Shown piece after piece: positions 1-39,167 of a stretch of 39,167 nucleotides of DNA (positions are counted from its first letter, which is position 1; the number at the start of each line of letters is the position of its first letter). The translations under genes and the position numbers were made by a program. Source of the stretch: Bacteroidales bacterium (GTDB lineage: Bacteria > Bacteroidota > Bacteroidia > Bacteroidales > WCHB1-69); NCBI GenBank assembly GCA_017506175.1, contig JAFVNW010000054.1, forward strand, positions 1-39,167, in the 5' to 3' direction. The notes below the pieces were generated by a model, which saw nothing but the letters and a program-made list of their open reading frames with translations, made no database searches and was not told the DNA's origin.

Positions 1-150
1 AGCGGGTTAAATCTCGTTCCCCCTCCCATAAGTCACACCCATCCGCCGACAATAATCCCGCCCCTTCACTTTGAAGATCCATCACAGAACTTTAGTAATA
101 AAAAAGAGGGTGAATAAAAAAATCACTTTTTAGTCACCCCCAAGTTCCCC

Positions 151-260
151 CGCACCAGCCCTGCAGTGCTGATGCAAGAAAATAACTTGCCACGAGAGAC
201 CAGCCCCAGCAACAAAGCAAATCGCTTGACTAATATATTTATGCACCTAAATTTATCGCA
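151..260 (-). repeat. Diverged copy of an interspersed repeat
   Basis: Read on the minus strand, this stretch matches 38905-39014 (plus) at roughly 80% by eye. The best-conserved part is around AGTCAAGCGATTTGCTTTG, followed by a short TCTCGTGG-type hairpin and then a CTGCAG-centred palindrome that has decayed here. The rest of 1-277 holds no gene I can support: 1-150 is unremarkable AT-rich sequence with no open frame of note. The matching copy lies beside the restriction-modification island at the other end of the window, in the opposite orientation. Confidence 0.7.
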
Positions 261-277
261 TCGGTGGTAAATCCCAT

Positions 278-1225
278 CTAATGCATTAAGCTATATGCAA
301 AAACGGAAAACTCGTTCCATGTAGTTTTTCGCATCAGAATCTGCAAATTTTCATCCGAAACATTCCAAAAAAAACGGAAATAATGCCATAATTCCTTGAG
401 CGGGGCCAAGGCGTGTTCGCCACGAGTAGCAAACATCATCGTCTCCAAATCCTTATAAAAATGCAGGAACCGTTCTTGTAAATCATTTTGTAATAACGAT
501 TTATCAATTGTGTTAACACGACTTGCATTAGAAAGTTCTTCTGCGAGGAAAATGTTGCGAAGGATGCCGCGCCCGAGCATAATGGCTTGCAAATCCGGTA
601 CAAGGGCGCATATTTTCTGGAAAGAATCCACATCAAAGACATCTCCGCTGTAAACCACCCTATTCCGCGACATCTCAAAAAGCCGTCGGAAAGTTTCCAA
701 GTCGGGCTTGCCTTCGTATTCCTGTACGCCCAATCGCGGATGGATGCACAGGAAGTCGAGTGGATAATCCTGCAGCCTTTCCATGATGGCAAAGGATTCT
801 TCCGGCGATTTCAACCCCAACCGCATTTTGATGGAAAAGCGGCAATCCGTTTTACCAAGCACCTCATTTACAACCGCTTCCACACGTTCAGGATAAGGCA
901 TCAGTCCGCAGCCACGCTGTTTTCGCACTACCTGATGTGCCGGACAGCCGATATTCCAGTTGAAGCGCGTGTAGCCGAACTGCTGCAGTTCCAAAATCGT
1001 ATCAACAAAGTGTGACGGATGATTGCCTATCAGTTGCGGGATGATTTCCCAACCCAGATTATTCTCTGGAAGAACATCTTGCCACTTATGCACATTCAGT
1101 TTCAACCGCTCCTGGACCGCCAAAAAAGGCGTCACCGCCATGTTGAAACCAGCAACATGGCGGTGAAGACAATTCCGAAAAGGATAATTCGTGATGCCGT
1201 GAAGAGGGGCAAGCCAAAATTCCAT
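278..1225 (-). CDS. tRNA-dihydrouridine synthase (DUS family)
   Basis: The product (315 aa) is a predicted FMN-dependent enzyme that reduces specific uridines in the D-loop of tRNA to dihydrouridine, acting in the cytoplasm. The N-terminus (FWLAPLHGITNYPFR) fits the start of the TIM barrel with its substrate and FMN loop. The motif NIGCPAHQVVRKQRGCGLM around residues 92-110 is the DUS signature with the catalytic Cys in GCP. An SIKMRLG strand and a GDVFD / MLGRGIL pair supply later FMN-phosphate contacts. The length fits the bacterial DusA/B/C group. I cannot assign the subgroup from sequence alone, although the short form resembles DusC. No clear -7 element is visible upstream, and the gene is separated by about 80 bp from the next minus-strand gene. 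Confidence 0.88.
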   Translation of the reverse strand: MEFWLAPLHGITNYPFRNCLHRHVAGFNMAVTPFLAVQERLKLNVHKWQDVLPENNLGWEIIPQLIGNHPSHFVDTILELQQFGYTRFNWNIGCPAHQVVRKQRGCGLMPYPERVEAVVNEVLGKTDCRFSIKMRLGLKSPEESFAIMERLQDYPLDFLCIHPRLGVQEYEGKPDLETFRRLFEMSRNRVVYSGDVFDVDSFQKICALVPDLQAIMLGRGILRNIFLAEELSNASRVNTIDKSLLQNDLQERFLHFYKDLETMMFATRGEHALAPLKELWHYFRFFWNVSDENLQILMRKTTWNEFSVFAYSLMH

Positions 1226-1305
1226 AGCGAGAGCGATTAGTGAACAATGAACAATGACCCGACACTCTGATTTTTCGATATTCGGTTCACTGCTCTCAAA
1301 TCAGT

Positions 1306-2250
1306 TCACTTTACAATTACTTTTTCACTTCTCGTTTGTTCACCTTGCTTGATTTTCAAAAAATAAACACCTTTTGCATAGCTGCTTACACTGATTCTGA
1401 CATCGTTTTGCAGATTGTTTTCCGACCAAACAAGCTGTCCGTTCGTGTCGAAAAGTTGGGCTTGGTAAGGAAGTGTGCAGGCGGGTTGCAGAAGAATGTA
1501 GTCGGAGCTCGGATTCGGGAAGATGTTGAAAATCGGACCGGATGTCACGTCAAAGATTCGGTCATCGTCGCCATTCATCACAATCTGTGCGTCATCGAGG
1601 TAGAGTTCGGTCGTGAGGGAGGAGCTCATTCCGTTGTTGGTCAGGAAAATGATGTTGAGGGTGTCAGGGACAACACCGGCAATCTGGATTTCCATGGGAA
1701 GTTCAACCTTGGTCCACTCGCTGACGGCTTGAGAGGTGGTATATTCGCCCTTGGCCACGACTTGAGATTCGTTGCCATTCCTGCGAGTGCAGACGGCGAT
1801 GAAGCGGAGCGTATCGGCATCGGGTACGTACTTGATATAGGCTGTTACTTTCTGGGGAATTTGGTTGAAGGGGATGCCACCGACGAGATAGTCGGTGATA
1901 TCAAGGTTGGAGATGTCCAAATTGGCGGGGTCAAGGTTGGCCATGCTGGCGGTATTGAATTGACCGAGGTGGGCAACGCCTGGGAGCGGAACGGAGAGGA
2001 TGCTCACCAGATTCTGTGCCTGGAGTTTCATGGAATAGGAGCCGGTATGCGCATCGCCCGATTGCAGAGCGGCAACATAGTTGATGGGGATGTCATAGCC
2101 CATATAGCTGATGGTCTGAGAGAACGATGAATTCCATCCAGTGGCATGGTGGGAATCCGTCCATTGTTCAAAACCGCCATTCGGAAGTGTTTGCGCATTG
2201 AGGGCGAAAACAAAGAAAACTGCAAATAAAGTGGTAAAGATTTTTTTCAT
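1306..2250 (-). CDS. T9SS-exported protein with C-terminal sorting domain
   Basis: I place the start at the internal ATG giving MKKIFTTLFAVFFVFALNAQ, a good Sec signal peptide cut after NAQ; the frame stays open 10 codons further upstream but those residues do not look like a signal. The mature part begins LPNGGFEQW and continues with a beta-rich jelly-roll-like domain of the kind seen in Bacteroidota surface proteins that bind carbohydrate (PCMD-like). This role is inferred from the GGFEQW opening and the LDDAQIV strand. The last ~75 residues (FNIFPNPSSDYILLQ ... GVYFLKIKQG...KVIVK) form a type A T9SS sorting domain, so the protein is probably exported across the outer membrane and anchored or released. 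The substrate is unknown. Confidence 0.8.
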   Translation of the reverse strand: MKKIFTTLFAVFFVFALNAQTLPNGGFEQWTDSHHATGWNSSFSQTISYMGYDIPINYVAALQSGDAHTGSYSMKLQAQNLVSILSVPLPGVAHLGQFNTASMANLDPANLDISNLDITDYLVGGIPFNQIPQKVTAYIKYVPDADTLRFIAVCTRRNGNESQVVAKGEYTTSQAVSEWTKVELPMEIQIAGVVPDTLNIIFLTNNGMSSSLTTELYLDDAQIVMNGDDDRIFDVTSGPIFNIFPNPSSDYILLQPACTLPYQAQLFDTNGQLVWSENNLQNDVRISVSSYAKGVYFLKIKQGEQTRSEKVIVK

Positions 2251-2294
2251 GTTTCTATGATTTTTCGTTAATAATTTCACTGAAAGACCGACCG

Positions 2295-2302
2295 CAAAAT
2301 TA
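2295..2302 (-). promoter_or_regulatory. -7 element TAATTTTG for the T9SS-exported protein gene
   Basis: The minus strand reads TAATTTTG, matching the Bacteroidota -7 consensus TAnnTTTG, 45 bases upstream of the chosen ATG. A TTG triplet 17 bases further upstream (2320-2322) may act as the -33 element. Confidence 0.55.
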
Positions 2303-2405
2303 CAATTTATTTATCAATACAACTATTTTCTTCAAAAAAAATTCGTCTTTGCCTTCATCAAAAGCAAAAATTTTCCTGAACTCAAAATAGTTCTGAAAAA
2401 TTATG

Positions 2406-2413
2406 TACTTTTG
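2406..2413 (+). promoter_or_regulatory. -7 element TACTTTTG for the FKBP gene
   Basis: TACTTTTG lies 35 bases upstream of the FKBP start codon and matches TAnnTTTG exactly. No clean TTTG is visible at -33. With the minus-strand element at 2295 this forms a divergent intergenic region. Confidence 0.6.
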
Positions 2414-2448
2414 CGCCCCTGAAATAGAGACAACAAAAAACAAATAAA

Positions 2449-3177
2449 ATGAAAAAAGTATTATTAACAATTGCCTGCGTATTACTTCTTGTAGGTTGCA
2501 ATGCTCAAAACAAAAAAAACGATGCAGATAAAGCGAACAGCAAGGAAACAGCGGCATTAAACAAAGAAAAAATGAACGACAACGAAAAGATGAGCTACGC
2601 CCTCGGCGCAAATTGGGGCAAACAATTCCAAAGCATTGGCCTCGAAATCGATTACGACCTCTATCTAAAGGGGTTGAAGGACGGGATGTCTGATAAGAAC
2701 GAGTTCAGCGATGAAGAGATGCGTGCTGCATTCCAATATCTCGACAAAGTTGCGCAGGAGAACCAAGGGAAGATGGTAGAGGCTGAGAAGGCCGCGGGCA
2801 AAGCATTCCTGGAAAAGAACAAACAGGAGCCCGGTGTGAAGGAGACCGCCTCTGGACTGCAATACAAAGTGATTACCGAAGGCACCGGCAAACATCCGCT
2901 GGCCACCGACAAAGTGAAGGTACACTACAAGGGCACACTCCTCGATGGCACCGTATTCGACTCCTCATACGACCGTGGCGAACCCGCCCAATTCCCGCTC
3001 AATCAGGTAATCGCCGGCTGGACGGAAGGTCTGCAATTGATGTCGGAAGGTTCAAAATACATCTTCTACATCCCCTCCGACCTCGGCTACGGCGACATGG
3101 GCACCCAAGGTGGCCCCATCAAGGGAGGATCCACCCTCATCTTCGAAGTCGAACTGCTTGAAGTGAACCCGAAATAG
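2449..3177 (+). CDS. FKBP-type peptidyl-prolyl isomerase lipoprotein
   Basis: A predicted envelope foldase (242 aa) that catalyses cis-trans isomerisation of X-Pro bonds. The N-terminus MKKVLLTIACVLLLVGCNAQ is a lipoprotein signal with the lipobox ending LLVGC (Cys17). Residues ~40-120 form the helical FkpA/Mip-type dimerisation domain (NEKMSYALGANWGKQFQ, LKGLKDGMS). Residues ~130-240 are the FKBP domain, with VKVHYKGTLLDGTVFDSS, the VIAGWTEGLQLM active-site strand and the closing IPSDLGYGDMG...STLIFEVELLEV. All core aromatic residues appear present, so it should be active. It has its own promoter (2406) and a strong terminator (3200-3227), so it is probably monocistronic. Confidence 0.93.
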   Translation: MKKVLLTIACVLLLVGCNAQNKKNDADKANSKETAALNKEKMNDNEKMSYALGANWGKQFQSIGLEIDYDLYLKGLKDGMSDKNEFSDEEMRAAFQYLDKVAQENQGKMVEAEKAAGKAFLEKNKQEPGVKETASGLQYKVITEGTGKHPLATDKVKVHYKGTLLDGTVFDSSYDRGEPAQFPLNQVIAGWTEGLQLMSEGSKYIFYIPSDLGYGDMGTQGGPIKGGSTLIFEVELLEVNPK

Positions 3178-3199
3178 TTCCTTCAAATGATATTTTAAA

Positions 3200-3227
3200 G
3201 GCCGACTTTCAAAGTCGGTCTTTTTTA
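3200..3227 (+). terminator. Rho-independent terminator after the FKBP gene
   Basis: CCGACTTT c AAAGTCGG forms a perfect 8-bp stem with a single-base centre in the DNA (effectively a 4-6 nt loop in RNA), followed by C and a run of six T. It lies 22 bp after the FKBP stop codon. Confidence 0.85.
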
Positions 3228-3274
3228 ATTTTTTTAAAGAAAAAATCCACAAGAACCAAGTCTGTCGGGTTAAA

Positions 3275-4402
3275 TTGTCACGTCCACACTTACTCCTTGC
3301 CCTTTTGCTCTTCGCGATGAGCTCTCTCTCCGCCCAGTACTACATTGAGCCGGCTGTGAGGGTGGGGCGAGTGATTCCGAACGCATCCAACGTGGGCTGG
3401 CTTTCAAACGTTTCGATGTACGGCGCGGAAATCCGCTTCGGGAAGCAGACGACCGGGAAATACGCGTGGGAAAAACTTTTCAACTACCCCGAAATGGGCA
3501 TCGCTGCACGCTACGGGCATTTCGACAGTCCTGTGCTCGGATATAAGTTTGCGCTCTTCGGCTACCTCAACGGCACCATCTATCGCATCAGGCGCTGGAC
3601 TTTCCACTACCAGTTCGGCTTCGGCATCTCCTATTGGAGCAATCCTTACAACTTGGAGTCGAATCCGCGCAACCGCTTCATTGGTTCACACCTCAACGCC
3701 CACATCGATCTCGCCTTGGGCGTGGACTGCCGACTTTCGAAACAAACCGCGCTCACCTTGCGCGCCAACTTCTCGCACTCCTCCAACGCCGCCCTCAAGC
3801 TGCCCAACATGGGCATCAACCCGTTGTCGGGTGCCATCGGACTGAAATGCTACCTGCAGAAACCCGATTCACTGGAGTTCAACTGGAAGATTCGCGACAC
3901 GGCATTCCGCAAGTCCAACAGTTTCTACGTGATGGCGAGCGTTGGGACACGGCAGTCAAAGAAGGATGCCGTGGTGACCAACGGAGCGGCCGGCCCCTAT
4001 TATATCGGGCTGAATTTACAAATCGGCTACCTGCGCCAGTTCCATCCCAAATTCCGCTATGGCGGCGGCATCGACATCAACTACAGCAGCGAACTGGCAC
4101 GACAGTTGAACGAGGGGGCGGAGCACAAGCACAGCAAGTACATCAGCCAGGCGGTGTTTGCCGCGTTTGAGGTGATGTATGGCAGATTGGTGCTGCACGT
4201 TAGCGGCGCGGTCTATATCAACCGTGCCTTCGCCTTCAATACGCCGTTCTATGAACGAGCTGGAATGCGCGTGCTGCTCGGCAAAGAGATGAACCACTTC
4301 GTCGGTGCGTCCGTCAAGGCCAACGCCGGCTCCGTCGATTTTCTCGAACTCCACTACGGCTACCGCTTCGTCCAGTTTGGCAAGGGGTGGCGGAAATTTT
4401 AA
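3275..4402 (+). CDS. PagL-like lipid A 3-O-deacylase (acyloxyacyl hydrolase family)
   Basis: A predicted outer-membrane barrel enzyme (375 aa). The start is a TTG giving MSRPHLLLALLLFAMSSLSAQ, a convincing signal peptide; the first in-frame ATG at codon 15 would cut the signal in half. Residues ~30-195 look like the PagL family, which removes the 3-O-acyl chain of lipid A: GAEIRFGKQT, GYLNGTIYRIRRWTFHYQFGFGISY, and the active-site stretch FSHSSNAALKLPNMGIN containing the His-x-Ser pair. In PagL the triad acid lies 12 residues after the Ser; here that position is Asn, so the third catalytic residue is uncertain. The remaining ~170 residues are further alternating beta strands ending ...HYGYRFVQF, possibly a second barrel portion. 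Its substrate is inferred from the family only. Confidence 0.72.
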   Translation: MSRPHLLLALLLFAMSSLSAQYYIEPAVRVGRVIPNASNVGWLSNVSMYGAEIRFGKQTTGKYAWEKLFNYPEMGIAARYGHFDSPVLGYKFALFGYLNGTIYRIRRWTFHYQFGFGISYWSNPYNLESNPRNRFIGSHLNAHIDLALGVDCRLSKQTALTLRANFSHSSNAALKLPNMGINPLSGAIGLKCYLQKPDSLEFNWKIRDTAFRKSNSFYVMASVGTRQSKKDAVVTNGAAGPYYIGLNLQIGYLRQFHPKFRYGGGIDINYSSELARQLNEGAEHKHSKYISQAVFAAFEVMYGRLVLHVSGAVYINRAFAFNTPFYERAGMRVLLGKEMNHFVGASVKANAGSVDFLELHYGYRFVQFGKGWRKF

Positions 4403-4441
4403 TTAAACCATTTGACCATACCCGAAAAAAACAGAAAAGCA

Positions 4442-6772
4442 ATGAGCATTTCGCAAAACATCGCACGGAAATTCTACAGATGGACGGCCATCTTCATCCT
4501 CTTTTTCAGTTCCACCGGCATCCACGCACAAGACATTTATTGGGTTTTCTTCACTGATAAAGCAAACACTGAGTTCGACCCATACCGTTACTTCGACCCG
4601 AAGGCCATAGAACGCCGTGCCCAACTCGGACTCTCGCTGTACGACAGCACCGACTTTCCGCTCAACGCCACTTACGTTGACCAAGTAAGCCGACTTTCGG
4701 AGGAGGTGATCGGGCATACGCGCTGGTTCAACGGGATGGCGGTTTCCACTTATCAAATTACTGAAATACAGAAACTTCCGTTCGTAAAATCGGTTGTTTT
4801 CATCCAATCGGAAGGAGAATTGGCTGCCTGCCATCCAGAGGACGTTTTCTTTGCCACTCAATCTGAAGAGGAGCCGGCTCTTGTGCTTCCGCAGGTAGCG
4901 AGGATGGGCGGCGAGGCGTTCGTAGCTGCCGGCATTGACGGCAAGGGCCGCCGCATCGCCATCCTTGACGGCGGTTTTCCCAACGCCGACAAGCACGATG
5001 CCTTGAGACACGTCTTTGACAACCATCAGGTGATAAAGACCTACAACTTTCCCGCCCGCAAGGAGAATGTTTACGGATGGAACTCGCACGGCACGATGGT
5101 TTTCAGCTGCATCGCCGGCATTGAATATGACCGAAAAATGGGAATGGCCACAGGTGCGGAATTCCTGCTTGCCCGCACCGAAATCGGCATGGAGCCGCGC
5201 AAGGAGGAGGTATGGTGGATGATGGGAATGGAGTGGGCCGACCAGAACGGCGCCGACATCATCAGCAGTTCGCTCGGCTATGGCAAGGACCGCTACAAAC
5301 CGACGCAGATGGACGGCACCTCGCTCGTTGCACGCGCCGCCAACATGGCCGCCGCCAAGGGCATACTTGTCTGCAACTCCGCCGGCAATGAGGGCGGCGA
5401 CAAATCGTGGCGCACCATCATCACGCCCGCCGATGCCGACAGCGTACTGACCGTGGGCGGCATCAACAGCGACGGCACCCCCAGCAACTTCACCTCCATC
5501 GGGCCCAGCAGCGACGGGCGCCTCAAGCCGAACGTAGCCGCTTATGGCACCGTAACCGCCGCCAATCCCTCATCAACACACGCATTCTCAACAGTTAGCG
5601 GCACCTCGTTTTCATGTCCGCTGACCGCCGGATTCGCCGCCTGCGCATGGCAGCTGAACCCCAACCTGACCAACATGGAGCTGATGCGGGAAATCGAACG
5701 CTCTGGCGACATGTACCCCTACTTCGACTATACCTACGGCTACGGCGTGCCGCAGGCTTCCTATTTTATTGACAAAAAGAAAGAGAGCAAATCGCCCATC
5801 GCGATAATCACAAGGAAAGAACTAACCCAAGATTACGCCATCGAGATACCGGAGGACAAAGCCGTCGGAGGATTCCTTTTTTATGAAGCAATGGACCAAG
5901 ACGACAGAATCCTGTTTTACGGAATGGAGGAAATCACCCCCGATCATCGGTCGGTCGAGATGACGAATCCCGCCGGCCGCTACGCGACAGGATCTAAAAT
6001 TCGCTGTTTGTACCACGGGGCCGTCACGGAGCAAGCTTGTGTCCCCCCTACTGGCTCACACATTGCGCACCTCAGGTCAAGTTGCACCTACTACCACACA
6101 CCGGCCACCGATAAAGTATCCTCACGAGGTGTTTGCGGCAAATGGAACCTTGCGCCCTACCTCACGTGGGGATTCATCATCCCGCAACATGGCAACCACA
6201 TGGAAATCAAGGGCGGACCTTCCGAAAGTTTCAACTTCGGCTTGCGCTTCAAGGGCAACATCGCACAATGGTACAGTTTAGGCGGTTCGGTGGAAATCGG
6301 CGCGTCGTGGTTCCGCTTCAACAAACGTGCCGTGGCGAACAAGGCTGACGGCTACTACCTGTCGCCCGTATGCATCGGCATCGACGATATGCCCTTCCAA
6401 TTGCGGAAAGACAAGGTGCGCACCAGCGTAATCAACCTTGAGTTCTACCAGCGTTTCCGTCTGATGGCGGGAGGGCTTTTCCACTACGGGCTCTTCATCG
6501 ATACCGGCATCTACGGAGGACTGATTTTCTCCAACCGCTACAAGGGCAAGATCCTATTTCTTGAAGATGACGGGGCGCGCGACAAACGCCAGCGCGGCAT
6601 CTACTCACGCGCCATCAACAACGCCGACCGGTTCCAATGGGGCGTGCGCCTGCGCTTGGGCTTCGACATCGTTGCCATTTATGCACAATACCGCTTCAAC
6701 GATATCACCCATCCAGCCCAACTGCCGAATGCCGAGGTGGGCGTACAGCTGACCATGCCGATCGGAAAGTAG
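4442..6772 (+). CDS. Subtilisin-like S8 serine protease fused to a predicted beta-barrel
   Basis: I start at the ATG giving MSISQNIARKFYRWTAIFILFFSSTGIHAQ, a signal peptide with a long N-region; an upstream TTG at 4412 is also in frame. Residues ~30-130 resemble a propeptide-like region. The S8 domain carries the complete triad: Asp176 (AILDGGF), His216 (NSHGTMV) and Ser389 (SGTSFSCP), with oxyanion Asn316 (SAGNEGG), so it should be active. Residues ~460-540 look like an Ig/fibronectin-type strand domain. From about residue 555 (WNLAPYLTWGFI) to the end is a run of amphipathic strands typical of an outer-membrane barrel (YSLGGSVEIGASWFRF, YGLFIDTGIYGGLIF, FDIVAIYAQYRFND). No T9SS sorting domain is present. 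The architecture suggests a protease anchored in, or delivered through, the outer membrane. Confidence 0.85.
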   Translation: MSISQNIARKFYRWTAIFILFFSSTGIHAQDIYWVFFTDKANTEFDPYRYFDPKAIERRAQLGLSLYDSTDFPLNATYVDQVSRLSEEVIGHTRWFNGMAVSTYQITEIQKLPFVKSVVFIQSEGELAACHPEDVFFATQSEEEPALVLPQVARMGGEAFVAAGIDGKGRRIAILDGGFPNADKHDALRHVFDNHQVIKTYNFPARKENVYGWNSHGTMVFSCIAGIEYDRKMGMATGAEFLLARTEIGMEPRKEEVWWMMGMEWADQNGADIISSSLGYGKDRYKPTQMDGTSLVARAANMAAAKGILVCNSAGNEGGDKSWRTIITPADADSVLTVGGINSDGTPSNFTSIGPSSDGRLKPNVAAYGTVTAANPSSTHAFSTVSGTSFSCPLTAGFAACAWQLNPNLTNMELMREIERSGDMYPYFDYTYGYGVPQASYFIDKKKESKSPIAIITRKELTQDYAIEIPEDKAVGGFLFYEAMDQDDRILFYGMEEITPDHRSVEMTNPAGRYATGSKIRCLYHGAVTEQACVPPTGSHIAHLRSSCTYYHTPATDKVSSRGVCGKWNLAPYLTWGFIIPQHGNHMEIKGGPSESFNFGLRFKGNIAQWYSLGGSVEIGASWFRFNKRAVANKADGYYLSPVCIGIDDMPFQLRKDKVRTSVINLEFYQRFRLMAGGLFHYGLFIDTGIYGGLIFSNRYKGKILFLEDDGARDKRQRGIYSRAINNADRFQWGVRLRLGFDIVAIYAQYRFNDITHPAQLPNAEVGVQLTMPIGK

Positions 6773-6846
6773 GAACTTTGGGTTGGTGCGACGTGTGATT
6801 GCCAAAAGGTTACGAGAATTTCTATGTCAACGTCAAAGATTTTTCG

Positions 6847-6854
6847 TACTTTTG
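6847..6854 (+). promoter_or_regulatory. -7 element TACTTTTG for the nfn fusion gene
   Basis: TACTTTTGCA lies 28 bases upstream of the ATG at 6883 and matches TAnnTTTG. It probably also drives the following lipoprotein gene, which starts 3 bases after the stop. Confidence 0.6.
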
Positions 6855-6882
6855 CAAATTCATTATATAATAAAATAACGAA

Positions 6883-9144
6883 ATGTATAAAATCCTTGAC
6901 CGCCAAGTGCTGGCAGAAGACACTTATTTGTTGGAGGTTCACGCGCCGCGCATTGCGAACGCCGCCCTGCCCGGACAGTTTCTCATCGTTAAAAAATCGG
7001 AGCATGCCGAGCGCATCCCGCTCACCATCAGCGATTACGACCGCCAAAAAGGCAGTGTTATCATCGTTTTCAAGAAAATCGGCAAATCCACTGGCGACCT
7101 CGCTGAAATGCAAGTCGGCGACACGATGTCCGACATTGTCGGTCCGCTCGGCCGCCCTTCTGAATTTGTGAACCTGACCCACGAAGAGCGTGCCAAGAAG
7201 CACTTTCTCTTCGTTGGCGGAGGCGTAGGCATCGCCCCCATCTACCCGCAAGTCAAATGGCTGCATGACGACGGCGTGGAAGTGGATGTCATCGTCGGCG
7301 TGAAAACCAAGTCGCTGCTCATTTACGAGAAGCAACTGCGTTCCGTCGCCAACCTCTACGTCACCACCGACGATGGCTCCTACGAAAACAAGGGCCTCGT
7401 CACCGATATGGTGCGCAAACTAGTGGCCGAGGGCAATCGATATGACGAGATTGTGGCCATCGGACCGCTCATCATGATGAAATTCGTGAATGCCACCGCC
7501 CAAGAACTCGGCATCCACTGCACCGTCAGCCTCAACGCGCTGATGGTAGATGGCACCGGCATGTGTGGGGCTTGCCGCGTGAGCATCGGCGGCAAAACGA
7601 AGTTCACCTGCGTGGACGGCCCCGAATTCGACGGTGCCCTCGTTGATTTCGCCGAAGCGATGAAGCGCCAAGCGATGTACAACAACATTGAAGGCCACAA
7701 GCAATTAGAGGCCGAGGAGAAGGCGGAGGGTCACCAATGCCATATCGGCGGCATCGTGGATGAAACCCGCGACAACAAAAAGCGCGTACCCGTGCCGGAG
7801 CAGGACCCGAAAGTAAGAGCCACCAACTTCAACGAGGTCTGCCTCGGCTATAGTGCGGAGGAGGCGATGGTGGAAGCCCAGCGTTGCCTGAACTGCAAGA
7901 AACCGATGTGCGTGCAGGGCTGCCCCGTCAATATCAACATCCCCGCCTTCATACATGAGGTGGCAGAGGGCAATTTCGACGAAGCCGCCCGCATCATCGC
8001 GCAGGATTCCGCCCTACCAGCAGTCTGCGGCCGCGTTTGCCCGCAGGAATCGCAGTGCGAGGGACAATGCGTGATGGGCAAGAAGTTCGAACCCATCGCC
8101 ATCGGCAAATTGGAACGCTTTGTAGGCGACTATTCCCGAAAGAATGGCATCGCACTTGAAAAACCCAAAGCCGACAAAGCTAAAGTGGCCATCATCGGCA
8201 GCGGCCCCGCGGGGCTGACCTGCGCTAAAGAGCTGTTGGTCAAGGGCTACCAAGTGACCATTTTCGAGGCGCTGCACGAACTGGGCGGAGTACTCGTCTA
8301 TGGTATCCCCTCCTTCCGTCTGCCGAAGGATGTGGTAAAACACGAAATCAGCCAGCTGCAAAAACTGGGCGCCAAGTTCGAAAAGGATGTCATCATCGGG
8401 CGCACCATCTCCATCGACGAGCTGATGGACAAGGAAAACTTCAAGGCCGTTTTCATCGGCACGGGTGCAGGACTTCCCAAGTTCATGAACATCCCTGGCG
8501 AAAACCTGTGCGGTGTGGTTTCCGCCAACGAATTTCTGACAAGAAACAATCTGCTTTTCGCCTATAAAGAGGGCTTCGACACCCCGAACTTCGTGGGACA
8601 CAAGGTGGCGGTGGTCGGTGGCGGCAATGTGGCGATGGATGCGGCGCGCACGGCTCTGCGCTTGGGTGCGAAGACGCACATCGTATATCGTCGTTCCGAA
8701 GCCGAGCTGCCGGCACGGGCCGAAGAGGTACACCACGCTAAAGAAGAGGGCATCCAGTTCCATCTCCTATGCAACCCTACGGAAATCCTTGGCGACGAAA
8801 ACGGTTGGGTGCGCGGCATGAAATGCGTGCGAATGGAACTCGGTGAACCCGACGCTTCCGGCCGCCGCAGTCCGGTAGAAATCCCAAACAGCGAATTCGA
8901 GTTGGATGTCGATATGGTGATTATGGCGCTGGGCACTTCCCCCAACCCGCTGATCGCCAACACCACGGAGGGTTTGCAGACCAACAAACGCCATTGCATC
9001 GAAGCGGATGAACAGGGCCAGACCTCCCGCCCAGGCATCTTCGCGGGCGGTGACGCAGTGAGTGGCGCCGCCACTGTCATTCTGGCGATGGGAGCCGGCA
9101 AGAAAGCGGCGAAATCAATTGACGAATACCTGAGCAATGATTGA
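6883..9144 (+). CDS. Fused NfnA-NfnB: NADH-dependent reduced ferredoxin:NADP+ oxidoreductase
   Basis: A single 753-aa chain combines two flavoproteins. Residues ~1-280 are the NfnA / PyrK-like part: an FAD domain, an NAD-binding GGGVGIAP loop, and a C-terminal [2Fe-2S] site (GMCGACRVSIGGKTKFTC). Residues ~310-753 are the NfnB / glutamate synthase small-subunit part: iron-sulfur cysteines in CLNCKKPMCVQGCP and CGRVCPQESQCEGQC, an FAD Rossmann motif (IIGSGPAGLTCAKELL), an NADPH motif (VVGGGNVAMDAARTALRLG) and the closing FAGGDAVSGAATVILAMGAGKKAA. In clostridia the separate subunits bifurcate electrons between NAD, NADP and ferredoxin. The fused gene is often annotated as 'dihydroorotate dehydrogenase B / glutamate synthase', but no large glutamate synthase gene is nearby, so the Nfn role is more likely. 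Cytoplasmic. Confidence 0.85.
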   Translation: MYKILDRQVLAEDTYLLEVHAPRIANAALPGQFLIVKKSEHAERIPLTISDYDRQKGSVIIVFKKIGKSTGDLAEMQVGDTMSDIVGPLGRPSEFVNLTHEERAKKHFLFVGGGVGIAPIYPQVKWLHDDGVEVDVIVGVKTKSLLIYEKQLRSVANLYVTTDDGSYENKGLVTDMVRKLVAEGNRYDEIVAIGPLIMMKFVNATAQELGIHCTVSLNALMVDGTGMCGACRVSIGGKTKFTCVDGPEFDGALVDFAEAMKRQAMYNNIEGHKQLEAEEKAEGHQCHIGGIVDETRDNKKRVPVPEQDPKVRATNFNEVCLGYSAEEAMVEAQRCLNCKKPMCVQGCPVNINIPAFIHEVAEGNFDEAARIIAQDSALPAVCGRVCPQESQCEGQCVMGKKFEPIAIGKLERFVGDYSRKNGIALEKPKADKAKVAIIGSGPAGLTCAKELLVKGYQVTIFEALHELGGVLVYGIPSFRLPKDVVKHEISQLQKLGAKFEKDVIIGRTISIDELMDKENFKAVFIGTGAGLPKFMNIPGENLCGVVSANEFLTRNNLLFAYKEGFDTPNFVGHKVAVVGGGNVAMDAARTALRLGAKTHIVYRRSEAELPARAEEVHHAKEEGIQFHLLCNPTEILGDENGWVRGMKCVRMELGEPDASGRRSPVEIPNSEFELDVDMVIMALGTSPNPLIANTTEGLQTNKRHCIEADEQGQTSRPGIFAGGDAVSGAATVILAMGAGKKAAKSIDEYLSND

Positions 9145-9147
9145 TCA

Positions 9148-10734
9148 ATGAATAAGTGTTTTTTCTTCCTTCTGATGCTCCCTGTGCTGGTCTTTGGGTG
9201 CAAAGACAATGCAACCGAGCTGGATTCGAATGTGCCCAAGGAGGAGGGAAAAACGGCTCCGCTGATTGACTCGAGTGCCATTCCACTGCCAGACACGATG
9301 TACGCATCGGTGGCGGAGTTGGAGTACAGCGTTACGATTTTCGATTCCATAACTTCCGGTGAATTAGAGGATTTTGTCAATTCATACGGACACACGGACG
9401 GCATTCTCACCTTCCGTGGCGGTCCGTTGCGCGACGCCTCCTTCGTAGGAAAAGTCACAGGCATTCCCGACACCATCCTCAAGGAGTGGGTTTTCAAAAC
9501 CGATTACGACAAGCGACACACGAAGTACGGAACATGGGGCGGCGGCACCGGCTGGACTGGACAGCCCCTCTATGTCTGCTGGCCCGACAGCTGCATGGAC
9601 AAGTTCCACCGCAATTCCAAACATCTAACAAAAAACTTTTCCAAAGAGGAAATTCTGGTCGGCTCATTGGATGGACGCATCTACTTCATTGATTATCAAT
9701 CAGGTAAAATGTCACGCGACAGCTTCAACACCCAAAATCCCATCAAAGGGACGATGTCGCTCGACCCATCTCTGAACGGGAATCTGTATGTTGGGCAGGG
9801 GATTCCCGCCACGCAACCATTCGGCTTTTTCGTTTTCAACCTCTTCACCCATCAGAATACTCAATTTTTCGGTTACGACAAAAACTCGTGGAAACACTGG
9901 GACGCCAACGATGCGTCGGCCATCCGCTGCGGGCGGTTTTTGTTCAGAAACAGCGAAAACGGAACGGTTTACAAGTACTTAATCAAGGAAAACGGAGCGT
10001 TGACTTTGCATTCCACTATGCGCTATCGCATCAAAGGCTTTAGCACACCTGGAATGGAGGCCTCACTCGCCATCTACAAAAACTATGGCTATCTAACTGA
10101 CAATCACGGACATATCATCTGTTTCAATTTAAACACATTGAAGCCGGTGTGGCACTATTTCAACCACGACGACAGCGACGCAACTCCGGTGATCGACTTG
10201 GAGGAGGGGCAGCCTTATGTGTATAGCGGTTGCGAGGTGGACCGGCGAGGCGATTCCGCGACCAGCCATATTGTGAAGCTGAACGCGCTCAACGGAGATT
10301 TGGTGTGGGAGCAACCCCTGCCGGCCAAGCGGGCCCATTATCACGGACAGACCTTCGACGGAGGCGTCTATGGAACTCCCCTACTGGGACAAGGCGATTG
10401 TAAAGATTTGATTTTCATCAACTTCGTTAACAATCTCAAGCCGATGGCGGGTGAGTTCATGGCTTTGAAAAAGAGCACGGGAGAGGTGGTCTATCGCATT
10501 CCATTGAAACATTATCCATGGTCATCACCGATATGTCTGCTCAATGAAAAAGAGAAGATGTTCGTGTTCACCGGCGACACGTGGGGCTATGCCTATCTGA
10601 TTGATGCAAAGGCGGGGAAAATCACTTTTTCCAAACACATAGGCAACAATTTCGAATCTTCTCCGATAATAATAGACAATCACGTGGTGGTGGGCTCGCG
10701 AGGACAAGAAATTTACAAATTGAAAATCGAATAA
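9148..10734 (+). CDS. Lipoprotein with PQQ-type beta-propeller (BamB-like fold)
   Basis: The gene starts 3 bases after the Nfn stop codon, so it is probably co-transcribed. The N-terminus MNKCFFFLLMLPVLVFGCKDN is a lipoprotein signal with the lipobox VFGC (Cys18). The remaining ~500 residues contain blades of the type 'hydrophobic strand-D-x-x-x-G-x-hydrophobic-W' such as LKPVWHYFNHDD, VKLNALNGDLVWEQPLP and LIDAKAGKITFSKHIGNNFESSPIIIDNHVVVG, i.e. a PQQ-like or pyrrolo-quinoline-type propeller. No catalytic residues of quinoprotein dehydrogenases are evident. Similar folds act as protein scaffolds (BamB) or binding proteins; the partner here is unknown. It is not obviously linked to the flavoprotein upstream other than by position. 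Confidence 0.7.
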   Translation: MNKCFFFLLMLPVLVFGCKDNATELDSNVPKEEGKTAPLIDSSAIPLPDTMYASVAELEYSVTIFDSITSGELEDFVNSYGHTDGILTFRGGPLRDASFVGKVTGIPDTILKEWVFKTDYDKRHTKYGTWGGGTGWTGQPLYVCWPDSCMDKFHRNSKHLTKNFSKEEILVGSLDGRIYFIDYQSGKMSRDSFNTQNPIKGTMSLDPSLNGNLYVGQGIPATQPFGFFVFNLFTHQNTQFFGYDKNSWKHWDANDASAIRCGRFLFRNSENGTVYKYLIKENGALTLHSTMRYRIKGFSTPGMEASLAIYKNYGYLTDNHGHIICFNLNTLKPVWHYFNHDDSDATPVIDLEEGQPYVYSGCEVDRRGDSATSHIVKLNALNGDLVWEQPLPAKRAHYHGQTFDGGVYGTPLLGQGDCKDLIFINFVNNLKPMAGEFMALKKSTGEVVYRIPLKHYPWSSPICLLNEKEKMFVFTGDTWGYAYLIDAKAGKITFSKHIGNNFESSPIIIDNHVVVGSRGQEIYKLKIE

Positions 10735-10767
10735 TGATTCATTGAATCGTGAATAAAAAAATCAAAT

Positions 10768-11763
10768 ATGAAAAAGATTCTGTTTCTACTATTGCTAATT
10801 TCTCCGATTATAGGATTTGCTCAGACATTGAAAAGTTTTAGGAACACTGTTTCCGACGGATATAATTTCTGGTTATACACGCCGCCGGGCTACGATTCCA
10901 CGGTTAATGACAAGCCGATCGTATTGTTTTTGCATGGGGCGAGTCTGTGTGGCAACGACTTGAACCAGGTGCGCCGTTATGGCACGATTAATGCGCTGGA
11001 GCGCGGGCGCAAGGTGGATGCGGTGGTGATTGCGCCGCAAAATCCGGGTGGCTCGTGGCAACCCGACAAGTTGATGAACGTAGTGAAATGGGTGGAGGAA
11101 CATTATGCCGGCGACACCAACCGGTTTTACGTGCTGGGCATGAGCATGGGCGGCTACGGTACTTTCAACTTCACAGCAGCGTACCCCGACAAAGTGGCGG
11201 CGGCGATGGCCTTGTGCGGTGGGGCTCACCTCTCCTCCTATTGCAGTCTGACAAAAGTGCCGCTTTGGATCATGCACGGCACCGCCGATAAGGCAGTCAG
11301 CTTCTCGGAATCGCAGAAAATCGTCAATGGGATGATTGCGTGCGGTGACACTTCGCGACTGATTTTCACCAAATTGCCTGGAATGAACCACTCCCAACTC
11401 GCACAAATCTTCTACTTGGACGAGACGTATGACTGGCTTTTCAAACACTCGCTCACCGATTCCGCGCGCACCGTCAATCGCGACTATGTCATCAATCGCG
11501 AAGTGATGGGCAAGGCCTACCAGAACCTGACGCGCGAAAACATCCCCATCCTCAACGGCTCCACCGGCAAAGTGGTGACCTCTACCAACTCTTCCTCCCC
11601 TTCCCAATCCTCCGCCTCTAAAAAGTACCACACCGTCAAAAAAGGCGACACGCTCAGCCAAATCGCCCGAAAATACCACACCACCGTCGCCAAATTGTGC
11701 AAACTCAACCATATCAAGGAAACGACAATCTTGTCGATTGGACGGAAGTTGAGAGTGAGGTGA
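10768..11763 (+). CDS. Exported alpha/beta-hydrolase (esterase) with C-terminal LysM domain
   Basis: The signal peptide MKKILFLLLLISPIIGFAQ is followed by an alpha/beta-hydrolase of the feruloyl esterase / poly-hydroxybutyrate depolymerase or dienelactone type: LYTPPGYD, VLFLHGASLCG (oxyanion region), nucleophile Ser126 in GMSMGGYG, Asp174 in HGTADKAV and His208 in GMNHSQ. The triad is complete, so activity is likely. A Ser/Thr-rich linker (~270-285) leads to a single LysM motif at 287-331 (YHTVKKGDTLSQIARKY ... GRKLRVR), which binds N-acetylglucosamine glycans such as peptidoglycan or chitin. The pairing suggests an envelope-bound or chitin-targeted esterase. It lies 33 bp after the propeller lipoprotein gene and may share its transcript. 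The substrate cannot be named. Confidence 0.82.
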   Translation: MKKILFLLLLISPIIGFAQTLKSFRNTVSDGYNFWLYTPPGYDSTVNDKPIVLFLHGASLCGNDLNQVRRYGTINALERGRKVDAVVIAPQNPGGSWQPDKLMNVVKWVEEHYAGDTNRFYVLGMSMGGYGTFNFTAAYPDKVAAAMALCGGAHLSSYCSLTKVPLWIMHGTADKAVSFSESQKIVNGMIACGDTSRLIFTKLPGMNHSQLAQIFYLDETYDWLFKHSLTDSARTVNRDYVINREVMGKAYQNLTRENIPILNGSTGKVVTSTNSSSPSQSSASKKYHTVKKGDTLSQIARKYHTTVAKLCKLNHIKETTILSIGRKLRVR

Positions 11764-11794
11764 TTATGAGATTGGAAATTCTAATTAAACAAGG

Positions 11795-12505
11795 GTGCAA
11801 GTAGCGACTGAAGGTATTGTACTGCATAAGACGAAGTATTCGGAATCGAGCGTGATCGCGCAGATTTTCACGCGGGAGGCCGGGGTGCAGAGTTTTATTG
11901 TAAAAGGCGCATTTTCCAAGAAAAACAAAGGCGTGCTTGCCCTACTCGAAAGCCTGTCGGTCGTTGAAATCAAATACGAAGACCGAAACCAGTCAATCAA
12001 GTTCTTGCAGGATATCAGTTTGGGTTATGCCTATTCGCTGATTCCCTTCGATATGGTGAGGCGAACGATTCTGATTTTTTACAACGAATTTATTTACAAG
12101 CTGTTAAGAGAATACCGCGCCGATGCCGCCCTGTTTGATTTCATCAAGAAAAGTCTGCTGGAATTGGACCGTCCTGACGCGGTGACGACCGACATTCACC
12201 TGCATTTTCTGGTTGATTTAGCCAAGATGATGGGTTTCGCTCCAACCGACAACTACTCGCCGTATAATTGTCATTTCTTCATCGATGAGGCCACCTTCAT
12301 CCACGACTATTTAGACAATCCGCTTTTCCTCAGTCAGGAAGCATCGGTTTATCTCAATCAACTGATGCACAAGGAAAATGAGGCCCCTATTCCGCCCAAG
12401 AGGGTGCGCAACGAACTGCTGGAAGGGCTCATTCTCTATTTTGAAAAGCACAACGAGCAAATCCGCAAAATCGACTCAGTGGCAATATTGGCTCAATTGA
12501 TGTAA
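11795..12505 (+). CDS. recO: DNA repair protein RecO
   Basis: A recombination mediator that helps RecR and RecF load RecA on SSB-coated single-stranded DNA. The start is a GTG giving MQVATEGIVLHKTKYSESSVIAQIFTREAG, the typical N-terminal OB-fold opening of RecO (residues 1-80: GAFSKKNKGVLALLESLSVVEIKYE). The helical C-terminal part (IFYNEFIYKLLREYRADAALFDFI, HFLVDLAKMMGFAP) follows. The zinc-finger cysteines of some RecO proteins are absent, as is usual in Bacteroidota. At 236 aa it has family length. It stands 31 bp after the hydrolase gene and about 105 bp before ileS, which has its own promoter. Confidence 0.88.
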   Translation: MQVATEGIVLHKTKYSESSVIAQIFTREAGVQSFIVKGAFSKKNKGVLALLESLSVVEIKYEDRNQSIKFLQDISLGYAYSLIPFDMVRRTILIFYNEFIYKLLREYRADAALFDFIKKSLLELDRPDAVTTDIHLHFLVDLAKMMGFAPTDNYSPYNCHFFIDEATFIHDYLDNPLFLSQEASVYLNQLMHKENEAPIPPKRVRNELLEGLILYFEKHNEQIRKIDSVAILAQLM

Positions 12506-12576
12506 GGTAGTGAAAGCCACTTCCCTCCTGCCAAAATAATAATCATTCCTCGTTAATGACCTATCATTATTTTTCG

Positions 12577-12584
12577 TAATTTTG
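12577..12584 (+). promoter_or_regulatory. -7 element TAATTTTG for ileS
   Basis: TAATTTTGCA lies 26 bases upstream of the ileS ATG and fits TAnnTTTG. I see no T-box-like leader in the 105-bp gap. Confidence 0.6.
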
Positions 12585-12610
12585 CACCTTGTTTTAAAAA
12601 CATAAAAAAA

Positions 12611-15600
12611 ATGGGTAAATATACTGAATATCGCGGACTTAACTTGTCGGAAATAGGCAAGGAAATACAGAAATACTGGGAAGACAATGACATTTTCGCG
12701 CAAAGTTTGAAAAATCGCGAGAATGCCGAGAGATTCATTTTCTTTGAAGGTCCGCCGTCAGCCAACGGCAAACCAGGCATCCACCACGTGATGGCCCGCT
12801 CCATCAAGGACATCGTGTGCCGTTACCAAACCCTGAAAGGAAAGTACGTAGGACGTAAGGGCGGTTGGGACACCCACGGTCTGCCCGTTGAACTCGGAGT
12901 GGAGAAAACCCTCGGCATCACCAAAGAGGACATCGGCAAGAAAATATCCGTTGAGGACTACAACAAAGCCTGCCGCAAAGAGGTGATGAAATTCAAAGAC
13001 ATCTGGGATGACATCACCAAGAAGATGGGCTACTGGGTGGACCTTGAAAACCCGTACATCACTTTCGACAACAAGTACATCGAAAGCGTATGGTATTTGC
13101 TTTCCGAACTTTACAAGAAAGGCCTTCTTTACAAGGGCTACACCATCCAACCCTACTCTCCCGCCGCTGGCACAGGCCTCAGTTCCCACGAGCTCAACCT
13201 GCCCGGCTGCTACCGCGATGTGAAGGACACCACCGCCATCGGTCAGTTCAAAGTGATGAAAGACCAGAAACTGAGCGCCGACTTCCAACAGTTCATCGGC
13301 AGCGAAACCGTGCCCGACAACCTCTACTTCCTCGCTTGGACCACCACCCCGTGGACACTGCCCTCCAACACCGCCCTCGCCGTCGGCCCGAAAATCGAGT
13401 ACGTGCTCGTGGAAACCTTCAACCCCTACAGCGGCGACCTCATTCGCGTGATTATGGCCAAACCACTGGTTAACACGCTGTTCCCCGAAAAGAACAAAGA
13501 ACTCGCCTTCGAAGATTACAAGCCAGGCGACAAACATATCCCCTTCCGCATCCTTGGCGAAACCATCGGCACCAAGCTCGTCGGCGTGAAATACGAACAA
13601 CTGATTCCCTTTATGAGCGTGGACGGCAAGGCTTTTGAGGTAATCCCAGGCGATTACGTCACCACCGAAGATGGTACCGGCATCGTTCACATCGCACCGA
13701 CCTTCGGTGCAGACGACAAGCGCGTGGCCGCCGACGCCGGCATCGCCCCGATGATCCTCGTTGACAAAGCCGGCAACAACCAGCCGATGGTGGATAAAAC
13801 CGGCAAGTTCTTCCTCATTGAGGATTTGGACGAAACGTTTGTAAAACAACACGTTAATCGCGACCTGTACGACAAGTTCGCCGGTCGTTTCGTTAAACCC
13901 GACTACGAACCCGACGACAATCACGCCCCCGAAACCCTCGACGTGGAGCTCTGCATGTGGCTGAAAGCCGAGCACAAGGTTTTCAAAATCGAAAAGCACG
14001 TACACAACTACCCGCACTGCTGGCGAACCGACAAGCCCATCCTCTACTATCCGCTGGATTCGTGGTTCATCAAGAGCACGGCAGTGAAAGACAGAATGAT
14101 TGCGCTCAACCAGACCATCCAATGGAAACCCGCCGCCACCGGCAGCGGACGTTTCGGCAACTGGCTGGAAAACCTCGTCGATTGGAACCTCTCCCGCTCC
14201 CGCTTCTGGGGCACACCGCTCCCGATTTGGACGACGGAAGACCGCAAAGAACAAATCTGCATCGGCTCTATCGAACAGTTAATCAAGGAGATAGACAAAG
14301 CTGTTGCAGCAGGCATCATGAAAGAGAACCCGTACAAATCGTTCGTTCCCGGCAATTTCAGTAAGGAGAACTACGACAAAATCGACCTGCATAGGCCCTA
14401 CGTGGACGAAATCCACCTCGTTTCCCCGTCGGGCCAGAAGATGACCCGCGAGAGCGACCTGATTGACGTGTGGTTTGATTCCGGCGCCATGCCCTATTGC
14501 CAATGGCATTATCCTTTTGAAAACCAAGACGTTTTCAAGAACAACTTCCCCGCCGACTTCATTGCGGAGGGCGTTGACCAAACACGCGGGTGGTTCTTCA
14601 CCCTGCACGCCATCGCCACCATGATTTTCGACTCCGTAGCTTATAAAGCCGTGGTTTCCAACGGGTTGGTTCTTGATAAAAACGGCAACAAGATGTCGAA
14701 GCGGTTGGGCAATGCGGTGGATCCGTTTGAAACGATTGAGAAGTACGGTCCCGATGCCACCCGTTGGTACATGATTACCAACGCGATGCCATGGGACAAC
14801 CTGAAGTTCGACACCGCCGGCATCGCCGAAGTGCAGCGCAAATTCTTCGGGACCCTGTACAACACATACAACTTCTTCGCAATGTACGCCAACATCGATG
14901 GGTTCACCTACAGTGAGACGGACATTCCGAGCGAAAAACGTCCCGAAATCGACCGCTGGATTCTCTCAGAACTGAATACGTTGGTGCAACATTGCGACGA
15001 AAACTACGCCGGCTTCGAGCCCACACGCGCCGGCCGCGAGATTCAGGACTTCGTCAACGAATACCTGAGCAACTGGTACGTAAGACTTTGCCGCCGCAGA
15101 TTCTGGAAAGGCACCTACTCCGCCGACAACACTGACAAAATTTCCGCTTACCAGACACTTTACACCTGCTTGGAAACCATCGCCAAACTGGCGTCTCCGA
15201 TTGCACCATTCTTCATGGACAAGATGTTTATGGATTTGAACCGCATCACGAAGCGCGAAAATGTGATTTCCGTTCATCTTTCCGACTTCCCGAAAGTTCA
15301 TACCGAGCTGATTGACAAGTCGTTGGAAGAGAGAATGCAGTTGGCGCAGCAGATTTCATCCATGATTCTTTCCTTGAGAAAGAAGTCGAACCTGCGCGTG
15401 CGCCAGCCGCTGAGCAAAATCATGATTCCAGTGGTGGAAAGCTCCAACCTGAAAGAGCAGATTGAGAAAGTGAAACACCTGATTCTGCACGAAGTGAATG
15501 TGAAAGACATTGAGTTCGTCTCCGACAGTGCCGGCATTTTCGTGAAGCGTATCAAGCCCGATTTCAAGAAGTTGGGGCCGAAATACGGCAAGATGATGAA

Positions 15601-16069
15601 GCAGGTTGCCGCCGCCATCACAGGATTGAGCCAAGAGGAAATCCGCAAAATCGAAGCCGATGGGAACATCGTTTTGGACATTGACAATCAAGAGGTCAAT
15701 GTGGATGTCACCGATGTGGAAATCATCGCCGAGGACATTCCGGGTTGGGTGGTCGCAAACCAAGGTGCAGTGACCGTGGCTCTCGACATCGTGCTGAGCG
15801 ACGAGCTGATGAACGAAGGTTTCGCCCGCGAGATGGTGAACCGAATCCAGAACTACCGCAAGGACTCCCAACTGGATGTGGTGGATACGATTTCCGTTGT
15901 GGTGGAGAGCAACCCCAAGTTGGACAAGGCCTTCACTGACTTTGCCGAGTACATCAAAGCGGAGACGTTGTGCACCGACTTTGCCATCAAACCGGCCATT
16001 GACGGCGAGAAAATTCCGTTTGAAATCACCGACGACATCACTGTGAATGTTTGGATTAAGAAGAATTAA
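12611..16069 (+). CDS. ileS: Isoleucyl-tRNA synthetase, IleRS2-like, with GIHH in place of the HxGH signature
   Basis: Class I synthetase (1152 aa) charging tRNA-Ile. The first signature reads PPSANGKPGIHHVMAR: aligned after the invariant PPxANG, residues 56-59 are Gly-Ile-His-His where HIGH is usual, so the first His and the Gly are exchanged. The editing CP1 domain carries the Thr-rich peptide AWTTTPWTLPSNTALAVG and GTGIVHIAPTFGADD. The second signature KMSKR is at 694-698 (DKNGNKMSKRLGN). An anticodon-binding helical domain (SNWYVRLCRRRFWK) and a long C-terminal extension lacking an obvious zinc finger complete it, as in IleRS2 (eukaryote-like) enzymes, which are naturally less sensitive to mupirocin. 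Exchange of HxGH to GxHH has been described in some IleRS2 proteins and linked to very strong resistance; that inference applies here only by motif. Confidence 0.95.
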   Translation: MGKYTEYRGLNLSEIGKEIQKYWEDNDIFAQSLKNRENAERFIFFEGPPSANGKPGIHHVMARSIKDIVCRYQTLKGKYVGRKGGWDTHGLPVELGVEKTLGITKEDIGKKISVEDYNKACRKEVMKFKDIWDDITKKMGYWVDLENPYITFDNKYIESVWYLLSELYKKGLLYKGYTIQPYSPAAGTGLSSHELNLPGCYRDVKDTTAIGQFKVMKDQKLSADFQQFIGSETVPDNLYFLAWTTTPWTLPSNTALAVGPKIEYVLVETFNPYSGDLIRVIMAKPLVNTLFPEKNKELAFEDYKPGDKHIPFRILGETIGTKLVGVKYEQLIPFMSVDGKAFEVIPGDYVTTEDGTGIVHIAPTFGADDKRVAADAGIAPMILVDKAGNNQPMVDKTGKFFLIEDLDETFVKQHVNRDLYDKFAGRFVKPDYEPDDNHAPETLDVELCMWLKAEHKVFKIEKHVHNYPHCWRTDKPILYYPLDSWFIKSTAVKDRMIALNQTIQWKPAATGSGRFGNWLENLVDWNLSRSRFWGTPLPIWTTEDRKEQICIGSIEQLIKEIDKAVAAGIMKENPYKSFVPGNFSKENYDKIDLHRPYVDEIHLVSPSGQKMTRESDLIDVWFDSGAMPYCQWHYPFENQDVFKNNFPADFIAEGVDQTRGWFFTLHAIATMIFDSVAYKAVVSNGLVLDKNGNKMSKRLGNAVDPFETIEKYGPDATRWYMITNAMPWDNLKFDTAGIAEVQRKFFGTLYNTYNFFAMYANIDGFTYSETDIPSEKRPEIDRWILSELNTLVQHCDENYAGFEPTRAGREIQDFVNEYLSNWYVRLCRRRFWKGTYSADNTDKISAYQTLYTCLETIAKLASPIAPFFMDKMFMDLNRITKRENVISVHLSDFPKVHTELIDKSLEERMQLAQQISSMILSLRKKSNLRVRQPLSKIMIPVVESSNLKEQIEKVKHLILHEVNVKDIEFVSDSAGIFVKRIKPDFKKLGPKYGKMMKQVAAAITGLSQEEIRKIEADGNIVLDIDNQEVNVDVTDVEIIAEDIPGWVVANQGAVTVALDIVLSDELMNEGFAREMVNRIQNYRKDSQLDVVDTISVVVESNPKLDKAFTDFAEYIKAETLCTDFAIKPAIDGEKIPFEITDDITVNVWIKKN

Positions 16070-16209
16070 CAACTTGATGGCAATTTTAGGAACGAAGAGG
16101 AACATGAACTCATTTTTCGTAATTTAAGCATCATTAATGCATGAAATCAAATAAAAACTCTTTTAACAAATATTTAATTTTAAAAGAAAAAAGATATTGA
16201 TATTTGTAG

Positions 16210-16217
16210 TACTTTTG
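16210..16217 (+). promoter_or_regulatory. -7 element TACTTTTG for the YD-like lipoprotein gene
   Basis: TACTTTTGCAG lies 43 bases before the ATG at 16261 within a very AT-rich 190-bp gap, which otherwise shows nothing recognisable. Confidence 0.6.
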
Positions 16218-16260
16218 CAGCCGTAAGATAACGTAATTATTAACCAATTTAATTCAAATC

Positions 16261-17100
16261 ATGAAGAATTTTAGAAGAATTTTGGTCATCGCGTTTGTCG
16301 CTTTGTTCGCATTCGCATCCACCTCCTGCCACAAGGACGGTGTGTTCAACCCCAAAAAGAAAATCAGCCGCGTGTTCTATCAATCTAACGGTGGCGACAA
16401 ATCCCTTGTTGCCACGTATATTTGGAACAAGAACAAACTGGATAAAATCGATTACGGTGGTGGCAATTTCGCCTATTACACTTACGATGGGAAAAAAGTA
16501 TCGAAGATAACCACTGGCTCATCTGTCGCAAATTTCACATACGATGGAGCCAAACTGAGCAAAGTTGAAGTGAGTTACGAAGGACAATTGGAAACATCCG
16601 TCGCAGTGACACACGATGGCAACAAAATCTCCAAATTGGTCATCACTGAATATGAATCTGACAAAGACGCCCAAAACATTGTGCACACCGGTCTCAGTTT
16701 GAGAGGCATCCTGCCCGCCACCGCTTGCGACAACCTGATCGAGAAGCAGATTCAAGCCAAGGAATCCGGCCGCAAAGGAACCTATACCTACACCGTTGAG
16801 TTCAAATACGACGGCTGGAACATCATCGAGGAAAGATGGGTGGAAAGCAACGATATCTATGCCTACACCTATGACAAATGCAACAATCCATTCTTCGGAC
16901 TGTTCGGCGGAGAAGGTGGAGACTATGTTGAGTATCTTGAATCCAAGAATAATATTGAAAAAGTCAGCAATACCTATGACGGCGGATATAGCGAATCCTC
17001 CTTCCAGTACAGCTACGACGGCAAATGGCCCACAGAAAAACGCCGCATTTATTCCGACAACTCCCTCGGTTACACTTACTTCTACGAATACGTAAAATAA
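16261..17100 (+). CDS. Lipoprotein with YD-like beta repeats
   Basis: Unassigned envelope protein (279 aa). MKNFRRILVIAFVALFAFASTSCHKDG is a lipoprotein signal with Cys at ~23 (STSC). The mature part is built from short repeats of the form aromatic-x-Tyr-Asp-Gly-x-Lys-(I/V)-x-Lys-(I/V): YYTYDGKKVSKI, NFTYDGAKLSKV, VTHDGNKISKL, EFKYDGWNII, SNTYDGGYSE, QYSYDGKWPTEKR. These resemble the antiparallel strands of RHS/YD-repeat proteins and the DUF4595-type lipoproteins of Bacteroidota. No catalytic motif is visible. It has its own promoter and a strong terminator, so it is probably transcribed alone. Function unknown; a surface binding role is a guess. Confidence 0.75.
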   Translation: MKNFRRILVIAFVALFAFASTSCHKDGVFNPKKKISRVFYQSNGGDKSLVATYIWNKNKLDKIDYGGGNFAYYTYDGKKVSKITTGSSVANFTYDGAKLSKVEVSYEGQLETSVAVTHDGNKISKLVITEYESDKDAQNIVHTGLSLRGILPATACDNLIEKQIQAKESGRKGTYTYTVEFKYDGWNIIEERWVESNDIYAYTYDKCNNPFFGLFGGEGGDYVEYLESKNNIEKVSNTYDGGYSESSFQYSYDGKWPTEKRRIYSDNSLGYTYFYEYVK

Positions 17101-17123
17101 TCGATTGTTTACAATCGAACAAG

Positions 17124-17155
17124 GGCTGGAGGCAATTTGCTCCCAGCCTTTTTTC
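17124..17155 (+). terminator. Rho-independent terminator after the YD-like lipoprotein gene
   Basis: GGCTGG (17124-17129) pairs with CCAGCC (17143-17148), with partial inner pairing GCAA/TTGC, followed by seven T. A perfect small inverted repeat (CGATTGT/ACAATCG, 17102-17117) precedes it. Confidence 0.82.
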
Positions 17156-17209
17156 TTTAAAAGAACTCCCACTTCCACATCAGCGCATACTTTATACCTA
17201 AAAAAATCG

Positions 17210-17217
17210 TACCTTTG
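17210..17217 (+). promoter_or_regulatory. -7 element TACCTTTG for the DRTGG gene cluster
   Basis: TACCTTTGCAG, preceded by AAAATCG, lies 32 bases before the ATG at 17250 and fits TAnnTTTG. Confidence 0.6.
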
Positions 17218-17249
17218 CAGCCTATTATTCAACCAACATTTATAGAAAG

Positions 17250-17585
17250 ATGACAGTACAAGAATTAGTTAACGCATTGAATCTGAAGGTCTTCTGCGGA
17301 CAGGAAAATCTGGATCGTGAAATCAAGGGCGGTTACACCTCCGACCTCCTGAGCGACGTGATGGGCTTCGCCAAAGAGGGACAGGTATGGATTACCCTCC
17401 AAACGCACAAGAACGTGCTGGCTATCGCCTCCCTCAAGGAGCTCGCCGCCATTCTGCTCGTGAAGGGCAACCAACCCGAAGAGGATATGCTGGAACAAGC
17501 CATCGAAGAGGGGATTCCCGTGCTCGGCACCGACGAACAGACCTTCGAAACGACAGGAAAGGTTTACCAACTTATCAACCAGTAA
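17250..17585 (+). CDS. DRTGG-domain protein
   Basis: A small protein (111 aa) made almost wholly of one DRTGG domain: the N-terminal VQELVNALNLKVFCGQENLDREIKGGYTSDLLSDVMGFAKEG, then VWITLQTHKNVLAIASLKELAAILLVKG and IPVLGTDEQTFETTGKVYQLI. DRTGG domains, first noted in HPr kinases and phosphotransacetylases, are thought to sense a ligand, but the ligand is not known. The next gene starts one base after the stop, so the two are translationally close. In many anaerobes small DRTGG, PHP and HATPase genes are found together near [FeFe]-hydrogenase or Nuo-like genes; no hydrogenase gene lies in this window. The role is probably regulatory. Confidence 0.75.
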   Translation: MTVQELVNALNLKVFCGQENLDREIKGGYTSDLLSDVMGFAKEGQVWITLQTHKNVLAIASLKELAAILLVKGNQPEEDMLEQAIEEGIPVLGTDEQTFETTGKVYQLINQ

Positions 17586-17586
17586 C

Positions 17587-18330
17587 GTGCAGATTTTCAA
17601 GACCGACTTACACAACCACACGCTGATGTCGCCGTGTGGTGACCTCGACATGACGCCCGACTTCATCATTGAGGAGGCGAAGCGGAAGGGTATCGACGTG
17701 ATCGGCATCACCGACCACAACTGCACGCGCCACTGCCGACTGGCCGAGCACTTCTCGCACAACCGCGACATCTTCGTGCTGTGCGGCGCCGAAGTCACGA
17801 CGAAGGAGGAGGCGCACTGCCTCGCCTTCTTCGAGAACCACGAAACCCTCGACCTCTTCCAGAAATTTCTCGACGAGCACCTCCCCAACATCCCCAACTC
17901 ACCCGACATCTTCGGCGACCAAGTGCAGATCAACGAGGAGTTTGAAATCGTGTATGAGGAGCCCAAGCTGCTCACCTCCGGATTGGATGTCAACATTGAA
18001 GTGATCGCAGCAAAGGTTAAGGAGCTCAACGGCATCTTCATCCCCGCCCACATCGACAAGATGAAAAACAGCGTCATCTCGCAGCTCGGCTTCATCCCGT
18101 TTGACCTCCCCTACGATGCAGTGGAGCTGTCGAAACGGGGCGACAAGGACAAAATCCTGCAGCAACATCCCTACCTCAAAGACAAAACCTTCACCCGCGC
18201 CTCCGATGCCCACCAACCTGACGTGATTGCCACCGCCCCCTGCTGGTTCGAGATGGAAACCCGCAGCTTCGACGAAATCCGCAAGGCACTTCATCGGGAG
18301 GAGGGACGGAAGGTACATTTGACGCTGTAA
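17587..18330 (+). CDS. PHP-domain phosphoesterase
   Basis: A metal-dependent phosphoesterase (247 aa) of the PHP family. The start is a GTG one base after the preceding stop. Metal-ligand motifs are intact and in order: DLHNHT (residues 7-12), GITDHN (~40), GAEVTT (Glu ~67), HCLAFF (~77), PAHID (~158) and SDAH near the C-terminus (~212). The insert between ~95 and 150 (TSGLDVNIEVIAAKVKELNG) is typical of the YciV/TrpH-like group. Substrates in the family include 3',5'-bisphosphonucleosides and short RNA, but the hydrogenase-associated forms have no proven substrate. It belongs with the DRTGG gene before it and probably the HATPase gene at 19210. Confidence 0.85.
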   Translation: MQIFKTDLHNHTLMSPCGDLDMTPDFIIEEAKRKGIDVIGITDHNCTRHCRLAEHFSHNRDIFVLCGAEVTTKEEAHCLAFFENHETLDLFQKFLDEHLPNIPNSPDIFGDQVQINEEFEIVYEEPKLLTSGLDVNIEVIAAKVKELNGIFIPAHIDKMKNSVISQLGFIPFDLPYDAVELSKRGDKDKILQQHPYLKDKTFTRASDAHQPDVIATAPCWFEMETRSFDEIRKALHREEGRKVHLTL

Positions 18331-18366
18331 TTTATTTGTAACCAATAAATATTCAATGAATTAAAA

Positions 18367-18642
18367 ATGGAAGCTCCAAATTTTGCGACATTGGGAAATA
18401 GCAAGGCATTCACCATATTCAAATATGGTGATTTGATGATTCGATTTAAATCTCCATATTCATTGGAAAGGTACACAGAGATTAAATTGTGGGAAAATGG
18501 TTATTTAGTTGTAATGGCAAAGTATCTCCACAATGAAACTGAAGAGGAAGAGTATATTGATATTGTGCCGATATTAAAGGATTTATATATCAATCCAACT
18601 TCATTTTTAAAACCCATAGAACACGTATATCTTGAAAAATGA
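18367..18642 (+). CDS. Small protein of unknown function (AT-rich trio, gene 1)
   Basis: 91 aa, beginning MEAPNFATLGNSKAFTIFKYGDLMIRFK. It is a soluble, acidic-tailed protein with no signal peptide, membrane segment or known catalytic motif that I can see. It looks like an alternating strand domain followed by helices (YIDIVPILKDLYI). Its stop overlaps the start of the next gene (ATGA), so the two are translationally coupled. The stretch 18340-19152 is visibly richer in A and T than the flanking genes and separates the PHP gene from the HATPase gene. I do not recognise the family with confidence. Confidence 0.65.
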   Translation: MEAPNFATLGNSKAFTIFKYGDLMIRFKSPYSLERYTEIKLWENGYLVVMAKYLHNETEEEEYIDIVPILKDLYINPTSFLKPIEHVYLEK

Positions 18643-18860
18643 ATGATTTAAAAAAAATTGCAGATAATGCAGATTTAATTGTAAATGGCTATGCTTTTAC
18701 CAAATGCGATTTGGGATACAGGGTTTTGAATATCAACAATGTACAGAAAGCACTAGTGATTTCCCCTGAAGGTGAGTTGTTAGAAACCACAATGGATGAT
18801 ATTGAGGTGAGAATAGTTGTGGATTATTTTCTTAAAAACAAAAAATTTATGGAGGATTAG
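18639..18860 (+). CDS. Small protein of unknown function (AT-rich trio, gene 2)
   Basis: 73 aa, MNDLKKIADNADLIVNGYAFTKCDLGYRVLNINN..., ending in a charged helix (EVRIVVDYFLKNKKFMED). The ATG overlaps the stop of the previous gene by four bases, and the next ATG lies only 4 bases after the stop. No signal peptide or motif is seen. The pattern 'KALVISPEGELLETTMDDIE' suggests a small beta-alpha fold. The tight three-gene spacing suggests that the products form a complex or act in sequence. Confidence 0.65.
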   Translation: MNDLKKIADNADLIVNGYAFTKCDLGYRVLNINNVQKALVISPEGELLETTMDDIEVRIVVDYFLKNKKFMED

Positions 18861-18864
18861 CGGG

Positions 18865-19152
18865 ATGCCAAAGTATTACGAGTTCAAAATTGCAGGATAT
18901 TATTTGTATTTCACTTCGTTTTGTATTATTGAATGTATGCATGTTCATGCAAGTGACAAAAAACTAACGGAGGGAGGTTCTGCCAAGTTCTTTGTAAAAG
19001 AAAATGGAGATACAGTCCTTCAAAAAAGAGGAATTCTTACTGATACAGAAATAGTTAAAATACAATCATTTATAAAAGAAAACTATAAAGAGATGTATCT
19101 TAAATGGTCTCAATATAGTGAAAATGGATATTATGGGAGCAAAGACAATTAA
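18865..19152 (+). CDS. DUF4160-like small protein (AT-rich trio, gene 3)
   Basis: I start at the ATG giving MPKYYEFKIAGYYLYF; the frame extends 16 codons upstream but overlaps gene 2. The 95-aa product has the features of DUF4160: a leading strand pair, a His-x-His at ECMHVHASDKK, the AKFFVKENGDTVLQ strands, the 'G.L...EI..I..FI..N...M...W' helix at the end. DUF4160 genes are often adjacent to DUF2442 or other small genes, a layout that looks like toxin-antitoxin pairs, but no function is established. Within the trio it is the last gene and is followed by a repeat-rich spacer. Confidence 0.65.
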   Translation: MPKYYEFKIAGYYLYFTSFCIIECMHVHASDKKLTEGGSAKFFVKENGDTVLQKRGILTDTEIVKIQSFIKENYKEMYLKWSQYSENGYYGSKDN

Positions 19153-19172
19153 TCTGTTCCAAGAACAAGCCC

Positions 19173-19208
19173 CTTCATCTTTCAATTTTCAGCTTTCAAT
19201 TTTCAACT
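19173..19208 (+). repeat. TTTCAATTTTCA-type simple repeat
   Basis: CTTCATCTTTCAATTTTCAG followed by another CTTTCAATTTTCAACTT fills the spacer directly before the HATPase start codon. Related sequence occurs at 26441-26502 (same strand) and 35168-35216 (opposite strand). Confidence 0.7.
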
Positions 19209-19209
19209 T

Positions 19210-19746
19210 ATGAAAGATCTTTCGATGCATATCATGGACATTCTGCAGAACTCCACCCGAGCCGGTGCCACCGAGGTGACCCTCGAGGTGCTGGAGGATG
19301 CGGCCGCCGACACCCTCACCATCCGCTTTATCGACAACGGCTGCGGAATGGATGCCGAAACCGTCCAGAAGGTTATCAACCCGTTTTTCACCACCCGCAC
19401 CACCCGCAAGGTGGGTCTCGGCTTGCCGCTGCTGAAACAGAACACCGAGCAGACTGGTGGCAGCCTTGACATCCAGTCGGAGAAGGGCAAAGGCACTACC
19501 GTGACCGCCGTCTTCGGCCTCACGCACCTCGACCGCCCGCCCATGGGCGACCTCGCCGGCACCGTCGTCCTCACCGCCTCCGCCTACCCCGACATCCGCT
19601 TCATCTTCCACTACCAAAACGATAAAGTGGATTATGTATTTGATACAAAGGAAGTTAATGAAGCCTTGGACGGTATCTCCATCCAAGAACCCGAGGTGAT
19701 TGAATATTTGAAGGAGATGATTGAGAACAACATTAGTGAAGGGTGA
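19210..19746 (+). CDS. HATPase_c protein (anti-sigma-factor / histidine-kinase-like ATPase)
   Basis: A soluble 178-aa protein with an ATP-binding GHKL domain but no dimerisation/His-phosphoacceptor part. Visible boxes: N box HIMDILQNSTRAGATEV (residues 7-23), G1 FIDNGCGMDAE (~40-50), F box INPFFTTR (~57-64) and G2 VGLGLPLLKQNTEQTGG (~69-86). The remaining ~60 residues hold a small beta strand pair and a C-terminal helix. This stand-alone form is the type often seen next to DRTGG and PHP genes in anaerobes. Its partner or substrate is unknown. It was probably once contiguous with the PHP gene, as the three small genes at 18367-19152 intervene. Confidence 0.82.
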   Translation: MKDLSMHIMDILQNSTRAGATEVTLEVLEDAAADTLTIRFIDNGCGMDAETVQKVINPFFTTRTTRKVGLGLPLLKQNTEQTGGSLDIQSEKGKGTTVTAVFGLTHLDRPPMGDLAGTVVLTASAYPDIRFIFHYQNDKVDYVFDTKEVNEALDGISIQEPEVIEYLKEMIENNISEG

Positions 19747-19807
19747 AATGTTAAGAATATTGACCTAAGACAATCCAATCAACGATTCAACCAAAAAATT
19801 ATATATT

Positions 19808-21802
19808 ATGAGAAAATCATTATTCATCGTTTTATTATCAACATTTTATATTATACTTGGGCATGCGCAGAGTATTTTGTATGTAAAGAGCAGCGAGGAA
19901 TCCACGGCGTGGTCGCATGTAAACACGATTGCCTACACCGACTTGCAGGCGGCGATTGACGCGGCACAGCCGGGCGACCAGATTTGGGTGGCGGAGGGCA
20001 CCTACACCCCCACCCGCGGCATCAACGGAAGCACGAATGCCCGCGCCCGCGCCTTCATCATGCGCGACAACATCTCCATTTACGGCGGCTTCATCGGGAC
20101 GGAAAACGACCTCTCCGAACGCGCCCACTGCGCTGACCCATGGATTTTCTACAACCCAGCCATCCTCTCCGGCGACATCAACAACACCCCGACCAACGAT
20201 GCCGACAACGTCTATCACGTAGTCTATTGCGACGGTGTTTCCGGGGTTGTCATCGATGGTTTCACCATTGAAGGAGGCTACGCAACTGGCAGTACCTCCA
20301 CTGATATGTCGGGCGGCGGCGCCGTGCTTTGCGCCGGCACCCAACTGGTAAACTGCCTCGTACGCAACAACTGCGCGGCCAACCATGGCGGCGGCGCCTC
20401 ACTGGTGACCGGCAGCCAGGTCATCAACTGCCTCTTCAAAAACAACCGCTGCACATATAGCAACACCAGCGGCGGCGCACTCTACATCACCTCCAATTCC
20501 AGCCTGATGGAAGACAAGGTCATCGGCTGCCGGTTTGAAAACAACAGCGCCAAAGACGGCGGCGCCATCTACTCTTCCGCCACCAATGTCCGCTTCAACA
20601 ACAACACCTTCATCTCCAACCAGTCCATTCAGGGCACAACATGGGGCAAAGGCGGGGCAGCCTACGTAGGATCAGCAACCGAATTCAACAACTGCGTCTT
20701 CCAACTGAACAAGGGCAACCAAGGCGGCGCCATCTACTCCCAAGCCTCCAACCTTCACCTCTCCAACTGCTTGTTAAACAACAATGTATCCAACCAACAG
20801 GGCGGTGCCGTCTATGGAACGGGAGCCAGCTCCTACGCTATCAACAGCACTTTCGCCAACAACATCGCCGCCAGTGCTAATGCTATACAAGCCAGCGCCA
20901 ACTTCACCCTTTTTAACAGCATCCTTTGGAATAACGGCGATGACGACGCTCAACTTGACGCCGGTATTCTCTGTATGTACACTGCCTCCAAGGGCATCAC
21001 CCTCACAGGTACCGGCAACGTGCTGATGCGCGACAGCCTCGAATTCTATCTACCCGTCAACATCTTAGGAATCCCCACCAATAGCAACGACAGCATGAGC
21101 ATCATCAACGCCGACTACTCACTGCTCGGCAATTCCACATGCAAAGATGCGGGCAGCCTGTCCAACCTCAGCCTGTCGGGATACATTTTCCCGGAAACCG
21201 ACCTCGCCAACCTTCCACGCGTGAATGGCAGCAATATCGACCTCGGATGCTACGAGATACAATGCAACCTCGTAATTCCCGAAATGGAATACATCGTGCT
21301 TGATACCATTGACTCAACCACCGTAACTATTCAAGTAACTATCAACAATTTAGACGAAAACCAAACCTACAGTTACCGACTCAACGAAAGCGATGAACCG
21401 ACTGTCATCACCAATGGCATGTTCACGTTCCCGCAAACCGTCCCCGCCGAAGTGACAGTCATCATCGATTATCAGAGCACCCTGAACGGATGCAGCGACA
21501 CCACCAACCTCGCAATCTTCCTAAACACTCTTGCTGACACAAGTTACATTATTGAAAATCAACAGATTGACTTGCTTGTCTATCCCAATCCTGCTTCAGA
21601 TTTCCTGATAATTCAAACCTCAGACAATCAAATCATCGGCAGCACCGCCACCATTTACGATGCCAATGGTAGATTGATCATGTCGCAAATCCTGGATCTG
21701 AACAACCAACTAAACATCGGCAATTTTAATTCCGGCATCTATTTTATCGAAGTTAAAAATGCAGCTGGGACGCTTAACAGAATTAAATTCATCAAAAAAT
21801 AA
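19808..21802 (+). CDS. T9SS-exported right-handed beta-helix protein
   Basis: A 664-aa secreted protein. MRKSLFIVLLSTFYIILGHAQ is the signal peptide. Residues ~40-440 form a right-handed parallel beta-helix of the Pmp/choice-of-anchor-Q type: DLQAAIDAAQPGDQIWVAEGTYTPTRG opens it, and repeated GGA(V/I)Y...NN motifs mark successive coils (GGGAVLCAG, GGGASLVTG, GGALYITS, GGAIYSSA, GGAAYVGS, GGAIYSQA, GGAVYGTG). A strand region at ~490-575 is followed by the T9SS sorting domain (LLVYPNPASDFLII ... GIYFIEVKNAAG...KFIKK). Such proteins are adhesins or polysaccharide-binding or -cleaving proteins. I see no lyase active site to decide which. The gene stands alone, ~60 bp from its neighbours. Confidence 0.87.
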   Translation: MRKSLFIVLLSTFYIILGHAQSILYVKSSEESTAWSHVNTIAYTDLQAAIDAAQPGDQIWVAEGTYTPTRGINGSTNARARAFIMRDNISIYGGFIGTENDLSERAHCADPWIFYNPAILSGDINNTPTNDADNVYHVVYCDGVSGVVIDGFTIEGGYATGSTSTDMSGGGAVLCAGTQLVNCLVRNNCAANHGGGASLVTGSQVINCLFKNNRCTYSNTSGGALYITSNSSLMEDKVIGCRFENNSAKDGGAIYSSATNVRFNNNTFISNQSIQGTTWGKGGAAYVGSATEFNNCVFQLNKGNQGGAIYSQASNLHLSNCLLNNNVSNQQGGAVYGTGASSYAINSTFANNIAASANAIQASANFTLFNSILWNNGDDDAQLDAGILCMYTASKGITLTGTGNVLMRDSLEFYLPVNILGIPTNSNDSMSIINADYSLLGNSTCKDAGSLSNLSLSGYIFPETDLANLPRVNGSNIDLGCYEIQCNLVIPEMEYIVLDTIDSTTVTIQVTINNLDENQTYSYRLNESDEPTVITNGMFTFPQTVPAEVTVIIDYQSTLNGCSDTTNLAIFLNTLADTSYIIENQQIDLLVYPNPASDFLIIQTSDNQIIGSTATIYDANGRLIMSQILDLNNQLNIGNFNSGIYFIEVKNAAGTLNRIKFIKK

Positions 21803-21889
21803 CGAAAATGACCAGTAACGAGTGAGTTGTGAACTGATTAAGACACCTACCTCCTCGGTTCACTGGTCACGAATCAACGATTAAACCCA

Positions 21890-22225
21890 ATGGACACAAT
21901 ACGACAAGAAAAAACGGCGAATCTGATCAAGAAGGAGTTGGCGCAGATTTTCATGTTTGACGGACCCAACGTTTACGACTGCATGATCACCGTCACCAAA
22001 ACGACCGTAACGAAGGATTTGTCGATTGCAAGAAGTTATCTGAGCATCTTCAATGCGGAAGACAACGATTTGGTAATCAAAACAGTACGTGCTAATACGA
22101 AAGACATTCGCTTTCGTTTAGGACAGAAAGTGAGAAATCAAATTCGGATTATTCCGCAACTGGAATTCTTCATTGACGACTCTTTGGATTACATTGAAAA
22201 CATTGAAAACCTGCTGAAAAAGTGA
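21890..22225 (+). CDS. rbfA: Ribosome-binding factor A
   Basis: A cold-shock-related factor (111 aa) that binds the immature 30S subunit and helps 16S rRNA 5'-end maturation. MDTIRQEKTANLIKKELAQIF and the KH-like core MITVTKTTVTKDLSIARSYLSIF... IRFRLGQKVRNQIRIIPQLEFFIDDSLDYIENIENLL fit the family throughout, including the LGxxVRxQxRxxPxLxFxxDxSxxY signature. The stop overlaps the next start in GTGA. The gene heads a three-gene unit with a LolC/E-type permease and PorZ, a functional mix that is common in Bacteroidota operons. Confidence 0.93.
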   Translation: MDTIRQEKTANLIKKELAQIFMFDGPNVYDCMITVTKTTVTKDLSIARSYLSIFNAEDNDLVIKTVRANTKDIRFRLGQKVRNQIRIIPQLEFFIDDSLDYIENIENLLKK

Positions 22226-23460
22226 GTAATCGAAGATTTATGACGGCGCTGTTTATTGCTTGGCGGCATCTTTTTTCCAAAAAGAAGCACAGCATCGTCA
22301 ACATTATTTCGATTATTTCCGCTGTGGGCGTACTTTCCGGCACGGCCGCGCTCATCATCGTCCTCTCTGTTTTCAACGGGATGGAGAATTTGGTGGTCAA
22401 CTCCTTCAATTCATTCAATCCCGACCTCAAAATAACGTTAAAAGAGGGTAAATCCTTTGCTATGGATTCCTTTCCATTGGAAAAACTGCGCAAAATCGAC
22501 GGGGTGAAAGCCGTTGAGGAGGTGGTTTCAGACTTAGTGCTCATTGAGTATCAGAATAAACAGCATCTTATTGAATTAAAAGGGGTTAGCAAAACATACG
22601 CCCAAAACAGCGGCTTCGATACGCTCATTATTGATGGCGATTTCGCCTTGCAACAGAACGGGTGCGAGGCGGGTGTGATGGGGGAAATTGCCGCCGGTAT
22701 GCTGCAAGTGAACCTCAACGGCGCAGACCTTTACAAGGTTTACTATCCCAAAAGACTGCGCAAGAATTTGGGTGACCCGATGAAATCGTTCAACACCAAC
22801 TACCTAACCCCCTCTGGCGTATTCTCCTCGTTCACTGATTACGACAGCAAATTCCTCATTTGTTCCATCAACTTCAGCCGCACGCTGATGAGCTATGAAG
22901 ACGAAGCGACCTCCGTGGAAATTTATGTTAAAAATGCAAAGAAAACGAATCACATTCAGGAGGAAGTGCAAAACATTGTCGGCGATAAATTCTTGGTACA
23001 GAATAGATTCCAGCAAGAAGAAATGCTTTTCAAAACCATGCATACCGAAAAGTTAATGATTTTTGTCATTTTAGCTTTCATCCTGCTGATTGCCATTTTT
23101 AACATTATCGGCACCTTGGCAATGATTATCATTGAAAAACAAGAAGACACACAAGTGCTCAATTACCTCGGGGCCGACAAGTCGCTCATACGCAGAATCT
23201 TCATGATGGAAGGCATGATCATCTCGTTTGTAGGAGGCTTGGTGGGCATGATTTTGGGATTTGTCGTCTGTATGATTCAGCAAGCTTTCCACGTTATTCC
23301 TCTGGGTGACGGGACCAGCAATTACATTGTGGATTACTATCCCGTAAAAATAGAAGGCATTGACTTTCTCATTGTCTTTGCCACCATTTTCATCATCAGT
23401 CTAATCATTTCAGCCATTCCCATCCAGCAAATCAACCATAAAAAAACGAACCAGCTGTGA
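22222..23460 (+). CDS. LolC/LolE-type lipoprotein-releasing ABC transporter permease
   Basis: Inner-membrane subunit (412 aa) of the Lol system, which extracts lipoproteins from the inner membrane for transport to the outer membrane. The start is GTG in the GTGA overlap with rbfA; an ATG at codon 7 is a possible alternative. It has the MacB/FtsX layout: TM1 at ~25-50 (HSIVNIISIISAVGVLSGTAALIIVLSVFNGME), a ~220-residue periplasmic domain, then three TMs at the C-terminal side (IFVILAFILLIAIFNIIGTLAMIII; IISFVGGLVGMILGFVVCMI; FLIVFATIFIISLIISAI). No ATPase gene is close. Bacteroidota usually carry one such permease that forms a homodimer, as with LolF; I cannot separate LolC from LolE here. Confidence 0.87.
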   Translation: MSNRRFMTALFIAWRHLFSKKKHSIVNIISIISAVGVLSGTAALIIVLSVFNGMENLVVNSFNSFNPDLKITLKEGKSFAMDSFPLEKLRKIDGVKAVEEVVSDLVLIEYQNKQHLIELKGVSKTYAQNSGFDTLIIDGDFALQQNGCEAGVMGEIAAGMLQVNLNGADLYKVYYPKRLRKNLGDPMKSFNTNYLTPSGVFSSFTDYDSKFLICSINFSRTLMSYEDEATSVEIYVKNAKKTNHIQEEVQNIVGDKFLVQNRFQQEEMLFKTMHTEKLMIFVILAFILLIAIFNIIGTLAMIIIEKQEDTQVLNYLGADKSLIRRIFMMEGMIISFVGGLVGMILGFVVCMIQQAFHVIPLGDGTSNYIVDYYPVKIEGIDFLIVFATIFIISLIISAIPIQQINHKKTNQL

Positions 23461-25757
23461 AAAAAAACATCTTTTTTTTGATATTAATCCTTCTGTCTAA
23501 CAGCCTATTAGCACAGATTCCCATTGGAAGTTTCAGGGCGCATCTTCCTTGCTATGGATTTAATTCAGTGGCCGTGGCCCCTGATGTGATTTACGCTTCC
23601 AACGAATCCGGCGTGATGTATTATGACAAGACTGACGGCAGCAAGGGGTTTTGGACGAAAGTAGAGGGACTTTCGGAAACACACCTTTCCTGTATTTTTT
23701 ATGAAAAAAACTCCCATCTTTTAGTCATTGGCTACCAGAGTGGCAACCTCGACTTCATCAACGACGACGGGGAAATCCACAATTTGCCCGACATCAAAAA
23801 CAAACCGATGACAGGCAGTAAAAAAATTCTCAACACCTACTATTACAATGGGGTGCTCTATATCACCTGTCCTTTCGGCATCGTTTTGATTGACCCCGAG
23901 ACCATGCTGATACGCGACACTTGGTACACGCGCAACGGCGATTCCCAATACTATGTGAATGACTTGGAAATCTTTGACAATCAGTTTTATCTGGCGACTT
24001 CCGCCGGTCTTTACCACACGCCGGCCAACAATGCCGCTATCGCTGATTTTTCCACTTGGCAGTCGGTAAATGAATTGGGCGACAACGATTTCCGTCATCT
24101 CTGCCCCTTCGGGAACAAATTGTACACCAGCTACAATATCGCCTACGATCACGACTCACTCTTCGTGTGCGAAAATGGAAGTTGGCACACCTCTTCCATT
24201 CCAATGACTGCTGTAAGAGCAATGGCCTCCGATGACAATGGTCTCTACGTTGCCGACTGGATCAACATTGCCATTTACGATTCCCTTGAAAACAGAAAAG
24301 ACCTGTACTACATCTGGGATTTTTCGCTTTATCCGAGCATTCAAGACATAGCCTTAGACGGACAGAATATTTGGGTGGCAGATGCTGGCAACGGACTCAT
24401 ACTAAAGGAGCAAGGGAAATGGTCGGAGGAGCACTTCTCTTTAGGGGGTGCCTACAGCTCTTCCGTATATGACCTCGACTGCGTGGACAATGTGGTGGCC
24501 TACGTGCCCGGAGGGGTCACAGCAACCTGGTGGCATCAATATACGGAGCCAAACTTCTGTTATTATACTGATAATCAATGGAATGCAATTTTACAACACG
24601 ACAATCCCCAATTGTCGGGCGGTTACGATTTGACAGCTGTCGCCATCAATCCCCGCAACACGGGAGAATTTTTCGCAGGTTCCTTTGAGATGGGACTTAT
24701 CAAATACAATGGCACTGGGGTTGCCACGGTTTACAACAAAGCGAACAGTCCGCTTCGCTCCCGCGACACTTTGGAAGCCTGCATCGGCGGATTAGCCTTC
24801 GATGCCAACAACAACCTCTGGATTTCCAACTGCTACTCCGACCGTCCACTCGTGGTATTGAAAAACGACGGAACATGGCAAGTTTTTCCACTATCATCTT
24901 ATGTATCAGGAAATTCCACTGCAATGGGTCAAATCCTCATTGACAGCAGAGGATACAAATGGATTGTGCAACCACGCAACAACACCATCATTGTTCTGAA
25001 CGATAACGGGACGCTCTCCTCGCCCAGCGACGACCAGGTCACGAATGTGAACATGAACGTGGCTGCCAATATTGAGACCTCCAGCGTGAACTGCATCGCA
25101 GAAGACAAGGATGGGCAGATTTGGATCGGGTGCAATCTGGGCATCAAAGTGATTTTCAATCCAGCCGGCATTTTCAACGGCGGGGCCTATCCACAGAATA
25201 TCCTGATCGAACAGATTAATTACGTCCAGAATCTATTTGAATTTGAAGAAGTTACAGCCATCGCGGTGGATGATGGAAATCGCAAGTGGGTGGGCACCGC
25301 CAATTCGGGTGTGTATCTCATCTCCGCCGACGGTTCCGAGCAGCTGCTGCATTTTACCGCAGACGACTCCCCCCTGTTAGGCAACCGCATTTCCGACATC
25401 ACCATCAACCGCAAGAACGGGGAGGTATTCTTCGCAACTTCCAATGGACTAATCTCTTACCGTGGCACTGCGACGGCAGGAAGCGAGAATTACCGTCACG
25501 TGTCCGTATTCCCCAACCCGGTGCGCGAGAACTATCGCGGCACCATCGCTGTAAGCGGATTGATGGACCACTCCTTCTGCAAAATCGCCGATGCCGCCGG
25601 CAATCTGGTTTGGCAAGGCTACGCCAATGGCGGGGAATTCACTTGGGACGGCACCGACTTCTACGGAAACAGACCTGCCACCGGCGTCTATTTCGTCTTC
25701 GCCTCCGATGAAACCGGCAAAGAAAAAAACGTGGCGAAAATTCTGTTTATCCATTGA
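23457..25757 (+). CDS. porZ: PorZ-like T9SS component (beta-propeller with sorting domain)
   Basis: The start is a GTG in a GTGA overlap with the permease gene, giving the signal MKKNIFFLILILLSNSLLAQ. The product (766 aa) opens IPIGSFRAHLPCYGFNSVAVAPDVIYASNE and continues as two seven-bladed two-component-regulator-type propellers with repeated 'W(I/V)AD/GC..G(I/V)' blades (QDIALDGQNIWVADAGNGL, VNCIAEDKDGQIWIGCNLGIKVI, VTAIAVDDGNRKWVGTANSGVYLI). It ends in a domain (HVSVFPNPVRENYRG ... GVYFVFASDETGKE...AKILFIH) that resembles a T9SS CTD. In Porphyromonas gingivalis PorZ is a surface attachment-complex protein that delivers anionic LPS to cargo. Length, order and opening sequence fit this well. 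Confidence 0.88.
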   Translation: MKKNIFFLILILLSNSLLAQIPIGSFRAHLPCYGFNSVAVAPDVIYASNESGVMYYDKTDGSKGFWTKVEGLSETHLSCIFYEKNSHLLVIGYQSGNLDFINDDGEIHNLPDIKNKPMTGSKKILNTYYYNGVLYITCPFGIVLIDPETMLIRDTWYTRNGDSQYYVNDLEIFDNQFYLATSAGLYHTPANNAAIADFSTWQSVNELGDNDFRHLCPFGNKLYTSYNIAYDHDSLFVCENGSWHTSSIPMTAVRAMASDDNGLYVADWINIAIYDSLENRKDLYYIWDFSLYPSIQDIALDGQNIWVADAGNGLILKEQGKWSEEHFSLGGAYSSSVYDLDCVDNVVAYVPGGVTATWWHQYTEPNFCYYTDNQWNAILQHDNPQLSGGYDLTAVAINPRNTGEFFAGSFEMGLIKYNGTGVATVYNKANSPLRSRDTLEACIGGLAFDANNNLWISNCYSDRPLVVLKNDGTWQVFPLSSYVSGNSTAMGQILIDSRGYKWIVQPRNNTIIVLNDNGTLSSPSDDQVTNVNMNVAANIETSSVNCIAEDKDGQIWIGCNLGIKVIFNPAGIFNGGAYPQNILIEQINYVQNLFEFEEVTAIAVDDGNRKWVGTANSGVYLISADGSEQLLHFTADDSPLLGNRISDITINRKNGEVFFATSNGLISYRGTATAGSENYRHVSVFPNPVRENYRGTIAVSGLMDHSFCKIADAAGNLVWQGYANGGEFTWDGTDFYGNRPATGVYFVFASDETGKEKNVAKILFIH

Positions 25758-25802
25758 GTTTGATTTAGACTTTAATTATCAACCCATTAAAATAAAATCA
25801 AA

Positions 25803-26327
25803 ATGAAAAAAACACTTTTAACCTTAACCATTATTCTGCTTACCATGGCAACGGCGATGGCCGGTTCCGACTTGACAGTCAAACGCGGAAACAAAAAATT
25901 CATCAAGGAAGCCAAAGGAGTGGCCGCTTTGGAGTTCAATTTTGAAGGTGCAACCTTCGATGACAAAATGCCGTTGACCGACAAATACCCCGATATTGCA
26001 CTGCTGCAAAAACTGGCATGGGATGGGTTCGTTGAAGAGTTCAACGACCGCTGCAAGAATCTGCAGGTGGTGCCCGACATTGACAAGGTTGATTACAAAA
26101 TTTCGATGAAAGTGACGAAAATAGACCATTTCGTGAATGTGATGGGCTTTATTCCAGGGCTGTGTGTAAGGGCCTGGGGAACCGTCACCATCACCGATGC
26201 TAAAACGGGCGAAGTCGTTCTCGAAGTGTATGTCGATGAGATTGACGGCGGCGCGAACCCCTCTCCGGACGGAGCTTTCAGCGACTGCTTCGAGGAACTC
26301 GGCAAGCAGTTCTCCAAACTGAAGTAA
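25803..26327 (+). CDS. Small exported protein of unknown function
   Basis: 174 aa with a clear signal peptide MKKTLLTLTIILLTMATAMAG. The mature part reads SDLTVKRGNKKFIKEAKGVAALEFNFEGATFDDKMPLTDKYPD..., followed by a helical stretch (ALLQKLAWDGFVEEFNDRC) and strands (DYKISMKVTKIDHFVNVMGF, GTVTITDAKTGEVVLEVYVDEIDGG). It is soluble, with two Cys (NDRCKN and LCVRAW) and no catalytic motif. The 'secreted, ~150 aa, DUF4410-like' pattern is suggested by KVDYKISMKVTKID, but I am not certain. It starts 45 bp after PorZ and could be co-transcribed with the rbfA unit. Confidence 0.65.
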   Translation: MKKTLLTLTIILLTMATAMAGSDLTVKRGNKKFIKEAKGVAALEFNFEGATFDDKMPLTDKYPDIALLQKLAWDGFVEEFNDRCKNLQVVPDIDKVDYKISMKVTKIDHFVNVMGFIPGLCVRAWGTVTITDAKTGEVVLEVYVDEIDGGANPSPDGAFSDCFEELGKQFSKLK

Positions 26328-26352
26328 ACGCCATTACCGCTACACGCCCCTA

Positions 26353-26386
26353 CCCCAGACTGCGCCATATTTGGCCTTGTCTGGGG
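26353..26386 (+). other. Stable stem-loop after the exported protein gene
   Basis: CCCCAGAC (26353-26360) pairs perfectly with GTCTGGGG (26379-26386), with an inner GCCA/TGGC stem. It is 25 bp after the stop at 26327. No T-tract follows on the plus strand (GAATTAAAA), so it may protect the mRNA 3' end or act as a weak terminator. Confidence 0.6.
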
Positions 26387-26400
26387 GAATTAAAATCTCG

Positions 26401-26408
26401 TACCTTTG
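26401..26408 (+). promoter_or_regulatory. Orphan -7 element TACCTTTG
   Basis: The context ATCTCGTACCTTTG is nearly the same as the DRTGG promoter at 17210 (AATCGTACCTTTG). A TTG at 26377-26379 lies 21 bases upstream at the expected -33 spacing. No protein-coding gene follows before the tRNA region; see the candidate small RNA. Confidence 0.5.
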
Positions 26409-26414
26409 GTACGA

Positions 26415-26537
26415 TGGACAGATGCGCGCTCCTTTTTCATCCCTTCATCTTTTCATCCCTTCATCTATAATCTTTCAATTTTCAATTCTCAGTTTTCAAT
26501 TTAAAACAAAGAAGCCCGCCGAAATGGCAGGCTTTTT
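26415..26537 (+). ncRNA. Candidate small RNA
   Basis: Between the orphan promoter (26401) and an intrinsic terminator (26512-26540) lies ~120 nt with no supported protein. The segment contains the CTTCATC-rich and TTTCAATTTTCA-type repeat. The promoter plus terminator geometry is the only evidence. The 86-codon open frame across it runs on through the antisense of tRNA-Glu and has a tRNA-derived tail, so it is not a gene. Start assumed about 7 bases after the -7 element. Confidence 0.35.
26441..26502 (+). repeat. CCCTTCATCT / TTTCAATTTTCA simple repeat
   Basis: Contains CCCTTCATCTTTTCATC, then CCCTTCATCT again, then TTTCAATTTTCAATTCTCAG and TTTTCAATTT. It is the same family as 19173-19208 on the same strand. 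Confidence 0.7.
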
Positions 26538-26540
26538 GTT
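26512..26540 (+). terminator. Intrinsic terminator
   Basis: AGCC-GCC (26513-26520) pairs with GGC-GGCT (26526-26533) across one mismatch, loop GAAAT, followed by TTTTTGTTTG on the plus strand. It ends the candidate small RNA and faces the 3' end of tRNA-Glu. Confidence 0.7.
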
Positions 26541-26542
26541 TG

Positions 26543-26617
26543 TACCGTGTGGGGGATTCGAACCCCCGATTTTAAGGATGAAAACCTTACGTCCTAGGCC
26601 GACTAGACGAACACGGC
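26543..26617 (-). tRNA. tRNA-Glu (anticodon UUC)
   Basis: The minus strand folds as a complete cloverleaf of 75 nt: 7-bp acceptor (GCCGTGT with a G-U at the first pair), a D-arm (GTCTAGTCGGCCTAGGAC), an anticodon stem TAAGG/CCTTA with the loop TTTTCAT giving anticodon TTC, and a TΨC arm GGGGG-TTCGAAT-CCCCC. The CCA end is not encoded. The discriminator is A. Confidence 0.95.
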
Positions 26618-26636
26618 TCTCCGTTTTTTGAGGTTG

Positions 26637-26644
26637 CAAAAGTA
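26637..26644 (-). promoter_or_regulatory. -7 element TACTTTTG for tRNA-Glu
   Basis: The minus strand reads TACTTTTG 19 bases upstream of the tRNA 5' end, matching the Bacteroidota -7 consensus and giving a very short leader. Confidence 0.6.
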
Positions 26645-26690
26645 TGAAAAATTTCAATACAACCAACACTTCTAGAAAAAAAATATTTTA

Positions 26691-27440
26691 TCAGTCGTTT
26701 TTATCTGGTTCAAACCTGAAACCCAATCGTTTACCAGTTTTCAGAATCATATTCTGATCCTCAATTTGAAGGACATCATCTACTGAAATTTCCATCAGGT
26801 TGGAATATTCCGGCACCAAGAGGTCGAAATTGATGGTGTAACGAATGGCCGACTCCAGAATCTCCATCACGGCCTTCCTATCCAACTCTTTGGCATTGAA
26901 GTTATTGATGACGGAAGCCAACTCGCGTTTTCCCTCCACATAATAATGCTTGTCCTTATTGATAAAAATACGGCCGATCATATAGCCTGAGTCGTTCACA
27001 CGATTGTAGCGGAACGAATCAGCTAAGAAGTTGAATATCTGAATCATACCGCAATATGAACGTTCTTTGTCCTCACGGATATAGGGGGTTTTCATCACCT
27101 CGTGGGCACGTGGAAACTCGAAAATATTGGTGTGCATCAAGAAAATCAGCACATCACCTGCGAATCGGAGTTTAAACTCATGCAGGTTCTTCCCGAAGAA
27201 ATCAACGGTAACTCGCTGATGCTGATCCGCATAATTCTCCTCGTAATAATCCTCGAATTCCTTAGCGCAGGACTTGAAAAGCTCCATTGTTTCCAATGTG
27301 GCGCTATAGATTTGCTGTTTCAATTCGCCTTTTTGAATCAGCAAATCGCAAATATTAGAATGATCGGGGGAAGGTCGGCTTTCTGCCGATGGCTGCTCTT
27401 CCGAATGAGCTTGATTGCCAAAATTTGAACTATTTTCCAT
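26691..27440 (-). CDS. Conserved-looking cytoplasmic protein of unknown function
   Basis: 249 aa, no signal peptide or membrane segment. The first ~30 residues are polar and low complexity (GNQAHSEEQPSAESRPSPDHS). The rest is predicted helical with strands: LIQKGELKQQIYSATLETMELFKSCAKEFEDYYEE, VDFFGKNLHEFKLRFAGDVLIFLMHTNIFEFP, DKHYYVEGKRELASVINNFNAKELDRKAVMEILESAIRYTINFDLLVPEY. I recognise no motif. It lies 14 bp after the M23-like gene on the same strand and is probably in the same operon, a pairing that suggests a shared envelope-related role, but this is inference only. Confidence 0.75.
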   Translation of the reverse strand: MENSSNFGNQAHSEEQPSAESRPSPDHSNICDLLIQKGELKQQIYSATLETMELFKSCAKEFEDYYEENYADQHQRVTVDFFGKNLHEFKLRFAGDVLIFLMHTNIFEFPRAHEVMKTPYIREDKERSYCGMIQIFNFLADSFRYNRVNDSGYMIGRIFINKDKHYYVEGKRELASVINNFNAKELDRKAVMEILESAIRYTINFDLLVPEYSNLMEISVDDVLQIEDQNMILKTGKRLGFRFEPDKND

Positions 27441-27454
27441 ATTGTTAAATGAAT

Positions 27455-28390
27455 TTATTTCAAGGTTAAATAATCTAACGGATTGATTGGCATACCGTTA
27501 TGCCATAATTCGAGATGAAGATGCGTGCCTTTGTCAGTAATTCCGCTGCTTCCCATTTCGGCAATCGGCTCGCCCGCCACCACACGCGCTCCACGCTGTT
27601 TCAGCAATGAATAATTGTGCTTATAAACCGAAATCACATTGTCGGCGTGCTGGACAATGATGACGTTGCCATCGTTCACGTTATAGTTTGAAAAGATAAC
27701 GATCCCATCGGCAACGCTGGTAATCAACGTCTTGGGCTTGTTTGCCACATCAATGCCGTATTGATTTTGGGGAATGCTGTAATAGCCGATGATGGTTCCC
27801 GTGGTGGGTGGCAGCAGAAACAGGTTGCTGACCTCAGTGCGCTTGTTCACCATCACATCCTGACTTTCCTGACGCAACGCAATAGCCTCCAACAAATCAC
27901 TCGACTCCTCGCGCAATTTCAACTCAGCCTCGGAGGGGTGCGCCGCCTGCGAAAGGTAGTCTGTCGTATCGTTCGGCGAGAGGGGAATCTCCTCATCGGA
28001 GCCATCCTCTGGCAGGATCTCATCATTCAAAACCCGATAGAAATTGTCAATATATTGCTGGTTTTGAGCTAATAACAATTCAACAGAATCCACGCGTCGT
28101 GCCATTTCACGATATTTGCGATACTCATCGGGGCTGGTGTAGCCGGGCACATACACACGCAAAGGGGTGAACGCTATCAGCATGGCCGTCAACACAATCA
28201 GAAGCACCGCCGAAGAGGTCACCACCACAAAGATATTGTGCGGACTCAGCATCAACTGGAAACTATCGTGGTTTTTTAAATCGTTGTGGATTATCAGACG
28301 ATACTTTATTTTCCAATTTTTGCGAATCTTAGTCCAGAAAACAGGAACCTTGGACCAGAATTGCCGGAATCTCTGAAAAAGTTTCTTCAT
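27455..28390 (-). CDS. M23-family (LytM) membrane protein, likely degenerate peptidase
   Basis: I start at the ATG giving MKKLFQRFRQFW; upstream codons lack similarity to a coding start and the -7 element sits inside them. The 312-aa product has a basic cytoplasmic N-terminus, one TM helix (~residues 50-75, IFVVVTSSAVLLIVLTAMLIAF), a coiled-coil-like periplasmic segment (ARRVDSVELLLAQNQQYIDNFY) and a C-terminal M23 domain. The His-x-His zinc motif is kept (THLHLEL, His290 and His292) and so is Asp214, but the first zinc-ligand His, expected four residues before that Asp, is Gln210 (QYGID). This suggests a non-catalytic scaffold or activator, as with EnvC/NlpD-type proteins, rather than an active peptidase. 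The adjacent gene at 26691 follows it. Confidence 0.85.
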   Translation of the reverse strand: MKKLFQRFRQFWSKVPVFWTKIRKNWKIKYRLIIHNDLKNHDSFQLMLSPHNIFVVVTSSAVLLIVLTAMLIAFTPLRVYVPGYTSPDEYRKYREMARRVDSVELLLAQNQQYIDNFYRVLNDEILPEDGSDEEIPLSPNDTTDYLSQAAHPSEAELKLREESSDLLEAIALRQESQDVMVNKRTEVSNLFLLPPTTGTIIGYYSIPQNQYGIDVANKPKTLITSVADGIVIFSNYNVNDGNVIIVQHADNVISVYKHNYSLLKQRGARVVAGEPIAEMGSSGITDKGTHLHLELWHNGMPINPLDYLTLK

Positions 28391-28407
28391 CGCACAAATT
28401 TCGGGCG

Positions 28408-28415
28408 CAAAAGTA
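28408..28415 (-). promoter_or_regulatory. -7 element TACTTTTG for the M23-like gene
   Basis: The minus strand reads TACTTTTG 17 bases upstream of the ATG at 28390. This supports the chosen start, since a start upstream of it would be outside the transcript. Confidence 0.65.
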
Positions 28416-28502
28416 CCACTTTTTTTTGACATTGTTCCTCCTGCCCTACAGGCCGTTCTCCCATTCTTTTCAGCAACCAAGCCAATATCGCCCGAATTGT
28501 TG

Positions 28503-28510
28503 TATTTTTG
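28503..28510 (+). promoter_or_regulatory. -7 element TATTTTTG for the gene at 28529
   Basis: TATTTTTGCA lies 18 bases before the ATG at 28529 and supports that start over an in-frame upstream one at 28508. It is divergent to the minus-strand promoter at 28408. Confidence 0.6.
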
Positions 28511-28528
28511 CAATCTAAAATTTTAAAG

Positions 28529-29254
28529 ATGCCCCTGTTTCACAAACTAAGGATTTTTCTATGGATTTTCAGCTGTTCCATCGCGTGGGACCTCAGCGAT
28601 GCCTATGCGCAGGAAGTCCAAAATCTCCGGATTGACGAACGCGACAGCATCCTTGTCTATTATCCTAATTTTCAAGAACTTGACCTTGCCTGTGGAAAAT
28701 TCGTGCCTTCGTCAAAAAAAATACTGTACTGCTGTGCTGGCGCATTCACTGCGAAAACCCTGAAATACTTCTCCCACTCGAACATCCGCTGCGGACATGT
28801 TTGCAACGGCCGTTATTACGAAGGCTCGCCCGAGCCGATTTGCAACGGGACTTTCACTTTCTACAACGGAAAAGGACACTTCGCAAAGGTCAACGTCCAG
28901 GACTTGAAAACCGCAGCAGCGAACCACGGGATGGGCTTCTGCCAGGTTCTGATCATCTTGAACGGACAAATCATCTACGCGGATGAAGCCAATCAATCAT
29001 TCTGGATGAAAAGGAATTACGTGTTCCGGGCACTGTGCGAAAAAGACGGTCAGTTATGTATCGCCGAATCAAAAGAGGTGGTATCATACAGCAGTTTTGT
29101 GAGATTTCTCAAAGAGTATGGATTCACCAACGCCATCTACTTGGATATGGGAGGTTGGAGCCACGCCTGGTATCGAAACAATGACGGGAAAATCGTGAAC
29201 ACCAATGCCATTCCGACACGGTTTGCCACCAATTGGCTTCTATTTAAAAAATAA
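28529..29254 (+). CDS. Exported protein, possibly phosphodiester-glycosidase-like
   Basis: I start at MPLFHKLRIFLWIFSCSIAWDLSDAYAQ, a signal peptide ending AYAQ. The mature ~210 aa reads EVQNLRIDERDSILVYYPNFQELDLACGKFVPSSKKILYCCAGAFTAK..., has several Cys (ILYCCAGAF, IRCGHVCNG, ICNGTF, FCQVL, ALCEKDGQLC) and ends AIYLDMGGWSHAWYRNNDGKIV. The motif LDMGGWSHAWY recalls the GGG-S stretch of DUF2233 / NAGPA-type phosphodiester glycosidases, but the overall match is weak and I would not assign function on it. The number of Cys suggests disulfides in the envelope. Confidence 0.65.
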   Translation: MPLFHKLRIFLWIFSCSIAWDLSDAYAQEVQNLRIDERDSILVYYPNFQELDLACGKFVPSSKKILYCCAGAFTAKTLKYFSHSNIRCGHVCNGRYYEGSPEPICNGTFTFYNGKGHFAKVNVQDLKTAAANHGMGFCQVLIILNGQIIYADEANQSFWMKRNYVFRALCEKDGQLCIAESKEVVSYSSFVRFLKEYGFTNAIYLDMGGWSHAWYRNNDGKIVNTNAIPTRFATNWLLFKK

Positions 29255-29406
29255 AAACGACAGCAACGGAAAGAATTCCTCAATTCGCTCTGCATTTTTT
29301 ATCTCGGTTTTTTACATTATTTTTAGATAACTATTTCTAAATAAATAGGTTATAAGAATAAACAATAAAGTTATCAACAATTATAGGTTTCGCCTCGTTT
29401 CAGCAG

Positions 29407-29414
29407 TATCTTTG
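29407..29414 (+). promoter_or_regulatory. -7 element TATCTTTG for the gene at 29435
   Basis: TATCTTTGCGGCA lies 20 bases before the ATG. The 150 bp upstream is very AT-rich and includes one TTATCAACA, a DnaA-box-like word that I do not regard as an origin. Confidence 0.6.
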
Positions 29415-29434
29415 CGGCACTAAAACGAACTACC

Positions 29435-30235
29435 ATGGCTCCCTTGAAATTGTTGACGATTTTCAACCTTACTATATTATATGTATTGGGATGCTTTGCG
29501 CAGTCCGATACGGCTCGGAAAAGTGCTTCACTTCCAATCACCGACTTTTACCTGACAGGATTGTCGGAGAGGAATCCAGCCGCAACAGCCTTTATTTCGA
29601 AATCCCACGTAAAAATTTCTTTTGAAAACCGCTTTTTTCTCAAAGAGCTGATGAAAGAGAGTGTGCGGGGGGCTATCCGCTACGGGCCGAACACCTTTCT
29701 CGTCTCTGCCGACCATTTCGGTTACAGCCAATATGGTGAGATGACCACGGACATCGGTTATGTACGCAATTTCGGGCAGCGCATCGCCATCGGAATGCAG
29801 TTCTACTATCTGATGTCACATGCCGCCGAGTACCCCATGACACACTCTGTCACCTTTGACATTTCGCTGTACGCGGCCATCTCGCACAACATCGGATTAG
29901 GCTTTTCGGTCTATAATCCGGCACGGCTCAAATACAATCTGACAGGCCGAACCGTGCTTCCCACCCGGCTCCATCTGGACTTCAACTATCGCATCGGGAA
30001 AAAAGTCATCCTTTTCACTGAAGTAGAAAAAGAGTTGAAGAGTCAATTCGTTCTCCGGCTGGGAGCAGGGTACAAAGTTCGCTGCCTTTACCTATCGATA
30101 TCTGCACAAATACCTGAACCTCAGATAGATATCGAAACAGAAATAGCGTACAGGAGATTTGTTTTCGGAATCACCTGGCAATACCGAATTTTGCTGGGAT
30201 TTGTTCCGCAAGCCAGCATCGTGCTGCGACTTTGA
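29435..30235 (+). CDS. Predicted small outer-membrane beta-barrel protein
   Basis: 266 aa with the signal peptide MAPLKLLTIFNLTILYVLGCFAQ. The mature part is a run of amphipathic strands with turns (RGAIRYGPNTFLVSADHFGYSQYGEMTTDIGYVRNFGQRIAIGMQFYYLM, VTFDISLYAAISHNIGLGFSVYNP, LHLDFNYRIGKKVILFTEVEKEL, FVLRLGAGYKVRCLYLSISAQ) ending IVLRL, the pattern of a barrel or PorP/SprF-like half barrel. No catalytic residues are visible. It lies ~60 bp before a much larger barrel with helix-hairpin-helix motifs and is probably in the same transcript. Confidence 0.68.
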   Translation: MAPLKLLTIFNLTILYVLGCFAQSDTARKSASLPITDFYLTGLSERNPAATAFISKSHVKISFENRFFLKELMKESVRGAIRYGPNTFLVSADHFGYSQYGEMTTDIGYVRNFGQRIAIGMQFYYLMSHAAEYPMTHSVTFDISLYAAISHNIGLGFSVYNPARLKYNLTGRTVLPTRLHLDFNYRIGKKVILFTEVEKELKSQFVLRLGAGYKVRCLYLSISAQIPEPQIDIETEIAYRRFVFGITWQYRILLGFVPQASIVLRL

Positions 30236-30293
30236 ACTGCCGCCATTGTACACAACCACCGCTGAATTCCATCCCATTTTGTCTCAATCAACC

Positions 30294-32351
30294 ATGAAAA
30301 GAACAACAATCCTGACACTCATTCTACTCCTCTCTTTCTCAATCCAAGCACAAATTGACAGTAGCGGCATCCCATCGGATGTGGAAGAAGGGATTTTCGA
30401 AACACTTGAAAGCCAACTATCGGAGGAGGAGTCCACCGACTACGCCGAGCAATTGGGGGTCATATTGGAATACCGGCATAAAAAGGTAAACCTCAACGCA
30501 TTACCGGCGGAGGTTGCCTATGCGGTCTTGCGATTTAATGATTACCAATACTATCAACTACAATTATACATTGAGAAATACGGGGAATTGGTAACGCTGC
30601 CGGAACTGGCCGCCGTAGAGGGATTCACACGGGAAGATGTGGAGCGGATTTCCGCGCAAGTGGAAGTCGTCCCAACAAAAAGCAGGAAGAGTTTTTTTGC
30701 AGGCTTTTTCCGAAGGTCTCAAAGTTCAATGCTACTCAGATACGGGCAAATCATTGAGAAACAGGCAGGTTATGATTCGAAGTACTCAAATCCTTATCTG
30801 GGGAATCCTCTACGCTTGGCCTTCAAATACTCTTTTAAAACCGGGGAGAACTTTGCGTTTGGGCTAACTGGAGAGAAGGATGCTGGGGAACAGTTCTTTA
30901 GGGGAAGTGAAAAACAGGGATTCGATCATTATGCCTTTTTCATCAATATCAAAAACATTGGAATTCTAAAAAGCTGTGTATTAGGTGATTACACGCTAAA
31001 TTTCGGACAAGGGATCATTATGGGTGCGCGAAGCATGGGTGTGAAGGGGGGCGGAGCGGCACAAATCAGGCGATTCTCCTCTCTTCTACGTCCCAGTGCC
31101 CCAATGAACGAAAGCGACAATCAACATGGCATCGCCGCCGTAGTCGGTAACGTGTATTACAATGGGACGATTTTCTACTCGCACCGATACTACGATGGGA
31201 GCTTGTCTTCCAACGGCTATCACCGTACCCTGCAGGAAGTCGCCGCCAAGCACTCTCTGGAAAGCCATTTGACCGGCGGGCACTTCCAACTACGACGGCG
31301 GATTTTTGAATTGGGGATAACTGGAACTTTTATGCTGTTTTCACCCCCAATTTCCCGCCCCAAAGAGCTCTACAAAAAGTTCTCGTTTTCCGGGAAAGAG
31401 TTATGGAACACTGGTGCCGACTATAAGGTAATCCTTCGCAAGACCATTTTATTCGGAGAAGCGGCGGTTTCCGTCGTACCCGAAACCAGCCAAGAAAGCG
31501 AGACATCCTCAAAAGACAAAAGGCATCCTGTCGGAGTTGGGGTCCTGCAGGGCTGCATTCTGGACTTGGACCCGCGCAGCAAATTGGCGACACTATTCCG
31601 CTACTACAGCCGCAACTTCGTGTCTCTCAACGGATCTGGGTTTTCGTCTGGAAACGGAAATGGCGAAATCGGCATTTACCTCGCGGCCGACTTCGTAACC
31701 GGACGAAAAACCTCACTCCAGTTCAACTTCGACGGATACGAATATCAATGGCTGCGCTTCCGTGTGGACAAGCCTTGCGGAGGTTTCGACTCGGGATGCA
31801 AGCTCCATCTCAATCTTTCGCGATACCTGTCCATGCAATTCCAGTACCAATACTACCGAGGTGCACAAAACGCCAACATCTCCGATTACTACACCTCAAC
31901 CACAGACTATGACAAGCACAAAATCCACTATCTAATCCACTGCAATCCAACCGATTGGATTCAATTAAAAACAGAAGTTGACTACTTGCTGAACGCAGGA
32001 GAGACGAACGGACACAAACAGGGATTCCTCCTGTTTCAAGATGTTGACTTTGATTTCTCCAGATGGAATTTTGGCATCAAGTTGCGAGTGGCCTTCTTTG
32101 ACACCGACAGTTATAACGAAAGAATCTACGCATACGAAAAGGATGTCCTTTACACCTTCACCATCAACGGCTACTACGGCAAGGGCATCCGATACTACCT
32201 CATGCTGAAGTACAGCTACGCTTTTTTCGACATCCAAGCCCGACTGGCACAGACCTTCTTTGACGACCGAGACTCAATCAGTTCAGGCCAAACGCTCATT
32301 CAAGGAAAGACCAAAACCGAAGTGCGCGCTCAAATCATCTTCCATTTCTGA
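30294..32351 (+). CDS. Outer-membrane protein with N-terminal helix-hairpin-helix (ComEA-like) region
   Basis: I start at the ATG giving MKRTTILTLILLLSFSIQAQ (signal peptide); the frame is open 45 codons upstream inside the preceding gene. Residues ~50-125 carry helix-hairpin-helix-type segments, KVNLNALPAEVAYAVLRFNDYQ and GELVTLPELAAVEGFTREDVERIS, which resemble ComEA DNA-binding modules (VNLN-A, then L..L.GI). The remaining ~550 residues look like a large barrel: many alternating strands (FAFGLTGEKDAGEQF, SCVLGDYTLNFGQGIIMGAR, TSLQFNFDGYEYQWLRF, LSMQFQYQYYRG) ending in a C-terminal Phe (RAQIIFHF). A DNA-uptake or DNA-binding role is plausible but not shown. Confidence 0.75.
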   Translation: MKRTTILTLILLLSFSIQAQIDSSGIPSDVEEGIFETLESQLSEEESTDYAEQLGVILEYRHKKVNLNALPAEVAYAVLRFNDYQYYQLQLYIEKYGELVTLPELAAVEGFTREDVERISAQVEVVPTKSRKSFFAGFFRRSQSSMLLRYGQIIEKQAGYDSKYSNPYLGNPLRLAFKYSFKTGENFAFGLTGEKDAGEQFFRGSEKQGFDHYAFFINIKNIGILKSCVLGDYTLNFGQGIIMGARSMGVKGGGAAQIRRFSSLLRPSAPMNESDNQHGIAAVVGNVYYNGTIFYSHRYYDGSLSSNGYHRTLQEVAAKHSLESHLTGGHFQLRRRIFELGITGTFMLFSPPISRPKELYKKFSFSGKELWNTGADYKVILRKTILFGEAAVSVVPETSQESETSSKDKRHPVGVGVLQGCILDLDPRSKLATLFRYYSRNFVSLNGSGFSSGNGNGEIGIYLAADFVTGRKTSLQFNFDGYEYQWLRFRVDKPCGGFDSGCKLHLNLSRYLSMQFQYQYYRGAQNANISDYYTSTTDYDKHKIHYLIHCNPTDWIQLKTEVDYLLNAGETNGHKQGFLLFQDVDFDFSRWNFGIKLRVAFFDTDSYNERIYAYEKDVLYTFTINGYYGKGIRYYLMLKYSYAFFDIQARLAQTFFDDRDSISSGQTLIQGKTKTEVRAQIIFHF

Positions 32352-32383
32352 AATCCGAAAATAATTCTACAAATATCTCGTTT

Positions 32384-32695
32384 ATGACTACGTTCACATC
32401 CACACAACGCATTATGGCCGAGGTTTCCATTTCGCAACTACTTGAAGCATTCATCAAGCGCAACCATCGCGAAGACGAGTTCAAAGAGCACTCTGCCGCC
32501 AACCTATTCCTACAATTGGTGCCGGAAAGCCAGCGAACGCTGATTCAAAAAGTATGGTGCGAAAATGGGAAACTATTCGTTAAGACAAACCATGCGAGTT
32601 TCCGCTTCGAGTTGAGAAACCAAAGGTCTTCCTATTTAGAACAGATTAACCAAAAGCTGGGAAAAGAGGTCGTGAAAGAGATTGTCCTCCGTTAA
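32384..32695 (+). CDS. DUF721-domain (DciA-like) protein
   Basis: A small basic protein (103 aa) of the DUF721 family: ISQLLEAFIKRNHREDEFKEHSAANLFLQLVPESQRTLIQKVWCENGKLFVKTNHASFRFELRNQRSSYLEQINQKLGKEVVKEIVLR, with the typical 'W...v..g.L.V.t....r.eL....' middle. DUF721 includes DciA, a loader of the replicative helicase in many bacteria; Bacteroidota members are short and commonly linked to recF-type loci, so the role here is inferred from the family. The start at 32384 gives MTTFTSTQRIM; the second ATG (codon 11) is equally plausible. Confidence 0.75.
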   Translation: MTTFTSTQRIMAEVSISQLLEAFIKRNHREDEFKEHSAANLFLQLVPESQRTLIQKVWCENGKLFVKTNHASFRFELRNQRSSYLEQINQKLGKEVVKEIVLR

Positions 32696-32722
32696 CCATA
32701 CGACATTTTGCAAAAATAGATG

Positions 32723-32730
32723 TACTTTTG
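32723..32730 (+). promoter_or_regulatory. -7 element TACTTTTG for the CvpA-family gene
   Basis: TACTTTTGCA lies 20 bases before the ATG at 32751 and favours that start over an in-frame upstream start at 32682 overlapping the previous gene. Confidence 0.6.
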
Positions 32731-32750
32731 CACTCTTAAAAACCGCCAAG

Positions 32751-33272
32751 ATGATATTAGACATTATCATTCTCATTCCACTTTTGTGGGCTGCCTTCAA
32801 AGGATTCCAGAACGGCCTTATCAAAGAGGTCTGTTCATTGGTGGCTTTGTGCGGCGGCATTTACCTCGCCTATCATCTATCCGATTGGCTCTCGACGAAA
32901 TTGGATTTCACAGACTCGAAATTGGTTGCCTTCGCCATTATCTTTATCGCGGTGGTCATCCTCACCTTCGTTGTAGGCAACCTCGTGGGCAAGGTGGTGA
33001 AGTGGGCCTTGCCGGGTATTCTTGACAAGATTTTCGGAGTGCTTTTCGGCGCTCTAAAAATCTGGGTGATCTGCGCCATTACCATCTCTTTTGTCAAGAG
33101 CATTGATACGAAGAATGTATTTATCAGCGAGGAAACAGTCGGCAATTCCAGATTATTCCCCTACATAGAAAAGACAGTCGAATTTTGGGACAACTACCAA
33201 AAAGAGAGGAAAAAACCAATGGATGCCGACACTCCGAATTCCCCTGAGGACGAGGACACCTACGATATGTGA
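32751..33272 (+). CDS. CvpA-family membrane protein
   Basis: I start at MILDIIILIPLLWAAFKGFQNGLI, the usual CvpA opening and 21 bases after a good -7 element. The 173-aa product has four TM segments (~1-20; ~25-45 IKEVCSLVALCGGIYLAYHL; ~62-85 LVAFAIIFIAVVILTFVVGNLVG; ~95-120 GVLFGALKIWVICAITISFV) and a polar C-terminal tail (KERKKPMDADTPNSPEDEDTYDM). CvpA was first named for colicin V production and is linked to envelope homeostasis. The stop codon overlaps the region of the recQ start; recQ follows immediately. Confidence 0.85.
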   Translation: MILDIIILIPLLWAAFKGFQNGLIKEVCSLVALCGGIYLAYHLSDWLSTKLDFTDSKLVAFAIIFIAVVILTFVVGNLVGKVVKWALPGILDKIFGVLFGALKIWVICAITISFVKSIDTKNVFISEETVGNSRLFPYIEKTVEFWDNYQKERKKPMDADTPNSPEDEDTYDM

Positions 33273-33283
33273 AGATTCCCGCC

Positions 33284-35188
33284 ATGAGCAAAAACACTGA
33301 ACGCATCCACCATATTTTAAAAGAGCACTGGGGCTACGACCAGTTCCGCCCACTGCAGGAAGATATCATCTTGTCGGTACTGGAGGGGAAGGACACCATG
33401 GCGCTGCTCCCGACCGGCGGCGGGAAATCCATCTGCTTTCAAGTACCCGCACTGGCCATGAGAGGACTCTGCATCGTGGTCTCCCCGCTCATCGCTCTGA
33501 TGAAAGACCAAGTGGCCAACCTGAAGAAAAAGGGAGTCAAAGCCACGGCAATTTTTTCCGGAATGCCTCAAGAAAAGATACGGGAGGTTGTTGACAACTG
33601 CTTGTTTGACAAAGAGTTGAAATTCCTGTACGTCTCGCCCGAAAGGTTGAAGACCGAACTGTTCCGTGTGAACCTTCCAAGGATGAACGTCTCGATGATT
33701 GCCGTGGATGAAGCCCACTGCATCTCCCAATGGGGCTACGACTTCCGGCCACCTTATCTCGAAATTGCCGAAATCCGAAAATATTTTCCAAACGCACCTG
33801 TACTTGCCTTGACCGCCACCGCCACCCCCGAAGTGGTGAAAGACATTCAGGAGAAGCTGAAGTTCCCGAGGGAAAACGTATTTCAAAAAAGCTTCAAGCG
33901 CGACAACCTAACATATTATGTTGTAAAAGAGCAGGATAAGCAAGGAAGAATGCTGCGGATCATCTCTCGCTATCCGGGCACGGGAATCGTGTATGTGCGC
34001 AACCGGCGGAAGACAGAGGAAACCGCCAAGTTCCTGCTCCGCAACGGCATCAGCGCGGATTTCTATCATGCCGGCCTCGACAGCGCAACCCGCGACCGCA
34101 AACAGCAAGCGTGGATGGACGGGAAAACACGCGTCATCGTTTCCACCAACGCCTTCGGCATGGGGATCGACAAACCCGATGTGCGTTTCGTCATCCATAT
34201 CGACATTCCTGACACCCTCGAGGGCTACTTCCAAGAAGCCGGCCGCGGAGGGCGCGACCTCAAACCCTCCATCGCCGTTCTCCTCTACGATGACAGCGAC
34301 ATCCGCGAACTCATGAGAAACTTCAACACCACCTTCCCCCCCATCGACTTCATCAAACAGATTTACAAGGACTTGTGTGAGAAATTCCGCGTTGCCATCC
34401 ACAGCGGACAGGGTGAATCCTTCCCGTTAGACATCCCGACCTTCGCCCACCAGCACAAATACAACTCCCTTGAAGTCTATCATGCCATCAAACTGATTGA
34501 AAAGACCGGCGTAATCAGCTACACCGACGACAACTACGAACCCTCCAAACTGAAATTTCTGCTCACACAAGAGAACTTCAAGATATTGGAAAACAGCGAA
34601 TTCTACCAAAAAGTCAAACCGTTCATCCAACTTCTGCTTCGTTCCTACAGCGGACTTTTCAGCAATTACCAAATCATTGACGAAAAGGAAATCGCGCAAC
34701 GGTTCGACTGTTCCGAAGCGATGGTCGTTAAGAAATTAGAGCACCTCACCAAAATCGGATACGTTGATTATCAAAAACATACAACTCTTCCCAAAATACA
34801 CTTCGTCACCAACCGAGTGGACGAGACCTATATGTTCCACGATCCGAACGTCTATTTCAAACGGAAAGAGGTGGCAGAAAAGCGCTTGAAGTCGGTCATG
34901 GAATATGTACAGCACGACTCGATCTGCCGGAGCCGGCTGCTGCTCGCCTACTTCGGGGAGAAGAACAGTGCAGACTGCGGTTCTTGCGACATCTGTCTGA
35001 AAAACAAGCGGCTGCGACTTTCGCAAGCGGAATTCGACAAAATTGCGGAAGCTGTCAAGGCCATCCGCCCCCAGACCAAGGACATCAAGCTGATTGTCAA
35101 TCAATTGTGCACCCAATTTGATGAAGACAAAATCGTCAAGGTGGTGCGATGGCTGGTGGACAACAGGAAGTTGAAAGTTGAGAGTTGA
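33284..35188 (+). CDS. recQ: ATP-dependent DNA helicase RecQ
   Basis: A 3'-5' DNA helicase of recombination and fork repair (634 aa from the ATG chosen; a GTG five codons upstream overlaps the CvpA stop). Motifs in order: Q-motif-like GYDQFRPLQEDII, Walker A PTGGGKSICFQ, DEAH box VDEAHCISQWGYDFRPPY, motif III LTATAT, motif IV/V (VIVSTNAFGMGIDKPDVRFVIHIDIP) and motif VI QEAGRGGRD. The zinc/RQC domain follows with Cys in YVQHDSICRSRLLLAYFGEKNSADCGSCDIC, then a winged helix. No clear HRDC domain is seen at the end. The last residues (KLKVES) are encoded by a simple AAGTTGAAAGTTGAGAG repeat, which also supplies the stop. Confidence 0.93.
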   Translation: MSKNTERIHHILKEHWGYDQFRPLQEDIILSVLEGKDTMALLPTGGGKSICFQVPALAMRGLCIVVSPLIALMKDQVANLKKKGVKATAIFSGMPQEKIREVVDNCLFDKELKFLYVSPERLKTELFRVNLPRMNVSMIAVDEAHCISQWGYDFRPPYLEIAEIRKYFPNAPVLALTATATPEVVKDIQEKLKFPRENVFQKSFKRDNLTYYVVKEQDKQGRMLRIISRYPGTGIVYVRNRRKTEETAKFLLRNGISADFYHAGLDSATRDRKQQAWMDGKTRVIVSTNAFGMGIDKPDVRFVIHIDIPDTLEGYFQEAGRGGRDLKPSIAVLLYDDSDIRELMRNFNTTFPPIDFIKQIYKDLCEKFRVAIHSGQGESFPLDIPTFAHQHKYNSLEVYHAIKLIEKTGVISYTDDNYEPSKLKFLLTQENFKILENSEFYQKVKPFIQLLLRSYSGLFSNYQIIDEKEIAQRFDCSEAMVVKKLEHLTKIGYVDYQKHTTLPKIHFVTNRVDETYMFHDPNVYFKRKEVAEKRLKSVMEYVQHDSICRSRLLLAYFGEKNSADCGSCDICLKNKRLRLSQAEFDKIAEAVKAIRPQTKDIKLIVNQLCTQFDEDKIVKVVRWLVDNRKLKVES

Positions 35189-35216
35189 AAATTGAAAGTT
35201 GAGAGTTAAAGGTTGT
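35168..35216 (-). repeat. TTTCAATTTTCA simple repeat (minus strand) at the end of recQ
   Basis: The minus strand reads CAACTTTCAATTTTCAACTC, flanked by CTCAACTTTCAAC. It is the same family as 19173-19208 and 26441-26502, in the opposite orientation, and overlaps the last codons of recQ. Confidence 0.7.
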
Positions 35217-35277
35217 AGAGTAACTACTGTTGCGATAATCTTTAACAATCGCTGAAAATGCTTTGACGCACAGAGTG

Positions 35278-35586
35278 TTATAGATATTTGTCGAATTTAC
35301 GATTTGAAATCAATTCCGTTTTACGCACGACAAGCGCGGTCGCGAAAACTCCCCTTCTTTTTAAGAAGGGGTGGCCGAAGGCCGGGGTAGTAATATAGGC
35401 ATCATCATTCCTTTTTGATATTAATTGTCCTGTTGAATTAATAGTCAGTCTTTCATTGTGTGAATCTCCGTCAAGCTCTATCACAATCCCGAACCTGTTA
35501 CGTGCAAAGCCTATCAACTCACTGTTTTCAAGTAGATTATGGATAAAGTGGTCTTTGATTCGAATATCGTTGATGATGGTTGTTTT
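35278..35586 (-). pseudogene. Internally deleted DUF559-like endonuclease remnant
   Basis: The minus-strand frame is open from after a TGA (35587-35589) and reads KDHFIHNLLENSELIGFARN then RFGIVIELDGDSHNER. The first part resembles the N-terminus and the second the catalytic IE-L-DG..H strand of DUF559 / very-short-patch-repair-type endonucleases, but the ~40 residues normally between FAR-N and the IELDG strand are missing. The tail (YITTPAFGHPFLKRRG) is the translation of a hairpin repeat inserted at the 3' end. No good start codon is present; TTG at 35517 is the only one near. The first ~76 bases match the right-hand arm at the window end. Confidence 0.5.
35351..35396 (+). repeat. REP-like hairpin repeat, copy 1
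   Basis: CCCCTTCTT-TTT-AAGAAGGGG followed by TGGCCGAAGGCCGGGGTAG and TAATATA. It is related to 39029-39068 (same strand) and to 35612-35655 (opposite strand), which share the CCCCTTCTA/TAGAAGGGG palindrome and the GGCGGGGTAGTAATA tail. Confidence 0.65.
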
Positions 35587-35655
35587 TCACAAGGAATTCT
35601 GATGTTTTAGTATTACTACCCCGCCTGCCGGCACCCCTTCTAGAATAGAAGGGGA
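35510..35655 (-). repeat. Left inverted repeat of the restriction-modification island
   Basis: Its reverse complement matches 39023-39167 with about eight differences and one indel over ~145 bp by eye. It includes the REP-like palindrome with GCCGGCAGGCGGGGTAGTAA, the stretch AACATCAGAATTCCTTGTGA and the 5' part of the DUF559-like remnant. The right copy may run on past the window. Confidence 0.75.
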
Positions 35656-35688
35656 AAATCCCCCGCGCGCCACGAGAGGCCACACCAA

Positions 35689-35775
35689 GTAGAGGCGAGG
35701 TGTACCTCGCCTCAGTATACCTCGCCTCAGTATACCTCACCTCAGTATACCTCGCCTCAGTGTACCTCGCCACTG
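35689..35775 (+). repeat. 15-bp tandem repeat starting from a GTAG...-type palindrome
   Basis: About five copies of TATACCTCGCCTCAG (with G/A and T/G variants) run from 35701 to 35775. The array starts from a palindrome, GAGGCGAGGT-GT-ACCTCGCCTC (35692-35713), preceded by GTA, giving GTAGAGGCG at the left end. This left end resembles the GTAGAGACG and GTAGGGACG ends of the repeats inside the neighbouring gene. Between 35656 and 35803 I see no gene; open frames here on both strands read as pentapeptide repeats (ARYTE or VYLAS) and are by-products of the array. Confidence 0.75.
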
Positions 35776-35803
35776 AATTACCCGTTGGTAAGCAGGGGTG
35801 CGG

Positions 35804-38722
35804 TTACAGGCGGGGTTTTGTCATTGCCTCGTACAGCCCGAACAGCCGTTCAACAATTTCCGATTCCTGCAAATCTTTTGGCCAACCGTAGGCGGCGAGC
35901 ACGGCCTCGTCGTTGGCGCGGTGGGCGCGACGCAGCTCAACGGGCATAAGCGTGGCGTCGTAAAGGTCAGCGAGACTGCTATCGGGGTACAGGGCGCGGG
36001 CATCGAGGATTGCTTGCGCGGTTTGTTCGATTTTTGTTTGTAGAGACGCGCCATGGCACGTCTCTACATTCGGCCACACAAAATTGTTGTAAACAATGTC
36101 TTTGCTGTAGCGATAATCGGATTTCAACCTTCCGCAAACCGCACGCATCCACGCCATATGTACGCTGCTAGTCAAAATGCCAAAATGGTATAGGGTGGCG
36201 TTGGGAATCATCTGATTAGCATCACCACAAATAATCTCGCAAGGTTCATAGCCTATTGGCAGATAAAATCTGTTTTCTGACGAATGGCGCGGAACAAGAA
36301 GATAATGCCCGTTTTCGGGTTGCCTAATTTCATCAAACAAAGTGGAAATGTCAGCCTTCTTTTGGGTTGCCGCTTTGGGGCTTGCAAGTCGAAACTCTCT
36401 AACAGATTGCACACGTTTGTATATTTCGGAACATTCTTTTATTACAGCGGGGGTCGCGCCTAAAAGCCAAATACAGTAACGTTTTTTGTTGTTGATAAAT
36501 TCTTCCGCACCTAAAAACAATTTTACTAATTTATCGGCGGAAGGATTTGTTTTTATCAATTCATCTTTTTCATTTTCAGTTAGAAACAAAAATCCCCCAT
36601 CAGTGGGTTTGTTGCCGTAAACCATTTGCGGTACATCAGATAAAGATTTTGCACGGCTTTCTATGAAAACATTCGGTGCGTCAAGCAAATAGGCATTTAT
36701 ATTTTTGGCATTTATAACGGTGCCGTCGGCATTGAAAATCCGCCGTAGGGACGCACCGCGTGCGTCCGTATTTTTCGCGTCGGCGGACGCATTCAATGCG
36801 TCCCTACACGAGAATCCCACAATCACGCAATGCACGTGCGCCTTTTGATTCGATTCGGAATCCCAACGGAACGTGCGCCACGCAAAATCTATTTGAATAT
36901 CAAATCTTTCGAATAATGGCCGCCAAATTCCCGCAACCTGCTCGCCTTGTGTTATGCTATTGGTAGAAACAAAGGCGCAGCGTGTGTTTGTGTCTTTTAT
37001 CAATTGCGCGGCCTTAAAATACCAACCTGCAACGTAATCAATCTTGCCTGCCGTTTTGTATGGTTTGCCTTTTTCGTCAACGTAAATCGAAAGAATGTCG
37101 TTTTTCTGCGCATCGTTTTGCAACGAATACCCCACAAACGGCGGATTACCAATGATATAGTCGTAATGGTGCGTTTGGCCGTCGGTTTCGGTAGTGAAGC
37201 CGCTGAACAGGCCGCCCATGGGCGCGGCGCCGTCGCCTATGGGTTTCAGCGTGGCCCAATCCATACGCAAGGCATTGCCTTCCACAATGAAAGCGTTGGT
37301 TGTTAGTGGCAGAAAATCAATATTTTGGCTCAAAATGGTTTCGGTTTCGCGAATCATTTGGCTTTCGGCAATCCACAATGCGGTTTTGGCAACGGTCACC
37401 GCGAAATCGTTGATCTCAATGCCATAAAATTGGTTGATTTTCACGTGGATAAAATCATCGAAACCCAATAGGCGCTCACCACGGTTCAAGGCAGAAATCA
37501 CACGGTTTTCCAACCGCCGAAGCGATACGTAGGTCTCTGTCAGGAAGTTGCCGCTGCCGCAAGCGGGGTCGAGAAAACGCAGTGCGCCTAATTTTTGTTG
37601 GAAATCGAACAATTTTTGGTTGCGCGCACGTAGAGACGCGCCATGGCACGTCTCTACACCACCCATAATCGATTGAAATTCCGCATTTAACCCATCCATA
37701 AACAGCGGGTCAATCACCTTGTGAATGTTCTGCACGCTCGTGTAGTGCATTCCACCACGGCGGCGCGTTTCGGGATTCAGCGTGCTCTCGAACACCGCAC
37801 CGAAGATGGTGGGCGAGATATCCGACCAGTTGAACGGGGCGCAATGGTCGCAAAGAACATCAATAATCTCGTCGGTAAAGTTCGGAATTTCAATATTTTC
37901 CGCCGCAAACAGTCCGCCATTCACGTATGGGAACGACTGCAGTTTGGTATCGTAGCGGTCGCGGTTCTCAATTTTGGTATCTAACGCCTTGAATAGCTTT
38001 ATGATAGCATCGCGTGTGTTTTCAATGGAGAATGAACGGATGTAGTCCTCGAAAGCCGTGCGAGTGGCGAAAAGTCCCGCATCTTCGGCATAAAGACAAA
38101 ACACCAGCCGTACGCACAAAATGTTGAGCGAGCGAAGGCTCTGCTCGTCTTTCGGGTTGATATACTGCTTGATAAGCGCGTCGTAGAGTTTGCCAACCAG
38201 CACGCCAGCCTGCAACGAGAGTTCTTCCTCGCGCCGCAGATAGTCGTGACGCGCATCGGCAAGAAATTGTAGCCTATAATGCTCTTTTTCAAGGTCTTTC
38301 AAGAAGATTTGTTCGGGTTCGCTGCCCGGTTTTTCAAGGTCATAAACCAGAAATTCCTGAAAATTGCAAACCACAATCCAACGCGGCCGCAGCGAGTTTG
38401 GCATTTCATCGGCATAGCGTTTGGCCTGTTCGTAAGGCGTGAGCACGCTGCCGTCGCTCTGCTCGTAGGCGCGGTGCAGGTCAACCTTTGCACCTTTCTG
38501 TTCAATAAGAACCTTTGTATCAGGAATATACGCATCGATAAACGACGTGTGCGATAGTTTCACACGTTTTTCAAATTCAATGTATTTCGCAGGATTGCCA
38601 ATGCCTAAAACATTCTGTAACAAGTCAATCCAGAAACGCGAAGTCTCCTGCTTCTCATCGCCTTTGTCCGCCCAAAATTCGGCAAACGCAGCGGCAGCCT
38701 TTGTTTGTTCGGTTGGTGTCAT
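35804..38722 (-). CDS. MmeI-like single-chain type II restriction-modification enzyme (N6-adenine)
   Basis: A 972-aa bifunctional enzyme of the MmeI / type IIL group. The N-terminal nuclease part shows a PD-ExK-like site: Asp63 (SFIDAYIPDTK) and Glu74-Gln-Lys76 (LIEQKG). A helical spacer (~160-340) leads to the methylase: motif I FLDPACGSGNF at ~383-393 and motif IV NPPF at 526-529 (IIGNPPFVGYS), typical of N6-adenine methyltransferases. The target-recognition region (~700-880) includes RYCIWL, HYLLVPRHSSENRFYLPIGY and NNFVWP. Family members cut about 20 bases from the site and methylate one strand for protection. Three short palindromic repeats are read in frame (residues ~356-365, ~639-660, ~886-895); none falls on a catalytic motif. 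It has its own promoter, no other restriction-modification gene beside it, and inverted repeats on both sides. Confidence 0.88.
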   Translation of the reverse strand: MTPTEQTKAAAAFAEFWADKGDEKQETSRFWIDLLQNVLGIGNPAKYIEFEKRVKLSHTSFIDAYIPDTKVLIEQKGAKVDLHRAYEQSDGSVLTPYEQAKRYADEMPNSLRPRWIVVCNFQEFLVYDLEKPGSEPEQIFLKDLEKEHYRLQFLADARHDYLRREEELSLQAGVLVGKLYDALIKQYINPKDEQSLRSLNILCVRLVFCLYAEDAGLFATRTAFEDYIRSFSIENTRDAIIKLFKALDTKIENRDRYDTKLQSFPYVNGGLFAAENIEIPNFTDEIIDVLCDHCAPFNWSDISPTIFGAVFESTLNPETRRRGGMHYTSVQNIHKVIDPLFMDGLNAEFQSIMGGVETCHGASLRARNQKLFDFQQKLGALRFLDPACGSGNFLTETYVSLRRLENRVISALNRGERLLGFDDFIHVKINQFYGIEINDFAVTVAKTALWIAESQMIRETETILSQNIDFLPLTTNAFIVEGNALRMDWATLKPIGDGAAPMGGLFSGFTTETDGQTHHYDYIIGNPPFVGYSLQNDAQKNDILSIYVDEKGKPYKTAGKIDYVAGWYFKAAQLIKDTNTRCAFVSTNSITQGEQVAGIWRPLFERFDIQIDFAWRTFRWDSESNQKAHVHCVIVGFSCRDALNASADAKNTDARGASLRRIFNADGTVINAKNINAYLLDAPNVFIESRAKSLSDVPQMVYGNKPTDGGFLFLTENEKDELIKTNPSADKLVKLFLGAEEFINNKKRYCIWLLGATPAVIKECSEIYKRVQSVREFRLASPKAATQKKADISTLFDEIRQPENGHYLLVPRHSSENRFYLPIGYEPCEIICGDANQMIPNATLYHFGILTSSVHMAWMRAVCGRLKSDYRYSKDIVYNNFVWPNVETCHGASLQTKIEQTAQAILDARALYPDSSLADLYDATLMPVELRRAHRANDEAVLAAYGWPKDLQESEIVERLFGLYEAMTKPRL
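36040..36067 (-). repeat. In-frame palindromic element A (28 bp)
   Basis: GTAGAGACG...CGTCTCTAC with a centre of GCCATGGC; only one base pair of the palindrome is mismatched. It is identical in all 28 bases to the element at 37630-37657. On the minus strand it encodes V-E-T-C-H-G-A-S-L within the C-terminal region of the MmeI-like enzyme, in the same phase as its twin. Confidence 0.9.
36745..36807 (-). repeat. In-frame composite palindromic element (63 bp)
   Basis: The ends GTAGGGACGC and GCGTCCCTAC are perfect inverted repeats. Inside are two smaller hairpins: GGACGCA/TGCGTCC at 36749-36767 and GGACGCATT/AATGCGTCC at 36785-36803. The length, 63 bp, is a multiple of three. On the minus strand it encodes about 21 residues (RDALNASADAKNTDARGASL) between the methylase and the recognition region. 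Confidence 0.85.
37630..37657 (-). repeat. In-frame palindromic element B (28 bp)
   Basis: An exact copy of the element at 36040-36067, encoding V-E-T-C-H-G-A-S-L in the same phase, 29 residues before methylase motif I of the same gene. Confidence 0.9.
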
Positions 38723-38744
38723 GATGCCTTAAATTTTGAAGTGG

Positions 38745-38752
38745 CAAAAGTA
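38745..38752 (-). promoter_or_regulatory. -7 element TACTTTTG for the MmeI-like gene
   Basis: The minus strand reads TACTTTTG 22 bases upstream of the ATG at 38722. Between 38753 and 38900 I see nothing else recognisable. Confidence 0.6.
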
Positions 38753-38904
38753 CTCATTTTCCTGCAATCTGGTAAAGGGAGCAACAGCGAAAACGGAGAA
38801 TCCGTGTGCCATGCTTCTTGCAGAAGCTTAAAAACTTACGAAATCATCCATATCACTTCGATTTTTTTACAGGAGGGAAAGGAATAATTCCGGAATACTA
38901 CTGT

Positions 38905-39014
38905 TGCGATAAATTCAGGTGTATAAATATATCAGTCAAGCGATTTGCTTTGTTGCTTGGTCTGGCCTCTCGTGGCGAGATGCTTTCTTACACTGGCACT
39001 GCAGTGCCAGCGCG
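38905..39014 (+). repeat. Interspersed repeat, well-preserved copy
   Basis: Contains the block AGTCAAGCGATTTGCTTTG, a TCTCG-TGG-CGAGA hairpin and the perfect 18-bp palindrome CTGGCACTGCAGTGCCAG (38993-39010). The minus strand of 151-260 is a diverged copy. The preceding ACTACTGTTGCGATAA (38897-38912) also occurs at 35224-35239 on the same strand. Confidence 0.75.
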
Positions 39015-39022
39015 GTGGATAT

Positions 39023-39167
39023 TTCCCTTCTATTCTAGAAGGGGTGCCGGCAGGCGGGGTAGTAATATAAAACATCAGAATTCCTTGTGAAAAACAACCA
39101 TCATCAATGATATTTGAATCAAAGACCACTATATTCATAATCTACTTGAAAACAGCGAGTTGACAGG
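39023..39167 (+). repeat. Right inverted repeat of the restriction-modification island (runs off the window)
   Basis: The counterpart of 35510-35655 in the opposite orientation, including the CCTTCTA-TTC-TAGAAGG hairpin, GGGTGCCGGCAGGCGGGGTA and the start of a DUF559-like frame. It meets the window edge, so its right limit is not seen. Confidence 0.75.
39118..39167 (+). CDS. Partial DUF559-like endonuclease gene (5' fragment)
   Basis: After an in-frame TGA at 39115-39117 the plus strand reads IKDHYIHNLLENSEL, matching the first residues of the remnant at 35278-35586 and running off the window. There is no ATG in this frame within view; it could be an intact gene with an unusual start, or another remnant. 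Confidence 0.4.
   Translation, partial: MKDHYIHNLLENSELT

Follow-up and report, generated by a model that had tools for sequence, protein, structure and literature searches.

How can a gene for a restriction enzyme carry three palindromic repeats and still be read from end to end, and where do such repeats come from? The question is raised by a contig of a Bacteroidales bacterium (contig C12 of a 2.46 Mb genome in 99 contigs, GenBank assembly GCA_017506175.1), which was analysed over its entire length of 39,167 nucleotides and is called the window here. An open frame of 972 aa on its minus strand (35804..38722) was identified by Pfam, PADLOC and comparison with MmeI (PDB 5hr4) as a MmeI-like type IIG restriction-methyltransferase gene. 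All five MmeI Pfam domains (N, helical, methyltransferase, TRD, C) are present, the PADLOC type IIG match scores 1087.7 bits over residues 2-970, and MmeI itself aligns over residues 8-968 (E=1e-171), with the conserved regions in the same order over nearly the whole length. An alignment of 29 homologues shows no variation at E74, K76, N526-P527-P528 and most of 383-394, and hardly any at F529; we take the E74/K76, 383-394 and N526-F529 stretches to be the nuclease motif, motif I and motif IV, respectively. Judged by a dN/dS of 0.05-0.22 against six relatives (the lowest value, against L025, coming with a near-saturated dS), the window gene is under purifying selection. The decorated enzymes, palindromes included, probably work as restriction-methylation enzymes.

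The original prediction of two identical 28-bp near-palindromes and one 63-bp element within this frame holds in both position and sequence. The first 28-bp GTAG palindrome (37630..37657, minus strand; residues 356-365; site 1) lies just ahead of the methyltransferase domain, whose Pfam match begins at 366. The 63-bp element (36745..36807, minus strand; residues 639-660; site 2) sits between the end of that domain at 638 and the start of the TRD at 681, and the second 28-bp GTAG palindrome (36040..36067, minus strand; residues 886-895; site 3) falls exactly between the end of the TRD at 885 and the C-terminal domain, matched from 896. The three elements fill the three gaps between the Pfam domains of the gene, in keeping with the interdomain placement that had been proposed. 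Both 28-mers are read in the same phase and each encodes VETCHGASL, while the translation of the 63-mer ends in ...DARGASL, again as predicted. The 63-bp element is REPIN-like, with two GTAG-tagged hairpins in inverted order, laid out as GTAG, hairpin, 17-bp spacer, hairpin and CTAC; hairpin 1 (36749..36767) has a stem of 8 and a loop of 3 and follows the GTAG tag at 36745-36748, and hairpin 2 (36785..36803) has a stem of 7 and a loop of 5 and precedes the CTAC tag at 36804-36807.

Clean insertions with perfectly joining flanks had also been expected, and this expectation failed. The loops were mapped from the Pfam borders and the alignment with 5hr4, in which MmeI, unlike the window protein, has gaps of 12, 10 (5+5) and 4 residues at the three sites. 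With the commonest length in element-free homologues as the reference (69, 75 and 57 nt at sites 1, 2 and 3), the window gene has a net gain of 18, 42 and 12 nt, whereas the elements themselves measure 28, 63 and 28 nt. Since these gains are smaller than the elements, native loop sequence has been lost or replaced at the insertion sites, and the junctions are not clean. No target duplication was found at the insertions of the window gene and, the junctions being unclean, insertion plus deletion is not distinguishable from replacement.

Copies of the palindrome are spread well beyond this gene. The pattern GTAGRGRCGN10CGYCYCTAC has 27 matches in the window's own genome, against 0 for the same pattern read backwards, and 28 places are found when a core length of 4-34 bases is allowed. 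A looser pattern gives 4 to 48 copies in seven relatives, and genome G002 holds 44. The 63-bp element has one full copy in the own genome, with one similar hairpin at three more places. Ten of the 27 own-genome 28-mers lie in frame within genes that have a Pfam match: two in the window gene, four in genes with T9SS sorting domains, and one each in LacZ, a sigma70/DUF2807 frame, a REP-associated tyrosine transposase (RAYT) and the tail of an EcoRI-type methylase, behind its methylase domain. L131, with the element at residue 10, was excluded, since its frame may in truth begin further downstream. All ten are in one phase, starting with the codon GTA; a second open phase is unused by these ten, and the third would yield TAG. 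Frames lacking a Pfam match carry copies in both open phases and were left out of the count of ten. On one side the host sequence is common to all four T9SS copies, which may be one event.

Homologues of the window gene comprised 80 loci from a peptide search (six short peptides, two of them adjoining sites 1 and 3) and thirty from 104 same-family genomes, aligned as 109 distinct homologous frames (some being fragments of one and the same gene). These frames hold 33 hairpins scoring ≥12, where two codon shuffles give 3.5 on average; this excess and the 27 genome matches against 0 in the backward control exclude a chance origin of the palindrome repeats. In the aligned coding part 18 of 29 such hairpins fall in the three loops, which make up 6% of the length, and the homologue sequences are related, so a binomial test on this placement is a guide only. 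GTAG elements number 19, in 12 of the 109 frames, with 16 of the 19 in the three loops and phases divided 14/5/0, counts that are not of independent events, homologues and palindromes being related by descent. Near-identical 63-mers occupy the same gene position in L025 and L026, GTAG palindromes with different cores also fill these loops, and so do other palindromes (e.g. L033, L034, L028, L071). Palindrome-free homologues do not share the residues that the palindromes encode; they have other residues at these loops and keep the conserved ones. The proposal that a small mobile palindrome has entered repeatedly in a tolerated phase gains support from both the genome copies and the refilled loops of the homologues, and neither of the two findings named beforehand as able to refute it, a genome with no other copies or palindrome-free homologues with the same residues, was obtained.

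At site 1 the window gene and four homologues (L030, L044, L024, L145) have identical arms around four different cores; between distinct versions 0 of 18 arm bases differ, 4 to 9 of the 10 core bases differ, and pairing is kept at 13-14 of 14. Constant arms with preserved pairing are what might be seen if the palindromes were kept for a function in the window gene, as an expression-tuning mRNA hairpin or a useful peptide linker, and were not passengers, and the use of one of two open phases by all ten in-gene copies of the own genome leans the same way. Against such a function, which we regard as very improbable, many homologues have no element at all, and 28-mers of the same kind occur in unrelated genes and outside recognised genes. 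The core variants of site 1 are, moreover, also present elsewhere in the genomes, which fits mobile insertion or replacement better than compensatory change. Recurrent insertion, or replacement in place, is thus what the comparison of versions indicates for site 1.

A candidate for the mover lies at the end of contig C8 of the same genome, where a 206-aa frame (L124) is a RAYT that scores 80.4 bits for NCBIfam NF047646 (cut-off 80) and has, by eye, the catalytic residues MPNHLH (HUH) and EYIINNP (Tyr). It was located through its palindrome: one 28-mer lies in its own frame, and two more lie 76 and 226 bp past its last codon. The Pfam search of the own genome gave only another Y1 transposase, L016, which was rejected as the mover, GTAG arms being absent from its locus. 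Sequences like L124 (E≤1e-10) are found in 12 of 18 genomes searched; the other six, G002 with its 44 copies included, gave no match at that threshold. There are 20 such loci, of which 17 were readable by the motif script and three were not. At nine of the 17 readable loci (two of these, L256 and L258, being near-copies of each other) GTAG palindromes lie in the frame or no more than 500 bp from it, and no such palindrome was found near the other eight. Seven loci have palindromes inside the RAYT frame, eight in all, with seven in the GTA phase and one, that of L254, in the next. The L254 RAYT, from the same-family genome G039, has the exact 28-mer of the window at three places around its frame, 126 and 78 bp upstream and 8 bp downstream. 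In another set of seventeen RAYT loci, GTAG arms were present only at L180 and L185, some 900-1250 bp away. No transposition event was seen. The GTAG palindrome family is associated with RAYTs, and its members are probably transposed in trans by enzymes of the L124/L254 type.

Spread by recombination would instead have gene conversion swap the cores and domain shuffling carry the elements along. Such a process could account for the right flanks of site 1, which are alike in the window gene, L030 and L024 despite their different cores (flanks that are thus partly shared), and for the one-sided host sequence common to the four T9SS copies. It sits poorly with the unrelated flanks of the window's two 28-mers, with the range of places where the family is found (LacZ, a methylase, a RAYT, and DNA outside any recognised gene), and with RAYT genes flanked by palindromes, and we hold it to be unlikely.

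Mobile elements tolerated inside coding genes are familiar from inteins and IStrons; the elements here are likewise tolerated inside a coding gene, but no sign of splicing was noticed, and what makes them tolerable appears, unlike in inteins and IStrons, to be that they sit in a linker and keep the frame open. Rickettsia palindromic elements, mobile palindromes that survive in frame in proteins, were the precedent named originally, and the likeness stands in that the window palindromes also lie in frame within a protein, although we take the Rickettsia elements to be a different sequence family. In its layout the 63-bp element is an inverted REP pair, and the RAYT is flanked by its palindromes, as in REPIN/REPtron systems. 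A closer precedent than the Rickettsia elements is provided by the GTAG-tagged REPs, described in the main text of their report as 20-40 bp palindromes with GTAG ends that form dimers, are associated with RAYTs and lie inside genes, in-frame copies included, in some cases as a pair in a single gene (uvrA, uvrB) (Di Nocera, De Gregorio, Rocco 2013, PMC3733652). The same text assigns RPE-4 and RPE-6 to the CGTC type, beside which no transposase was found, and stresses replication and repair genes as hosts; the words 'restriction' and 'methylase' are absent from the main text, the target-gene list being its Additional file 3, and no description of nested RAYTs was found in it (PMC3733652). The window elements resemble GTAG REPs in being palindromic, RAYT-associated and intragenic, with several per gene, and in their GTAG ends, a feature that the search pattern itself imposes. 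The definition given in that text has an unpaired GTAG at one hairpin end (PMC3733652); the 63-mer, with two hairpins and the outer GTAG unpaired, agrees with it, but in the 28-mer GTAG pairs with CTAC (13 of 14 pairs), so the 28-mer is classed as REP-like and not as a strict GTAG REP. A literature search with the arm sequence gave no related paper by title among the matches listed. In-frame intragenic GTAG REPs are already known, and the palindromes in the window gene are a variant of that kind.

What is new concerns the transposase itself. RAYTs are usually seen as separate genes, and the REPIN/REPtron and RAYT work of Bertels and Rainey from 2011 and of Nunvar from 2010 reportedly has them so; unlike these, several RAYTs here are stopless and lie inside the frame of another gene. 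In the homologue L032 (86% best-segment identity to the window gene) a RAYT gene occupies exactly the site of the window's 63-mer, within a frame of 1230 aa that is free of stops from MmeI_N to MmeI_C. Searches for RAYTs gave 16 matches in 393 genomes of the order, five of them in frames of 881-1294 aa; with a second query on 393 genomes of the order there were 9 matches, four in frames of 990-1294 aa and in the same four genomes. Among 395 genomes of the phylum, 7 of 10 matches lay in frames of 468-1332 aa; 13 genomes searched gave 16 matches, four in frames of 1290, 1251, 649 and 416 aa, and 104 genomes gave 12, the longest frames being 530 and 518 aa. After removal of duplicates, 17 of 43 RAYT-bearing frames reach 450 aa or more (L168 and L169 fall below this). 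This nested fraction does not apply to RAYTs at large, since the queries were themselves nested RAYTs from restriction genes. Host identity was not a search criterion, and antisense or out-of-frame insertions would not appear as long frames.

Thirteen of the 17 long frames have host sequence both before and after the RAYT, and all 13 hosts look like restriction or anti-phage proteins. The host is MmeI-like in L032, type IIG in L228, L229, L230, L233 and L235, ISP in L234 (its front recognised by eye), HsdR in L236 and L238, DUF1156/HmaB in L239, L240 and L241, and a PLD/SNF2 helicase in L231, where Pfam gives no separate match for the 194 aa that follow the RAYT and the score is below the NCBI anti-phage cut-offs. 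These calls come from Pfam, with PADLOC on 7 of the 13, and for L239 from alignment with L241. Left out of the internal count were L237, with an HsdR host cut by a contig end (L220/L237), and two end fusions, L167 with the RAYT before Fic and L170/L242 with the RAYT behind AnmK; in L232 the HsdR host ends behind the RAYT, and no further piece of it was seen downstream. At three other positions of the L233 frame there are, by eye, peptides resembling those of the palindromes that flank its RAYT.

Long open frames of this kind might be decaying insertions, still open by chance. L230 and L235 each have one more piece of the host past the end of the nested frame, read in a different frame, and in L234 the host gene is split with its front part in another frame, so that three of the 13 hosts are broken or split; L232, in addition, ends its HsdR host early, and L235 has His in place of the catalytic Tyr. 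Four of the 13 (L228, L229, L236, L239) are cut by a contig end. Set against decay, six of the 13 (L032, L231, L233, L238, L240, L241) are bounded by stops within their contigs and have host sequence on both sides. All of the 17 long frames retain HUH, and 16 of the 17 retain the catalytic Tyr. NF047646 is above its cut-off in L233, L240 and L241 and below it in L032, L231, L234, L235 and L238, and PF01797 is above cut-off in every nested frame scanned. The dN/dS of the nested RAYT is 0.19, 0.11 and 0.12 in three pairs, all from one HsdR group, and 0.087 for L229/L235, where dS is near saturation; for L238/L236 and L238/L220 the host values are 0.14 and 0.13, beside 0.19 and 0.11 for the RAYT. 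We regard decay as quite unlikely.

Empty sites among the hosts are reciprocal. L228 lacks the insert of L229, L230 and L235, and L235 lacks that of L228; similarly, L239 and L241 are without the insert of L240, and L240 is without theirs. A single origin of the nested state was rejected, with at least 8 label changes on a tree of 40 RAYTs ('nested' denoting frames ≥450 aa, 17 rows; the poor rows L187, L191 and the second L207 frame were dropped). General co-inheritance of RAYT and host was likewise rejected, the RAYTs of L229/L200 being less diverged than their hosts and those of L239/L241 more so. The nested lineages differ from the lineage carrying the GTAG 28-mers, so the link between nested RAYTs and palindromes is one of anatomy and shared site. 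Among the matches listed in a search of the open-licence literature, no paper was found that deals with in-frame nesting of RAYTs in restriction or defence genes; stopless RAYT genes nested in frame in the restriction or anti-phage-like genes of relatives are the new part of this work.

We consider it highly probable that non-autonomous, RAYT-mobilised palindromes are tolerated in frame in interdomain linkers, and that some relatives took up whole RAYT genes. The three elements of the window would be GTAG-type, REP-like palindromes, moved in trans by a REP-associated tyrosine (HUH/Y1) transposase and landing in many places. Survival inside a gene would need a net change that keeps the frame, a phase that does not read the TAG of GTAG as a codon (two of the three on each strand) and tolerance of about ten extra residues, i.e. 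an interdomain linker; the MmeI-like enzyme would offer three such linkers, refilled in relatives by the GTAG family and others. What landed in some relatives would be an entire RAYT gene with its own palindromes, belonging to other RAYT lineages; read through without a stop, this gene may add an internal domain to a restriction or anti-phage-like protein. Tolerance, horizontal spread and targeting are candidate reasons for defence genes being the hosts of nested units. We lean, by a little, towards a broader proposal: that widespread stopless REP-transposase elements with in-frame palindromes live inside defence genes and hop among the linkers of unrelated enzymes, the window palindromes being their small forms.

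One enzyme family with three refilled interdomain linkers makes it possible to study insertion tolerance and transposase targeting within a single protein. There is also a warning for annotation, in that frames of ~1000-1300 aa with an internal transposase are not necessarily broken genes or misassemblies. Restriction and anti-phage genes are an unexpected home for transposases. Existence as a nested transposase would be a way of life not known before for RAYTs, and it would connect transposons with anti-phage systems in a new manner. If the broader proposal is true, horizontally spreading defence genes would be the vehicle of the REP-transposase element.

The GTAG 28-mer, a 28-bp palindrome, is found in the own genome at an identical position, and with an identical sequence, in four C-terminal sorting domains of the type IX secretion system (T9SS; one each in loci L118 and L132, two in L127), and the flank that it has there is present at a further locus, L122, too. 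At L126, a single frame of 629 aa (1904-3793) carries Sigma-70 domains and a DUF2807 domain separated by the palindrome, and may represent two genes fused through it. Repeated units bearing GTAG 28-mers lie close to the ends of two contigs, at L119 1-600 (contig C71), where the sequence, judged by eye, resembles the start of HsdS, and at L124 4615-4888 (contig C8), the stretch 3′ of the REP-associated tyrosine transposase (RAYT). Among loci from related genomes, a fused RAYT frame precedes a Fic domain in L167, L168 and L192, and follows AnmK in L170/L242. A 28-mer with the core CACGGCCGTG also occurs in seven stretches (L243-L249) of six IMG/VR viral contigs.

In the window, the MmeI-like gene is adjoined by a 15-bp tandem unit in four overlapping registers (35700-35778), and inverted arms lie on either side of it (35510-35668 and 39010-39167), with identities of 94% over 100 nt and 92% over 63 nt. 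These arms are perhaps a mobile repeat that carries the gene.
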